From NCBI GenBank assembly GCA_019096065.1, contig JAGUCH010000007.1, forward strand, positions 766,501-830,500: 64,000 bases of DNA. The letters are read 5' to 3'. The position numbers and the translations under genes are program-made. The stretch is from Paracyclopina nana. Taxonomy: Eukaryota > Arthropoda > Copepoda > Cyclopoida > Cyclopettidae. Numbering within the stretch: the stretch's first letter is position 1; each line of letters begins with the position of its first letter. The notes below the pieces were generated by a model. It was not told where the DNA came from. It saw nothing but the letters and a program-made list of their open reading frames with translations, and searched no databases. This document shows, one piece after another, positions 1 through 64,000 of this stretch.

Positions 1-1
1 C

Positions 2-2064
2 CGGCTTTATGGTCGTCCGGAGGAGTACCACAAGAAAAGGCAGCAATACGAGCATGCCCACAGGTCTTGCTCTTTGTCACCACCCCGAAGGCCACCATCA
101 CCACCTCCACCATCTCACCATCATGATCATGAAGAGATTTTCTACTACCGGAGATCGAAACGGAGGTAAGCAGCCTTTGAAAATTCAGCCTTATAAGCTC
201 AGCATTTAAAAACTGCTTCATTGATAGCTATGAAGAGGAGTATGATTACTACAGAGGACCAGGGCCAAGAAAACCCATTCACGAGAGGCTGTCTTGGAGG
301 CCACGGCCTCGAAATCCGGACTACTCTGGCGACGAAGCTGAGGAGAGGTCATCAAGGCCAGAAAGGCCAAGATCGTCCAGGTCATCAAGGCCAGACAGGC
401 CAAGATCGTCCAGGTCATCAAGGTCCAAGAAGAAGAACTTTGAAAACTTCAAAGTGACCATAAAGAATATGTCTGATGGCACCCCAAGCCTTTCTGGTGT
501 TGATGAGGATACCGCTTCGAATGACAGCAGTGAGGATAGCGAGAGCTCCAGATCAGTGAGCTCCAGAGCCTCTTCACCTCCCAAGGAGCGTAAAAGAGCC
601 CGACGAACTTCTAGTAAAACTGCAGCAGCTCGAAGGAGAAGGCCTTCCTCGCCAAGATCAAGATCCAGAAGACCACCTTCGCCTCCTCCACCAAGGCCGC
701 GTCAGCAGCCCCAGTCTCCTCCTCATCGGAGGCCTCAGCAGCAGCCTCCATTGAAGCGCAAAAGGAGGAAGAAGAACAAGGGGAGGAAGGCAAGGCTGAG
801 GAAAATGAACATGCTTGGCAATAGGGAGGCCATGAACAGAGAAAACGAGCAGATGATCAAACGGCTTGAGAGAAGGAAAGGCCACCAGCAGCACACTAGT
901 GAAACTGAGAAGAATCAGAATCTGGCCAAGCTGGCGGGAATCTCCATTCCCAAGGGATCAGCGACTGAATCTAGCCGGAGGAGAAGGGATCGAGAAAGGA
1001 GTACAAGAGATCGGGTGAAAGTTGGTGGCATGGAGAGTTCCTCCAAAGACGGAAAAAGAGGGAGAATCATGCTCTCCAGATCCAGATCGAGAAGCCCTCG
1101 CAGGAAAAGGAGTCGAAGCAGCAACAAATTGGAGGCTGACCATGGCAAGAAAAGCAAGCAGGTGCCCAAAAGTCCTGACAGGTGGAGGCATGACAAGTTC
1201 AGTGAGAGCCTGCAAAGTCCCAAGGGAAAAAGTGATGAGAGTGCCTTTGGCTCTCACTGGAGTCAAATCAGAAGTGAGCGTTCCAAAGAAAGGCAGCTGA
1301 GGAGATCACCACGCTCTTCCAGCTCCAGGTCAAGATCACGCTCAAGGAGGAAACGTGGGCGCCGCAGCTCTTCTCGTTCAAGCAGCCGATCCAGATCGTA
1401 CTCATCGAGTGAATCCTCAAGATCAGTTTCAAGTGCATCTAGTGAGGAAGTCAGGAGAGAAAGGCGAAGACACAAAGCTGCCAGAGAGGCTGCTGAGGCT
1501 CAGCAAAAGGCTGCCACAGCTGCTGAAGCTGCACCAGCAGCTCCCACAACTTCTCACGATGCGGAGCGAGAAGAAGGTGTCAGCATGGAGTTGTCTGGCA
1601 AACTATTGGAAGACACCAATACAGTCAACGGTGTTGTAGTACGATATAGTGAGCCTCCAGAGGCGAGGAAGCCAAGGACCAAGTGGAGGCTGTATGTCTT
1701 CAAGGGCAATGAGGAGTTGCCCATTCTGTACGTGCATCGTCAGAGCTCGTATTTGCTTGGCAGGGACCGAAAAGTGGCTGACATCCCTCTGGATCATCCC
1801 TCATGCTCGAAACAGCATGCTGTGCTCCAGTACAGACTCATTTCGTACAAGAGAGCCGATGGCAGCCAAGGGCGAAAGGTGACACCCTATGTTGTGGACA
1901 TGAACTCTGCCAATGGCACCTTCATCAATAACCAGAGGATCGAGGCCCAAAAGTATGTTGAGCTCGTGGAGAAGGATGTGCTCAAGTTTGGCTTCAGCTC
2001 AAGAGAGTATGTCATGTTGCACGATCAGAGCAAAGAGGACGGAGACGATCCTGGAGTTGATTGA
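2..2064 (+). CDS. SNIP1: SNIP1-like FHA-domain nuclear protein (5' partial)
   Basis: This is the Smad nuclear-interacting protein 1 / Pml1 family, a spliceosome- and miRNA-associated nuclear protein. Two exons are visible, 2-165 and 228-2064 (donor GTAAG at 166, acceptor TAG ending at 227). They give 666 codons with no start, because the gene enters from the left edge. The N-terminal half is low complexity and rich in RS, RPRSS and basic runs, as in SR-like nuclear proteins. The C-terminus (about 1700-2030) is an FHA domain with the family's hallmarks: LGRDRKVADIPLDHPSCSKQH, then SANGTFINNQRIE and VLKFGFSSREYVMLH, which closely match metazoan SNIP1. The FHA Gly-Arg, Ser and NGT phosphopeptide-contact residues are present. 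It ends 64 bp from the stop of the converging minus-strand gene. The family assignment is firm. How far the protein extends upstream is unknown. Confidence 0.93.
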
Positions 2065-2128
2065 TTAATATTCAATTTGTGTGTGAGTAGTAGCATTACA
2101 AATATAATAATGATATTTTCAACTTTTT

Positions 2129-3595
2129 CTAAGGTAATTTTCGGTTGACAAAAAATGGCTTGATCATTTGTGCAGACCTTCTCCTTCGATTCATGTTCAC
2201 ATTGTTATTGTTGTTGTTATTGTTGTTGTTATTATTGTTGTTGTTGTTATTGTTGTTGTTGATGTTGTTGTTGATGTCAATCACGATGTTGAGCACAACC
2301 AGCATGAAATTGAGCAGGCTGAAAATGGAAAAGCCACCACCTCCTCCGTAATCTCTTCTATCTCTGAGGCTTCTTCCATTTCCTGTGCTTCTTGGAGGAT
2401 TGACCAAAGTTTCAGCTACTCCAAATGTTGGTATGATGTTGGACTGATCACTGATCATCTCAACTTCTTGGATTTGTGTCATTGTGTCGCTCAATAGGTT
2501 TTCCAGCATTTCAGCCAACTCAGGATTCAAGCTGGTTAGTAACTCATCAATGGCTCTCTTCAACCTGGATCTTTGCATTTGGTTCAAGTAAGATTTGCTG
2601 AGCTGTGCCAAGAGGCTCAACTTGTCTTTTTTGTTCATGTTCCAAGTTGTGAAGCCTCCTTCTTTGTACACCTTTTCCAGCATTGTCAATGGCTCAGAAG
2701 TTGTGCTTGGGATTGCAGTTGTAGTTGTAGAAAATCTGCTGTAAAACTTCAAAAGGTTTTCATGCTTCCACCTACTTAAAGCAGATATCGGTTCTTCTGT
2801 TGTAAAGGTTGCATTTTCAGTCGTGGATTCTGTCATCATTTCAGTTGATGTGCTTGTAGAAACTTCTGTAGTCATTTGTGATGTTTTTGTCTGGTTATTT
2901 CCAAAAACAGGCAAATCTGTGATCATGTTTGAGCCTTGGTCTTTTGCAGCCTTGGTACTTTGGTAGCTTTTGAAGCCTAAACCAGAAGCAATATTGCTTG
3001 CAAAATCCTCAATCATCCTGAATATTCTTCTGCCATTCATGTTTTCATTCAAATTATTGTTGTTATTATTATTGTTGTTGTTATTGTTACTGAAAGAAAA
3101 ATGAATATTTTTAATAAGTTTAATAAGTTGTGTGCATTGCAAAAGCAGCCAATAGGTGGCGCTTCGTTCGCAAACTTACTTGTTATTGTTGTTGTTGTTA
3201 TTGTTATTGATGTTTTGCTGAATAAGCAGCACACTGTTGACCAGAAGCATGAGGAAACTCAAAAAGCCAAAAATGGGAAATGCTCTCTTGTGCCTTGACA
3301 GGGCATGCTTAGTGTCCGTGATATCCAATTTTTCTGCAGGATTAACCAGTTTGGGCACATCCAGGCTTCTGCCCATGTTGTTGTTGTTATTGTTATTGTT
3401 GTTGTTGTTATTGATAACCACATTTGAGACCATTAACAAGACACTATTGAGCAAAATGAGTATGAGTGTCAAATAGCCGATCACTGCAAATCTTTTATGC
3501 CTTATTAAAGCTGAATTATCTTGCTTTGTGCTGATTTGCTCCATTTTTACTTGGGCAATGCAAAGAAGGAATATTACAGCTAGTTTCTTCAGCAT
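2129..3595 (-). CDS. Poly-asparagine secreted/membrane protein with repeated RxKR-hydrophobic-polyN modules
   Basis: There are two minus-strand exons, 3595-3180 and 3089-2129, with a 90-bp GT-AG intron, encoding 458 aa. The protein starts with a clear signal peptide (MLKKLAVIFLLCIAQV). The same module occurs three times: a basic site (RHKR, RHKR, RDRR), about 20 hydrophobic residues (for example YLTLILILLNSVLLMV), then I/V-N and a run of asparagines. The intron lies inside the second N-run. A Ser/Thr-rich middle (about residues 180-260) separates modules 2 and 3. The C-terminus ends NMNRRRRSAQMIKPF. The N-runs are mixed AAC/AAT codons, so the trinucleotide repeat is degenerate and probably maintained at protein level. 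I do not recognise a named family. Basic sites before each hydrophobic segment would allow furin-like cleavage. It diverges from the sulfotransferase gene at 3871 with 275 bp between them. Confidence 0.75.
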
Positions 3596-3870
3596 TGAAC
3601 ATTAAAAGGTCTACTGTTGCACTGGAGGTGATATAAAGCATATTAACAGTACACCATAGCATAGCGAAAATAGCGGGAATTTACTACAGAAAAACGGTTT
3701 TTCTTCTACTTCACTGTAAACAAAATAGATTTCTTCACTTTTTCAGCCAATTTTGAAAAATATCAGTTTTTTCCAAAAAAAATCCCATAGCACAGCTGTT
3801 TTTATGCAGTGAGCTTCAAATGATTCTATGATTTCCACCTTAGATAAACTGTAGCTACACAGTAGCAAAT

Positions 3871-5255
3871 ATGGTAAACTATCATGCAGGTCTCATTTTG
3901 AATAGCAACACTTTCATCAATATCGTGACTTTTGCAGTCTCCACTGCCATTCTCCTCAATTGCTACATTTTCATATTTGTCAGCCATTCCAGGCCAATTT
4001 GGGTCTCTTCTCACCATGACATTCCACTGGGATTGGTATATAACCTGAGCCTTGATTTCAAAATGGAGGATTTCCTCAACCAAACTGCCAAATTATCAAG
4101 GCTTAGAGTCAAAAATTACAGCCCTTATGCACTCAAGTTTCCACCATTTTGCAACATCAAAAGCGTCCATGTAAGTGACATTTTCCTTACTTTAATATTT
4201 AAAAAAAATGTTAGGTTTCTCTTGAATGCTTTATTTTTTCCAGAGGATTTTGCCTACGTCCAAGTACAAGAGCACCAAATCCAGAGTGACGTTTTACTCA
4301 GTTGTACCCAAAACTGGGTCAAGCACTCTGACCTTTCTGCTGACAAGCCTGTCTGGTTCAAAGTATTCAAGACCACCAAATGTTCATTTTTTGATGGACG
4401 GAAAAAGGAGGCTTCCCATGATGGAAGATAAGTGAAAAAAATTTTCATGTCTGAAAAAAAAAAATTTGATTTAATTCTTATAAGTGCTACAATATCTATT
4501 GGAAACTCCATGTTGGAGGATGTGCAGAAAATGGCCAAATTGTACCAGGAAAGCTATGCAAAGGACACTTTCATCATCAATGTTGAGCATAGGTGCTTTT
4601 TTGATGCCTCCATTTTCAATGTGCCCAAAGATTTGATGCCCAATTGGATTGGCACAGTTCGAGACCCAATTGAAAGATATGCCTCAAATTATTACTACAG
4701 ATCAAAGCCATTTGCCTTCAAGCCAGCAATTTTACACCTAGTACTAATTTCCAACTTATTGCATTAAAAGCAAGAATGCTTCAACGTTTTTCTGCTTAGA
4801 ATTATTCCAGTTTTGATGAATGTTCATTGGCAATGCATCCAGATTGTTATTACAAGGATGGAGTTCAAGATCGATTTCAGTACACATTTTTCTGTGGCAA
4901 TGCACCAGAGTGTTTCTACTACAATCATAGGCCATCTTTGCAGCTGGCCAAATTCAATGTGGAAGACAATTATGCAGTTGTGGGAGTGCTAGAAGAGCTG
5001 TCACTTTCATTAAAGATTTTCGAGCACAATTTGCCTCAATTCTTTGCAAATGTCACACACATGTATGCTTTGGAAGCCAGCAAGAAAAATCAAAGTGATC
5101 TTTATGTCAACAGGAATTTGATGAATCAGCAAAAAGTCTCTAGCAAAGTGAGGCAACATTTACTCAAAAGTCCAGTGTTTCAGTTAGAATATGAATTTTA
5201 TGATTTTGTGGTGCAAAAGCTGCACATGCAAGCCATGCACCTGAAATTGATCTGA
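3871..5255 (+). CDS. Uronyl/heparan 2-O-sulfotransferase-like protein, copy 1
   Basis: Golgi type II sulfotransferase of the HS2ST/UST/pipe family, which transfers sulfate from PAPS to uronic acid residues of glycosaminoglycans. There are four exons, 3871-4170, 4244-4431, 4485-4740 and 4800-5255, with introns of 73, 53 and 59 bp, giving exactly 400 codons (399 aa). An N-terminal hydrophobic anchor (about residues 14-38) precedes a stem. The 5'-phosphosulfate loop reads VPKTGSSTLTFLL and the 3'-phosphate region IGTVRDPIERYASNYYY. The segment FQYTFFCGNAPEC matches the cysteine-containing FCG motif of uronyl sulfotransferases, and AKFNVEDNYAVVGVLE is the usual family tail. It is a tandem paralogue of the next gene, whose start codon lies only 58 bp after this stop. 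Substrate preference cannot be read from the sequence. Confidence 0.82.
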
Positions 5256-5256
5256 T

Positions 5257-5274
5257 ACACACACACACACACAC
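5257..5274. repeat. (CA)n microsatellite between the sulfotransferase genes
   Basis: A short ACAC run lies in the 58-bp gap between the two tandem sulfotransferase coding regions. No AATAAA is visible in this gap. Confidence 0.85.
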
Positions 5275-5313
5275 TTGTTATCATGCCATGATGGTCTCAT
5301 TTAAATCTGGAAA

Positions 5314-6552
5314 ATGAAGAGATTAGCTAGTAGAAAAGTGAAAAGTGTGCTTTGCCTTATTGTAAGTGTGGCTTACTTTTCAATGAGCTTTCTGTCCAAA
5401 AGAAATGTACTGGATACAGTGAATACAGATAAATACATACCAACTGAGCTTTGCTACAATGTAAGCAATTACCAGTCTGATTTCATCCTCCAAACTAGAT
5501 TATTTTCAAAATTGTCTTTTCCTCCAAATCATTCATATCATGCAATACCAACAAGATTTGATTTGATTGGCAGCCAAAAAGTGAGTGAATTCTTAGTTTT
5601 CTCCACAATACACCAGTCAAATTAATTCACTTTTCAGCTCATCAAAGCTATAAATGAAAGAAAAGTGAATAACAGTAGAGATGCCAATTTGCTCTTCTAC
5701 ACAGCTGTGCCCAAGACTGGTTCAACAGCTCTTGGCTTTTATGTGAAAACTGCTATGGCTTCAAATGACAATTTTGAAGCCATCCTTGAAAGTGAGAAAT
5801 ACATGAATATGTCAGAAGGCACCAGAATGACACATGGATTCAGTCTACCTCAACAATTGCAATTTTATGCAAAATACATGGCTACAGCACTCAAGAGGTC
5901 AAATCTGCCAGTGATTTCAATTTCTCACCATTGCTACTTTGACCTAAGGTTGCATAATGTACCAGAAAAATACTTGCCCAATTGGATTGGATCAGTGAGA
6001 GACCCCATCAACAGATATGCTTCTTGGTACTACTACAGAACTTCCAACATTTCAATTGGTGCCAAAAACAAGCCAGCTGCATTCAAGTTGGATTTTGCCA
6101 CTTTTGATGAATGTGTTCAAGCCAGGCATGAAGAGTGCTATTACCCTGACAATGTCATTGACAGATTTCAGTACTCATTTTTCTGTGGCAATGCACCAGA
6201 ATGCTTTCACTTCTCTAATAAGCAAGCTCTTCAATTGGCCAAATTCAATGTGGAGCAAGATTATGCTGTTGTGGGAGTATTGGAAATCATGGATACAACC
6301 ATGCATGTATTGGCAAAATTGCTGCCTCAATTCTTTGACTTGCCAGCAAGGACTTTTTTCCAAATCACCAATAGGATTAAAAAGCAATCAGGAGCACCTC
6401 ACACCAATAGAAACAATGACAGTCTGCCAGTGCAGCCTGAGACCAGGAGAATCCTGTATAAAAATCCTGTATTCATGCTTGAATATGAGTTCTATGAGTT
6501 TGTGAAGCAGAGGCTGTACTTTCAAGCAATAAATTTGAAATCTACAAGTTAG
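5314..6552 (+). CDS. Uronyl/heparan 2-O-sulfotransferase-like protein, copy 2
   Basis: Second member of the tandem pair. The exons are 5314-5580 and 5638-6552, with one 57-bp intron, giving 393 aa. A short cytoplasmic basic segment (MKRLASRKVKS) and an N-terminal hydrophobic anchor (about residues 12-28) fit a type II Golgi protein. The PAPS-binding loop is VPKTGSTALGFYV. The second conserved block is PNWIGSVRDPINRYASWYYY. FQYSFFCGNAPECF and LAKFNVEQDYAVVGVLE align directly with copy 1. Copy 1 has lost part of the loop after the YYYR motif that copy 2 keeps, and copy 2 lacks introns 2 and 3 of copy 1. Several Asn-X-Ser/Thr sites occur in the stem. The two genes probably arose by local duplication followed by intron gain or loss. 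The enzyme family is confident; the exact substrate is not. Confidence 0.84.
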
Positions 6553-6835
6553 CTTGCTGAAAGCCGCAGCTAGTTTGCTATGCATTTTCTCTCTCACCTT
6601 GAATCAGGGGGCAGCTCTACTATGTAGCTACACATGGAGAAAAAACATTGCTTTTCCTTTTCAGAACAACTTGTCCCTTGCCAAGTTGTAAAAAGCTTGA
6701 CACTATTCTGCAAGGACAACAACTGAAAGTCAAGTTTGCCAAAAAAGTCAGCACCATGATGGTAGTGCATGCTGAGCTATGGTGGATTTAGGCTTGAAGC
6801 AAAGGAAGTTTAACCAGTTCAAGTGCTCTGAAACA

Positions 6836-7433
6836 ATGTGGAGAAGTATAGTAGTGAGCAGTCAGCAGGAGTTTCGCAGCAAAGGCTGGAATCTAGCTGG
6901 TGCCAACTTACTAGCTTTGGCTGTGGGCCTGGCAAACAGGCACTACTTGTATGTCAGGCCAAGATTGACTCTGAGAGACTTTGGATTTGTGCTGGCTCCA
7001 ATGCTCTTTGGCGCTGCCATTGCCAGCTTGATAGCTTACCTTGCTTATGGTACAACTGTTTTGCCACAGATGGCAGCACTCGGCTGTGTTCTTGGGCTGT
7101 TGGGTAAGCGCCATCTAGTGGGCTCTACCTTCACCAACCTTTGTTTACTTTTCAGTTGGCGGAGGATCTATTTTATGGAAAGTCAGTAAGTGGCAGCCTG
7201 TGGAGGCTTTCTTGACAGGTCAATCAGGCGGGAGACCGATGGAGAGAAGCATGCAGTTTGAGCTAGTGGACAAGTTGACCCAAGTGTGCACCGACAGTGG
7301 GATTGATCCGGATAAGCTCGAGGAACTACTTGCCACTTTTGACAACATGGACCAAGTTCCTGATGCTCCAGACAGCGAATTTGTCAATGCCATTTTAGAG
7401 TTTTTTAGTACCCACATGAAGATGCAAGAATAA
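6836..7433 (+). CDS. Small two/three-pass membrane protein, unknown function
   Basis: Two exons, 6836-7103 and 7156-7433 with a 52-bp intron, encode 181 aa starting MWRSIVVSSQQEFRSKG. An in-frame ATG at 6779 would add 19 residues; I prefer 6836 because the added peptide is polar and unremarkable. The first half has hydrophobic helices (about residues 20-35, 45-66 and 70-90), the last running across the splice junction into a glycine-rich VGGGSILWK. The second half is soluble and acidic, with a helical region (about 125-181) containing DSGIDPDKLEELLATFDNMD. I do not recognise the family. The topology suggests an organelle or ER membrane protein with a C-terminal soluble helical domain. It lies between the sulfotransferases and SMARCD on the same strand, without an obvious functional link. 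Confidence 0.7.
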
Positions 7434-7857
7434 ACTCTATCTTTTCTACGCAAGTCGATGTTTGGCTTCGAAAATTCCCGCTCTTTGAGTGGATTTCATT
7501 ATATGGCCGCGGCTTTTTAGAGCGTCGGAACGCTAACTCAAAAAGGATGTAAACAAAAACTCTCTTTTTCCGAGCTGTAAAAACTCGTCAAATTTAGCGT
7601 TGGGCAGCTATATTTTAGGCAAATAAAGTAACTGAAAATCAATGTTTTCACTTTTTTCATTCATTTTTAAAATCACAAGTGTATATATTTATTTCAATTT
7701 TATACAATTATTTTTCAGAACTACGCATGAATAGGAAAATAATTTGATATTTTCAAGGCAAATAAGGTATTTATTTTGGCTAGTCCTTTTTTTCGATCAA
7801 CGTCAACAGTTGCGATTTCGGCAGTTCGGCTTCAGATTTCTGAAATCTGAAGTGAAA
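7434..7857. other. Intergenic, SMARCD upstream region
   Basis: AT-rich 424-bp gap holding a short GC-rich patch around 7505-7535. No TATA box or other element can be assigned. The SMARCD 5' UTR probably begins within the last 100 bp. Confidence 0.5.
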
Positions 7858-9503
7858 ATGTCGGCTTCTCTTGGACCTCCAAGGCCTCCTTATCCGGGAC
7901 CTCCGGGTCCACCCGGGGCTCCCATGGGCCAAAGGCCACCCGGTTATGGGTCACCTGTCATGATGGGCGGTCCAAGGCCCTCAGTGCCAGGCCAAATGGT
8001 GAATTTGCCTCACAGGCAGAATCCGAGCGGTCCAATGATGGCTCCGCCGCCTTTTGCCAAAAGGCCAATGCACCCTGGCGGCCCAGGAATGCCCGTGAGT
8101 GCCGGCCCTCCCATGCAGCCCGGGGGCGGAATCTCGAAGAGCTCGAAAAAGAAGAAGAAACTGGCCGACAAGATTTTGCCCCAAAAAGTGCGAGAATTGG
8201 TGCCGGAATCTCAGGCTTACATGGATCTTCTTGCTTTCGAGCGAAAACTCGACTCTACCATTATGCGAAAACGCCTCGACATTCAGGTTTGTTTACATTT
8301 GTCAAAAGTCGCGAAATCGAAATGGCGCAATTTTACCCCCGATTGATTTGACGGCTTTTTTATTCATTGTTTATTTATATACTAGGAGGCTTTGAAGAGA
8401 CCCATGAAGCAGAAACGAAAATTGAGGATTTTCATCAGTAACACGACGTTCCCTGCGAAAGAAACAACAGCCGCTGATGGAACCACAACCGAGGAACCTT
8501 CAACGACTGGCTGGGAGCTTCGTGTCGAAGGTCGGCTTCTGGACGAGGACAAGAAAGCAGACCCCACCAAATCCAAGCGCAAGTTTAGCTCGTTCTTCAA
8601 GTCCTTGGTGATCGAATTGGACAAGGATTTGTACGGACCCGACAACCATTTAGTGGAGTGGCGACGAATCGCCACCACCCAAGAAACGGACGGATTCCAG
8701 GTGAAGCGGCCCGGAGACAAGAATGTCAGGTGCACTATCCTGCTCCTTTTGGACTACCAACCTCTGCAGTTCAAGCTGGATCAAAGATTGGCTCGGTTGT
8801 TGGGTGTGCACACTCAAACGAGGCCTGTCATCATTTCTGCTCTGTGGCAGTACATCAAGACGCATAAATTGCAAGATTCCACCGAGAGGGAGTACGTGAA
8901 TTGCGATCCTTTCTTGAGGCAAATCTTCCAGACGGATCGCATGAAGTTTGCTGAAATTCCCCAACGACTCAACCCGTTGCTGCATCCTCCAGATCCGATT
9001 GTGATCAACCATCTGATCACCGTGGAAGGCCAAGCTCCAGATCAAAAGAAGACCGCTTGCTATGACATTGATGTTGAGGTGGACGACACCTTGAAAGTGC
9101 AAATGAACAGCTTTTTGCTCTCGACAAATTCTCAGAATGAGATCCAGAACTTGGACAACAAAATCCACGAGACAGTTGAGACGATCAACAACATGAAGAC
9201 CCAACGCGAATTCTATTTGAGTTTCTCCAAAGACCCGCAACTTTTCATCAACAAGTGGCTCATTTCTCAATCAAGAGGTAGACAGCTATTTTTTCCCTTA
9301 GTCTTTTCGAGTTAATAATTTATGCATCCTACTTTTCAGACTTGAAAATGATGACTGACGTGGCTGGAAATCCAGAGGAGGAAAGGAGAACTGACTTCTA
9401 CTATCAACCGTGGGCACAAGAAGCGGTCTGTAGGTACTTTTACCAGAAAATTCAGCAAAAGCGTGCTGAACTTGATTCCTCGTTGGGCATCAAGAGCTCT
9501 TAA
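7858..9503 (+). CDS. SMARCD1: SMARCD/BAF60 SWI/SNF chromatin-remodelling subunit
   Basis: Accessory subunit of SWI/SNF (BAF/PBAF) complexes that links the remodeller to transcription factors. Exons are 7858-8286, 8386-9277 and 9340-9503, giving 494 aa, the usual length for the family. The start ATG at 7858 opens a Pro/Gly/Met-rich N-terminus ([20 protein letters not shown]). Basic [17 protein letters not shown] and [18 protein letters not shown] follow, both typical BAF60 sequence. The SWIB domain lies at about 8745-8985 ([36 protein letters not shown]). The C-terminal helical part ends [20 protein letters not shown]. Upstream in-frame codons exist but the composition changes at this ATG. The family is certain; the gene symbol names the closest vertebrate paralogue group. 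Confidence 0.95.
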
Positions 9504-9546
9504 AAATATTTGTATTATTTCATCTGTATTTACTCTGAACAAATCC

Positions 9547-9552
9547 ATTAAA
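9547..9552 (+). terminator. Probable poly(A) signal ATTAAA of SMARCD
   Basis: The common variant hexamer ATTAAA lies 44 bp after the SMARCD stop codon. Confidence 0.45.
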
Positions 9553-9758
9553 TCTTGTGTAAATGCTTCAAACGGTTTTTTTGCAAAGCCTTCTTTTTCA
9601 AGAGGCAAACATTGCCTTTTTTAAGGTTTTTGCTTATTGAGGCATATAAAAGAGTGTGAGTTTGTTCACAAATGGGGGTCTATAATTTAATCTTTGGTTA
9701 GCAGACTTAAGGTATTAAAGGGAAGATGGCAAATATGGACTCGATAAATGTATTTTCT

Positions 9759-10806
9759 TTATTTGAAATAAGTTCTCCTCAATTCAGGAGAGGCAGAAAT
9801 AAAAGCAATGCTATTCAGAGCATATGCGAACACGTACAAGCAATTTGCAGAAGCTGGGGAGAAAACGTTGTTGTTGTCAATTTGTACCATTACTATCATG
9901 CCTGTGGCAGTTAGAGTCGACACCAAACAGGAAATTGCTTGACCGGTTATGTTGATCACATTTCCTTTGTGTCTCCTCCTCAGCTCTTCTTGGGAGACTG
10001 TCGCGCTCATTGACTTGTTGTGCTTTTGCAAGTACTTAAACATGTAGGCATAAACGATCAGTTCCCCTATAACCATCACTTGGGCAAATGAGAATGTTAA
10101 TTTTAGCATGATCTTCCCAAAGATCATATTTTCCTGAGATACTCCCTGATACCGCATAATGACTTCTTCCATGGTGCTGGTGTGCCCTTTGCAGAATTGC
10201 TGAAACAAGCTGGATGGCGAGTTCTCCTTTCCAATCCAATTTGCAGCAACCATGATTGCCATGAGCGACAATTCCAAAACAATCAATATTGTGACTGTGG
10301 CCTTGGTACGCAAGTACTTTGAATAGTGGGAATTGCGAAAGTAAATTGCTGCCATTCGAAAAAGTGCCATCACAAATGCTCCAGAGGCAACGCATGCATT
10401 GTGGAGTGTGACAAGTAGCCAGAAGAATGTGCAACCAATGTACCCAAAATAATCATTAATTGGTGTTGCAGCTACAATTGAGCCAACGATACCAATGTTG
10501 AAGATAGTCGAAAGGATCAGCTGCACAATCTACATGATTGTTGAGTTTCATAGTCAGGCATATTTAGCATTAATGTGGTTGCTTTAAAATTACCTGATCA
10601 ATTAGCGTCATTGAGTTGATGGGGCGACCTTTTGGTGCATAGTTCAGCACAAAGTTTATGATAAGACATTTGCAGATGCTGTTAATGATTCCACTCAGGA
10701 GCATCCCAAGCACTAGGAGGGTTGACTCCAAAAGCTCCCATTTCAAAAGAGTCAAACTTTCATCATTGATGAAAATTAGCTCGATCATGTGCTTTTCCTC
10801 ACCCAT
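9759..10806 (-). CDS. Seven-transmembrane receptor-like protein (divergent class A GPCR)
   Basis: Two minus-strand exons, 10806-10594 and 10529-9759 with a 64-bp intron, encode 327 aa. Seven hydrophobic helices can be placed: LLVLGMLLSGIINSI, IVQLILSTIFNIGIV, CTFFWLLVTLHNACVASGAF, ATVTILIVLELSLMAI, IMLKLTFSFAQVMVIGELIV, GQAISCLVSTLTATGMIVMV and CLYVFAYALNSIAFISAS. A Cys at the start of TM3 and one in extracellular loop 2 (QQFCKGH) could form the usual disulfide. The DRY position reads FRM and the NPxxY region reads NSIAF, so the receptor is divergent. It resembles arthropod orphan or chemosensory-type rhodopsin-like receptors, but I cannot name a ligand. Related degraded fragments occur in the repeat region 13.6-18.6 kb. 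Confidence 0.72.
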
Positions 10807-11118
10807 TGATACCGTTAATGGGAATGATGCTCTCCATACAAAAAATTCTCTCTCCTTGCATTAGAGTGAGTATCTTCTACGTTGTTAGTGATTAAAGCAT
10901 AATTAATTAAGGAGGAAAGAGGGTATAAGGCTGTAGGTTTTAACTGCTTGGGTATAATGAAAATGTACCCAACTACGCAAAAAAAAATTTCCGACGTTAA
11001 GATTGGGGCGAGAATCACGCATGAATTTCTTGACTGTATCTTAATTTTTACTCTCTCTTATGTGCCAATAAAGTTGCTGAAAAGTAAGCCCAGCCGGTAA
11101 GAATCATTCTTTTATGAT
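10807..11118. other. Intergenic, receptor upstream region
   Basis: AT-rich sequence upstream of the 7-TM gene. The only recognised element is a 16-bp motif at 10967-10982 that recurs inverted near 12692-12707. Confidence 0.4.
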
Positions 11119-11272
11119 TCAATGTTTCTCGTATGATAAACACACAGTAAAAGTAGTTAAAAGACCGAGATGCAGTGAGTGCGCCATTTCTGGGTGCAAG
11201 CCTTTGTTGTTACAGTAGGCATAGAATAGAGCTAGATTACGCGAGATAAATTTGTTGTGAACAGCTTGTCCA

Positions 11273-11322
11273 GCACCCGCACCCGCACCTGCGCCCGCAC
11301 CCGCACCCGCTCCTGCTCCCAC
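11273..11322. repeat. CCGCAC hexamer microsatellite
   Basis: Imperfect tandem CCGCAC / CCTGCGC units, strongly G+C-rich against an AT-rich background. It translates to alternating Gly-Ala on the minus strand but lies in no supported gene. Confidence 0.85.
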
Positions 11323-11408
11323 TCCCGCTCAATAACTTTTATAATTGTTTCTTTCATCACGTATATATTCTGAGTTTGTATAAACTATAGTTTGGTATGT
11401 GTATGATC

Positions 11409-12310
11409 ATATCTTGTCTTTCCCGTAGTCCAAAATTGCCGGCTCTGAGCCCGGGTATACAAGCTTGTCTTGGCCAAAGTCTGAGGCACCTGAGCTTGAC
11501 TTATTCGAATCCAAACTTGTCTTTCCCGTAGTCTTGGCATAAGTCCAAAATTGCCCGCTCTGAGTTGATTTCGGCAAAGCGCTGAGCTTGTAGTCTCCAA
11601 GCCTGAGTTTTTGCCGAAGTCCAAGGCCCCTGAGCTTGTCTTATTCGAATCCAAACTTGTCTTTCCCGTAGTCCAAAATCGCCGGCTCCGAGTTGATTTC
11701 GGCAGCGCCGAGCTCGTACAAGCTTGTCTTGGCCAAAGTCTGAGGCACCTGAGCTTGACTTATTCGAATCCAAACTTGTCTTTCCCGTAGTCTTGGCATA
11801 AGTCCAAAATTGCCCGCTCTGAGTTGATTTCGGCAAAGCGCTGAGCTTGTAGTCTCCAAACCAAGCCTGAGTTTTTGCCAAAGTCTAAGGCCCCTGAGCT
11901 TGTCTTATTCGAATCCAAACTTGCATTCCCATCCGAAATTGGCCGGCTCCCGAGTCGATTTCGGCAGCGCCAAGCTCGTAGTGGCGGAATGGCCTTGGCC
12001 AACGGTTAGATTCCAAAGTCCCAAGTCCAAGGTTTTGCAAGATCGAGATCCAAAATGGCCGGCTTTACGTCCCTGAGCTTGTCTTGTTCGAATCCAAACT
12101 TGCATTCCTATCCAAAATTGGCCGGCTCTCGAGGCGATTTCGGCAGCGCCGAGCTCGATCGTAGTCTCCAAGCCTGAGTTTTTGCCAAAGTCTAAGCCTG
12201 AGTTTTTGCCAAAGTCCAAGGCCCCTGAGCTTGTCTTTCCCGTAGTCCAAAATCGCCGGCTCCGAGTTGATTTCAGCAGCGCCGAGCTCGTGCCTTGTAG
12301 TGACGAAATG
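11409..12310. repeat. Complex tandem repeat (GCTTGTCTTATTCGAATCC-type units)
   Basis: About 0.9 kb of direct repeats built from a few recurring sub-blocks: TCTTATTCGAATCCAAACTTG, CTTTCCCGTAGTC, CAAAATTGCCGGCTC, GTTGATTTCGGCAGCGC and GCCTGAGTTTTTGCCAAAG. They recombine into higher-order units of roughly 250-300 bp. Open frames through it are an artefact of the repeat. A 16-bp inverted motif sits outside both ends. Confidence 0.85.
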
Positions 12311-12319
12311 GCGACAATG

Positions 12320-13607
12320 TCCATGGCCGACGCGACGGTTAGATTCCGCGTAAACTGCATGCAGTGATTGGCTGTTGGTGTCAGCTTCTGATTGGTCAAA
12401 CGTTTTTTTTTTTGACAAGTACTATATCTCTTGAGATAAAGTTATAGACTTTTTATAGAGAACAAGCTTGTGTGAGATCTAGTCTTAGGATAGTACTATA
12501 TCTCTTGAGAAATCTTATCACAATCACATGTGTGCTTTCAGCCGAGATGTAATACTTGATTACGTCACTCTGTGTTGAAATTTAGATTTCTTGCGTGATA
12601 TAGCTAGCTGTGAGAGAGTGGTTCTCAATGAGTCAAGTTGTCATTAAGATCAAGGGGCTGGCACATGAGATCAAGTTCCAGCCTAAAAAATATTTGCGTA
12701 GTTGGGTAAACAAGATAAAAGGGTGTATTCACTGAAGCAAGGTAATTAGATAGAAGCAGTGCAACAATGAAATCACAAAATTACTCAATGGGGGATTTGA
12801 CTCTTATGAACTTAATAATCATCTAAATGAGCATTTCGATTGTCCAAAGGATTATCCAGCATTCATTTTTTTAAATTGCAAAAATGAGCATTCAGAAAGA
12901 TAACGTTATTTGGGTGAACTCCTTCATTCATCTAAAGTGACAGCCTTTTCATGAAAGAGAAACATAACATTGTCAAGGATTTTTAAAAGTGCTGCTTTTC
13001 ACCAGCTATCATTTGTTATTTTCAGCGTAATCAAGTTTTTCTTATCCCTCACTATAAAACATATGGTAGCTACTTTACTAGCATCTGAAAATGTCTCACC
13101 ACCAACTTTGAGGATTGTCTCAAGACAACAAAGTCAATGCAGTATAAATCCACTGAAATGGTATATTTTTCTATATCAAATAATCTTACTTTAAACCATA
13201 TAAGTTATTGAAAGCAAAAAAATATTTTTTTTCAAAATCAAGTAAGCTTATTTAAAACTCTTCCTTTGCCAAATAACTTTTCCACCAAAATCAGTATACC
13301 ATAATTTAATTTTATAAACACTTTATGCACCCAAAGAACACCCAATATCATGCCTTGAGCCTCATATCACTTAGTAATCCCTCATTAAGACGACTCCCAT
13401 TAATGATTTACAAAAAGATAAGCACTTTCTGTAGATTCTGATCAGCTTATCTTACACATAATCTTCACAATTGGCAAAATCAGCATAATTGCCGCAAGGC
13501 TAAAATACCAATTAAAACCAATTGTGCATTATTTCGGATTTTTGGTTGCTCATTATTTAAGCCTGCTCTGACATTTCGCTACGGTTGTGTTACTTTTTAG
13601 GCATTTA
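12320..13607. other. AT-rich intergenic DNA
   Basis: No supportable gene. A short direct repeat, ACTATATCTCTTGAGA, occurs at about 12420 and 12494. Confidence 0.5.
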
Positions 13608-13869
13608 TTAAGATAAGTTCGGTAAGAACCGCTTGCGAATCGTTTTTTTAAAGCTGACTTTTCGTTCCTCTGTCGATTGTATCCAAAAATTCAAACTTAG
13701 TTGTCTCAATGATTTCATGACTGAAGCAAAATTTGTTTGCAGTGACCGTTCAACCATCATTTCAATCATGAAACGCAACTGCGCAGCTGTGAAGAAATCC
13801 GACAAAATTGCAACGTTAGTTGACAAAAAAGACTTACAGACATGGACAACTGACTTCTGCACTGACTAG
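13608..13869 (-). pseudogene. Possible degraded 7-TM receptor-like fragment
   Basis: The minus strand can be read for about 84 codons (…LRFMIEMMVERSLQTNF…). The block CATCATTTCAAT(C/A)AT(G/A)(A/C)AACGC also occurs, rearranged, at about 16435-16470, next to sequence resembling part of the 9.76-10.8 kb receptor gene. No complete exon or helix set is present. It may instead be an unrelated repeat unit. Confidence 0.25.
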
Positions 13870-13962
13870 ATATATCGATGAGCGAACCCTTTTGAAGTAC
13901 ATTCACAATAGTATGCTCATATTATTTACTTCAATTTATTATAAATCTTTCCATAAGGTGAG

Positions 13963-14511
13963 TAGAGGTGTATCGGGCTCAGGCCCGAGCCCGAAAGCCC
14001 GATACCAATTTCTGGCCCGAGCCAAATAAGACCCAAGCCCGAGTCGGACTCGGGGCCGATTTTCAGAAAGCCCGAAAAAGCCCGAAGTCATTTTTCAAAA
14101 AGCCTGAAGTGGCCCTAATGGCATTTTTTTTAAAATTCAAAAACTTGTTCAAAATCAGAAAAACAATTGCTCTAGATTATGATCTTAAATGTTGAGTTTG
14201 ATTGTTAAAAGTATCCCTTTACTTAAATAATCTTCAGTAATTAAGGTGAATTTCTTAACAAAAAAGTGCTGATTACTCAGATTTTTCAAGAACAATTGCA
14301 GATTTCATCTCGGCCCGAAAAGCCCGTAACAATTTTTGACTGGCCCGAAGAAGCCCGAAGCCTGAATAAAAAGTTCAGGCCCAGCCCGACCCGACCCGAG
14401 TCCTTTTTGGAAAGCCCGAACTCGACTCGAGCCCGACTTTTCTTGGCCCGATAGCCGATACACCTCTAGACCCGACCCGAGCCCGACTTTTCTTGGCCCG
14501 ATACACATCTA
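13963..14511 (+). mobile_element. GCCCGA-rich hAT-like MITE, copy 1
   Basis: Begins TAGAGGTGTATCGGGC and ends with an inverted GCCCGATACACMTCTA. The last about 45 bp are duplicated (ends at 14468 and 14511). Both arms are tandem GCCCGA(A/G) motifs around an AT-rich centre. The flanking 8-mers (aaggtgag / aaagatag) do not match exactly, so any target-site duplication has decayed. Confidence 0.75.
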
Positions 14512-14573
14512 AAAGATAGTGCCGAAAGATAGGTCAGTAATAATCTGATGACTTTATTGCACTGCAAATATAT

Positions 14574-15159
14574 ATTTTATATGATGGAAAGTAATTTTCG
14601 CATGTATAATTCAGTTTACCAATTTGTCTCAGTTCATATAACTACACATATATAAAGGCTCTGACGTTTTACTTTATCAAGTGACACACATTATAAAGTA
14701 TTTTATAAGGTGTGTTGCTCCTCTGTTTGACCAGATATTGTCCAAGAAGTAAATCCCAGTGCAGAAAAAAGGAGAAAAAATGCCTTGCATGGGGTTTGAA
14801 CCCTGATAATCTAGATTAGGAATCCAATGCTCTACTGACTGAGCTACGAATACATATAGAAAAAATTGTTGTTAGAATTCCTTTTTATTCTTCTTCTAAG
14901 CTGAGCTAAGTTCAGCAGAGGAGTAGAGTCTCTATCAGAGATACCAGACAAAACTTGATCTAACACATCTTTTAGCTTCAAAAAGTGCCAAATTCAAAAT
15001 GCACACCTTTTAAGTGATTCATTAACACTTTCAGCTACTCTTGCACTACTGAAGGCCTCTCAACCCAAGCCCTCAAAGTAATGGATCAAATGCTAAGTCA
15101 AGATTGCCTGGTCTGGTAACTTCATTAACATTTGAAAATTACTTTCCATCATATAAAAT
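14574..15159. repeat. Element with 26-bp perfect inverted repeats enclosing a tRNA-like gene
   Basis: The 26 bp at 14574-14599 recur exactly inverted at 15134-15159. The 534 bp between them contain the minus-strand tRNA-like sequence and no ORF of note. This looks like a short inverted-repeat element or the remains of one. Confidence 0.6.
14781..14853 (-). tRNA. Degenerate tRNA-Arg(CCT)-like sequence / SINE head
   Basis: The 73-nt length is that of a tRNA. The D arm is perfect (GCTC…GAGC) and contains an A box. The anticodon arm TTGGA/TCTAG encloses the loop TTCCTAA (anticodon CCT). The T loop TTCAAAC provides a B box. The acceptor stem and outer T stem contain several mismatches, and a run of T follows the 3' end. 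A functional tRNA is unlikely; a pseudogene or the pol III head of a SINE fits better. Confidence 0.45.
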
Positions 15160-15162
15160 CGT

Positions 15163-15350
15163 ATATATATGTAAACAAATTACAAAACATGCTTACAAAA
15201 TATCTGAGCTCATTTTGTAAAGTAAAAATCTCGTAGCATTACTTGGCTCTCGCAAGCTCGAGCCCGCAAAGTTGCCACTCGATTTTTACTTTACAAAATT
15301 TGCTCAGCCATTTTATTAGCTTGTTTTATAAATTGTTTACATATATAAAT
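15163..15350. mobile_element. Palindromic MITE-like element
   Basis: Nearly the whole 188 bp folds on itself. The left arm (ATATATGTAAACAAATTACAAAAC … GTAAAGTAAAAATC) is repeated inverted with few mismatches in the right arm. It leaves a small central loop containing CTCGCAAGCTCGAG. It has no coding capacity. Confidence 0.6.
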
Positions 15351-15649
15351 AGATATTATAATAACTAAATTAGAAAAAGCCATGAATAAAATGATTGACC
15401 ACATGTTTGTCTATTCAAATTTTGATTTGATCAAGCTGAAAATTTCCGGCTCGTTTCATCACTATTAAAAAATATCCGAGTCCTACTGTGCACATAACTT
15501 TATCAATATCAGTGATAAATGCACGATAATAAACTGATCATTAAACCTTATCACAAAAGGGGGGAAATCCTTCCTTTACACAAAAAATTAAATTAAGTTA
15601 GTAACGAAAAAATAATTTCAACTACGTGAAAGAGTTTATGTCCACGCTG

Positions 15650-15850
15650 TAAAATAAGCAATGTTGGCTACCGAAAGCAATGAAAAAAGGCGCCACAGCT
15701 CATTTCTACAATGTCTGCAGAATTGCAATCAAAGAAACTACAATGAGATGCTCGCTAACAGAAAGGATTTCACACTGAGCAGAAAGTTTTAGAGTAGCAG
15801 CGCCACCTGTGAACAGTTCTAGCAAACAGAGGCAGGTAGGAACTGATCTA
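15650..15850. repeat. Dispersed block repeat, copy A
   Basis: First of five copies of a roughly 200-bp block ending CAGCGCCACCTGTGAACAG … CAAACAGAGGCAGGT (core 15794-15837). The upstream part shares TTCTACAATGTCTGCA and AAAGAAACTACAATG with the other copies. Confidence 0.8.
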
Positions 15851-16849
15851 AGTAGTTGGCCTTGGCAGGAACTGCAGTCAGCCTACTTTCAAATTTCAAG
15901 GACTTCTTGCACTTTGAATTGATATTGAGGACTTGACTCAGTAAAATTCCCAAAATATGAACCCACCAGGAACTGCATATCTTTTTTAAACTCATATCAA
16001 GAGCCATCAGATATCATTGGTATCATTGTGAGCTCATCTTTTTATTTTCATGTAAGTCATGGACTAGCTTAAATTTAGTATGACTTGACCATTAATCCAA
16101 TGCATTGACAGGCTGCTCACTCCAAGGAATGGAAGGTTACAGCGTATTCAATAAATGTCAACAATGTACCATCAAGTGGTCGACATAGGAAAGGTGCAAC
16201 TTTTATGAAGCAACCTTTGCTTTGGTATGATTGCTTTTGCTTATATAAGGTCTGTAATCCCGATAATTAACTGCAGGCATCAATGATCAGTTCCCCTAAT
16301 ACCACACTATTCAAAGTACTTATACGGATCAAAGCCATGGTTGCAGTCTTGGTTGCTTTTGAATTGTGAATTCATGATTCAAGCAAAATGGATTGGAAAA
16401 GTTGTCATGCAGTACTTGCTTTTAAATTGCCCTTCAAGCATCATTTCAATAATACAACGCCACTGAGGAATAACCGACTAAATGGTGATTTATTGCAACA
16501 TAGTAGCAACTTTATCTAACTTTATCTTTATTTAAATATGATTCTTGGCCTGATATGTAACGCACTGCCATTGTGGATAGTATGTGGTGCGTAACATGTA
16601 ATATTGTCTACTTTATTGTCTACTTTGCAGCTATTAGCAACAGCAATTGTGATTGATAACTTACACCTTAGAATAAAAAATATAGCATAGTGCATTTAGA
16701 CATCACTTTCAGTGGACAGTAATGCACAATACAAACATTGTCATATTTGAAAATGGAATTCAACTTCAGAAATGTTTCACCTTAAATGATGGCATCAGCT
16801 GACAGTTGATCAAATTAGAACAAAAAAAATAGTTGCAATTTCATGGATG

Positions 16850-17060
16850 AGTGCATGTATGCGTTGTAAAATAAGCCCATGCTGGCTAACAAAAGCAAAA
16901 TCAAAAAGCTGCAATATCTCATTTCTACAATGTCTGCACAATTGCAGTCAAAGAAACTACAATGGGATGCTGCCAAACAGGAAAGATTTAACAATAAGCA
17001 GAAAGTGTTTATGTAGTAGCGCCACCTGTGAACAGATCTTGCAAACAGAGGCAGGTATAG
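16850..17060. repeat. Dispersed block repeat, copy B
   Basis: Same block as copy A, with its core at 17013-17056. It is followed by unrelated sequence. Confidence 0.8.
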
Positions 17061-17519
17061 GCGCTCTGCCTTGTTGGCCTAGGCTAAAGCCAAGTAGCAT
17101 TGCTCCATTAAGGATTTTTGCGTGCGCTGGTTTTAATGTGGCTAGGAGAAGTGCTTATTATAGTATATATTATATTACTATACCCACCATAATTACCTAG
17201 CAGAAGTATTGATTTTGTAGAGATAAATGGCTTAAAAAGTGCTGAATTGGCTGTACTTATTGCATCTAGTTCTTTGTTCATTTTTGATCTTCGCTTCAAT
17301 GGGAATGTGACACTTGATTAAAATATGAATTTTGTGTGAAGCCAAGGCACAGTGCAGTGGATAAAAATGCAGCGAAATCAATGTAGCACCTTTTTCTTAT
17401 AGCCGTAAGCTAAAAATAGGCTCCTGATTCTGCGAATTTCCGCGCCCAATTTTAATTGATTATCCTAAAATAGTGTCTTAGTTATTATATTAGAATATGA
17501 ATTAATATGAATTGCATTC

Positions 17520-17690
17520 GGTTGCAAACAAATGCAAAATCTTTTCTACATTGTCTGTACAATTGCTGCCAAAGAAAATACAATGCAATACCGCCAATCA
17601 GGATTGAATTAACAATGAGCAGAAAATTTTTATGTAGCAGCGCCACCTGTGAACAGCTCTTGCAAACAGAGGCAGGTTGGAGCTGAGCTC
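17520..17690. repeat. Dispersed block repeat, copy C
   Basis: Core at 17634-17677. The minus strand is open for 86 codons here (…SVCKSCSQVALLHKNFLLI…), and the same peptide can be read in copies A and E. Confidence 0.8.
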
Positions 17691-18027
17691 TGTGCTGTTC
17701 GCCGAGGCTGAAGCTGCCAATGTTACCAATGTAACTCTGATCCATTAGAAGGACTGGACTTTTCCGTGCGCTGGTACCAAAAATATATCACAAAAAGGGT
17801 TTCTGATGGCACAAAAGTCGGCCAAGTTAAATTTAGGCCAAGTAGCTTACCGGTAAGCAAAAACGTAAATAAACAATGCAATGGAAATGGTTTGCCTGCG
17901 CGCGATTGACCGCAAAGTTTTTCCTGCAAACGAGCTATCTTTTTTAAGGCCAATTTTGTTGTTAAATTTAATTGTTATTTGACAGTACTATTGGGACTTT
18001 TAACCGTCATGAAGCTGACAAAAATGT

Positions 18028-18104
18028 CAATACTGTCCTGATGACGAGTCCATGTAGGGTTTTTCGCTACTAATGAGCGAAAAACCGTCATCAGGACTGT
18101 ATTG
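18028..18104. repeat. Long imperfect hairpin
   Basis: An 18-bp outer stem (18028-18045 with 18087-18104, one mismatch) and an 11-bp inner stem (18058-18068 with 18076-18086) are joined by a one-sided bulge. This could be a tiny MITE or a structured transcript. It lacks a hammerhead core. Confidence 0.55.
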
Positions 18105-18681
18105 GTACACGAAATACACGAAGGGGTAGAACTCACTCAAATACTGCATCAACTCATTTTTGAGGTGTAAAGAGCAAAATCCAGAACTACTTCAACTTGA
18201 AGATTTCTCTTTCGACAAAATTACTTGAGGTTTTGGTTAAATAGTGCTTACTGCTTATTTTTTTTACCTCTTTCCAATATAATAGTGCTAATTACTAAGT
18301 CAGTAATAACTAGTAACTACTGACAACTGTGCACTACAGACAATATATTCAATTATTCAGTGCCGGGGTCCCTTCAAGAAGATAAAAGGTCTTAAACTCA
18401 TTGAGGCCAGGTTTGGCACTTTCATGTAGCAATCTTTTATATGATTGCTTTCACTTGTAACTTTGTTAAGGCATGTTCTTCCGATAATTAACTGTAGACA
18501 TAAATGATCAGTTCCCTTAAGGCCAAACACACCGTTCAAAGTACTTTAACGGATCAAAGCAATGGCTGCTTTAGAAAGGTAGTTCATAGCAAATTAGCAC
18601 TCATGATTCAAGCCACTAAATGGATTTGAAAAATGAAAAGCTCTCAAGCCATACACGATTGAAATTAATTAGACAAATTAC

Positions 18682-19062
18682 TAGAGGTGTATCGGGCTCA
18701 GGCCCGAGCCCGAAGCCCGATGCCAATTTTTGACCCAAGCTAAATAAGACCCCAGTTCGAGCCCAACTCGGGCCGATTTTGAGAAAGCCCGAAGTCATTT
18801 TCAACGAACCTGAAGTGGCCCGAATGACATTTTTTTTCATTCAAAACCTTTTTCAAATTCAGAAAAACTATTGCTCTAGATTATGAGTAAAAGCACTAGC
18901 TGAGATTGTTTTCTTGCATCAGCGTAACCTTCAGTATAATATATGTGAATTTCTTAACAAAAAGATTTTTCCAGAAAAAAATGTAGATTTCACCGAGAAG
19001 CCCGAAACCTGAAAAAAAGGTCATTTAATACATTGTAAGAAAGACCCGAGCCCGACATTTCT
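18682..19062 (+). mobile_element. GCCCGA-rich hAT-like MITE, copy 2 (3' truncated)
   Basis: Starts TAGAGGTGTATCGGGC like copies 1 and 3 and keeps the GCCCGA arms. It breaks off after CCCGAGCCCGACATTTCT, with no right terminal repeat. Confidence 0.7.
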
Positions 19063-19569
19063 GTACTCGTTACTACCAGATATTAAAAAATATCAGAGTC
19101 CTACTGTGCACTAGAGCACTGAGATTTGATAAGAGTACCTCGTTCTTAACAACAGCTGTACTTTCTGGGGAAAAGATTTACGAAGGTACAGCTCAAACTA
19201 CAGCTCCGATAAATAGGAACGAAATTTAGAGGGGTTCATGGTTTCTCGGTGCAATTTCCATATGCCAAATAGAAAGTAGCATTCAATTATATAATAAACG
19301 GTGGGACAAAATTGGGCAGTTGTCGTGCTAACGTAGGCCGGCCGGCCACCTTGAGGCTGATTTTCGGAACTGAGTTTTGAGAACGACTTACTCATCAAAA
19401 TACAGAGCTCTACTGTGCACATAACCATAGCAATTTCAGTTATCAATGCATGATAATAAACTTATTTTCACTAATTCTGTCCCTTCTAGATTGGGTAGTA
19501 ATGGTTAATAAACATTTAAATTAAATTAGTTACGAAAAAATAGTTTCAACTACGTGAAAGAGTTTATGT

Positions 19570-19775
19570 TCACGCTGTAAAATAAGCAGTGTTGGCTACC
19601 GAAAGCAATAAAAAAGGCGCCATAACTCATTTCTACAATGTCTGCAGGATTGCAGTCAAAGAAACTACAATGAGATGCTCGCAAACAGAAAGGATTTCAC
19701 ACTGAGCAGAAAGTTTTTATGCAGTAGCGCCACCTTTGTACAGATCTCGCAAACAGAGGCAGGTAGGAACTAAGG
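19570..19775. repeat. Dispersed block repeat, copy D
   Basis: Core at 19721-19764 (CAGTAGCGCCACCTTTGTACAG variant). It is followed by a sequence with GTGAGCACATGGAAAGGTCC near 19950-19975, which is also a terminal motif of the MITE at 23009. Confidence 0.8.
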
Positions 19776-20329
19776 AGTGGGCTCTGCGTTGCTGGCCTTG
19801 CCTTGGCTAAAGCTGCAGTCAGCAAAATAGCACAGCTTCATTGATGGCACAAAAAATTGGTCTATGCCAAGTAGGAAAAAAAGTAAACAAAAACGCAAAT
19901 TATCAATGAAAACTGTTTTGTGTGTACATTTTTTTGGTGCCTCAAAATCAAAAGTGAGCACATGGAAAGGTCCTCAATTCCAGAAATTCTGCTTGAGATT
20001 TTGTAATAATTGCCAACTATGGAACAATCTTTGTCTGTAATTTGTCAGCTTTTAGAAAATATATAGTTTAACAGACATAATTAGCATAAAAGGTCAAAAT
20101 ACTCACGACAATTATTTTGTGTTTCCCTGTCATCAATTTTACAAAATGAATGGTTGTTTTTTTTGTTGCCACAAAATGGACAGAAAGGAAAAGATTAACC
20201 TTGAATTTAGGTTTCGTTCTAAAAAATGTCACTTCTTCGTGTTTCCTGCCAAAGCAACCCAAATAGGCGAAATACACCAAGTGGTTGAACTCACTCAATT
20301 AGGCCATGAAAGCAGCTCTTGAAAGATGA

Positions 20330-21010
20330 TGCTAAGATATTCACTATCGATTAACCGAGATGTAGGCCTAGGGTATCCCATTTATGGCGTCGACTCATTT
20401 TCGAGGTGTAATCAATATAGCCCAAAACTACTTCAGACCAAAAGATTTCTTTCGAAGTAAATATTTAGTTTGCGGAAGAATTTCCTTCATTCCTAAATGT
20501 AAAGATTCACAGACTGTCACGTGATGTAATCAAACAGTCTATAGAAAATTTGCGTAATCAGGGACGTCCTTTCATAGAACAACGCATATATTATCAGCTC
20601 TCTTAATTGCATGATTCATTCAAGATGATTGTTTCATCAACTTTCCGTTGAAAAGTCTTTGTTGCAATGAACGATCTTACCACTTGAAAAGCAACTAAAA
20701 TACACTTAAAACTTGATAATTCTAAAAATGTTTGTTCAAATGTAGCCATTTTAATTACAACGAATTTTGACAATAAATGAGGAACGTTTTCGTTCTAAGA
20801 CGAATTTGCGTTAAAATTGCAACACCATCTGTGCAGAGCTTGATTGAAATGAAGACAGGTAATAAAAGCCACAGGTTCACCTGGCTAGCCAGGCATTTTA
20901 AAACTCATAGTCTTACCAAAGGAAATGAGACTCTGCAGCCATTCGAATTAGTCGAGAAAAAAGTTGGTGTATTTTTGCTGCCAGATAAAGGCACCAGGGG
21001 AAAAGGCACA
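20330..21010. repeat. Diverged segmental duplicate, copy 1
   Basis: Shares ordered blocks with 23690-24290, including GATTCACAGACTG, ACTTTCCGTTGAA and ACAGGTTCACCTGGC. Block order and spacing are conserved while point differences are many. An open frame here (20777-21073) is not conserved in the second copy. Confidence 0.65.
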
Positions 21011-21189
21011 ATTAGGATTGCACAACAACAAATTTTCCACAGTTTCCTTTGCCAAAACAGGGGAGCCACATAAGTTGTACACATCTGGTCACCCTGCTTT
21101 TAAATGCTAAAAAATCAATTTAATGAAGACATTATTAATTAATAATATATACCAGTATGTTTGAAAGCAATAAGTGTATTCTGATAGAA

Positions 21190-21245
21190 CATTGGCATAG
21201 TGCAGACCTTACACTCAGCAGATCCAGGCTCGAATCCCGGCCATT
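21190..21245 (+). tRNA. tRNA-like promoter fragment (SINE-like)
   Basis: TGGCATAGTGCAG matches a pol III A box, and GGCTCGAATCCCGG matches a B box with a T-arm-like inverted repeat. A TTTTTT run follows. No complete cloverleaf is present, so this is a tRNA-derived fragment rather than a gene. Confidence 0.4.
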
Positions 21246-21699
21246 TTTTCAGTGCTGAGAGCCCTTCAAGAATCAAATGATGATTGCAACTAGTAAGCAA
21301 TAGGAAATAGCAAATTAACGTCATGTCAGTGATCATGACAGGCCTTGATTTAAGTAATAATATGTGGAGGTTTCGGAAGTACCTGGGTTTTGCAAATATC
21401 AGCATGTAACTCGAGCGAGCTTGTTAACTATTACGCATTAGTGGTAACTCGAACTCGCTCGAAATAAATTTCAGCACTTCGGAACTGGCTCGAACTCAAA
21501 TTTTCCATCACATTCCATCACTAAATCATAGTGCGGTCACTTATCTTACGGTAAGTAATAATGCACTTGGAAAATTATTTCAATGGTTAAACCCTTTAAG
21601 AGTGCGTATCCCCTAGACTTTCAAGTTACGTTATATTTCTAATTAGTAATTACTTTTCTTACGACAAAATAATTTCAACTACATGGAAGAGTTCATGTT

Positions 21700-21900
21700 C
21701 ACGTTGTGAAAGAAGCCGTGCTGGCTACCAAAAGCAAAATCAAAAAGCTGCAATATCTCATTTCTACAATGTCTGCACAATTGCAGTCAAAGAAACTACA
21801 ATGGGATGTTGCCAAACAAGAAGGATTTCAGAATGAGCAGAAAGTTTTTATGTAGCAGCGCCACCTGTGAACAGTTCTTGCAAACAGAGGCAGGTTGAAA
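21700..21900. repeat. Dispersed block repeat, copy E
   Basis: Core at 21852-21895. It is followed by a GGACCTTTCCATGAGCTGGTACC variant of the MITE terminus found at 23009. Confidence 0.8.
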
Positions 21901-22382
21901 CTGAGGACTGCGCTCTGCGTTGTTCGCCGTGCAGTGGCTTGAGCTGAAGTCAGCAAAGTTGCTAAGCTCCATTAAGGACCTTTCCATGAGCTGGTACCTA
22001 ATGATATGTTCTGCAACCCAACGAGGCTTGAACCGGTGTTAGATGACAATGATCGCGATACGATGCGAAGACAAGTAGCAATGCTAACTAACCTAACTCT
22101 TACTTTCCAGCAAGGGGCAAGCTACCAAAGCTCTGGATGGATGGATTGACCACTCTGATTGGAAATCAAGATTGGCAATGCCAAAGACAAGTACAAGCAA
22201 TGCTTGTGAAGATCCAAACCTCATCTGGACCTGAAATGCAGCAGCTAATCCCCTCTTGTTCAGGGATAGATGCTATGGAGCAATGCTCAAGAAAGTTCTC
22301 ATATAAATGTAAAAATAACTAAGTAGCAAAAATACATGAGATAAAAATTAAAGGTTTATTCCTTGGTGAATTCTTGTGCAGT

Positions 22383-22390
22383 ACTAAAGA
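22383..22390 (+). repeat. Target-site duplication of MITE copy 3 (left)
   Basis: ACTAAAGA, identical to 22875-22882. Confidence 0.85.
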
Positions 22391-22874
22391 TAGAGGTGTA
22401 TCGGGCTCAGGCCCGAGCCCGAAAGCCCGATACCAATTTCTGGCCCGAGCTAAATAAGACCCCAGCCCGAGCCCGACTCGGGCCGATTTACAGAAAGCCC
22501 GAAAAAGCCCGAAGTCATTTTCAAAAAGCCCGAAGTGGCCCGAATGACATTCTTTAAAAATTCAAAACTTCAGAAAAACAATTGCTCCAGATTGTGAGCT
22601 TTAATATTGAGTTTGATTGTTAAGTATCCCTTCATTTGCATAACCTTCAGTAATTGATGAGAATTTCATAACAATAAAGTGATTTTTATTCAGATTTTTC
22701 CTGAAAAATTGTAGATTTTGTCTCGGCCCGAAAAGCCCGTAACATTTTTTGACTGGCCCGAAAAAGCCCGAAGCCTGAAAAAAAAGTTCAGGCCCGGCCC
22801 GACCCGACCCGAGTAATTTTTTGAAAGCCCGAGCCCGACCCGAGCCCGACATTTCTTGGCCCGATACACCTCTA
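22391..22874 (+). mobile_element. GCCCGA-rich hAT-like MITE, copy 3 (intact, 484 bp)
   Basis: This is the intact copy. It begins TAGAGGTGTATCGGGC and ends GGCCCGATACACCTCTA, and exact 8-bp duplications (ACTAAAGA) flank both ends. About 150 bp at each end is made of GCCCGA hexamers, mirrored in the other arm. The centre is AT-rich and non-coding. An 8-bp duplication and a TAGAGGTG terminus are typical of hAT non-autonomous elements; the superfamily is inferred, since no transposase is present. Confidence 0.85.
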
Positions 22875-22882
22875 ACTAAAGA
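22875..22882 (+). repeat. Target-site duplication of MITE copy 3 (right)
   Basis: ACTAAAGA, identical to 22383-22390. Confidence 0.85.
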
Positions 22883-23008
22883 AAAACGGTGAGTTGGCGG
22901 AAAAACAGCAGACAAGCGCGATGAGGTGAAGGGGCAGCTGCACGTCCATTGTCGGCAAAAACGGGTGCGGGCAGTCCACAACACTAAAATATATATCTAA
23001 GGGTTTTT

Positions 23009-23238
23009 GGACCTTTCCATGTGCTCACTTTTGGTTTTGAGGTACCAAAAAAATATACTAAGCAAAGCCGTTTTAGTAAAACCATTTTCAGTGTTTATTT
23101 ACATTTTTGTTTACTTTTTGCGCACTGGATGTTTACTTATTTGTTTACTTCTTTTGATGCTTGCCAAAGACCAATTTTTTTGTACCATCAAAAACCGTTT
23201 TTGAGTTTTATTTTTTGTACAAGCACATGGAAAGGTCC
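23009..23238. mobile_element. Short TIR element (GGACCTTTCCATGTGCT ends)
   Basis: This 230-bp unit begins GGACCTTTCCATGTGCT and ends with AGCACATGGAAAGGTCC. Diverged relatives lie adjacent in the opposite orientation (23238-23580) and at about 17745-17935 and 19845-19975. It is non-coding. No convincing target-site duplication was found. Confidence 0.6.
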
Positions 23239-23689
23239 TTTGATGGCACAAAAAATTGCCAACAGTAAAAGTAAACAGCCAGAAAGCAAAAAGTAAACAA
23301 TAACGTAAATAAACAATGAAAATGGTTTTGTGTGGAACATTTTTTTTAAAGCAGTTAAGGGACCTTCCCATGTGCATGTGCCTAAAACATATCTGAATAA
23401 CGGTTTTGGATGGAACAAAAAATTGGTCTTGGCCAAGTAGAAAAAAAAGTAAACAGCCAGTGCGCAAAAAGTAAACAAAAGCGTAAATAAACGTAAATAA
23501 ATGAAAACGGTCTTGCAAAAACGGTTTTGTGTGGTACATTTTTTTGTACCTCAAAACCAAAAGTGAGCACATGGGTGGGCATATGGCATGATTTGCTTGG
23601 TTGTTCAGTGAAAAAAGCAAGCTTTTCAAAATACGCTACTAGGAAGATATGGTTGCCATAAACAGCCGGCACAACTGACAAGAAATCTC

Positions 23690-24290
23690 AATTATTGCAT
23701 CAGCTTATTTTCGAGATGTAAGGAGTCAAGCCAAGACTTACTTAAAAACATCAAAATTTCTCTCGAGATAAAGTTTCTGAAAGTTTCTTTCTATCTATAA
23801 TGTCGAGATTCACAGACTGCCACGCAAATTACTGTTGCAGTCTATAGACAATTTGCGTTGTTGGGAATTCGCTCTTTAGTTACGATGCGTTAATTCATGC
23901 ACTTACATTTGTTTAATATATTTAACAGAGATGATTGTTTCACCAACTTTCCGTTGAATAGGCAACATTGCCGCAAAAGATCTTTCAAAACCCCTTGTAA
24001 AGCAAGTAAAATGCACTTAACTTTTATCATTTTTAAAATGTAAATACTATGAATTTCCACTTTAAATGAGGTACGTTTTCGTATCGAGACAAATGCCTTA
24101 AAATCGCAGCACCATTTATGAACAGCTTGACTGAAACGAAGACGGGACGGGTAATAACAGCGACAGGTTCACCTGGCCGCATCAGTTTGGCCAAGAAATG
24201 TATTAACTTATCATCGGAAATGAGGATTGAACAGCCAAACCAAGGAGTCGTGAAAACAGTATTTTTGCCAATTGTTATTGTGCCTTTTCC
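23690..24290. repeat. Diverged segmental duplicate, copy 2
   Basis: Second member of the pair described at 20330-21010. It lies directly downstream of the WDR61 3' end on the opposite strand. Confidence 0.65.
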
Positions 24291-24375
24291 CAGCATCATA
24301 CCCTTTTTGTCTTTGTAGCCAAAAAATAAAAAAATGAGGCAATTTGGATAGTTTTCGTTTGTTATCAATACTTTT

Positions 24376-25537
24376 TCAAATGGGGATGTTGTACATGTTG
24401 ATGTTTTTGTCTTCTGCTACCGACATCAGTTTGGAGCCATCTAAATTGTAGGCGACGCCCCAGACTTGGTCTGTGTGGTCATCAAATGTGTGCACACACT
24501 GTTTAGCCACTCCATCCCAGATTTTGACTGAGTGATCCGCTGATCCAGATGCGAAATGCTGGTTATCTGGCGAAAAGGCCACACTGAGCACACTGCTCTT
24601 GTGCCCAGACAACGTCGATATCAATGTCCCATGAGCCCTTGAAACAATTCAAAAAGTCATGAAAATATGCTTGACAATACATATGGAATAAAGCTTACAC
24701 ATCATAGACTTTCATTTGGCGATCATCAGAGCCTGTCAATAGCCTTTGGGAATCTGGAGAGAATGTCAGAGATCGAATTTGCATCGCATGCCCTTCGAGT
24801 GTGTGCAATAATTTGGCTGACGAAACATCAAAAATGTTGATAATTCCATCAATAGCTCCGCTGGCCACAAGTTTCCCATCGGGAGACTGAAAATTGCAAA
24901 TGTTTCAAACAAAGCATGAATAGAATCTAAACTAGCACTTACATAGGCGATGGACAGGACAAATTTGCCCCTGGTGTCCATTTGCTGCTGCTTTTGCCCT
25001 GTTTCAGTGTCAAAAAAGTGAACCTTGCCATTTTGGGCTCCTGCAATGATTTGCTTGCCATCCGGAGAGAAGGCAACTGTCCAGCATTCCATGGGAGCAT
25101 TGTCGATTTTGCGAATCCTCTCGCCAGACTCAACGTCCCATAAGTGAATGGTCGAGTCCAAGGCACTTGAAATGGCCTTGGTGACATCCTTGCTGACATC
25201 AATGGAGACAACTCCGAGCGAGTGATCTGTGAGCTTATTCCTCAGCCGCAGTTCTCCGTCATTGTTGCTCCAAATGCGAACAGTGTCATCAACACCACCC
25301 GTCAAAAGAACTTCCCGAGGTTCAGAAGAGGGTTTGGAGCTTTCTTCGTTTTCCTTGTTTTCGCTCCCGTTGGCTTCTTCTGGTGGTTGAGCTTGCTCAC
25401 TACTTGGCTCAAATTGTCCCCAAGCACAACACCAAATACTGTCTTCATGAGCCGACTCTTTTTTCGAATGTAGAGCGTACTAAACAGTAAACAAAAGGTG
25501 ATAAATGAAAATAATATTGAACAATATAAATTACCAT
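24376..25537 (-). CDS. WDR61: WDR61/SKI8 WD-repeat protein
   Basis: Subunit of the SKI exosome-cofactor complex and of PAF1C in animals. Minus exons are 25537-25535 (only the ATG), 25479-24943, 24886-24699 and 24637-24376, together 329 aa (human about 305). The order matches WDR61: [65 protein letters not shown], then [17 protein letters not shown] and a short C-terminus YNIPI (human YDCPI). Seven WD40 blades are expected and seven GH/WD-like units can be traced. An acidic Gln/Glu/Asn-rich insert after blade 1 ([19 protein letters not shown]) accounts for the extra length. The first exon carries only the start codon, immediately followed by GTAATT. Confidence 0.93.
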
Positions 25538-27041
25538 GATTTTGCACTGTTCAAGATAACCCGGGATTGCACAGTTTACTCCTTAGCAGCCAAAAATTTG
25601 CATTCAATTTTTTTTCGTCAAACGTCAAAATTGGTTTTAAGTGCTACTTTTTGCAACTTGACCAGGAAAAGTTGGTAGAAGTCAGAGGTTGAGTAGCTAT
25701 TTTTTATTTACGAGTTTTCCGTCAGCTGAGTTGATTCGTAGAAGTCTTACTCTCCCATCCAAAATAAAAAAGCACAAAAGCACTTAAAAGTCACTCAAAT
25801 TCCACATTTTGCTCATTTCCGATTGACATTTAGCTAATGGATGCAGAATTATCGTATTTTTCTTGCTTGTCTAAAAATACGAGTTATCGGCTAGCATCTG
25901 TCCCACTGTGGATTGTGAGAACTGAGAAGAATTTGTTGTTGTTTTCAATTTTGTTTTGCACGTTAATGTGACGGGTCGAATAAATGCCACAAGCTCGGTT
26001 GACTTTGAACCTAACCTCAACGTAACACAATAATTAGCCTGTTTTGCGTTAATTACTTTTGAATGGAATAATATAGTATAAAATTAGATCAGTTTACATT
26101 CTGATTCATTTTTGTTCAAAGGTAGTAGAAGTAATAAAGAAATTATTGGCTTAAAAAGCCTCACTCGCTCAGGTGCTTGAATAGAGAGTAGAGAAACTCC
26201 ATAAGAAGAGAGCGGCGAACACTCATCGCGCGCTTTTCAGTTAACCGCAAAGAGAAAACTTGGCGGAATTTTGAGCGAAAACTCACTCAACCCTTCACAA
26301 TTTTACTGTCAACTGATAATGGCTCAATTAAGCACATTCTTTATCTTCAATTCAAAGCCAATTTCTTTAAGTTTTTGTTTACTAAATGTAAGATGAACAA
26401 ATTCACTAAGGCTTTAAAAACACAATAAATGAGGTTTAATGCTGTTTAACGGGTAATTTTTCCCTTGACTAAGTGCCTTAAAAATATTTGGCTCACTTCA
26501 TGATTCCCTTTAACGAATTTCGAGAACACGGAAACTCTCAGTATTTTTGTGTCCGCATATCTCTTACCATGCAGTTCTCTATATGCTTGACCAAAAAAAC
26601 TGACTCATAGATATGAAAAAGTACTGAGATTATACTTTCCCAGAAGACCAAAACTGAGTAGACTCAGTAAAGTTACAAAATAACTCGGAAACAGGAAATT
26701 GAAAATTCGAAATTGTGAGTTGAATTGAGAGTTGAAACAAACGAAGAACAGACCTCAGAGACTTTGTTTTTCATCAAAGGAATGCTGAAGAAGATTTTAA
26801 AATTCGCCAATCCTATTATTTGCGTTTCATCGTCCAAATCGAGTCAAATTATCAGTGAAGGTAGTTCAGAATTCTTAACAGGCTTTTTGTGATATTACCA
26901 TATTTAACCATAGTTGTTCGTTATACTATCGGCTTGTTTTTTGCCGTTGGTTGTCAAGGCATTTTAAGGCCAGGAAAGCCTTAGGTTGATAATCGATCCA
27001 ACCGAGCTACAGAGCTGAACAAGAATATTTTTGTTCTAGTC
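25538..27041. other. Divergent intergenic region between WDR61 and NUDT9
   Basis: About 1.5 kb of AT-rich DNA holding two divergent promoters at its ends. No RNA gene, repeat family or further ORF can be supported in it. Confidence 0.5.
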
Positions 27042-27939
27042 ATGTCTGAAGTTCACACCAAATGTCGTTTTCCGAATAAGTATGCCTACAAAGAAGGCGG
27101 AGAATCCAAAACAATGGAAAGGATTGAAGTTCCAGAAGACAAAGTCAACTGGGAAACACCTTTTGAAGGGTATTCACCTTCAACCTTCAATGCACTGCAT
27201 TTGGCCACTGCTCCATATGCTGATCCTGACATCAAAGATTTTGAGCCAAAATTCAACGAGCTTGATGGGAATATTGACCGGAAAAGCCACGAAGGCGCCT
27301 ACAAGGTTGCCAATGGGTTGCCATTGAATATCAGGGGTAGGACTGGACTTGCTGGTCGTGGCATTTTAGGTCGTTATGGACCGAATCATGCTGCTGATCC
27401 GATTGTCACTCGATGGAAACGCGATTGTCAAGGCAAAATTGCTACCAAGAATGACAAGCCCATCTTGCAATTTGTCTCCATCCAACGAAGAGACACCAAC
27501 GAGTGGGCCATTCCTGGAGGTAACAAAACATAGTAAAATGCTATCCTCTTCTTATTTATTAATTCTCCTAGGTATGGTTGATCCTGGAGAGCTAGTCAGT
27601 GAGGCTGTCAGGAGAGAATTCATGGAAGAAGCCCTGGATTCTGCCACTGCTAAGAACAAGCAGGAAATTGAGGCAAAGCTCAAGGAGTTCTTTGATCATG
27701 GCAAAGAAGTGTACAAGGGCTATGTGGATGATCCCCGGAACACTGACAATGCCTGGATGGAAACTGTGGCCTTTCATTTTCATGATGAATCCGGAGAAAT
27801 TATTGGGCAGTTTGACTTGAAAGCTGGAGACGATGCAAAAGCTCTTCAATGGACTGACATCAAGGAGGATCTCCAACTTTATGCCAGCCATAAAGAGTTT
27901 ATCATGTTAGCTGCTCAAAACCTAAATTTAGTCTTTTAG
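27042..27939 (+). CDS. NUDT9: NUDT9 ADP-ribose pyrophosphatase
   Basis: Hydrolyses ADP-ribose to AMP and ribose 5-phosphate; in animals a mitochondrial or cytosolic Nudix enzyme related to the TRPM2 C-terminal domain. Exons are 27042-27519 and 27572-27939 with a 52-bp intron, giving 281 aa. The Nudix box spans the splice site: [18 protein letters not shown] followed by MEEA, so the catalytic REx(2)EE is intact. Strong family signatures include [55 protein letters not shown] and LYASHKEFI. No obvious mitochondrial presequence is present, since the protein begins [16 protein letters not shown]. Its stop lies 61 bp from that of the converging minus-strand gene. Confidence 0.95.
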
Positions 27940-28000
27940 AATACAAATTAGAGAATTTATGCAGGTTCATCTTTTTAGAGGTATAAATGATATTTTATTG

Positions 28001-28614
28001 TTAGTTGTCTTCCTCATAATCATCATATTCATATTCCTTTTCTTCATTGGGATCTTGCGCTGCCAGCCGCTGCAGATATTTAGGCACTCGATCCGGAGTG
28101 AACTTCAACTGGCAAGGATCTCTACAGTTGCCACAAATGGGCTCGTAACCAGTCGTGGATTTGCCCCTGCCAGTATTGATGCAAATGCACCTTCGCTCCT
28201 CGATTTTGGCCTCGTTGCAAATGTCCCTCGGCGGTCGCCCAGCATTGACAGTGGCAGGCACCGGTGAGCAGTCGTTGCCCTCCAAAACCTCGAACCATTC
28301 CAGCTTTTGGGCTCCTCGGTAGGAGAACAAATCCTGGAAATTGCTGCGAAACCAAGTGCCTCCATAGGCTCTGGACAAGTAGGGATTTCTGCAATGCCAA
28401 AAGTCAAAATCCACTCTGAAGGTTGAAAATATTATAGTAATTACTTTAATAGGAAATCATTGCTCGGATTTCTGGATCTGGGTGGAAATCCACGGAGGTT
28501 TTCTGAATATCTTGCTGGTGGAGGTGGAAGGAAATGATCCAACTGTCCAAGGGCCACAGCAATGAGGATTGCTGCCAAGACAAAAACCACACTTATCCGG
28601 ACACTTTGAACCAT
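28001..28614 (-). CDS. Small secreted cysteine-containing protein, unknown
   Basis: Minus exons 28614-28445 and 28415-28001, with a very short 29-bp gap acting as a GT-AG intron, give 194 aa. The gap starts GTAATT and ends CAG, and the frame is kept only if it is removed. A signal peptide (MVQSVRISVVFVLAAILIAVALG) is followed by a Pro-rich segment and a compact region with nine cysteines, among them FWHCRNPY, NDCSPVP, RDICNEA, RRCICINTGRGKSTTGYE and ICGNCRDPC. The C-terminus is highly acidic (EEKEYEYDDYEEDN). I do not recognise the family. A disulfide-bonded extracellular protein is the best description. A TATA-like sequence (TATTTATATGG on the plus strand) lies about 40 bp upstream of the ATG. 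Confidence 0.75.
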
Positions 28615-28639
28615 GCTGATGATGTGAAGATGGTGACAA

Positions 28640-29829
28640 AGCCACCACTCTCTATTTATATGGGTTCACAGGCTCAACTACTTAGTTGTTGGGTAGGGCT
28701 TCCGTATTGGCACTATTTGTTTGAGCTGGGAGGCCCACAGTGGTTTTTTTCCCATATTCTCTCACAATTACCCTGCTGACACTTGAATTATTATTTACCT
28801 TTGGCAAATATTTTGATGTACTTCGTTTAAAGCCTCCATTTTGATTTAGTGCTTGGATTACTATTACATGAGCTTTTTTTGCTGCTTGACAAAGATGCAG
28901 CAGTGGATTTTAAAGTAGCTCAATTTTTTGTTTCCTCTTCAGAAGAAGAGGTCATATCAGGTCACACCTTCAATAAGCTTTACCTTAATTACTATTGTTC
29001 AACCTGGATGTGAGTAGCTGACTTCAAATAAGTGTTCGCTTTTTGATTACCGTTGCATATGACATGAGAAAAAAAAATCTTTTTTTAAAAAGGCATCAAT
29101 TTTATGCATACATTTATAATTTTATTTGCTGAATGTCCCTTCCTATAGTCTGCTAAATAAATAAGTAACTTTTAGAGGTTTAAAGATAGTATCTCTTTTT
29201 GCTCCTTTTTGAGTTGAGGACTGTCCGAATTATTGAAAAAATGGAATTCGAAAAAGAAGATAAATAAATTTAGTTTTTGCTATTTCCCAGATTTTGAATC
29301 TTGCAATTTTAGCAAAAAATGTTCAGCTTAATGTTTGCATCAAACGCATTTGAGCAATTTCCTTTTGACCCATCAGAAATGTTGGTATCAAAATCGGGAA
29401 AAAGAAACTACTTCAGCTTTATTCTTTCACTTTTCGTTGATTGACGAATCAAAAATGGAGGAAACCATCTAATTTTCGCTCATTTTGCTCCTGGTCAAAA
29501 AACTTTCTCCCAAGCTTCAATCAAAAGTTAGAGTCCTACTTAGCAGCAAGACTGGTCAAAACTTATCGAGGATTAAAGAAAATTACCCAAAAAAGGGCTC
29601 TAATGAATGCATGAAGAGCGTTAAGTTACATAAATTCAGAGAGTTGCATAATTTGAAACTATTGACCGCTCTCTATTGAGTCGAGTGCTCTAAGTAGGAC
29701 ATACAATCTGGTTTATTTACATTTGCTATTTACCGCACCGCGCCCTTTCTTAGTGTTAGTTTGTGCGAGGACAAAGAAGCGCAACAAAATGAATTATTGA
29801 GTCTTTGTTGATAACTCTCAACAATAATA
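28640..29829. other. Intergenic region upstream of the metallopeptidase gene
   Basis: AT-rich DNA. No gene, RNA or repeat family is recognised. Small open frames here are unsupported. Confidence 0.5.
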
Positions 29830-32800
29830 ATGAAATTGCTCATAATTTGCTGGCAATTTCTGGCTTTTTCCTCATCAGTGGCAGAGGCCAGCAAACATTT
29901 CTACTTGGATGTGGACCAATTTCCGCATCCTGTCAATTTACGCCAAAATGCCAAAGTGAAGAGAGACACTTCTAAAATCATGGGCCTTTTGGGGCCCATG
30001 AGAATCAAAGTGTTTTTTCATGACAGCCTTGACCAGTTGCCAAAAAAGGACAGGGATGCCATCAAACTTCAGGTGAGTTGGATGCAAATAATGGCCGGAA
30101 TTAATTAAGTGATTATACTAATTACTAGGTGGTGCCCACAGCTGTGAGAGCTTGGAGCCAAGCTTTAAATGTCATTCGGGAGGAAAGGCCTGTGAAACTG
30201 AATAGAAAATGCAGAAACAACCAATATTTCTTGCTGGAAGAAGATCCAGGAGAGCAGGTGAGATAGACGTCCAAAACTGATTTACACAGCCTCGGGTTAT
30301 TTGAGCGGAGCATGTAATTTTCATAAAATCCTTTTTTAAATGGTACAATTTCAGCATATTTTTCTAGATAGCTAAATAATTCAGGATTTTTAAAATTGTT
30401 CTACAAATGTAAGGTTTCAACTGATTGAGTGTGGGCAGGAAGGCCCATAAAGGTTAGAAACTGCTCTAAGATCAACCTTCATTCTTTGTGTGGCTTTAGA
30501 AGATTACACATACATGAAAGGTAGAAATTAGCTTCAATGTCAGCTGTTGTTGAGATTTTGGCGCCACCTTTGGCTTACCAAGACATTGACAATGACAACC
30601 CTCAAACCCCACCAACTCCAAAGTCAAATTTCCTTGTGGACAAAGTGAGCTTGAATGTGGAAGCTTTGCATCCAAAAGCTCTGACATATCGTCATGCTCC
30701 TCCACACCTTGCTTTTGAAGGTGATTTTTGCAACTTTTCAAAAGATTCTACTTTTGGAAATAACTCACTTTTAGAATTCCCAGATGAGTTACCTGTCATA
30801 GTTGTATTGGAAGACAACAAGTATTTCAGGTAATTTCCATTCTAAAAAGTCTTAATTGATTGCTTTAGCATATTTTTTAGAAGGCAACATTGTGCAGCAA
30901 CAGACATGAGTGCCAATGACATGAGGTCACATGGGCTAGAAATTGCCTATTACATGCTGCCAATTTTGGCATTGGTGCTTTCCCTAATTCTCTTAGTCAT
31001 CATTTGCCTCATATTGTATCTGTAATGACTTTTATTATTTATTCTCCTATAAAATAAAAACAACTAGAATACTTCATGCTTGATCCATGTGTTGTTTTGA
31101 ATTTTTCATCTTTTCAATCTCAACCATGAAAATAGTAAGTAAAATGGTATGATTCTATGATTTTTTTATTTTTAACTAATATTAAGAAATCAACGTGCTT
31201 CGCTACATTTCCGCTCCGCTCGCAATTTTAGTATACCCTGTCTTTTCAGTACTGCAAGAATGAGTGCGAAATGACGAAATGTGGCGAATTTGTGATTCCC
31301 TTGGACCATTTGATGGCATGCAAAACTTGCGATGACGAAGGTCGGAGATGCAGGGAAAATGCCCCAGGGGGAATGGGCGTTCCCAATGCAGATTTTGTGC
31401 TGTATGTCTCAGCTTTGGCAACGCCTCAATGCCAAGCCAGCATTGGTAAGCATTCAAAATTATGCAAAAATCCAATTTAAATATTCCGGTGCAATTTTCG
31501 GTATATCAGACTAAACGCGAATTCACAAAAATGCGAATCAATTATAGGCGAATCATATAAATGAGAGCTTCTAAAATGCGAATCACAAAAACGCAATTTT
31601 TAAAATAAGTGACTATAATAACAATAATGATGCAACTTTTTTCCGTGAAAATGGCAAAAAGAGAGGTTTTGCTATCTATGCTCTAATATTCCGTTGCCTG
31701 CTTAGCATTTCTTGCGCGCGCAGATTTACTTGTTCCATTTTTGTGAGAGGATCGTAGTGTGAGACTTACAAGATGTTATTTGAGTTTCTTAGTCTCTTAG
31801 ATCAGCTGAAGTATGATTCAATGCTGAAAAATATGTCAATGAACCACTTGGACTTTCGCAAGTACATCTGTAACTCAGTTGAAATCATGACAATGTCTGG
31901 GCGCATTGAATGGGCTGGTGAAGAATCAACCAATGATTGGTCTGTTAGACTAAGAAATGAAGGTGAATTCGCCGATCAAATTTTCATTCAACTATCTGCT
32001 GAAGTTCTTAACAGAAAGTTGATCTTGTATACAGTTTTTGAAGAAGAGGGCCATAACAGAACAGGAAAAATTGAAATAGTACCATCAACTCGTGAACTGG
32101 CAGAAAGTTATGAGCCCCTCTACCTCCTGTACTATAGTGAAACCAGCTTTTATAACCCTCATTATCAATCAATTCGTCCCCTTACCTCTCAATATCAAAT
32201 ATTGTTTCACATAAGAGAAGACGATAATTTTCATTTGGGAATAAATTATGTGGTTGCCGTTTTGTGATTCGCATTTATGTGAATCGCAAATATATGGCTC
32301 TCATTTTTATGAATCTCGTTTCTTTGATTCGCGTTTTCGTGAATTCGCGTTTAGGCTGTACATTCCAATTTTCTCGTCAAATCGCAGGTGGAGAAGCTGA
32401 AACTGTGGCCTATGCAGCGCATTGTCAACAAGAGGCCCATTTGGATAGGCCTATTGCAGGCCATACCAATATTTGCCCAAGTGCCTTGAATTCAACCAAT
32501 ATTGAGGTGATTTTTGGCTTTTTCCTAAATAGACAATTTTCAATTTCTTGCTTCAGAGTTTGACTTCAACTATTAGGCATGAATTGCTGCATGCCTTGGG
32601 GTTCTCAGCAAGCCTTTTTGCCTTTTTTCGGGATGAAAATGGAAGGCCCAGGACTCCCAGGGATGAAAGTGGAAAGCCACCCATCAACCTCCAATTAAGA
32701 GTCAGAGCGTGGAGTGATCAAACCATATCCACAGTAAGGAGAAAAGCTCGTGAAATTACCTACCTCGCTGGCTCGGGCGAGTAAAACTAGTTTAGCGTTT

Positions 32801-34240
32801 TCTTGAAAAAAAGACCTGAATATGAATAGATATTCGTTTTGAAAAATGTGCCATTTTCAGGTTATCAGGCCTTGGAAGGTCAGAGGTGGATTTGTCAACC
32901 GATCTTTTTCAGTGATGACCACTCCCAAAGTTTTGCAGGAAGTGAGAGCTCACTTTGCTTGTCCTACCCTGGAAGGAGCTGAGCTTGAAGATCAGGTACT
33001 TGGGATACATGAAGCCTTGTAAGTATAATTTGATTATTTCTGGAATTAGGGCGGAGATGGCACAGCTTTGACTCACTGGGAAAAAAGAGTGTTCCAAGAT
33101 GAGGCAATGACTGGAACAGTGCATACTCAGGATCCAGCCTACTCCAGAATAACCTTTGCTCTCCTGGAAGACACTGGTTGGTACAAGCCTAATTACAGAC
33201 TAGTAAGTGGGTTTTTATGAAAAAAATGTATGATTTTGCCTCAAATCACAGTTTTACCCATTTGCTCAAATTTTCTAAGGCGGTGAAGCTTAGATCCAAG
33301 CCTTGGACACCTATCTGCCTTGCTATTGAAAAATTGAACATTTTGCTCTTCAGGCCCATGAAATCACCTGGGGCAAAGGAATGGGGTGTGATTTTGCCCA
33401 GAAGAGCTGCATGGAGTTGATGGAGAGCAACGACTCAAGATACCCATTTTGCAGTGCTCTCATGTCTTCCCAACCAACCACTTGCACCTTTGATGCTTCG
33501 GCTGTGGGCTCTTGCAACCTGGTCCAATTCGACCAGGAGCTGGCTGAGGAGTACCAAAACTTCAACTCTGTGGAAGGCCTCGAAGATGCCTCGAAAATTG
33601 GCTTTGTGGGAGGCTCAGTGACTTTGGCAGATTTCTGCCCTTACATCCAAGAGTTCCTTTGGAAATCAGCTGACGGGAGGGAGACGCGTGGCACCAAATG
33701 TGGAGAGGCTGCCAATCAGCCCAAAAGTGACAACTATGCCCTTGAGGAGTATGGTCCAGGTTCCATGTGTGTTGAGCAAGCCAGATCCTGGGAGCAAAGG
33801 TCTTGCTCTATGGTAAAACAATGGCACAGATTTGGAGCAGGTATGCCAAAAAACGTATTTAACCATGTTTTGCTTTTGCCAATGAGTGCAAATTAAATAT
33901 TCAATATATGAGACTTGATTGTGAGTCCCCAAGACCGAAATTCAATTTTTTTTTTGCAGGCTGCTACTCCTCTCTTTGTGAGGATGGAGTGCTCAAGATC
34001 CAGGTGCAAAATGCCACTTTGACCTGCACAAGGCCAGGACAAGTGATTGAGGTTGCCAGAACTGCTGATCAGTGGCTGCATGAGGGCTCATTAGTGTGCC
34101 CACCTTGCTCAGCTTTTTGTGATGACTGCTCCAATGAAAACAAGGAACATCAAGATGACAATGACAGCCTCAAAGAAAGCCTCAATTGCAGGCCAAATAG
34201 TATTCTGGGATTCCTTGAGTCATTCATGTTGCATAAATAA
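29830..34240 (+). CDS. LMLN: Leishmanolysin-like zinc metallopeptidase (invadolysin, M8)
   Basis: Invadolysin family, a metzincin-type zinc protease linked to cell migration and mitosis in animals. Nine exons: 29830-30072, 30129-30257, 31250-31445, 32388-32506, 32557-32733, 32861-32995, 33050-33202, 33354-33840 and 33960-34240. They sum to 640 codons (639 aa). A signal peptide ([20 protein letters not shown]) comes first. The zinc site [10 protein letters not shown] is at 32578-32607, and the third zinc histidine follows in [15 protein letters not shown]. Family motifs include [62 protein letters not shown] and the Cys-rich end [11 protein letters not shown]. All catalytic residues are present. 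The C-terminus is weakly hydrophobic, so a GPI or membrane anchor is uncertain. Introns 2 and 3 are enlarged by a nested gene and a mobile element. Confidence 0.94.
30537..31025 (+). CDS. Nested small tail-anchored membrane protein
   Basis: Lies wholly inside intron 2 of the metallopeptidase gene, on the same strand. Exons are 30537-30829 and 30881-31025 (51-bp intron), encoding 145 aa. It starts [20 protein letters not shown], has a Pro-rich region and a segment with one Cys ([11 protein letters not shown]), and ends with one strong transmembrane helix [20 protein letters not shown] at the extreme C-terminus. This is the layout of a tail-anchored or type I single-pass protein. AATAAA follows 28 bp after the stop. 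No family was recognised. The metallopeptidase frame runs cleanly from exon 2 to exon 3 without these exons, which supports an independent gene. Confidence 0.6.
31053..31058 (+). terminator. Poly(A) signal of the nested gene
   Basis: AATAAA, 28 bp downstream of the nested gene's stop codon and inside the host intron. Confidence 0.6.
31511..32354 (+). mobile_element. TIR element carrying an OTU-domain fragment
   Basis: Begins CTAAACGCGAATTCAC and ends GTGAATTCGCGTTTAG. Both ends contain many sub-terminal CGAATCA motifs, mirrored across the element (31511-31600 versus 32265-32354). Outer TA dinucleotides would fit a Tc1/mariner-type target, but no longer duplication is visible. Removing it leaves a host intron of about 98 bp, normal for this genome, so this is an insertion. 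Its only ORF is the OTU-like one listed separately. Confidence 0.7.
31773..32267 (+). pseudogene. OTU-type deubiquitinase fragment captured in a TIR element
   Basis: An open frame of 164 codons with OTU-domain order: a start helix ([14 protein letters not shown]), [12 protein letters not shown], a middle [14 protein letters not shown], and a C-terminal [18 protein letters not shown] in which PHYQSI fits the catalytic-His motif. The catalytic Cys normally precedes LF in DGxCLF. Here that position is the initiator Met, and TTACAAG before it looks like a splice acceptor, so a 5' exon was probably left behind. The fragment is likely catalytically dead as it stands. An alternative is a spliced product with an exon I have not found. 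Confidence 0.55.
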
Positions 34241-34241
34241 A
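34236..34241 (+). terminator. Poly(A) signal overlapping the metallopeptidase stop codon
   Basis: AATAAA begins two bases before the TAA stop (34238-34240), so the signal overlaps the end of the coding region. Confidence 0.5.
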
Positions 34242-34475
34242 TTCTCTTGTATTTCAAGTTCTCAGCTGGATTTCAGCTGTTGTTGTTGTTGTTGTGGGAA
34301 TATCAACCAGTTCAAAGTCAGCTCTTCTATTGCTATTGCTGTACTCTCTTCTCTTGGGCAGAATTTTCACCAAATCAGGTTGATTTAGCATCACTTCCGT
34401 TTCCTGTGCATTCAGGGGAGTTGTTGGTGGGGCTGGAAAGGAAGCAGTCAAAAGTTGCTAGAAAAAGCCAAAAAA

Positions 34476-36844
34476 CTACAATGAGTCTGGCAGCTCACCA
34501 CTTTCTTTGTGGGTGGTCAAATGGAGTCTACTTGTTGTACTTTGTGAAGATTGGCGCCTTTTGGTGCTGCTAGAAATTAATGCGGAACGCCGAATGTCAC
34601 GTTGAGTCTGCAGAGTTTCGCAATATTTGCCCAGCACAGATCTGACCTACAAAAATTATGACATTAGACAAAAATGGGCCAAAAGTTGAAAAATTGGAAA
34701 TTACTTCTCCGTTGAGGAAGCAGTAGAATAAAGCTGCAAAGAAGCCTTGAAAAGAGACCAAAAAGGTTGTGCCCACGCTCCAGAGGGCAAAGTAGGCCAT
34801 GTTTTGGCTATCCGGTGTGGCCACCATTTGAAGGCTGTTTGTGATGCCCAGCAAAGGCTGAAGGACTATTGCAGCCTTGACAGCTTTCCTGATTAAATAT
34901 TCTCTATGTTAATTAAGCTCCTCACAACTTTTAACGTGGGTAGAGAAGTTTAATTTACCTCACTTTCTTGGTCTCACTTGAGCTGTTGTTTCTCAGCTTG
35001 GTCAGCAAAACTCTGAGAATGTTCAGCAAAAACAGGAGATTGACCTGTAAGTAAGCAGAGTTTTTTAGGAAGCAAAGTTGTGAGATGGTCATGTGCTTAC
35101 TGCAATCAGAGCCAATCTTGGTCCCTCCACAATCCAATAAAAGTAAGTGTGGTTGTAGCCAAACCAGCAATGAGCTTGCACATGAATCCCAGTCACAATT
35201 GCCCATGCCAAAGTCATCAGCACTGGAATACCCCAACCAATGAGGAAATACAGGCTGAAAATGTGGAAAAAACGCAATAATCAACAAATCACATCACATA
35301 ACCTTTCCTTTGAAGCAACGACTCTTTAACAAAAAAAAAAAAATTTTCTCGCAAAGAAATATTTGGCTCACCAATTTAATTTCAGTTTTGGTAACTGAAA
35401 GCAAAATTGAAGCGTTACAATCAACTCTCAGTGCTTTGATATTTTCTTCAAAAATATTGTTTTGCCAAAAGGCGATGAAATATCGTCAAGCAAGAAAGTT
35501 TTACCATGAAAGTAAATTATTACGTGAGAATGGACACCTATAATGCTTTGATAGATGGTAAAAGTACTTATTGTCTTACCAGTGAGTTCCATTGGCAGGA
35601 AAGACATTAATCGTGAGGACATTGTGTAAATGAAGGCCCTCAATGAAGAACCAATGGAACATGGCAGTTCTGGCATATTCCAGCAAAACATAGAAGCTCT
35701 CACATAAGTAGGGCTGAAATGAGAGAAAATTCAAACTAATTAAACATGGGAGCGAGATGGAATCTAACTTTTGCTACTTCAACTGAATTTATTGACTGTG
35801 CCCAACTTTTTGGCCTATGCTGCATAATTGCCAGCATAAATATTAGAACAGGCCCTCGATTCCCCCAAAAACAGTTCAATTACTATTCTTTTTCAAATAA
35901 AAATTAATGGGGTGTTCACGTGCTTATATTGGCCTAAAAAATACTTTTTGACTTTCGCAATCCAAATAAGTCACTTTTTGAAAAAGCAACATGTTTGGGA
36001 AAAATCTCAAAGCATTGAGCATCGGTTGTTCAACTTCAATTTTGCTGTCAGTTACCAAGACTGAAATTGCTTTCAAAAGTGAAATATTTCTTATTGATGT
36101 GATTAGTTATAAAGGGCGATATTTTCATAAGTATTATTACTGTGTTGTCGATGCCCTTGGTGGCCTCTTGGCTGCTTCCATGGTGGTCTGTGTCGATTTG
36201 GCCTTTTCTGGAAACGAGCTGATCTGTGTACAAAATCAGTCGTATCACAACCTGTATCAGCATGGCCAGGTACAATTGTCTATGTATGGATTTTTCTCTG
36301 GTTCGCAAGCTCCTGTACATAAAAAATGGCAAAAATTAGTCAATTTTCAAGGCAGCTGCAAACTTTTTGGCCATCTCTGTTTTTCAATGAGAAAATTCAG
36401 CTGCAACAACTTAATTAGTAGGCAAAAGTTGGCCCAGACGTAGTATTAGGAAAACTTTTTAATATACAAACATTTTAAGCCTCTCTCTCTCTCTCTCTCC
36501 TTTAAAAGGTATTCTTACCTAAAAGCACTCAAAATACAAAGGGAAGCCAAAATGGAGATGAATGACACTGAGTAGCCCACCATTTCGAAAATTCTTGTGT
36601 AATACGCAATACTGTACAACTTTTCAGCAGCTGGAAGCAAAAAATAAGTGCAATTAAATTTCTTAAAGTGCTTATGATGCAAAATATCAATTACATGAGC
36701 TGTTGACACCGTAATACCCTGATAGGACTTTGGCAACATCAGTCGTGAAGCAGCCAGTGAAATTGGTCCACGAGGGATCCATGGACTCAGATCCATCTTC
36801 ACTAATCCAAAAGCCATCCTGGGAACATTTTCTCGTTGCAAGAT
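34476..36844 (-). CDS. Class B (secretin-family) GPCR, PDF/calcitonin-receptor-like; 5' exons not found
   Basis: Peptide-hormone receptor. Eight minus exons: 36844-36695, 36630-36519, 36312-36141, 35713-35580, 35254-35101, 35044-34959, 34888-34705 and 34646-34476, giving 386 codons to a TAG. The first carries the end of the extracellular hormone-receptor domain (ATRKCSQDGFW … SWTNFTGC). TM1 follows (FEMVGYSVSFISILASLCIL), then TM2 with the class B motif SIHRQLYLAMLIQVVIRLIL, ESFYVLLEYARTAMFHWFFI (TM3), IGWGIPVLMTLAWAIVTGIH (TM4), CWFGYNHTYFYWIVEGPR, VRKAVKAAIVLQPLLGITN (TM6) and FQGFFAALFYCFLNGEVRS (TM7 and helix 8). The arrangement resembles arthropod PDF/calcitonin-like receptors. The signal peptide and first HRM cysteines are not visible upstream to 37.78 kb, where a foldback element begins. 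An in-frame ATG at 36914 exists without a splice site. Confidence 0.88.
36480..36500. repeat. (CT)n microsatellite in a GPCR intron
   Basis: Short CTCTCT run between exons 2 and 3 of the class B receptor model. Confidence 0.8.
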
Positions 36845-36914
36845 CTGCAAAAGACTTTGACATCTCAGCTAAAGGCCATAAAGCCTTTGAAAAGAATTTG
36901 CAGTTAAGTAGCAT

Positions 36915-37781
36915 GATGTGAAAAAGGGCTTTTTGTGCAAGATTTTAAAATCTCTCTTTTTTACATCATTTTTTAGCAGAATTGCATTGATCTTTTACTT
37001 TGGAAGTAGCCTGAATAAATAATGGCTCAAAAGCCTTCTTTACTTCATTTTGCTGAAAAAAGCCCAAACATTAAAATGGATACTTTGATGAGCACCTTTA
37101 ATGGAAAGTCATTTTTTGCCATTTTTGCAAATATTTCCTGTGATGGGAATCAAACTTTCATGCTTATGTAAAAGTGTATTTATTAATAGACAAGCTTTCC
37201 AAAGGCTATCTCATTTGCTAATCACACCTAATGAAACCATGACTGAATCAATAATACTGAAGCAAGTGCTCTAAAAACAGTATTTGCCTACAAATACAGG
37301 CCTTGTTCAACCAATTGTTAACGTATAATCAAATACAGCATATTAATGGCAGCAGCAACCACTCAGACTGAAATAATGGGCTAGAAGCAAATCTTGCTTG
37401 GATCACTGCTTTTGTTTCAGAGTCGAAAAAACAGATTATTTATGCATCAATCTTGAGCCTGACAAAGACCAGATAAATGAGGTTGTTTTTTTAGCCTTCT
37501 AGCTGCTGTGTATATGATGCGAAAGTTTGCTGGCTTTTTTAATGGCTCAGCAACTTTTTTGCTTGTGATTTCAACCGAGAGACAATCTCTACGTGGCCTA
37601 TGGTTTCCCAGAGAAGAAAACTTTTTAAATTACAGCAAAAAAAACCTCTTAGGACAACAATTCTCATATCTTTTAGAGGAAAAATGAATTTTTCTGTAGA
37701 AAAGAAGGAATTTAGAATGCTGTCGTTTGACAGGTGAAAGTGAATCAATCACCAATTTCGCGGACTAATTGATTAAAGGGA
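36915..37781. other. Sequence between the class B GPCR and the foldback element
   Basis: AT-rich. No exon with HRM-domain cysteines or a signal peptide can be read on the minus strand, so the receptor's 5' exons are either beyond the foldback element or missing. Confidence 0.45.
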
Positions 37782-37789
37782 TCTATTTT
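37782..37789 (+). repeat. Target-site duplication of FB-B (left)
   Basis: TCTATTTT, identical to 41438-41445. Confidence 0.85.
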
Positions 37790-37893
37790 GGCCAGGACTG
37801 CATACCCAACCTTCAAATACTCCCAAAACAAGATCATACAAGACCACATTAACAGAACATAAGTAATCAAAACATTATTCATAAAGATTTGAT

Positions 37894-39885
37894 GCACATA
37901 AAAACAATCTGAACAATCTGAACATTCTGCACAATCCGAACATTCTGAACAATCTGAACATTCTGAACATTCTGAACAATCTGAACATTCTGAACAATCC
38001 GAACATTCTGAACAATCCGAACATTCTGAACAATCCAAACAATCCGAACAATCTGAACAATCCGAACAATCCGAACAATCTGAACAATCCGAACAATCCG
38101 AACATTCTGAACAATCCGAACATTCTGAACAATCCGAACATTCTGAACAATCCAAACAATCCGAACAATCTGAACATTCTGAACAATCCGAACAATCTGA
38201 ACAATCTGAACATTCTGAACAATCTGAACATTCTGAACATTCTGACAATCTGAATAATCTGAACAATCTGAACATTCTGAACAATCCGAACATTCTGAAC
38301 AATCCGAACAATCCGAACAATCTGTACATTCTGGACAATCCGAACAATCCGAACATTCTGAACATTCTGAACAATCCGAACATTCTGAACAATCCGAACA
38401 ATCTGAACATTCTGACAATCTGAATAATCTGAACAATCTGAACATTCTGAACAATCCGAACATTCTGAACAATCCGAACAATCCGAACAATCTGTACATT
38501 CTGGACAATCCGAACAATCCGAACATTCTGAACAATCCAAACAATCCGAACAATCTGAACAATCTGAACATTCTGAACAATCCGAACAATCTGAACAATC
38601 TGAACATTCTGAACAATCCGAACAATCCGAACATTCTGAACAATCCGAACAATCCGAACAATCCGAACAATCCGAACAATCTGAACAATCTGAACAATCC
38701 GAACATTCTGAACAATCCAAACAATCTGAACATTCTGAACAATCCGAACAATCTGTACATTCTGGACAATCCGAACAATCCGAACATTCTGAACAATCCG
38801 AACAATCTGAACAATCTGAATATTCTGAACAATCCGAACAATCTGAACAATCTGAACATTCTGAACAATCCGAACAATCCGAACAATCTGAACAATCTGA
38901 ATATTCTGAACAATCCGAACAATCTGAACAATCTGAACATTCTGAACAATCCGAACAATCCGAACATTCTGAACAATCCGAACATTCTGAACAATCCGAA
39001 CATTCTGAACAATCCAAACAATCCGAACAATCTGAACATTCTGAACAATCCGAACAATCTGAACAATCCAAACAATCCGAACAATCTGAACAATCTGAAC
39101 ATTCTGAACAATCCAAAAAATCTGAACATTCTGAACAATCCGAACATTCTGAACAATCTGAACATTCTGAACAATCCGAACATTCTGAACAATCCAAACA
39201 ATCTGAACAATCTGAACAATCCGAAGAATCCGAACAATCTGAACAATCTGAACAATCTGAACATTCTGAACAATCTGAACATTCTGAACAATCTGAACCT
39301 TCTGAACAATCCGAACAATCCAAACATTCTGAACAATCCGAACATTCTGAACAATCCGAACAATCCGAACAATCTGTACATTCTGGACAATCCGAACAAT
39401 CCGAACATTCTGAACATTCTGAACAATCCGAACATTCAGAACAATCCGAACAATCTGAACATTCTGACAATCTGAATAATCTGAACAACAATCCGAACAA
39501 TCCGAACATTCTGAACAATCCGAACATTCTGAACAATCCGAACAATCCGAACAATGTGTACATTCTGGACAATCCGAACAATCAGAACATTCAGAACATT
39601 CTGAACAATCCGAACATTCTGAACAATCCGAACAATCTGAACATTCTGACAATCTGAATAATCTGAACAATCTGAACATTCTGAACAATCCGAACATTCT
39701 GAACAATCCGAACAATCCGAACAATCTGTACATTCTGGACAATCCGAACAATCCGAACATTCTGAACAATCCCAACAATCCGAACAATCTGAACATTCTG
39801 AACAATCCAAACAATCTGAACATTCTGAACAATTCGAACAATCCGAACAATCTGTACATTCTGGACAATCCGAACAATCCAAACA
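37894..39885. repeat. 9-bp minisatellite, left arm of FB-B
   Basis: About 220 tandem nonamers of three main types: GAACAATCT, GAACAATCC and GAACATTCT. A GTACATTCTGGACAATCC variant recurs about every 200-450 bp and marks higher-order units. Because 9 is divisible by 3 and the units lack stops, very long open frames arise by chance. Confidence 0.95.
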
Positions 39886-40750
39886 ATTTTATGAAAATTT
39901 TTGTGAGAAGAAAAGCACATTTTGCCTGCTACAGCAGCGCCATCTCTGAGCTGAAAAGTGCAAAACTAAAATTAAACTGGATAAACAAAGTCAAAAATCT
40001 CCTAGTTTTGAAGAAAACTCTTTCAAACACTTGGTTGTTGACAATAGCCAAAAATCTTTTAATATTTATTTCTGTCATTATTGAGCAATTGCTTATTAAA
40101 ACCTAATTTACGAAATTCTCTCCAAACAAGTCATTTTTCAACCAATTGAAAAATGCAAAAGGCAATCTTAATAAAAAATCTTTTAATGTTTATTTCTGTC
40201 ATTATTGAGCAATTGCTTATTAAAACCTAATTTACGAAATTCTCTCCAAACAAGTCATTTTTCAACCAATTGAAAAATGCAAAAGGCAATCTTAATATTT
40301 GAGCATTGTACACATTTCTTATTTTATGAAAATTTTTGTGAGAAGAAAAGCACATTTTGCCTGCTACAGCAGCGCCATCTCTGAGCTGAAAAGTGCAAAA
40401 CTAAAATTAAACTGGATAAACAAAGTCAAAAATCTCCTAGTTTTGAAGAAAACTCTTTCAAACACTTGGTTGTTGACAATAGCCAAAAATCTTTTAATAT
40501 TTATTTCTGTCATTATTGAGCAATTGCTTATTAAAACCTAATTTACGAAATTCTCTCCAAACAAGTCATTTTTCAACCAATTGAAAAATGCAAAAGGCAA
40601 TCTTAATATTTGAGCATTGTACACATTTCTTATTTTATGAAAATTTTTGTGAGAAGAAAAGCACATTTTGCCTGCTACAGCAGCGCCATCTCTGAGCTGA
40701 AAAGTGCAAAACTAAAATTAAACTGGATAAACAAAGTCAAAAATCTCCAA
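39886..40750 (+). repeat. 311-bp direct repeats in the core of FB-B
   Basis: Units start ATTTTATGAAAATTTTTGTG at 39886, 40321 and 40632. The spacing of 435 bp and then 311 bp is explained by an extra 124-bp partial unit at about 40173-40296. The copies are almost identical, indicating recent amplification or conversion. Confidence 0.85.
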
Positions 40751-41323
40751 GATTGTTCATATTGTTAGGATTGATCAGAATGTTCAGAGTTTTCAGATTG
40801 TTCAGAATGTTTGGATTGTTCAGAATGTTCGGATTGTTCAGAATGTTTGAATTGTTTGGATTGTTCAGAATGTTCGGATTGTTCAGATTGTTGGGATTGT
40901 TCAGAATGTTCAGATTGTTCGGATTGTTCAGAATGTTTAGATTGTTCGGATTGTTCGGATTGTTTGGATTGTTCAGATTGTTCAGAGTTTTCAGATTGTT
41001 CAGAATGTTTGGATTTATAGATTGTTCAGAATGTTTGGATTGTTCAGAATGTTCGGATTGTTCGGATTGATCAGAATGTTCGGTATGCTAGGATTGTTCA
41101 GGATTGTTCTGATTGTTCGGATTGTTCAGATTGTTCGGATTGTTTAGATTGTTCAGATTGTTCGGATTGTTCAGAATGTTCAGATTGTTCAGATTGTTCG
41201 GATTGTTCAGAATGTTCAGATTGTTCGGATTGTTCAGATTGTTCAGATTGTTCAGATTGTTCAGATTGTTCAGATTGTTCAGATTGTTCAGATTGTTCAG
41301 ATTGTTCAGAATGTTCAGATTGT
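40751..41323. repeat. 9-bp minisatellite, right arm of FB-B
   Basis: Inverse complement type of the left array (GATTGTTCA, GATTGTTCG, GAATGTTCA). Much shorter than the left arm. Confidence 0.95.
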
Positions 41324-41437
41324 TTTTATGTGCATCTAATCTTTATGAATAATGCTTTGAGTACTTATTTATTGTTTATGTATTCTTGTATAGTCTTGAT
41401 TTGGGAGTATTTGAAGGTTGGGTATGCAGTCCTGGCC

Positions 41438-41445
41438 TCTATTTT
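41438..41445 (+). repeat. Target-site duplication of FB-B (right)
   Basis: TCTATTTT, identical to 37782-37789. Confidence 0.85.
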
Positions 41446-42255
41446 GGACCACCCCAAAGTAATTCCGCTGTTGTCAAGCACGTGCGCGCGATAGCTTTTG
41501 GTGCGACGTTCACCGCCCGGCGCGGCTTGTTTACATTTTGCGAGCCCGCGCGCCACGTGGCTTGAAAACTGACAAGTAAACAAAAAGCCGAAAAGCCGCG
41601 GGCTTCCACTTTAGCTTTCTGTTTAGTAAACTGATTGTATTTTGTGGCTTGTTTAAGGGAAAGTTAATTAATTCTTGAGCAGCAGGAATTTCGCGGTCAA
41701 ACCAATTTTGAGGAGCTTATAACGGGGCCACCCCCGTTTTTTGACGGACAGTTATGGATTAATTTAGATGTGGGGTCAGCCCATCAATCACAGAATTTTG
41801 ATGACATTTTGCAAACTATTCAGAGTATAAATCACTCTCGTTTTTACCACTTTCTTCACAGTTGAAGAAGAAGAAGCCAAGAAGAATCAGCAGTTTAATT
41901 AAGAAGGTATTAGATATATAAAAAGCAAATTCTGTCATTTTCACAACTAGGGTGTGACATTTTCAACACACTTTTTCCCTGCTTTGAATTTGCATGCATG
42001 GAAGGGAAAGCCAGCAAAAAGTTGGAGACTGTTTTGATACTTTCCAATTGACTTTCCTCAAAGTTAGATTCCTTTCAACTGAATCTGTAGGCTCTTAATT
42101 GTATTCTCCAATCAATACCCAATAGCAATGCAGTACAGTACTCTAGGTAAACTTGGCTTACTTAGCTCACCATATTTGCTATTGGAAGTCAAGCTCACTC
42201 TCGTAGAAATCATGCTGAAGCATCACCTTTCACCACTTTTTTCCTCTTCAGAAAT
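41446..42255. other. Intergenic region with a CpG-rich patch
   Basis: A CpG-rich stretch at about 41470-41610 stands out from AT-rich surroundings and could be a promoter, possibly of the class B receptor on the minus strand. No exon was identified. The last 200 bp would hold the mucin-like gene's promoter. Confidence 0.4.
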
Positions 42256-43357
42256 ATGGTGGCAGTCACAAGGATTTTTTGGCTGGTGTCTCTCTTTTTA
42301 TTGGCAATTTTGCCTCCAGCCTTTTCGAATGAATTGGCTTCAATCCAAAGAGGGAAGATGATCAACTTGGAAGAAGACACCGATTTAACGTGAGTACAAT
42401 TCAACGTGCCAAATTGCTCTTGCTTTGTTTGTGTTATTTCTGGAAGGTCCAATTGATTTATTTTCCTCTTTTTTTATCAGGACAAGCTTCGTTGGAAGGA
42501 GTAAACGATCCTTTTATCCCTACTATGGGAGATTTAGGGAGCAAACTTCTTGGGCCGTTTCCTTGACACCTACAAAGCTGATAAGTCTCCTCGTGAAGGC
42601 AAACAGTTTTCTGCAGAAACGAAGCCCACAGGGCGTGACCTGTATGCCCATCGGGATTTGCCCCTGCATTTATGGCACGGTGGCCTCCCATTTTAACCAG
42701 TTTGGATTTGTGAGCCCGAGCGAAGCTCACTGCTTGGCTCATAACGGCCTCGTGCTCTGCATCAACGAGGCGAGCTCATGCACCTTACACACACCTTCCG
42801 CACCTGCACCTACTACAACTGCACCTACAACAACAACGACAACTACCACTACACCTGCTCCTACCACTACTACAACAACGACGACGACGACACCTGCACC
42901 TACACCTGCACCTACACCTGCACCTGTAGCTGTGACAACTGCCAAACCCTGGAGCTCGTGGACGACTGCAAAGCCCTCATCATCCTGGAGTTCGTGGACG
43001 ACTGCACCACCTGCACCTGCACCTGCACCTGGCACAACAGCAAAGCCTTGGAGCTCTTGGACGTCTGCAAAACCAACTTCTGCTTCTTGGACCACTACAG
43101 AAAAACCCGAGTGGACTTGGGGACCCTGGACCACCTCTGCACCTGCCAATGCTACAAGTGCACCTCATCACAGCACCTATCATGGCGTGAACATAATTGG
43201 CCCCAGCCCCACGTACAACAGCTATGCTGTGATCCAGGGACCGCAGGTGCATTACACCAAAGGCCCAGAAGGCAGAACGGAATTCTCTAAGGTGGTCCCA
43301 GGCAAAGTTTACTACAGAAAGTGGAAGCCTCAAAACATCAAGCGTAAACACTACTGA
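42256..43357 (+). CDS. Mucin-like secreted protein with Thr/Pro repeats
   Basis: Exons 42256-42389 and 42481-43357 encode 336 aa. A signal peptide (MVAVTRIFWLVSLFLLAILPPAFS) and a dibasic site (GRSKRSFYPYYG) precede a small domain with six cysteines (VTCMPIGICPCIYG, EAHCLAHNGLVLCINEASSC). A mucin-like stretch of Thr runs and PAPTPAP repeats (about residues 150-190) follows, then Trp-containing repeats (TTAKPWSSWT, SSWTTAPPAPAPAP, EWTWGPWTT). The C-terminus is a basic, Tyr-rich tail (GKVYYRKWKPQNIKRKHY). It is probably O-glycosylated and extracellular, perhaps a matrix or cuticle-associated protein. No named family was recognised. AATAAA lies at 43373. Confidence 0.75.
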
Positions 43358-43372
43358 AAATGTTGAAGAATG

Positions 43373-43378
43373 AATAAA
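43373..43378 (+). terminator. Poly(A) signal of the mucin-like gene
   Basis: AATAAA, 16 bp after the stop codon. Confidence 0.7.
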
Positions 43379-45948
43379 GTAAACCTCTAGTAAGAATTTA
43401 ATGACATTTGGCTCTTCCTGCTAATTCTTTTTCCTATGATTGATGTGACATTTTGAAATGCCATCAGTGTAATTTTGAAGGCTTTCTAATCTGGTTTTGG
43501 CTATTTCAGTTAGATTGGAAAGCCCTTCAAGCATTTTACGGCTATTTTTTGCATAATGAAAACCTAATTAGTTTGACAGGTTTTACTACCCAGATTACTA
43601 TGTAGCTTTCATTACTAACTAAAAGCACATTGCTCAATATAATATGTATACTCATCTGCACACGCAATCACTAATGTACAAGATAATGTGGGGCTCATCT
43701 GCAACAAATTACGTTGATCCAAGTTCTGACGATAATTTTAACATGGCCAAATTAATTCCCAATAAATTATGTGGAAGACTTGTTTTTCTCCTGTGATCAT
43801 TGCAATAACTTTTGGTGCTGCAAAACAACGGAAACGCGGACTAAAAGGGAATATGAAAAAAACTTACGTCCTCTGAGAATGCCTTTAACATTTTCCGGGC
43901 AAAGTTGTGAGGCCATTCTGCCCGGTTGGGTTAATGGCCAACAAAGGAAACCATCCCAAGTCGCATTGCAATGCCCTAAAAATCTTGGTGAGACACACCG
44001 CACTGGTTAATGTTGTCATTTTACCTGGAAAGCTGGCATTTGCCGCGTGGAAGTCCAAGCACTCCATTGAGTCTGAAAATTCCCAGCCTCTTTTTGCTGG
44101 GGAAAACATTTTTACCGCGGCCTTCTTCTCTGAAAATGTGAAAAAGGTTTAATTTTTTTTATGCTGAGCACTTCTTCATATTTGAAAGCTATTTGAGCTT
44201 TGCTCAAGCATATACCTAGTTGAAGTTTATAGCAGCTAGACATCATGTAAAAAAGCAGATCTTGTGGGTGTCATATATCAGAAAAGTCTAAGTGCAAACT
44301 TCAAGCCAAGTGTCACAACTTCAGATAGGAAATTTGGGAAAACACACACTTTTTTTGATCTGGGAATTCAATAAAGTTTAAGCTGAAAAACACTCTCTTG
44401 CCTTTTCACCTATTTGCCTCAGATAAACAAAGTCTTAATGCTTTTCCCCTCCTCTTTTGTGCATATGTATAGAAAAGCTATAGAAAATGGTAAAGCTATG
44501 TTCCTTCCGTTTCTTTTCACAAGAAGTAGGTTTTTGGTGGAAATAAGTGTTTTTCTCCAATCGATAAGCAATTACCTTCTTGGGTACTTATTATTTTTGC
44601 CAATAGCAATACATCACTTAAAGATTTCAAAAAAATAGCAGGAGCACTTAAAAAAAGCTATATAGTAAAAAGACTTCCAATAACATTATCATAAAAAAGA
44701 CGACTCGAGAAAAGATAAAATTATTGTAAGTGCCAAAAAAAATATTCAGAAGAGATCATTTTTTTGAGATACATTCCCAAAAACTAGTGATTTGGATCAC
44801 TTCCAATCCATTTGTTGCATGACCGATTAGTTGTCAATTCTAAAAACTGACCTAATTTGATATCTCTGGTTTGCTTCACAGATGTGCTATCTAGCTTGCG
44901 TTGCTCAAAGCCACACACTGAAGTTCACTCCCTTCGCGAGCATGAAGAGCTACTGAGCTTTTCAAGGACTTGTCCTCGGACAACTACACACTAAATGCGG
45001 CTCTCTAGCTTCCTCTAAGCGTGCACTAGCTCGTAGCAGGAGAAATTGTATGCGACAGATTTTATTATGCCACCAACATACAAGTGAAAAGTTTGCTCAA
45101 GATCATTGCATGCCACACTGAACTAGTTCAAGCCACAAGCAAGCTTTTTTAAGCTGAGAAAAGCGTTTATTTACCTTTCAAAGCACAGTTTTGATGGCAA
45201 GTGTGCAAGTACAAAAAACACCTTTTTTAGCAGACTTTTGAAGATTTGCATGCAAAACTTTGGTATGTGATGATGGTTTAAACAAGGCAAATATAACATC
45301 TGTGAAGTCAACGCGAGCAATCAAATTTTGCCAATTTTGTGAACTGCAGGAAAATGGGACATGCAAATAATGGGCAAAAAGTGTCGCAAAGCACTAGTTT
45401 CTGGGAATGTGCTTCAAAAATGTCGGCCTTAGTTCGCAATTTTTTTTCCGTGCGAGATACAATATAGTATGTAACATTACATCGTTGTTCAATGTTTGAT
45501 TGTCATGTTTCGTGTCAGCCTTGTATTTTACCATGTTCGAAAGCTGTAAGCAATTAAAGTTTCCTTATGGTGAATGCTGGCTTTTAACTGCACCCAAAGT
45601 ATGTAGCATGTGGGAAGAGAAGAAAGGGTAAATTGTCAGGCAAGGGCAAAAAGAATGCTGAAGGAAAATAAGAAGCTCAGCTAATGAACTAAAAAAAAGA
45701 CTCCTATGCTACTTGATTGAATGATCACCTTTCAAACCTGTCAAATTAACATCAGTCAACAACATTTTGTAAACATTATGCAAGATGAAAAAGACACCTC
45801 TAAGATATCTTCAATTGCTTTGTAGACTTTTTCCTTCAGTAGCTTCTATATAAATGTTTAATTTGCTAATAGATATGAAAATTCTGACCTAGGGAATGAC
45901 GCAAGTTGCCAACTTTAAGAAGTCTTATCTCCCTAATGAGGGTCAGTC
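43379..45948. other. Intergenic region without recognised features
   Basis: About 2.6 kb of mostly AT-rich DNA. No gene, RNA or repeat family could be supported; open frames are short and compositionally ordinary. Confidence 0.5.
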
Positions 45949-48900
45949 ATGAGGCACCTTTTGATAGTACAAGGCCTTCTTTTGGCCTCTGTGGCCTCAG
46001 AGTACTGGGAGCCAAAAACCCTAGGAACTTTCCAGTTGAAAGATGCTGGCTTTCTGGAAGTATTTGAAACCCATCCAGAATTGGATAGTTATGCAGATAG
46101 ATACACTCTGTACCTGACTACTTTCAACTTTGGTGAGCTTCCTTTAAATTCCATCCATTTCATTCATGCTTCTTTTTTTCATTTGGAAATTTTTTGGGGG
46201 TGTCAATGTAAGCTAATTTAGGGAAATTGGGATCATGTTGATGTATGCCAAAGTGGCACTAGAGATCATTGCTTGGACAAGCCAGGCCAATTAGAAAGAC
46301 AGCTATTTTTATCAAGCTGCCATCTGTAGTATTACGTAATATAGCTATCCTTTTATCTGTTAAATGAACTGTAAGTTTATCTTACGATTATGCTTCATGC
46401 TTGCTTACTGCAGTGCATGTGGCGTTCATGTATCAATTAAAATTGTTCAATTACTCGATTTCTTGAAAATAACCACTTTTCCTTTACTCAGCTTTTGCAG
46501 CATAAAAAATCCATTTTTGCTTAAAAAATGAATGATTTGGCATAAATAAATAAAAAGCATGGAAAATTATGCATAAGATTAAAGATTCTCAATTTCAGTT
46601 TCCAAAACTGACATAAAATTCTAAATTGTTGAAAGTTCACAAAAAAAAAACACTTGCTAAAGATGAACAGCATTTGTTATATCAGTACAGCAGTAAATAC
46701 AATGATGAGATGTTGATGTGTTCTATATAAGGGAATAAAAGGAATTCCATTTGCCTAAAAGCATACCAAAAAATAAGAAGAAATTGTGAGCAATCCTATT
46801 TTTTCTCCTACATATAGCTGCATTGTTCATTCACGACCCAGTGTACCGAATTAGATCACCAGGGAAATTATTGGATTCAGTTGAAACTTGGGCGGACCAT
46901 TTGGAGAAATTGGGCGACAAAAATACAGCTTACTGGCCCAATTTCCCCCTGGAAGTGCCCTTTGAGGTATAGTATTTTATGCATTTATCAATTTTGCTAG
47001 TGCACTGTAGCAGTTAGAAGAAAACCAGCTTTTGTTCCCTGCGATGCAAACAAGCATGAATAATAACAATAGCCAGGCGGAGTGTTCAGTGAAGCAGAGC
47101 ATGGAGAAAAAGGCCAAATGTACGTCCTTTTATCTGGTAGAAGAATTAAACAGTGCTTAATTGGGCAGGGAAAATGCTAGAGGCCTTCTATCTCCTCATT
47201 TTCCCCAGTTTTTCCCCTGTGATCTTTTGGCGCACTTTTTTGCCAGGAGAGTATAACTTTTTTGTTAAATGCAACTTGATCAGAGAAGAGTGGGAAAGCC
47301 ATTAATTCCACTCAGATAACTTGGCTTTAATTTTCTATTTTGGGTATTTTTCACTTACTAACAAAAAGCATAACAACTACTTAGGTTTACAGGTTGTCCC
47401 ACCATTATCTGAGATAACCATGAAATAACAGATCGGGCTCTAAGTCGAGCTTTGTTGGTTAGGGCTCGCGCTTTGCTTTCTTTAATAATGTGCCTCAGAA
47501 ATGTAGGCACGATTCATCTTTGTGCTAATATACTCCGAATTGTGAGGAACAATCTGTAAATATTTCATATAGTTTATATGGTACAAATATATGCTTGACA
47601 TTTGAGTGATGAACTTGTGAAAGGAAGCACCAAAGAAAATGCTAGATATATTGTAATAAAAAGAAAAAAGCAGAAAATTGCCTTTATAGACTTTTATATA
47701 GAATATTAAATGGCTGCTATTTAGGTAAGTGGTTTCCATGGGATTGTGCAGACATCTGGCTTTCTTGTGCCTGGCAAAACCTACGGTCAGCTAGAAGTGT
47801 ACAATGAGGAGACCCAGGCTGGCCCATGGAACATTGCAAGTGATGACTCCAAAGATTGGTCTTACCACTGGGTCCATTGGTTCGATGTGGATGGCGATGG
47901 CCTTTTGGATGTCATGACAGCAAGGTTAAAATTATAAACCACATTCTTATTCAGAATCATTTTAAAGATACTCTTAACCGAGTAAAAAAATTTGAGTGGC
48001 CGAGCAAAGCGAGGTACCTTTTTTCCCTAATGCTCGGTTTTGTAGAAAAAAGTTGGATAACATCATTTTCTACTGCTAAAGGTATTTTTAGCAAAAATAT
48101 TATAAAAAATGGATGGTTTTTTTCAAGGTTTCATGTAAACCTCATTGGGCAGACCCAATCTGAGTTTGTCTGGCTTAAAAACCCGGGTAACCTTGGGCCG
48201 GAAGGTCAAGGTTGGAGCTCATGGGAGCAATTTGTGCTCATCAAGGAAGGACCTGATGTTGTGTTTTCTCTGCACACTCTGACGCAAGATGGCGTTGAGT
48301 ACTCAGTTATGGTTACAGGTAACATCACCATATTTACTCAAACATGACTTGCCTTTATTATAGTCAAAATACTACATAATGTAACGTATCCCAGATACAT
48401 ATAAGCCACACAATAAAAGGTAGCTTACTTTGACAGTTATTGCAATTTAGGCCAACTTTCCACCTACTTTTCAGAGGCTCAAAGAATTAGCCTTTTTTGC
48501 ACAACTATCACGTTGAAATTGCCAATTTGAATTGCCAGAGTTATTGAGCAAAACTTTCCACATACGCCTTCAAATGGGAAAAAGGGCAGATAATTGCATG
48601 CTTGCATGCACCTTAATTATGGCTCTAATTCAGGGACCAAAGTTTGCCAAAAATTCAGGCTTAATCTGCTTACGCAACATGCAAGAGTTTTGCTCAAGTT
48701 ACAATCCTAGAATCCTACAGAAAGTTGAGGCCATAAAGCATAAACCTTCTCCATTATTATCATGGTATACAAGGTATAATTTCGCCAACAGGTGAATTAT
48801 GGGCCGAAAGGGTTATGATGTATTACGTGGAAAACAAGCCTGGATCCTGGATGGATCCCTCCAATATCCAGGCAGTGGTCATTGATGAAAATGTGGGGCA

Positions 48901-49940
48901 AATCTTTGAGGCCATCGCCATTGATGTCAACATGGATGGCCAATTGGAAATTCTGGTCTCGGAAATCCAGAAAAATGTGGGGAGTCTCCATGTGTATCTT
49001 CAGCCAGCAGACTGGCGCCAGCCTGTCTGGCAGAAGCAGACACTGGCAACTGATTTCACTCCCTACGGCGGATTCGGCCAGAACAAAATGACCCCTGGCA
49101 AATTTAGGACTTTCTACCCAAGCAAGTGAGTATTTTCCGCTAAAGGCTTTGATTAATTATATAAGAATAAGAAGTGTTTTGCTTATAACGAACGTTTCTC
49201 GCCTTTTAACTGCCAGAAACGCCAAAACGTTGAAGTAGCAAGAAAATCCACTTCTGGTATTTTTGCATTTTTGTTCCCAGTACAGTGGCGCCCTCTTTAA
49301 TGGTAGTATAAAAACAACATTGACGGCTGTGACCTCAAATTGGCATTAAATTACAAAAATAGCATGCAGTCATTGCCATCTGGCCCAACTTTGTAGCATA
49401 ATTCTTAGCTCTAGACTGGCATTTGTGGCATTCATTCATAGCTATAATCCTCTTAAGATTATTTCATTATACACAATTCTTCTCATATAATGTGTAGTGA
49501 ATATGCCAGCCTTCAAAATGAGGATGGCAGCCCTGTGAAGCCTTGGATTAGCCTGTCTGGGGATGATGATGGGAAGCACTACATTTTGTATCCAGAAAGC
49601 GAGGATAAAAACAACTGGACTTATACCAAGCACATCATTGTGGAAACAGGTGCATAATAGTCACTATAAAAAAAATAGTACAGAACGCGCCTCGGAAAAC
49701 GCAACAGCGCTACAGCCAATCCACTCTAAGGATTGTTTACATTTGATGCGCTTTTCGCGGACCGCACTGTAATTTATTTCAACTTTCTTCCTTTTAGATG
49801 CTAATACAGCTGGTACAATGGCCATTTTTGACCTGGATGGGGATGGGTACATGGAGATAATTTCGGCTGGATATTCGGCTGGCACAGTGTTTGTACAGAC
49901 CTTTAAAACAATTGCCAACTCAATATTGGATGACTTTTAA
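45949..49940 (+). CDS. Secreted FG-GAP/VCBS-repeat protein
   Basis: Seven exons: 45949-46132, 46818-46966, 47725-47924, 48128-48318, 48792-49125, 49498-49649 and 49798-49940. They sum to 451 codons (450 aa). A signal peptide (MRHLLIVQGLLLASVASEYW) is followed by a beta-propeller-like protein with calcium-binding FG-GAP/VCBS motifs WFDVDGDGLLDVMTAR, AIDVNMDGQLEILVSE and AIFDLDGDGYMEIISAGY. It resembles secreted FG-GAP repeat proteins common in crustaceans; a precise function is unknown. Exon 3 begins with the bases GTAAGT, so its acceptor is followed directly by a sequence that looks like a donor. Introns 1, 2, 4 and 5 are 340-760 bp and contain no recognised features. Its stop codon overlaps the stop of the converging CUB gene. 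Confidence 0.82.
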
Positions 49941-51933
49941 GGCGTTCTAATACAATTGCTGCTCTGTGTGTATGTCAGCCTGAAGCCATTTTCAAATCCA
50001 GCATTGACAATTTGAATTGCTTCAGCTGAACTGTTTGCAGGGCCTGTATTTCCTACGCCTTTAATGGCCCCGTCCGTATGCACATTAATAACAACAGGGC
50101 CAGGATAAGAGGCTAGCCATAAAATGAGAAAAGTTAGCCATTTCTGCCATATATCTGAGCTAGAGCTCTCAAAAAGCAAAAGAGAGAACTTTCAAAACAG
50201 CCAAAATAACAAATCAATTTTTATAGAAATGGGAAAAATGATTTCCTCTGAGCCAGGAGAAAGCCATGACGTATCATGATGATGTGCATTTGCATTTTGC
50301 AATTTGCTCCTTGTCTTGGCAAATCTCCTCAACTTTTGCTCAAATGTGAACTCTATGAATAAATTGTCCCTTCTCTTTTCTTTCATAGAGCTCTAGCTGC
50401 ATTCAAGCTTACTGTAAGCTCCTGGAAAGACCAGGCTGGTTCCATCAAATTTTCCGCAAATGTGAGCTGTTTCCACAGGAACAAATCCAGAATAAGTGTA
50501 TGCGCCCAGAATGGCCAAATAATCACTGGAAATGCGAGAGTCCTTGCTACCAGTGTAGTCATAGCAATTCTGGCCAAAAGGTGGCGTGCTCATAAAAGCG
50601 CCATTTTGATTCATCTTGAACTCTGAAATAAGTTCCAGTTTTAAGGGCATTCATGAAGCTTGTAGAGACATATTTAAATTGCAAATCCACAGGTGATATT
50701 TTTCAAGCCCGAGCCTAGTGAGAGCTGAAAAGAAACAATTTTCCTAAGCTCACCATCTCCCAGTGTGTTGGTGCCAAAATTGACACCACAAAAGCCACTT
50801 TGTTTCCTGATGCAGATTGCATAGTCCAAATTGGCAGGGTAAGGGCTGAAAGCCATTCTAAAGTTGAAAGACTCGATGGAGCCACTGGGCTCAGTGAAAT
50901 ACTGCAAGCATCCACTGGGAGCTGAAAATAATCACTCACAAAAATGTGCTCCTTTCTCATTGATGGCTCTCACCTTGCAGGGGATCATTTTTTGTGCAGT
51001 CTATTTGAGTCACTCTTATGTTCCAGCTGTAATTTGACACTATCCCATAAAGGCCATCATTGGGATCAGTTGACATGGAATTCAAGCCAACCATTGCAAA
51101 AAGCCTAACAAAGTCCTCAGCTGCCTCACCACTTGCATTGACATTGATATACACTGTGAAAAAAAAATAAGAAAGAAAGGAACTTTTGCTTTGGGGAATT
51201 TCTCTCTAATTACAGTGTTGGCCAGTCATGTCCCCACAAAGCTCATTTCCACCTGAGAGTCCAAGCTGCTGCTGTTGTTGGGTGGCAAAGATCACCAACT
51301 TGTCAGAGTTACAATGGCCAAATGGACTGGTCAGTAATGAGGGACCAGAGAGCACAAAAGTTTCAAAATCCAGCCTCAATTGGCAGACATCTGGGTTGGA
51401 GACCTAGAGAAGCACTTGTAGAGCCACTACATAATAAAAAAGGGGCTAGCAAAGCAACCTTGGCAGTGAAAGTGATGTAGTTAGGTGTCCAGTCTGTTTG
51501 TGGGTAATTAGGATTAGTGAAGTAAGAGACAGGAGCATCAAATGTCACAGTTGTGGACCCTGTGGCTGCTTTGACTGAAAGAAAAGACAAATGTGGCTGA
51601 ATGCAGCCATTTTTGGCTATTTCCCACTCACATAGGCAGCAGCTGCCAAAACCAGCTGCACAGGTTGACCTGGCTTGACCGCCTTTGGCTGCACACTCAT
51701 CACTTCTGTAGCAGATGCCAATTTCTTTATCACTGATTCTGCAGGGCTCATTTTTGAACTGAATTATGTTGAATAGGACTGAAATATTCAAGTTTTTAGC
51801 CAAATAAACTTCAGGCTATTCCTTACTTACATTTCCCCTCTCTTTCATACTTTAAGGAAACTGTTGACCTTGCTTGGCTGAAAGGTAGTATGGTTGCTGA
51901 AATACTCAAAATGACTAAAATCAAGATACCCAT
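49937..51933 (-). CDS. CUB-domain secreted protein of arthropod type
   Basis: Eight minus exons: 51933-51831, 51778-51632, 51574-51459, 51403-51214, 51153-50974, 50921-50754, 50622-50413 and 50112-49937, together 429 aa. Introns are 52-60 bp except the last two. A signal peptide (MGILILVILSISATILPF) is followed by FNIIQFKNEPC, a cysteine motif (ICYRSDECAAKGGQARSTCA, FGSCCLF) typical of arthropod proteins with an N-terminal knot before a CUB domain, then CUB-like strands (YFTNPNYPQTDW, ICGKFDGTS, NGFRLTYTQSSNC). Many paralogues of this type occur in crustaceans and insects; no specific role can be stated. Its ATG lies only 68 bp downstream of the mannosidase stop on the same strand, and its stop overlaps the FG-GAP gene's stop. 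Confidence 0.82.
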
Positions 51934-51967
51934 TTTGGGCCAAGTCTGGTGTGAAACTAATGAAAGT

Positions 51968-51973
51968 TTTATT
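51968..51973 (-). terminator. Poly(A) signal of the mannosidase gene
   Basis: AATAAA on the minus strand, about 30 bp after the mannosidase stop and only about 35 bp before the CUB gene's ATG. Confidence 0.6.
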
Positions 51974-52001
51974 GAGCTAAGTGCACTTCCTATCACAACT
52001 T

Positions 52002-55000
52002 TCACCAAGATAAAAGAAAAGTTTTGATTTCCAAGGCATTCAAAGCAGTGTTTGAACAGCTGATCAAATGCTGTTGTTGTTGATGCCCGCCAACCAGATT
52101 CCTCACTTGGCACTTCTGGGCATTGAGCTTGGGAATTAAAGTGAGCAAGTCTGGTAGCTCTGCACTCACGGCTTCATCACTCTGGTTTTCCAGTCTGAGC
52201 AGCACTTCCTTCTCAGCCCAAGTTTCAAGGCTCAAAACACTGACATTTTCTGGCAAAATGCCCTCTGCAATGCCACAAAATTCTTCTTCAACATTGTCTT
52301 CCTCATTTTTCAGCACCCAAATGAGCATTGGCTGAGCCTGAGCCTTCCTCCACTCTAATGGCAGATATCCAGTATGCTGAGAAGACCTTTTGTCCACTTT
52401 CAGAGCCATAAACTTTAAGCAAAAAGCTGGGAAATCTGAGAAGAAGTGAAATCAGAGCCATTCTCAGCATACTGTGAGCTTCAGGATGGCTTTTTGAAAT
52501 TGCTATTTTATGAGTTCCAGAAATGGCAGACTGATCATCCAGGGGCTCATCTAGGCCCATGCCATCATCCAATTTCAGCCTTCGATGAATCAAAAGGGTA
52601 ACCTATGAAAAATGCACCAGCCTTTGGCCTTTGAGAATGAGAGCGAGAGAGAAACTTTTGTGTTTACTTCTCCATGATTGGCTGATGTGCCAGCTTGGCT
52701 TCTATCTACCAAAATGGACATTTCCCTTTGACAATCTTGCACAAATATTGAACTTGTGACGGGATAAAAGTTGGCAGCCAATAAATTGCCACTCTTGTAT
52801 TCACGTCCCACCATGTGCCAGCCATTGGAATCTGTGACAAATGTGACATTCTCTGTTCTGTTTTGACACTCATGAAAATCCACAGCCTTGTAAGTGATGT
52901 AGGCATCGATCCCATAGCTATCTACTGGGACATCGAGAACTCTTTCCTCCCCAGCTACATTTATTTCATCCATGTATTTACCCACACTTACCTTCCATCA
53001 ATTTTCGTAGTGATTGCTTACTTGAGAGAAGCCTTTGTTTTCATAGAGGAAAGCAGAGGTGATTTTCTTGTGGTTGGGCCCTTTTTGTTGACCTCTAGCT
53101 TCTCTAGGAGAGAAAATATAGGCCCCAGATGGATTGGACCGATCCCTGCTGCTCTCAAAGCACCCCATGCTAATCGAAAGCCCCAGAAGCTGGGAAATCT
53201 GTTCTTCTGTGATTGGGACAGAAGGTTCCACCTCCATGTTTGACATATCTTGGCTGCTCCTCAATTCAATGGTGAACTTTTTGTAACCCAAGGGAGGCAC
53301 ATTTTCAGCCTTGAAATGGATCTGAAAGCCTCCTTTGAAAGGTAGGATATCTACAGGAATGGTCTCCTTCTTGTGGGTGATTGAGACCTGGTGCCATTTG
53401 TCCATGAGCAAGACTAACCGGTCACTCATTCGCTTTGATTGTCTGTTGTACACAAGAAACACAGTTTTGCCTGGCTTCAATAGAGGCCATTTGTGGCCAT
53501 GATCCAAATCAGCAAATTGCAATGATGATGGAGCTCCCAAAAGGTGTTGGGACAATTTGTCTTGAGCCTCTAATAATCCCACCCTTCAAATAATTAAAAC
53601 AATCACAACAGCCGCATTTTGACACTTGTCAATTGACAGCACTCGCTCGGCTCGGCCACGCAAAATTTCACTTGGTTGCCTTAAATTCTATATGCATTAT
53701 TTGATTCTATTGTTTTACCTCAATTGCTGTAGATAGTCTTGTGCCACGTGCTCTTTTTCTGTCCCAGTTATTGCATCATGGTGCTGCAAGATGGCCACAC
53801 TTCTCTGCAGCACTTTGGGCTGCAAGTCTGATTTGCTGAAAAAAAGTCATTGTTGCTCACAGTAATCTCATTGCAGAATACAATCTCTTTTACCCTCCTC
53901 TGACAGCAGCTGTAACAATCATCTGTTTGACAGCTTGCAAAATTGAATTTGCAACCCTTGCAGCATACTTGATGGCAGGTCTTGATGTGTAATATCCAGT
54001 CCAAACCTTGTTTCCTTCTGCACTACCAAATGCAAATACAGGAAAGCACTCACAAAAAGCCATTCAATACATACCGGAAATGTAAGGCATAAAGTCTCCT
54101 TTTCTGGTGGGCCATTGCCTTTTGAGCTGCTTGAGCTGCTGCAAAAAGCAAAATGGAGTCGAGTAGAAAAGGTGGAAATTGTACTGGGCGAATTTCGAGT
54201 TGAAATCCGCAATGAGTTGGTCCATCCTTTGGAAGTTGGTTTCTGCCTCAATGTACTGGAAATCTCCACCCATGGGAATCATCACTTGGCCTAAGCCATG
54301 CTTCACATTCGGCTCGTTCATAATGTATTCCACCACATCCTCCTCCTAAATACACCATTTTTCTTCCTTAGTCTCTTATTACCATGATAATATACAAGTT
54401 GCCTAAGCCCAAATTAAGTTTAGCAGACAATCAAGATCTTGTTGCTTAATTATGCAATGCATAGTGGTCTAATCTGCTCCTAAATTACTGGTATATCTTC
54501 ATTTACAGGTTGTCCTGCTAGAATCGGAGCTGAAAAGTATTCAGACGGTCCGAGCCTATAATTTTAGGGCAGCACATAAAGCTAAGGCTTGATTTTGCCT
54601 TTTAGGTTATTTTACTATGGAAACTGAACAATCACTAGTTTTTTTATAAGGTAATTTTAGGCTACCTGAAAACCAGGATTTCCCCACAGGGCATCCAGAT
54701 TGAGCATTTGTGGTGAGGTGTACTCCACAAGGCTGGTAAGCAAGGCTTTTTGCGGCCCTACTTCCCAACTGAAGATGTTAGTTCCACTTGAATATCTTTC
54801 CGCTTTCTCTTTGAAATCGATGCGCTGAAAAAACATCCCCTCCAATCCGATTTCGCAGGAAATCAGGCCCTGAGTTAGGGAATGCCCGAATGGGTCCAGT
54901 TGCCAGCCAACTTTGGGCAAATAGTCCTCACCTTTTAAAAAATGCAAAAACTCAATACTGAATTGACTGAAAATTAGCCTTTTCAGCATGCTTCTAATTA

Positions 55001-55333
55001 TCCTGCAAAATTGCAGAGTTTGGAGCTTATACCCAGATTATTTTGGGAGCCCCTTTAATTACATGAATTTTTAAAAATTGCCAAATATTTTATGGAAGCC
55101 AACTGTAATGTGAGCATTAATTTATACCAAAAGTGTCTGAAATGAACTTCCATCCCAGGCTCAAGTTATCAATTATGGCAGTGTAATGTGTGGTGGCCTC
55201 ATCATTTTGGGTCCAACCTCCACCAGCAAACTGAAGTCGGCCCTCGTGCACCATTTGCCTAACTTTTTGCCGAACTTGGACGTTCTGCTCGTTCCACCAA
55301 CGTTCGAAAAAGGCCATTTCTGAGGTCACAAAC
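52002..55333 (-). CDS. Lysosomal-type alpha-mannosidase (GH38), 5' exons missing
   Basis: Glycoside hydrolase family 38, closest in layout to lysosomal MAN2B1. Nine minus exons: 55333-55128, 54931-54666, 54345-54075, 54017-53894, 53835-53719, 53583-53022, 52991-52668, 52602-52473 and 52435-52002. Frame is kept throughout, but two introns are only 30 bp (53021-52992) and 37 bp (52472-52436). Visible motifs are FFERWWNEQN, GGGWTQNDEATTHYTAIID, QLDPFGHS with the nucleophile Asp, GDFQYIEAE, WTGYYTSRPAIK, AILQHHDAITGT with a zinc His, VTDSNGW, VDRSQAGTS and LSLETWAEKEVLLRLENQ. The usual N-terminus with the signal peptide and the zinc motif HTHDDVGW is not present before 55333, where the divergent cuticle-gene promoter lies. 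Either the first exon is far upstream or the gene is broken. Confidence 0.85.
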
Positions 55334-55464
55334 CTGAAAGAAAGAAAAAAAATGGCAATTGGCTTGGCAAAAAAGGGCGGGGTCTCTGGAAGCAAAACCC
55401 GTTTCAACTGTTGTTGTTGTTCCTGCCCAAAGAAAAGGTCAGCAAGAAATTGGGCGCCTTTTTT

Positions 55465-55574
55465 GTACATATAAGTACGTTTGTACGCGCGCCTGCGTAC
55501 GCGTAGCAACAAAGCATTGGCAACAATGATAACAACGCGTACACTGGCCGTACGCACAAAATGCGTATATAAAA
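55465..55574 (+). promoter_or_regulatory. Cuticle gene promoter: TATA box and GTACG motif cluster
   Basis: A perfect TATA box (TATATAAAA, 55566-55574) sits 48 bp upstream of the ATG. Just upstream, GTACG or its complement CGTAC occurs at about 55475, 55483, 55497, 55538 and 55550, several inside TGCGTACGC-like palindromes. Such clustering suggests a binding site for a regulator of cuticle genes. That role is inferred. Confidence 0.6.
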
Positions 55575-55621
55575 GGGAGCGTTGCCGCCTAAGCAGCATC
55601 ACTTGATCTAAATTATTAGAC

Positions 55622-56450
55622 ATGAAGGTACAACAGCAGTTTTGAATTCTTTGAAACTTTATAACCAATTTCCTCAATATTTTTTTAGGTATTTATTGTC
55701 CTCCTTTTGGCCTCAGCTGCCTTGGCTGACCAATCTTCCCACCAAACCATCCACATCGGTGGCGGCCACCATGCTGCCCCAGTGGTTGTCAACCACCACG
55801 CCCCTCACCACCATGCACCTGCCCCTCACCACCACGCACCTGCCCACCACCACCTGGCCCACGCCCCAGTCCATCACGCCCCAGTCGTCCACCACGCCCC
55901 AGTTTTCCACCATGCCCCAGTTTTCCACCATGCACCTGCTCCATACAGGCCAGCTCCCACCTATGCTCCAGCACCTGCTCCCACCTACGCTCCCGCCCCC
56001 GAGCCCGCAGCTGAGCCCGTGACTGAGGCCGCACCTGCCGAGCCCGCCGCCACCGAGGCCGCACCTGAGGAGCCCGCCACCGAGGCCGCACCTGCTCCCG
56101 CTTACGCACCTGCTCCCGCTTATGCACCTGCTCCAGCCTACGCACCTGCCCCTTCTTATGCGCCCGCACCTGCCTACCACGAGCCCGCCTATGACGCACC
56201 TGCCGTCTATGAGTACAATTACGCCGTCAACGATGACTACGCCGCGTTGAACTACGGCCAAACTGAGGGACGTAACGACAAGAACGCCAACGGAAGGTAC
56301 CACGTGCTCTTGCCCGATGGCCGCACTCAAACCGTCACTTACACCGTTGACGGATACAACGGATACGTTGCCGATGTTCAGTACTCGGGCGAGGCCAGGT
56401 ACGACGCCCCCAAACCCGCCTACCAACCCGCCCCCGCCTACAATGCCTAA
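55622..56450 (+). CDS. Cuticle protein with Rebers-Riddiford chitin-binding domain
   Basis: Exoskeleton structural protein. Exon 1 codes only MK (55622-55627) and exon 2 (55689-56450) supplies the rest, 255 aa. A tiny first coding exon ending inside the signal peptide is typical of arthropod cuticle genes. The signal peptide is MKVFIVLLLASAALA. A long His/Ala/Pro region (HHAPAPHHHAPA …) and AP(A/S)YAPAPAYAP repeats follow. The chitin-binding R&R domain lies at about residues 168-232: YEYNYAVNDDYAALNYGQTE, DGRTQTVTYTVDGYNGYVADV and YSGEARYD. The gene is much more G+C-rich at third positions than its neighbours. It is convergent with nothing; it runs divergently from the mannosidase exon at 55333. 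Confidence 0.95.
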
Positions 56451-56458
56451 GAACGTGC

Positions 56459-56464
56459 AATAAA
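56459..56464 (+). terminator. Poly(A) signal of the cuticle gene
   Basis: AATAAA, only 8 bp after the TAA stop, giving a very short 3' UTR. Confidence 0.75.
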
Positions 56465-57167
56465 CGCAGATATTTTGCTTAACCACGTGCATTTGTTTAC
56501 GTTTTCCTCAAGTTTGACGAAAGATACAATTTTAAGATACGTACAACTCGTTCAAGCCAAATTTGCCTTAGCGATGAGACTCGATTGCCATCTTTCCAAT
56601 TTGGTTTCAATTCTTGAAACTGATTTGGAACACTGAAGGAATTATGTGCTTTCTTATAAGATTTTCCTTGACTGAATGAATGTTGTGAATGGGACTGAGG
56701 ATTTATTGCCTGTATCTGCTGAGATATGTTAGCGGAGATATCCTGCTTATCAGCTCCTAGTTTAGGCTCATCGAAGCTAGGTTGTGCACTATATAGTATA
56801 TAGGTGAGCTTGAATTGCCAAGTAAGCAACTCGGAAGTCAGTCAAGTGTAACATGCTGATAAGTTGCGATAAGTTTGATGGATGTTGAATCAGCACTATT
56901 CACCTGAATAAGGCTTCTGAATGTCCTGCTCATTTTGTGAGACCAAACTCTGAAGGAAAACCACTTAAACAAAAGGAAAGGCGTGAGTTGTCACTTTTCA
57001 GCTGAAAAAACAGATCGACTCAAAGTCGGCTACAACGTGAACAATCCCAATTTAAGAGAATTGTTGGGCTCAACCTGGATTATTCAGGTTTAATTAAAAT
57101 TCAACTTTAAACCTTTTAGACATGAAAAAAGCTAGACGTGGCTAAGAAAATGATCGGTTTAGTTGAG
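56465..57167. other. Intergenic region before FB-A
   Basis: AT-rich, with no recognised gene. An open frame of 110 codons on the minus strand (56497-56829) shows no domain, and the missing mannosidase N-terminus is not encoded here. Confidence 0.45.
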
Positions 57168-57175
57168 CGAAAACA
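57168..57175 (+). repeat. Target-site duplication of FB-A (left)
   Basis: CGAAAACA, identical to 63941-63948. Confidence 0.9.
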
Positions 57176-57259
57176 GGTATTCAGTTGGTACTCAGCTACA
57201 TGGATTTCACAGTTTTTCTCAAAAAACGTAGATGCTTCAAATTATTTATTCATAGGCTT

Positions 57260-58225
57260 TTTTGACTATTTGGACTTTATGGACTATTTTGACTTTTCTG
57301 CCTTTTCAAAGAAGTACGACTTTTTGGACTATTTGGACTTTTTGACTATTTGGACTTTTCTGACTTTTCAAACTTTTGGGACTTTCTGGACTTTTTGGAC
57401 TATTTGGACTTTTTGGTCTTTAGGCTTTTCTGCCTTTTCAAACTAGCAGGACTTTTTGGACTATTTGGACTTTTTAGACTTTTTGTACTTTTCTGCCTTT
57501 TCAAACTTAAAGGACTTGAAGGACTTTTTGGACTATTTGGACTTTTTTGACTATTTGGACTTTTTTGACTATTTTGACTTTTCTGACTTTTCAAACTTTA
57601 GGGACTTTCTGGACTTTTTGGACTTTTTGGACTATTTGGACTTTTTGGTTTTTAGACTTTTCTGCCTTTTCAAACTAGCAGGACTTTTTGGACTATTTGG
57701 ACTTTTTTGACTTTTCTGCCTTTTCAAACTAGTAGGACTTTTTGGACTTTTTGGACTTTTTGGACTTTTTGGACTATTTGGACTTTATTGACTATTTTGA
57801 CTTTTCTGACTTTTCAAACTTTAGGGACTTTCTGGACTTTTTGGACTTTTTGGACTATTTGGACTTTTTGGTTTTAAGACTTTTCTGCCTTTTCAAACTA
57901 GCAGGACTTTTTGGACTATTTGGACTTTTTTGACTATTTTGACTTTTCTGCCTTTTCGAACTAGTAGGACTATTTGGACTTTTTGGACTATTTGGACTTT
58001 TTGGACTATTTGGACTTTTTGGACTATTTTGACTTTTCTGACTTTTCAAACTTTAGGGACTTTCTGGACTTTTTGGACTATTTGGACTTTTTGGTTTTAA
58101 GACTTTTCTGCCTTTTCAAACTAGCAGGACTTTTTGGACTATTTGGACTTTTTTGACTATTTTGACTTTTCTGCCTCTTCAAACTAGTAGGACTTTTTGG
58201 ACTATTTGGACTTTTTTGACTATTT
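57260..58225. repeat. 9-11-bp minisatellite in the left arm of FB-A
   Basis: Short units of the type GGACTTTTT / GGACTATTT / TGACTATTT are arranged in higher-order blocks of about 223-233 bp, marked by CTTTTCAAACTAGCAGG (57438, 57671, 57894, about 58116). No gene is coded. Confidence 0.9.
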
Positions 58226-58953
58226 CTGGGGGGGCCTAGGACCCCGATTTTGACCCCAATTTTGGGCCCAGTCCCCACTATAAAACCCAAAACTAAGCTA
58301 CTGAGCACATTATTGACCCACTATACCTTACATTGATCCTAACTAAGGCCCCCTGACCCCGATTTTGACCCCGTTTGGGGGGGCCATCCAGATGTTGGAC
58401 CCCGTTTTTTTTGCATATTTTCACTCGGAGCAAACACAAAATTGACTTTTGAGTTACAGCTGAGTCCTTTATGGAGCCAACTCAGCACAGTTAGCTGATT
58501 TCAAAACTGCTGAGTCACTTTCTCAGCACTTTTTATCTCGGAAACGATGAGAGATATCAAGAAACTTATTTAGCAAAAGTTGCTCATCACCCCAAAATAC
58601 GCAAATATACCAAGTCTCAGCATCTCTGCCAAGTGACTCAGCAATCCAAAATGACAAGATAGAGCAAAGTTATTGAAGCAAATGTTGTTGCAAATAAATC
58701 AAACATCATTTTGACAGAGTCTCAGCAAAGTAAATAAACTGACTCAGCAATGCAAAATGACAAGATGCAGCAAAGTCATTGAAGCAAAAGTTGTTGCAAA
58801 TAAATCAAACATCATTTTGACAGAGTCTCAGCAAAGTAAATGACCGACTCAGCAACTCTAAATCTTTAGTTAGAGAGCTGAAATATGATATGCAAGTAGT
58901 CCTTGATGTCCCTTTCATTTCTTATTTTATGATATTTTCTGAGAGACTGCTCC

Positions 58954-61900
58954 TCTCCTTCTGGGGAAGAAGTCTGCTGAGACGCTCCGTTGTTAAGGGC
59001 GGGTTCACCTGCTTATTATGGCCGTTATTTTGGCAAAATATTGGAGAGAAATACTAAAAAACTGAGAATTTTTATATTGGTGTAGGATGGCTTTTGGTAC
59101 CAATAGCCCGATTCCGAAGTCAAAATCTGAAAAATGATTTTACAAATGCAAAATATTTGCAAATTTCAGCATAATATCGCACGTTATTTTGCTGGTAATA
59201 ATGCAATTGAGCATGGCCTAAGACATCGCGCATCGAAGTTTACTACTACAGACTTTGCTTACTTTTTTATTTTAGCCCGAATTTGGCCTGGGCTGAAAGT
59301 GAGGGGAAAGTAGTAATTCTAATTCCAGTCAAATTTTGGGCGACTTAGCAAAATTTGGTATACGGTCTTTGAATACTAATACAGTTTATAAGCCTTGCAT
59401 TTGAGTGTAAGAAAATATAGAGGGAGCTCATTTCCTGCGTTTCTGAAAATTCCTCCGCTGATCTTAGGCCTCTGAATGCAGCACCTTTTTCATTTGCTTT
59501 CATATAAAAACTGATGATATTGCAGCATAAAACCAAAACATGAGCTGTCATTTGAAGACATTTGCAAAATGTTAGTGTTTTCAGAGAATTTTCTTTTTGC
59601 CAAAAGCATAGTTCCAATTGATATTGAGTTCTTGGGTGAATATGCCATGCACAAACAGAGATTTTTTACCAAAATTGTTGTTGATAAAAATACTAATGAG
59701 TTTACTTTAATCATTTACAAAAATACTCCATAGGTCTCAAGAAAAACTCAAAAATCCTTAATTCCCTTTGCTACGCCGCTGCGTTGATACTAGCTCTATT
59801 TTCACAATAGGGGGCGCTATTTACCCTCAACGGCAGGGGCTATAGAGGAGATGGCCCTGACTTCGCAGTATCAAATTGGAGCCAGATATCTGGTCTAGAA
59901 CCAGAGATATCGCGCGCCAAAGTTTAGCGCTTTTTAGCATCCGTCTGCTGAGATTTACGGAGACAAGGAGCTGAGATATCTTGTTTACTATGAAGCAAAA
60001 AGTGTTCCATTTGATCTCCCATTTCCAAAACTGTAAATAGTTCCAAAATCGGAGCATTTTTCGAATTTTCGCATGCTTAACGAGTTTTAAGTACAGGGCT
60101 ATGTACTACGTAGTATATAGAGCTTTTCGTTAAGAAGTAGCGGGCGCAAAAGTGGAGATATCAATTTAGCTATTAAGTAAAAGTAGTTTCTGCTGAGTCT
60201 CTGGATTCCAAAAATATAAACAGTTTTAAAATCGGATAAATACAAGCGGAGATAGCGCTGAGCGCTCAGCAGTACAGAACTTCGTAAATGAAAATGCGCT
60301 GAGACACTTTGAGTACTTTTAAAAGTGATAGAGAATGTCAAGACGAATTCATAGCCGCAAAAAGAAGTGAGCTGAGACTCTCCGTTGTTGAGATATAGCT
60401 CCCCGAAGTTTATTATATAGAAGCTTTGTTTACTTTTCATTTTGGGCCCGAATTTGGCCTGTTTTGGGGCCTAAAACTACTCGAAATGCGGCGATTCTTA
60501 GTGCCAAGTCTTCTACTTGTTTTCTTGGACTTTTTCAAGTATTTGAGGACTTTATAGCTTTCTAAAGTGGAAATTTCCGCGAAAAACGGTTCGCGTCAAG
60601 TTTTTGCTGATCGAATTAAAGTTCAAATGCGGACTTGGACTGCTAATAAACCTTGTAGAGAAGGTTGCCCTGACTTCATAGAATCAAATTTGGGCCAGAT
60701 ATCTGGTCTAGAACCGGAGATATCGCGCGCCAAAGTTTACCGCTTAATAGCGGCCTAACTGCTGAGTTTTACGGAGACAAGGAGCTGAGATATCTTGTTT
60801 ACTATGTAGCAAAAAGTGTTCAGTTTGGCCTCCCATTTCCAAAACTGTAAAGAGTTCCAAAATCGGAGCATTTTTCGAATTTTGACATTGAATAGACGGA
60901 TGAAACGCAGCCTTATGTACTACGTAGTACATAGGGCTTTTCGTTAAGAAGTAGAGCCAGTAAAAGTTGACTTATCAAGTTTGCTATGAAATGAAAAAAT
61001 GATCTGCTGAGTCTCAGGATTCCATAGGTATAAACAGTTTTAAAATCGGACAATTACGAGCTGAGATAGCGCTGAGCGCTCAGTAGTACAGAACAAGCGG
61101 ACTTGGAAGTGGACTTGTGGACTTGACTTTGAAGTCCAAAGTTGTAGAGGAGCTCAGCCCAACTTCAGAACAGTAAATAAAGGATTTCAGCAGCTCAGCA
61201 GCAGAGTTATTTAGCCAGATATGCTAACTGCTGAGTTTTACGGAGACTTCTAGCTGAGACATCTTGTTTACTATGTAACAAAAAGTGTTCAGTTTGATCT
61301 CCCATTTCCAAAACTGTAAAAAGTTCCAAAATCGGACCATTTTTCGAATTTTGGCATTGAATAGACGGATGAAACGCAGCATAGTATGTACTACGTAGTA
61401 CATAGGGCTTTTCGTTAAGAACTAGCGCAAGTAAAAGTGGAGATATCAATTTTGCTATAAAGTAAAAGTAGTTTTTGCTGAGTCTCAGGATTTCAAAGAT
61501 CTAAAAAGTTTTAAAATCGGACAACTAAGAGCTGAGATAGCGCTGAGCGCTCAGTAGTACAGAACAAGCGGACTTGGAAGTGGACTTGTGGACTTGACTT
61601 TGAAGTACAAAGTTATAGAGGAGCTCAGCCCAACTTCAGAACAGTAAATAGATCCTTCCTGAGACGCTCCGTTGCTGAGATATTAATCGTCAAAGTTTAC
61701 TACTGCTGAGCCCCAAGAAAAAGTGCACTTTTCTGCTGAGTTCTCCGATTGGGCTGAGACTTGGTACAAACGATCTACTAGATGCCATGACTCAGCACAC
61801 CAAAGGATTTGGCGCTCAGCAGCTCAGCAGCTGAGTAATAAAGCAAAAACCTAAAAATGGGGTCAAATGGGAGGCTGAATAACTCGGCTGCTGAGCGTTT

Positions 61901-62162
61901 TTGGGCATATGTTTACTTGGGATTATCTGCTCAGAATCTAATGGAGACCAATCGTATCAAGTGTCAGCTCAACCCGAGCACTTTGAAAAATCAGCCACTT
62001 TTCTTGGGAAAACTCAACTTTTTCCCAAGTCATTTTATTGACTTGACTTGAGTCAAAAGCTGTAAAAATGAGCCCACGACTTCAAAACAGTAAATTGACG
62101 TGTGCTGAGACGCTCAGTTGCTGAGATATTGGGGGTCAAAGTATGGAAAACAGGCCCAAGAT
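58954..62162. other. Non-coding core of FB-A
   Basis: Holds three imperfect direct repeats of about 350-450 bp (about 59870-60290, 60690-61090 and 61205-61560). Each contains AAAGTGTTC…CCCATTTCCAAAACTGTAAA, a TACTACGTAGTA palindrome (60104, 60918, 61389) and GCTGAGCGCTCAG (60257, 61071, 61542). CTGAG/CTCAG pentamers are strikingly frequent throughout. No protein-coding potential was recognised. Confidence 0.75.
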
Positions 62163-62890
62163 GGAGCAGTCTCTCAGAAAATATCATAAAATAAGAAATG
62201 AAAGGGACATCAAGGACTACTTGCATATCATATTTCAGCTCTCTAACTAAAGATTTAGAGTTGCTGAGTCGGTCATTTACTTTGCTGAGACTCTGTCAAA
62301 ATGATGTTTGATTTATTTGCAACAACTTTTGCTTCAATGACTTTGCTGCATCTTGTCATTTTGCATTGCTGAGTCAGTTTATTTACTTTGCTGAGACTCT
62401 GTCAAAATGATGTTTGATTTATTTGCAACAACATTTGCTTCAATAACTTTGCTCTATCTTGTCATTTTGGATTGCTGAGTCACTTGGCAGAGATGCTGAG
62501 ACTTGGTATATTTGCGTATTTTGGGGTGATGAGCAACTTTTGCTAAATAAGTTTCTTGATATCTCTCATCGTTTCCGAGATAAAAAGTGCTGAGAAAGTG
62601 ACTCAGCAGTTTTGAAATCAGCTAACTGTGCTGAGTTGGCTCCATAAAGGACTCAGCTGTAACTCAAAAGTCAATTTTGTGTTTGCTCCGAGTGAAAATA
62701 TGCAAAAAAAACGGGGTCCAACATCTGGATGGCCCCCCCAAACGGGGTCAAAATCGGGGTCAGGGGGCCTTAGTTAGGATCAATGTAAGGTATAGTGGGT
62801 CAATAATGTGCTCAGTAGCTTAGTTTTGGGTTTTATAGTGGGGACTGGGCCCAAAATTGGGGTCAAAATCGGGGTCCTAGGCCCCCCCAG

Positions 62891-63856
62891 AAATAGTCAA
62901 AAAAGTCCAAATAGTCCAAAAAGTCCTACTAGTTTGAAGAGGCAGAAAAGTCAAAATAGTCAAAAAAGTCCAAATAGTCCAAAAAGTCCTGCTAGTTTGA
63001 AAAGGCAGAAAAGTCTTAAAACCAAAAAGTCCAAATAGTCCAAAAAGTCCAGAAAGTCCCTAAAGTTTGAAAAGTCAGAAAAGTCAAAATAGTCCAAAAA
63101 GTCCAAATAGTCCAAAAAGTCCAAATAGTCCAAAAAGTCCAAATAGTCCTACTAGTTCGAAAAGGCAGAAAAGTCAAAATAGTCAAAAAAGTCCAAATAG
63201 TCCAAAAAGTCCTGCTAGTTTGAAAAGGCAGAAAAGTCTTAAAACCAAAAAGTCCAAATAGTCCAAAAAGTCCAAAAAGTCCAGAAAGTCCCTAAAGTTT
63301 GAAAAGTCAGAAAAGTCAAAATAGTCAATAAAGTCCAAATAGTCCAAAAAGTCCAAAAAGTCCAAAAAGTCCAAAAAGTCCTACTAGTTTGAAAAGGCAG
63401 AAAAGTCAAAAAAGTCCAAATAGTCCAAAAAGTCCTGCTAGTTTGAAAAGGCAGAAAAGTCTAAAAACCAAAAAGTCCAAATAGTCCAAAAAGTCCAAAA
63501 AGTCCAGAAAGTCCCTAAAGTTTGAAAAGTCAGAAAAGTCAAAATAGTCAAAAAAGTCCAAATAGTCAAAAAAGTCCAAATAGTCCAAAAAGTCCTTCAA
63601 GTCCTTTAAGTTTGAAAAGGCAGAAAAGTACAAAAAGTCTAAAAAGTCCAAATAGTCCAAAAAGTCCTGCTAGTTTGAAAAGGCAGAAAAGCCTAAAGAC
63701 CAAAAAGTCCAAATAGTCCAAAAAGTCCAGAAAGTCCCAAAAGTTTGAAAAGTCAGAAAAGTCCAAATAGTCAAAAAGTCCAAATAGTCCAAAAAGTCGT
63801 ACTTCTTTGAAAAGGCAGAAAAGTCAAAATAGTCCATAAAGTCCAAATAGTCAAAA
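62891..63856. repeat. 9-11-bp minisatellite in the right arm of FB-A
   Basis: Exact mirror of the left-arm array (AAAGTCCAAATAGTCC-type units), with the same higher-order spacing. Confidence 0.9.
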
Positions 63857-63940
63857 AAGCCTATGAATAAATAATTTGAAGCATCTACGTTTTTTGAGAA
63901 AAACTGTGAAATCCATGTAGCTGAGTACCAACTGAATACC

Positions 63941-63948
63941 CGAAAACA
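63941..63948 (+). repeat. Target-site duplication of FB-A (right)
   Basis: CGAAAACA, identical to 57168-57175. Confidence 0.9.
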
Positions 63949-64000
63949 GCTCAACTTGCCCATGAAAACGCTGCTCGGTCTCAAGCTGAACTCGTTGAGC

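Follow-up and report, generated by a model that had tools for sequence, protein, structure and literature searches.

The TU elements of sea urchins and the FB elements of Drosophila have long inverted arms filled with repeats, which in TU are accompanied by 8-bp target-site duplications. We know of no subtelomeric core in either, and they are likened to the foldbacks reported here by description. For other systems we draw on parts of the published accounts. Tetris, a foldback of Drosophila virilis, is non-autonomous, with three complete copies and, as far as the excerpted account goes, no autonomous partner found (PMC4079207), and the same excerpt tells of arm repeats in Galileo that bind the Galileo transposase. 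Galileo copies at the breakpoints of inversion 2z3 have exchanged duplications (PMC2775673, in part). In Tm1, a Mutator/Foldback element of Meloidogyne, identity between the arms of an element has a mean of 93.15% and, for 5 of 61 elements, reaches 100% in the parts compared (PMC3169594, in part). The range of target-site duplications given for MULEs is 8-11 bp, and Rehavkus is characterised by a 9-bp duplication and a PHD-finger transposase (excerpts of PMC6446971).

Here we describe an element at 57168-63948 of a 64,000-nucleotide stretch of the Paracyclopina nana genome (C7:766501-830500; 92 Mb in 10 contigs, C1-C10), the whole of which we call the window. It is very probably a foldback-type DNA transposon, non-autonomous and moving by cut and paste, whose inner arms and most of whose core are kin to subtelomeric repeats, and it represents a seemingly recently mobile foldback family tied to chromosome-end DNA in one compact genome.

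Anatomy of the window element

At 1778 bp each, the arms 57176-58953 and 62163-63940 differ by 0 mismatches and 0 indels when one is compared base by base with the reverse complement of the other, in line with the apparent identity noted in the preliminary description. Their pairing ends sharply, both outward and inward, and the duplication CGAAAACA, which that description had read as intact, does lie on both sides directly outside the arms. An arm consists of a terminal domain, a minisatellite of 9-bp period and a 728-bp inner domain (Table 1), and the first 88 bp of the left terminal domain are identical in both arms of a relative on C6 that is considered below. The dispersed repeat nested in the core occurs at 8 further places at 97-98% identity among the matches listed, with no clear duplication around the 3 other places examined. 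A coding core is rejected, as its open frames are short and 4 of the 5 core-overlapping frames of at least 80 aa, all except 62053-62295, gave 0 Pfam matches at E up to 0.1. At gathering score, Rfam gave no match in 56500-64000. Near 55.7-56.4 kb of the window, a translated frame reads as a putative cuticle-type protein. A search with one protein gave environmental proteins at up to 91% identity over 56% of the query, and its best hits with a species name were insects at 39-42%; with the cuticle-type frame and the TTAGG-type telomere, this points to an arthropod.

To serve as controls, all inverted pairs in the window that are maximal, match perfectly over their outer 11 bp and lie 0.2-15 kb apart were collected (n=4204). 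An exact direct repeat of 7-10 bp stood at the outer edges of 3 of these 4204 pairs, and in all three it was exactly 8 bp long: the 57168-63948 element, the pair at 37790-41437 and the pair at 22391-22874. When one flank was moved by 1 bp, these three pairs were recovered again, as 7-mers, and nine other shifts (2-25 bp) recovered 0. Ten first-order Markov random windows also contained 0 such pairs, but merely 344-402 inverted pairs each against 4204 in the window, and for this reason the shift test is the stronger control. The shift and Markov controls together reject a chance inverted repeat as the origin of the window element.

Table 1. Features of the two foldbacks in the window, and long copies related to the second. 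Positions without a contig name are those of the window.
Feature	Position	Strand	Remark
Left 8-bp duplication TCTATTTT of the second foldback	37782..37789	+	
Second foldback, terminus GGCCAGGACTGCAT, inverted 9-bp-period minisatellite arms of unequal lengths	37790..41437	+	
Right 8-bp duplication TCTATTTT of the second foldback	41438..41445	+	
Left 8-bp target-site duplication CGAAAACA	57168..57175	+	
Left arm, terminal domain, starting GGTATTCAGTTGGTACTCAGC...	57176..57317	+	
Left-arm minisatellite, 9-bp period, GACTTTTTG-type units, higher-order period 223 bp	57318..58225	+	
Left inner arm	58226..58953	+	83-91% identity to subtelomeric repeats
Core between the arms, 3209 bp, short open frames	58954..62162	+	
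Nested dispersed repeat in the core, about 456 bp	59388..59843	+	
Subtelomere-like part of the core	59843..62162	-	Subtelomeric unit L056 runs on this way from the right inner arm
Tandem duplication in the core, 471 bp, 1.9 copies	60755..61650	+	
Right inner arm, mirror of 58226-58953	62163..62890	-	
Right-arm minisatellite, mirror of 57318-58225	62891..63798	-	
Right arm, terminal domain	63799..63940	-	
Right target-site duplication CGAAAACA	63941..63948	+	
Long family-2 copies, GGCCAGGACTGC ends	C1:5968101-5986461, C4:3433738-3444062, C4:9101488-9136689, C2:8551765-8560612		

Relatives and further foldback families

The reading of the locus as a foldback element with an 8-bp duplication is supported by relatives with the same terminus elsewhere in the genome (family 1). 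The terminal 93 bp of the window element have 13 genome matches, and the 21-bp terminus, searched with at most 3 mismatches, has 14, compared with 1 when the pattern is reversed. Another locus bounded by these termini is C6:6301673-6310474, a complete 8.8-kb relative with its own 8-bp duplication, CTGCTGGG, on both sides. Against the window arm, its two arms have 36 and 12 mismatches (plus gaps), and there are 47 between the two; when they are compared segment by segment, the inner part has 4 mismatches and 1 indel, and the minisatellite has 40 mismatches and 11 gaps. The cores of the two elements align over about 3175 bases in three pieces, with 23 mismatches, and that of the C6 relative is longer by about 2 kb. 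When 250 bp from each flank of the C6 relative were joined across one copy of the duplication, this query matched 22 dispersed places over its full 500 bases, with 81-96% identity, and further places in part. The 3 of these 22 places that were read over the junction, on C3, C8 and C7, each carry CTGCTGGG once (AAGCTGCTGGGGAGCAAC) and are paralogous empty sites, and the C6 insertion was therefore precise, with 8 bp duplicated. The preliminary description had proposed to look for empty alleles with a single copy of the window element's duplication; the flanks of the window element match nothing in the genome except themselves, and its empty site is therefore not seen.

A third complete relative, C2:10253932-10256609, is flanked by TCGTTTTG and CCGTTTTG, which match at 7 of 8 positions. 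Four single-end copies (L011, L012, L014, L022) were checked and had no second end in the fetched stretch; the other terminus matches are L015-L018 and C8:6713213. Among all copies with mapped ends, those read whole are the two in the window, the C6 relative, C2:10253932-10256609 and C8:1123391-1129398. Viral carriers for the foldbacks were considered and rejected, the exact patterns of two termini having 0 matches in viral_contigs.

The second foldback of the window (37790-41437), with a core at about 39900-40750, belongs to another family (family 2), whose terminus has 22 genome matches that form 11 inverted pairs with spans from 0.7 (0.73) to 35 kb. The ten pairs outside the window were read at their ends alone, so that the spans of 18 and 35 kb are deduced from matching ends and duplications. 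Exact 8-bp duplications are present in 7 of these 10 pairs; 3 of the 10 have none, of which two are explained by flank exchange. C4:7098533-7099462 is a pair without duplication for which flank exchange does not account. A third terminus type (family 3), GGCAAAGTCTGCAG, bounds C8:1123391-1129398, which has the duplication CAACTGTT and inverted arms of 9-bp period. Over their first 60 bp the family-2 and family-3 termini are related, with a score that 0 of 1000 shuffles reach, and that of family 1 has no similarity to either above shuffles (740 and 758 of 1000 reach the score), by which kinship of the family-1 termini with the other two is rejected. A single transposase serving all three families would thus be without support from a comparison of the ends, those of family 1 being unlike those of families 2 and 3.

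Two family-2 copies, C8:17430-20496 and C8:134679-137745, have own flanking 8-mers that are unmatched; the left 8-mers of the two copies are reverse complements of each other, and so are the right ones. Such exchanged duplications are the pattern expected from recombination between oppositely placed copies, which would have inverted the 114,182 bp (114 kb) between them, and to judge from these flanks the pair bears the signature of a foldback-made inversion. Another family-2 copy, C5:7254656-7262116, lies between ...ATGGCCGTTATTTT and GTTATTTTGGCAAA..., and its joined flanks match 58997-59067 in the core of the window element (94% over 71 bp), where GTTATTTT occurs once, as well as several other fetched loci. 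This part of the window core resembles the empty site of the C5 insertion, and one foldback has therefore jumped into DNA akin to the core of another.

Kinship with subtelomeric repeats

The inner arm has 83-91% identity to repeats near contig ends, and the core, from its base 890 on, has 81-93% identity to them over at least 250 bp, with weaker short pieces besides. Matches to inner arm or core lie within 50 kb of at least 11 of the 20 contig ends (both ends of C2, C3, C5 and C6, the left end of C7 and the right ends of C9 and C10), counts that are lower bounds, as the best candidates alone were scored. The length of C10 was obtained by subtraction from the total. Both C2 and C7 begin with TTAGG-type arrays. 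The one subtelomeric stretch read among the contig ends with matches, L056 (C2:13500-23499), consists of a unit of about 7.1 kb with 99.8% identity between repeats and has TTAGG-type spacer arrays. In this unit an inner-arm segment (726 bp) passes into the core, as it does when the element is read in reverse, and 237 bp of the arm persist further along as an inverted remnant; there is no alignment of the unit to the minisatellite or terminus of the window element. Core identity with subtelomeric units is about 91%.

Similar core DNA is also present at internal places of the genome. At C8:1123391-1129398 and C4:8173000-8178500 (the latter read without its ends) a related core lies between inverted arms made of other minisatellites, and at C2:2257800-2262300 no such inverted arms were present in the fetched stretch. 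In a tree of ten cores, including five of seven subtelomeric loci and rooted by midpoint, the window and C6 cores group together as sister to the subtelomeric units (100/100), and the C4, C8 and C2:2257800-2262300 cores fall outside the group of window, C6 and subtelomeric units. Rooted by midpoint only, the tree does not give the direction of exchange between foldback and subtelomere. The inverted arm remnant in the subtelomeric unit hints that the foldback may have come first; in the alternative direction, a foldback may have captured subtelomeric DNA.

The inner arms and most of the core are DNA of subtelomeric type, and movement of the element would therefore bring such DNA into chromosome interiors. 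A more speculative reading, to which we give rather little credence, is that the foldbacks act as a two-way shuttle between interiors and ends, the subtelomeric repeat, whose unit is still laid out like a foldback, being descended from one that had shed its minisatellite arms before being amplified and homogenised among chromosome ends, with living foldbacks continuing to re-import or re-export it. If so, the subtelomeres of this genome would be built from a transposon and kept up partly by foldback movement and recombination.

Origin of the element and comparison with known systems

We propose that a transposase from elsewhere, most likely Mutator-like, would bind the GGTATTCAG termini, perhaps together with the arm repeats, and would excise the 6.8-kb unit, which would then insert at a staggered cut to give the 8-bp duplication. 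The arms would have been identical at insertion, or would have been equalised around that time by arm-to-arm copying. By analogy with the arm repeats of Galileo, the 9-bp arm units may be transposase binding sites. In the genome, PF10551 (MULE) matches 5 open-frame places and the TNP-like RNase-H domain PF21787, which we take to be of P/THAP9 type, matches 11; none of these lies inside a copy with mapped ends, and assignment to a superfamily is tentative for that reason. Three profiles were searched besides these two, each with 0 genome matches: PF12762 (IS1595-type, Merlin; a single profile, with its control matched in 1 of 14 genomes), PF05699 (hAT dimerisation; control matched nowhere) and PF20700 (MULE test; control matched nowhere). 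Within 3.3 kb around each of the 5 MULE places there were no inverted ends with an 8-10-bp duplication, and at these 5 loci the family-1 terminus, with up to 6 mismatches allowed, had three weak matches. Inverted repeats are present at 3 of the 4 MULE loci checked, the longest being 99 nt at 75% (L060), and their ends are unlike those of the foldbacks. A partnership of these MULE genes with family 1 finds no support in the weak terminus matches and the lack of inverted ends with 8-10-bp duplications around the 5 places.

The 8-bp duplications of the foldbacks are within the MULE range, and other superfamilies also fit; Mutator-like membership is thus consistent with duplication length and unproven. 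A transposase of the P superfamily seems unlikely as the source of movement: it would agree with the 11 matches to PF21787 and with Galileo, in Drosophila, being a foldback-like P element with long repetitive arms (PMC2775673, in part), but Galileo duplications are 7 bp, against exact ones of 8 bp here, and 0 of the 11 PF21787 places are inside mapped copies. The resemblance to chromosome ends could also be taken to mean that the core is subtelomeric DNA displaced through break repair or a rearrangement of telomere type, with the inverted arms secondary, as might be read from the roughly 91% core identity and from the subtelomeric unit, where an arm-like segment occurs together with its 237-bp inverted remnant. 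We regard this as very improbable, because the exact termini, the 8-bp duplications and the C6 empty sites are traces of a transposase, and because a similar core is found inside foldbacks with different arms; for the window and C6 elements it is contradicted by their duplications, and for C6 also by the empty sites.

To explain the identical arms, the preliminary description had offered a very recent insertion, recent conversion between the arms, or a mirror generated in assembly. That the assembler duplicated one real arm in reverse would account for 0 differences in 1778 bp even within a minisatellite, but the mirror halts exactly at an 8-bp direct repeat and encloses a 3.2-kb core, the C6 relative has the same layout with arms that differ from those of the window (36, 12) and mutually (47), and the window alone contains three inverted-repeat elements with 8-bp duplications, so that an artefact is extremely unlikely. 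Recent arm-to-arm conversion, by hairpin copying or gap repair, would make the arms identical without the insertion being young. The C6 arms differ mutually and the window and C6 cores are 23 mismatches apart; the family is therefore old enough to have gathered differences, yet the window arms have none. One recent insertion, derived from a source whose arms were identical, fits the same data with no extra step, and we consider conversion possible but doubtful. We favour an insertion of the window element much later than that of C6, from such a source, and the insertion is probably young and recently moved, although the present data do not distinguish recent insertion from recent conversion.

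These foldbacks provide clean material for old questions, including the upkeep of arm identity, the transposon origin of subtelomeric repeats and the frequency of foldback inversions. In the literature on foldbacks and subtelomeres, judged by titles and abstract openings, no foldback with a core of subtelomeric repeat is described, and the available parts of PMC6431247, PMC9860276 and PMC13359780 hold nothing against its novelty. The foldback design itself is already known; what sets this case apart is the DNA shared with chromosome ends, the variety of arms found on a single kind of core, and the inversion with its exchanged duplications.

As in described foldbacks, long inverted arms of tandem repeats are present (the window element, 37790-41437 and C8:1123391-1129398), duplications lie at the outer ends (CGAAAACA, CTGCTGGG and the exact ones of 7 of 10 further family-2 pairs), and copies with the same ends are dispersed in the genome, with empty sites for the C6 relative only. 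Muta1 and Spectre, both insect Mutator-like elements, share with our foldbacks duplications of 8 or 9 bp and of 8 bp, respectively, but both encode transposases, and the arms of Spectre are 74 bp (PMC5225508 and PMC6446971, in part). Rehavkus differs in its duplication, 9 bp there against 8 bp here (excerpts of PMC6446971). Tm1 is similar in its composite arms, variable numbers of short tandem units and several element types, and differs in its 9-bp duplication, its units of mostly 14 bp and a predicted Phantom-like transposase (PMC3169594, in part). Galileo has long repetitive inverted arms and inversions with exchanged duplications, as in the C8 family-2 pair, but its duplication is of 7 bp with consensus GTAGTAC and it belongs to the P superfamily (PMC2775673, in part). 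Tetris, from the excerpted account, is alike in being non-autonomous, in its long inverted arms (up to 1735 bp), which are modular and contain tandem repeats, in duplications of 8-10 bp and in a tie to satellite-like arrays (PMC4079207). In Tetris it is a 220-bp arm repeat that became a heterochromatin satellite (PMC4079207, in part), whereas here, in a comparison by description, the inner arm and core match chromosome-end repeats and the minisatellite has a 9-bp period.

Exchanged duplications on contig C8

In two foldback copies on contig C8 of the same genome (C8:17430-20496 and C8:134679-137745; stretches L075-L078), the 8-bp duplications are exchanged between the elements, in reverse-complement form. 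Such an exchange is the signature of an inversion, in which the 114 kb between the copies would have been inverted.

Family 2 and other repeats

The family sharing the terminus of the second window foldback comprises 11 end-pairs by terminus matches in the genome, with separations of up to 35 kb. Two pairs, known from their ends alone, have exact 8-bp duplications: C4:9101488-9136689, with ends 35 kb apart, and C1:5968101-5986461, with ends 18 kb apart.

A terminus related to that of the main foldback, GGTTTTCAGTTGTTACTCAGC, occurs in four copies (L015-L018: C7:656132, C7:2562150, C8:1817736 and C2:16013184). All four share GTTGCAT immediately outside it, and may therefore lie within a larger repeat.

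The repeat nested in the core of the main foldback recurs with 97-98% identity at 8 further places among the matches listed, with no clear duplication at those ends inspected.

Repeats located in the window
Feature	Window position	8-bp duplication
Second foldback, complete, including duplication	37782-41445	TCTATTTT
Dispersed 456-bp repeat, nested in main foldback core	59388-59843	
484-bp element, 20-bp inverted ends (TAGAGGTGTATCGG)	22391-22874	ACTAAAGA

Subtelomeric unit and transposase domains

Stretch L056 (C2:13500-23499) holds a tandem subtelomeric unit of ~7.1 kb (99.8% identity) with TTAGG-type arrays as spacers, and related DNA lies near at least 11 of the 20 contig ends. Open frames with Mutator-like element (MULE) transposase domains are present at C2:6668156, C5:6359976, C1:17718506, C7:3428256 and in L059 (C6:2032167 region), whose protein additionally has a RING-type zinc finger.
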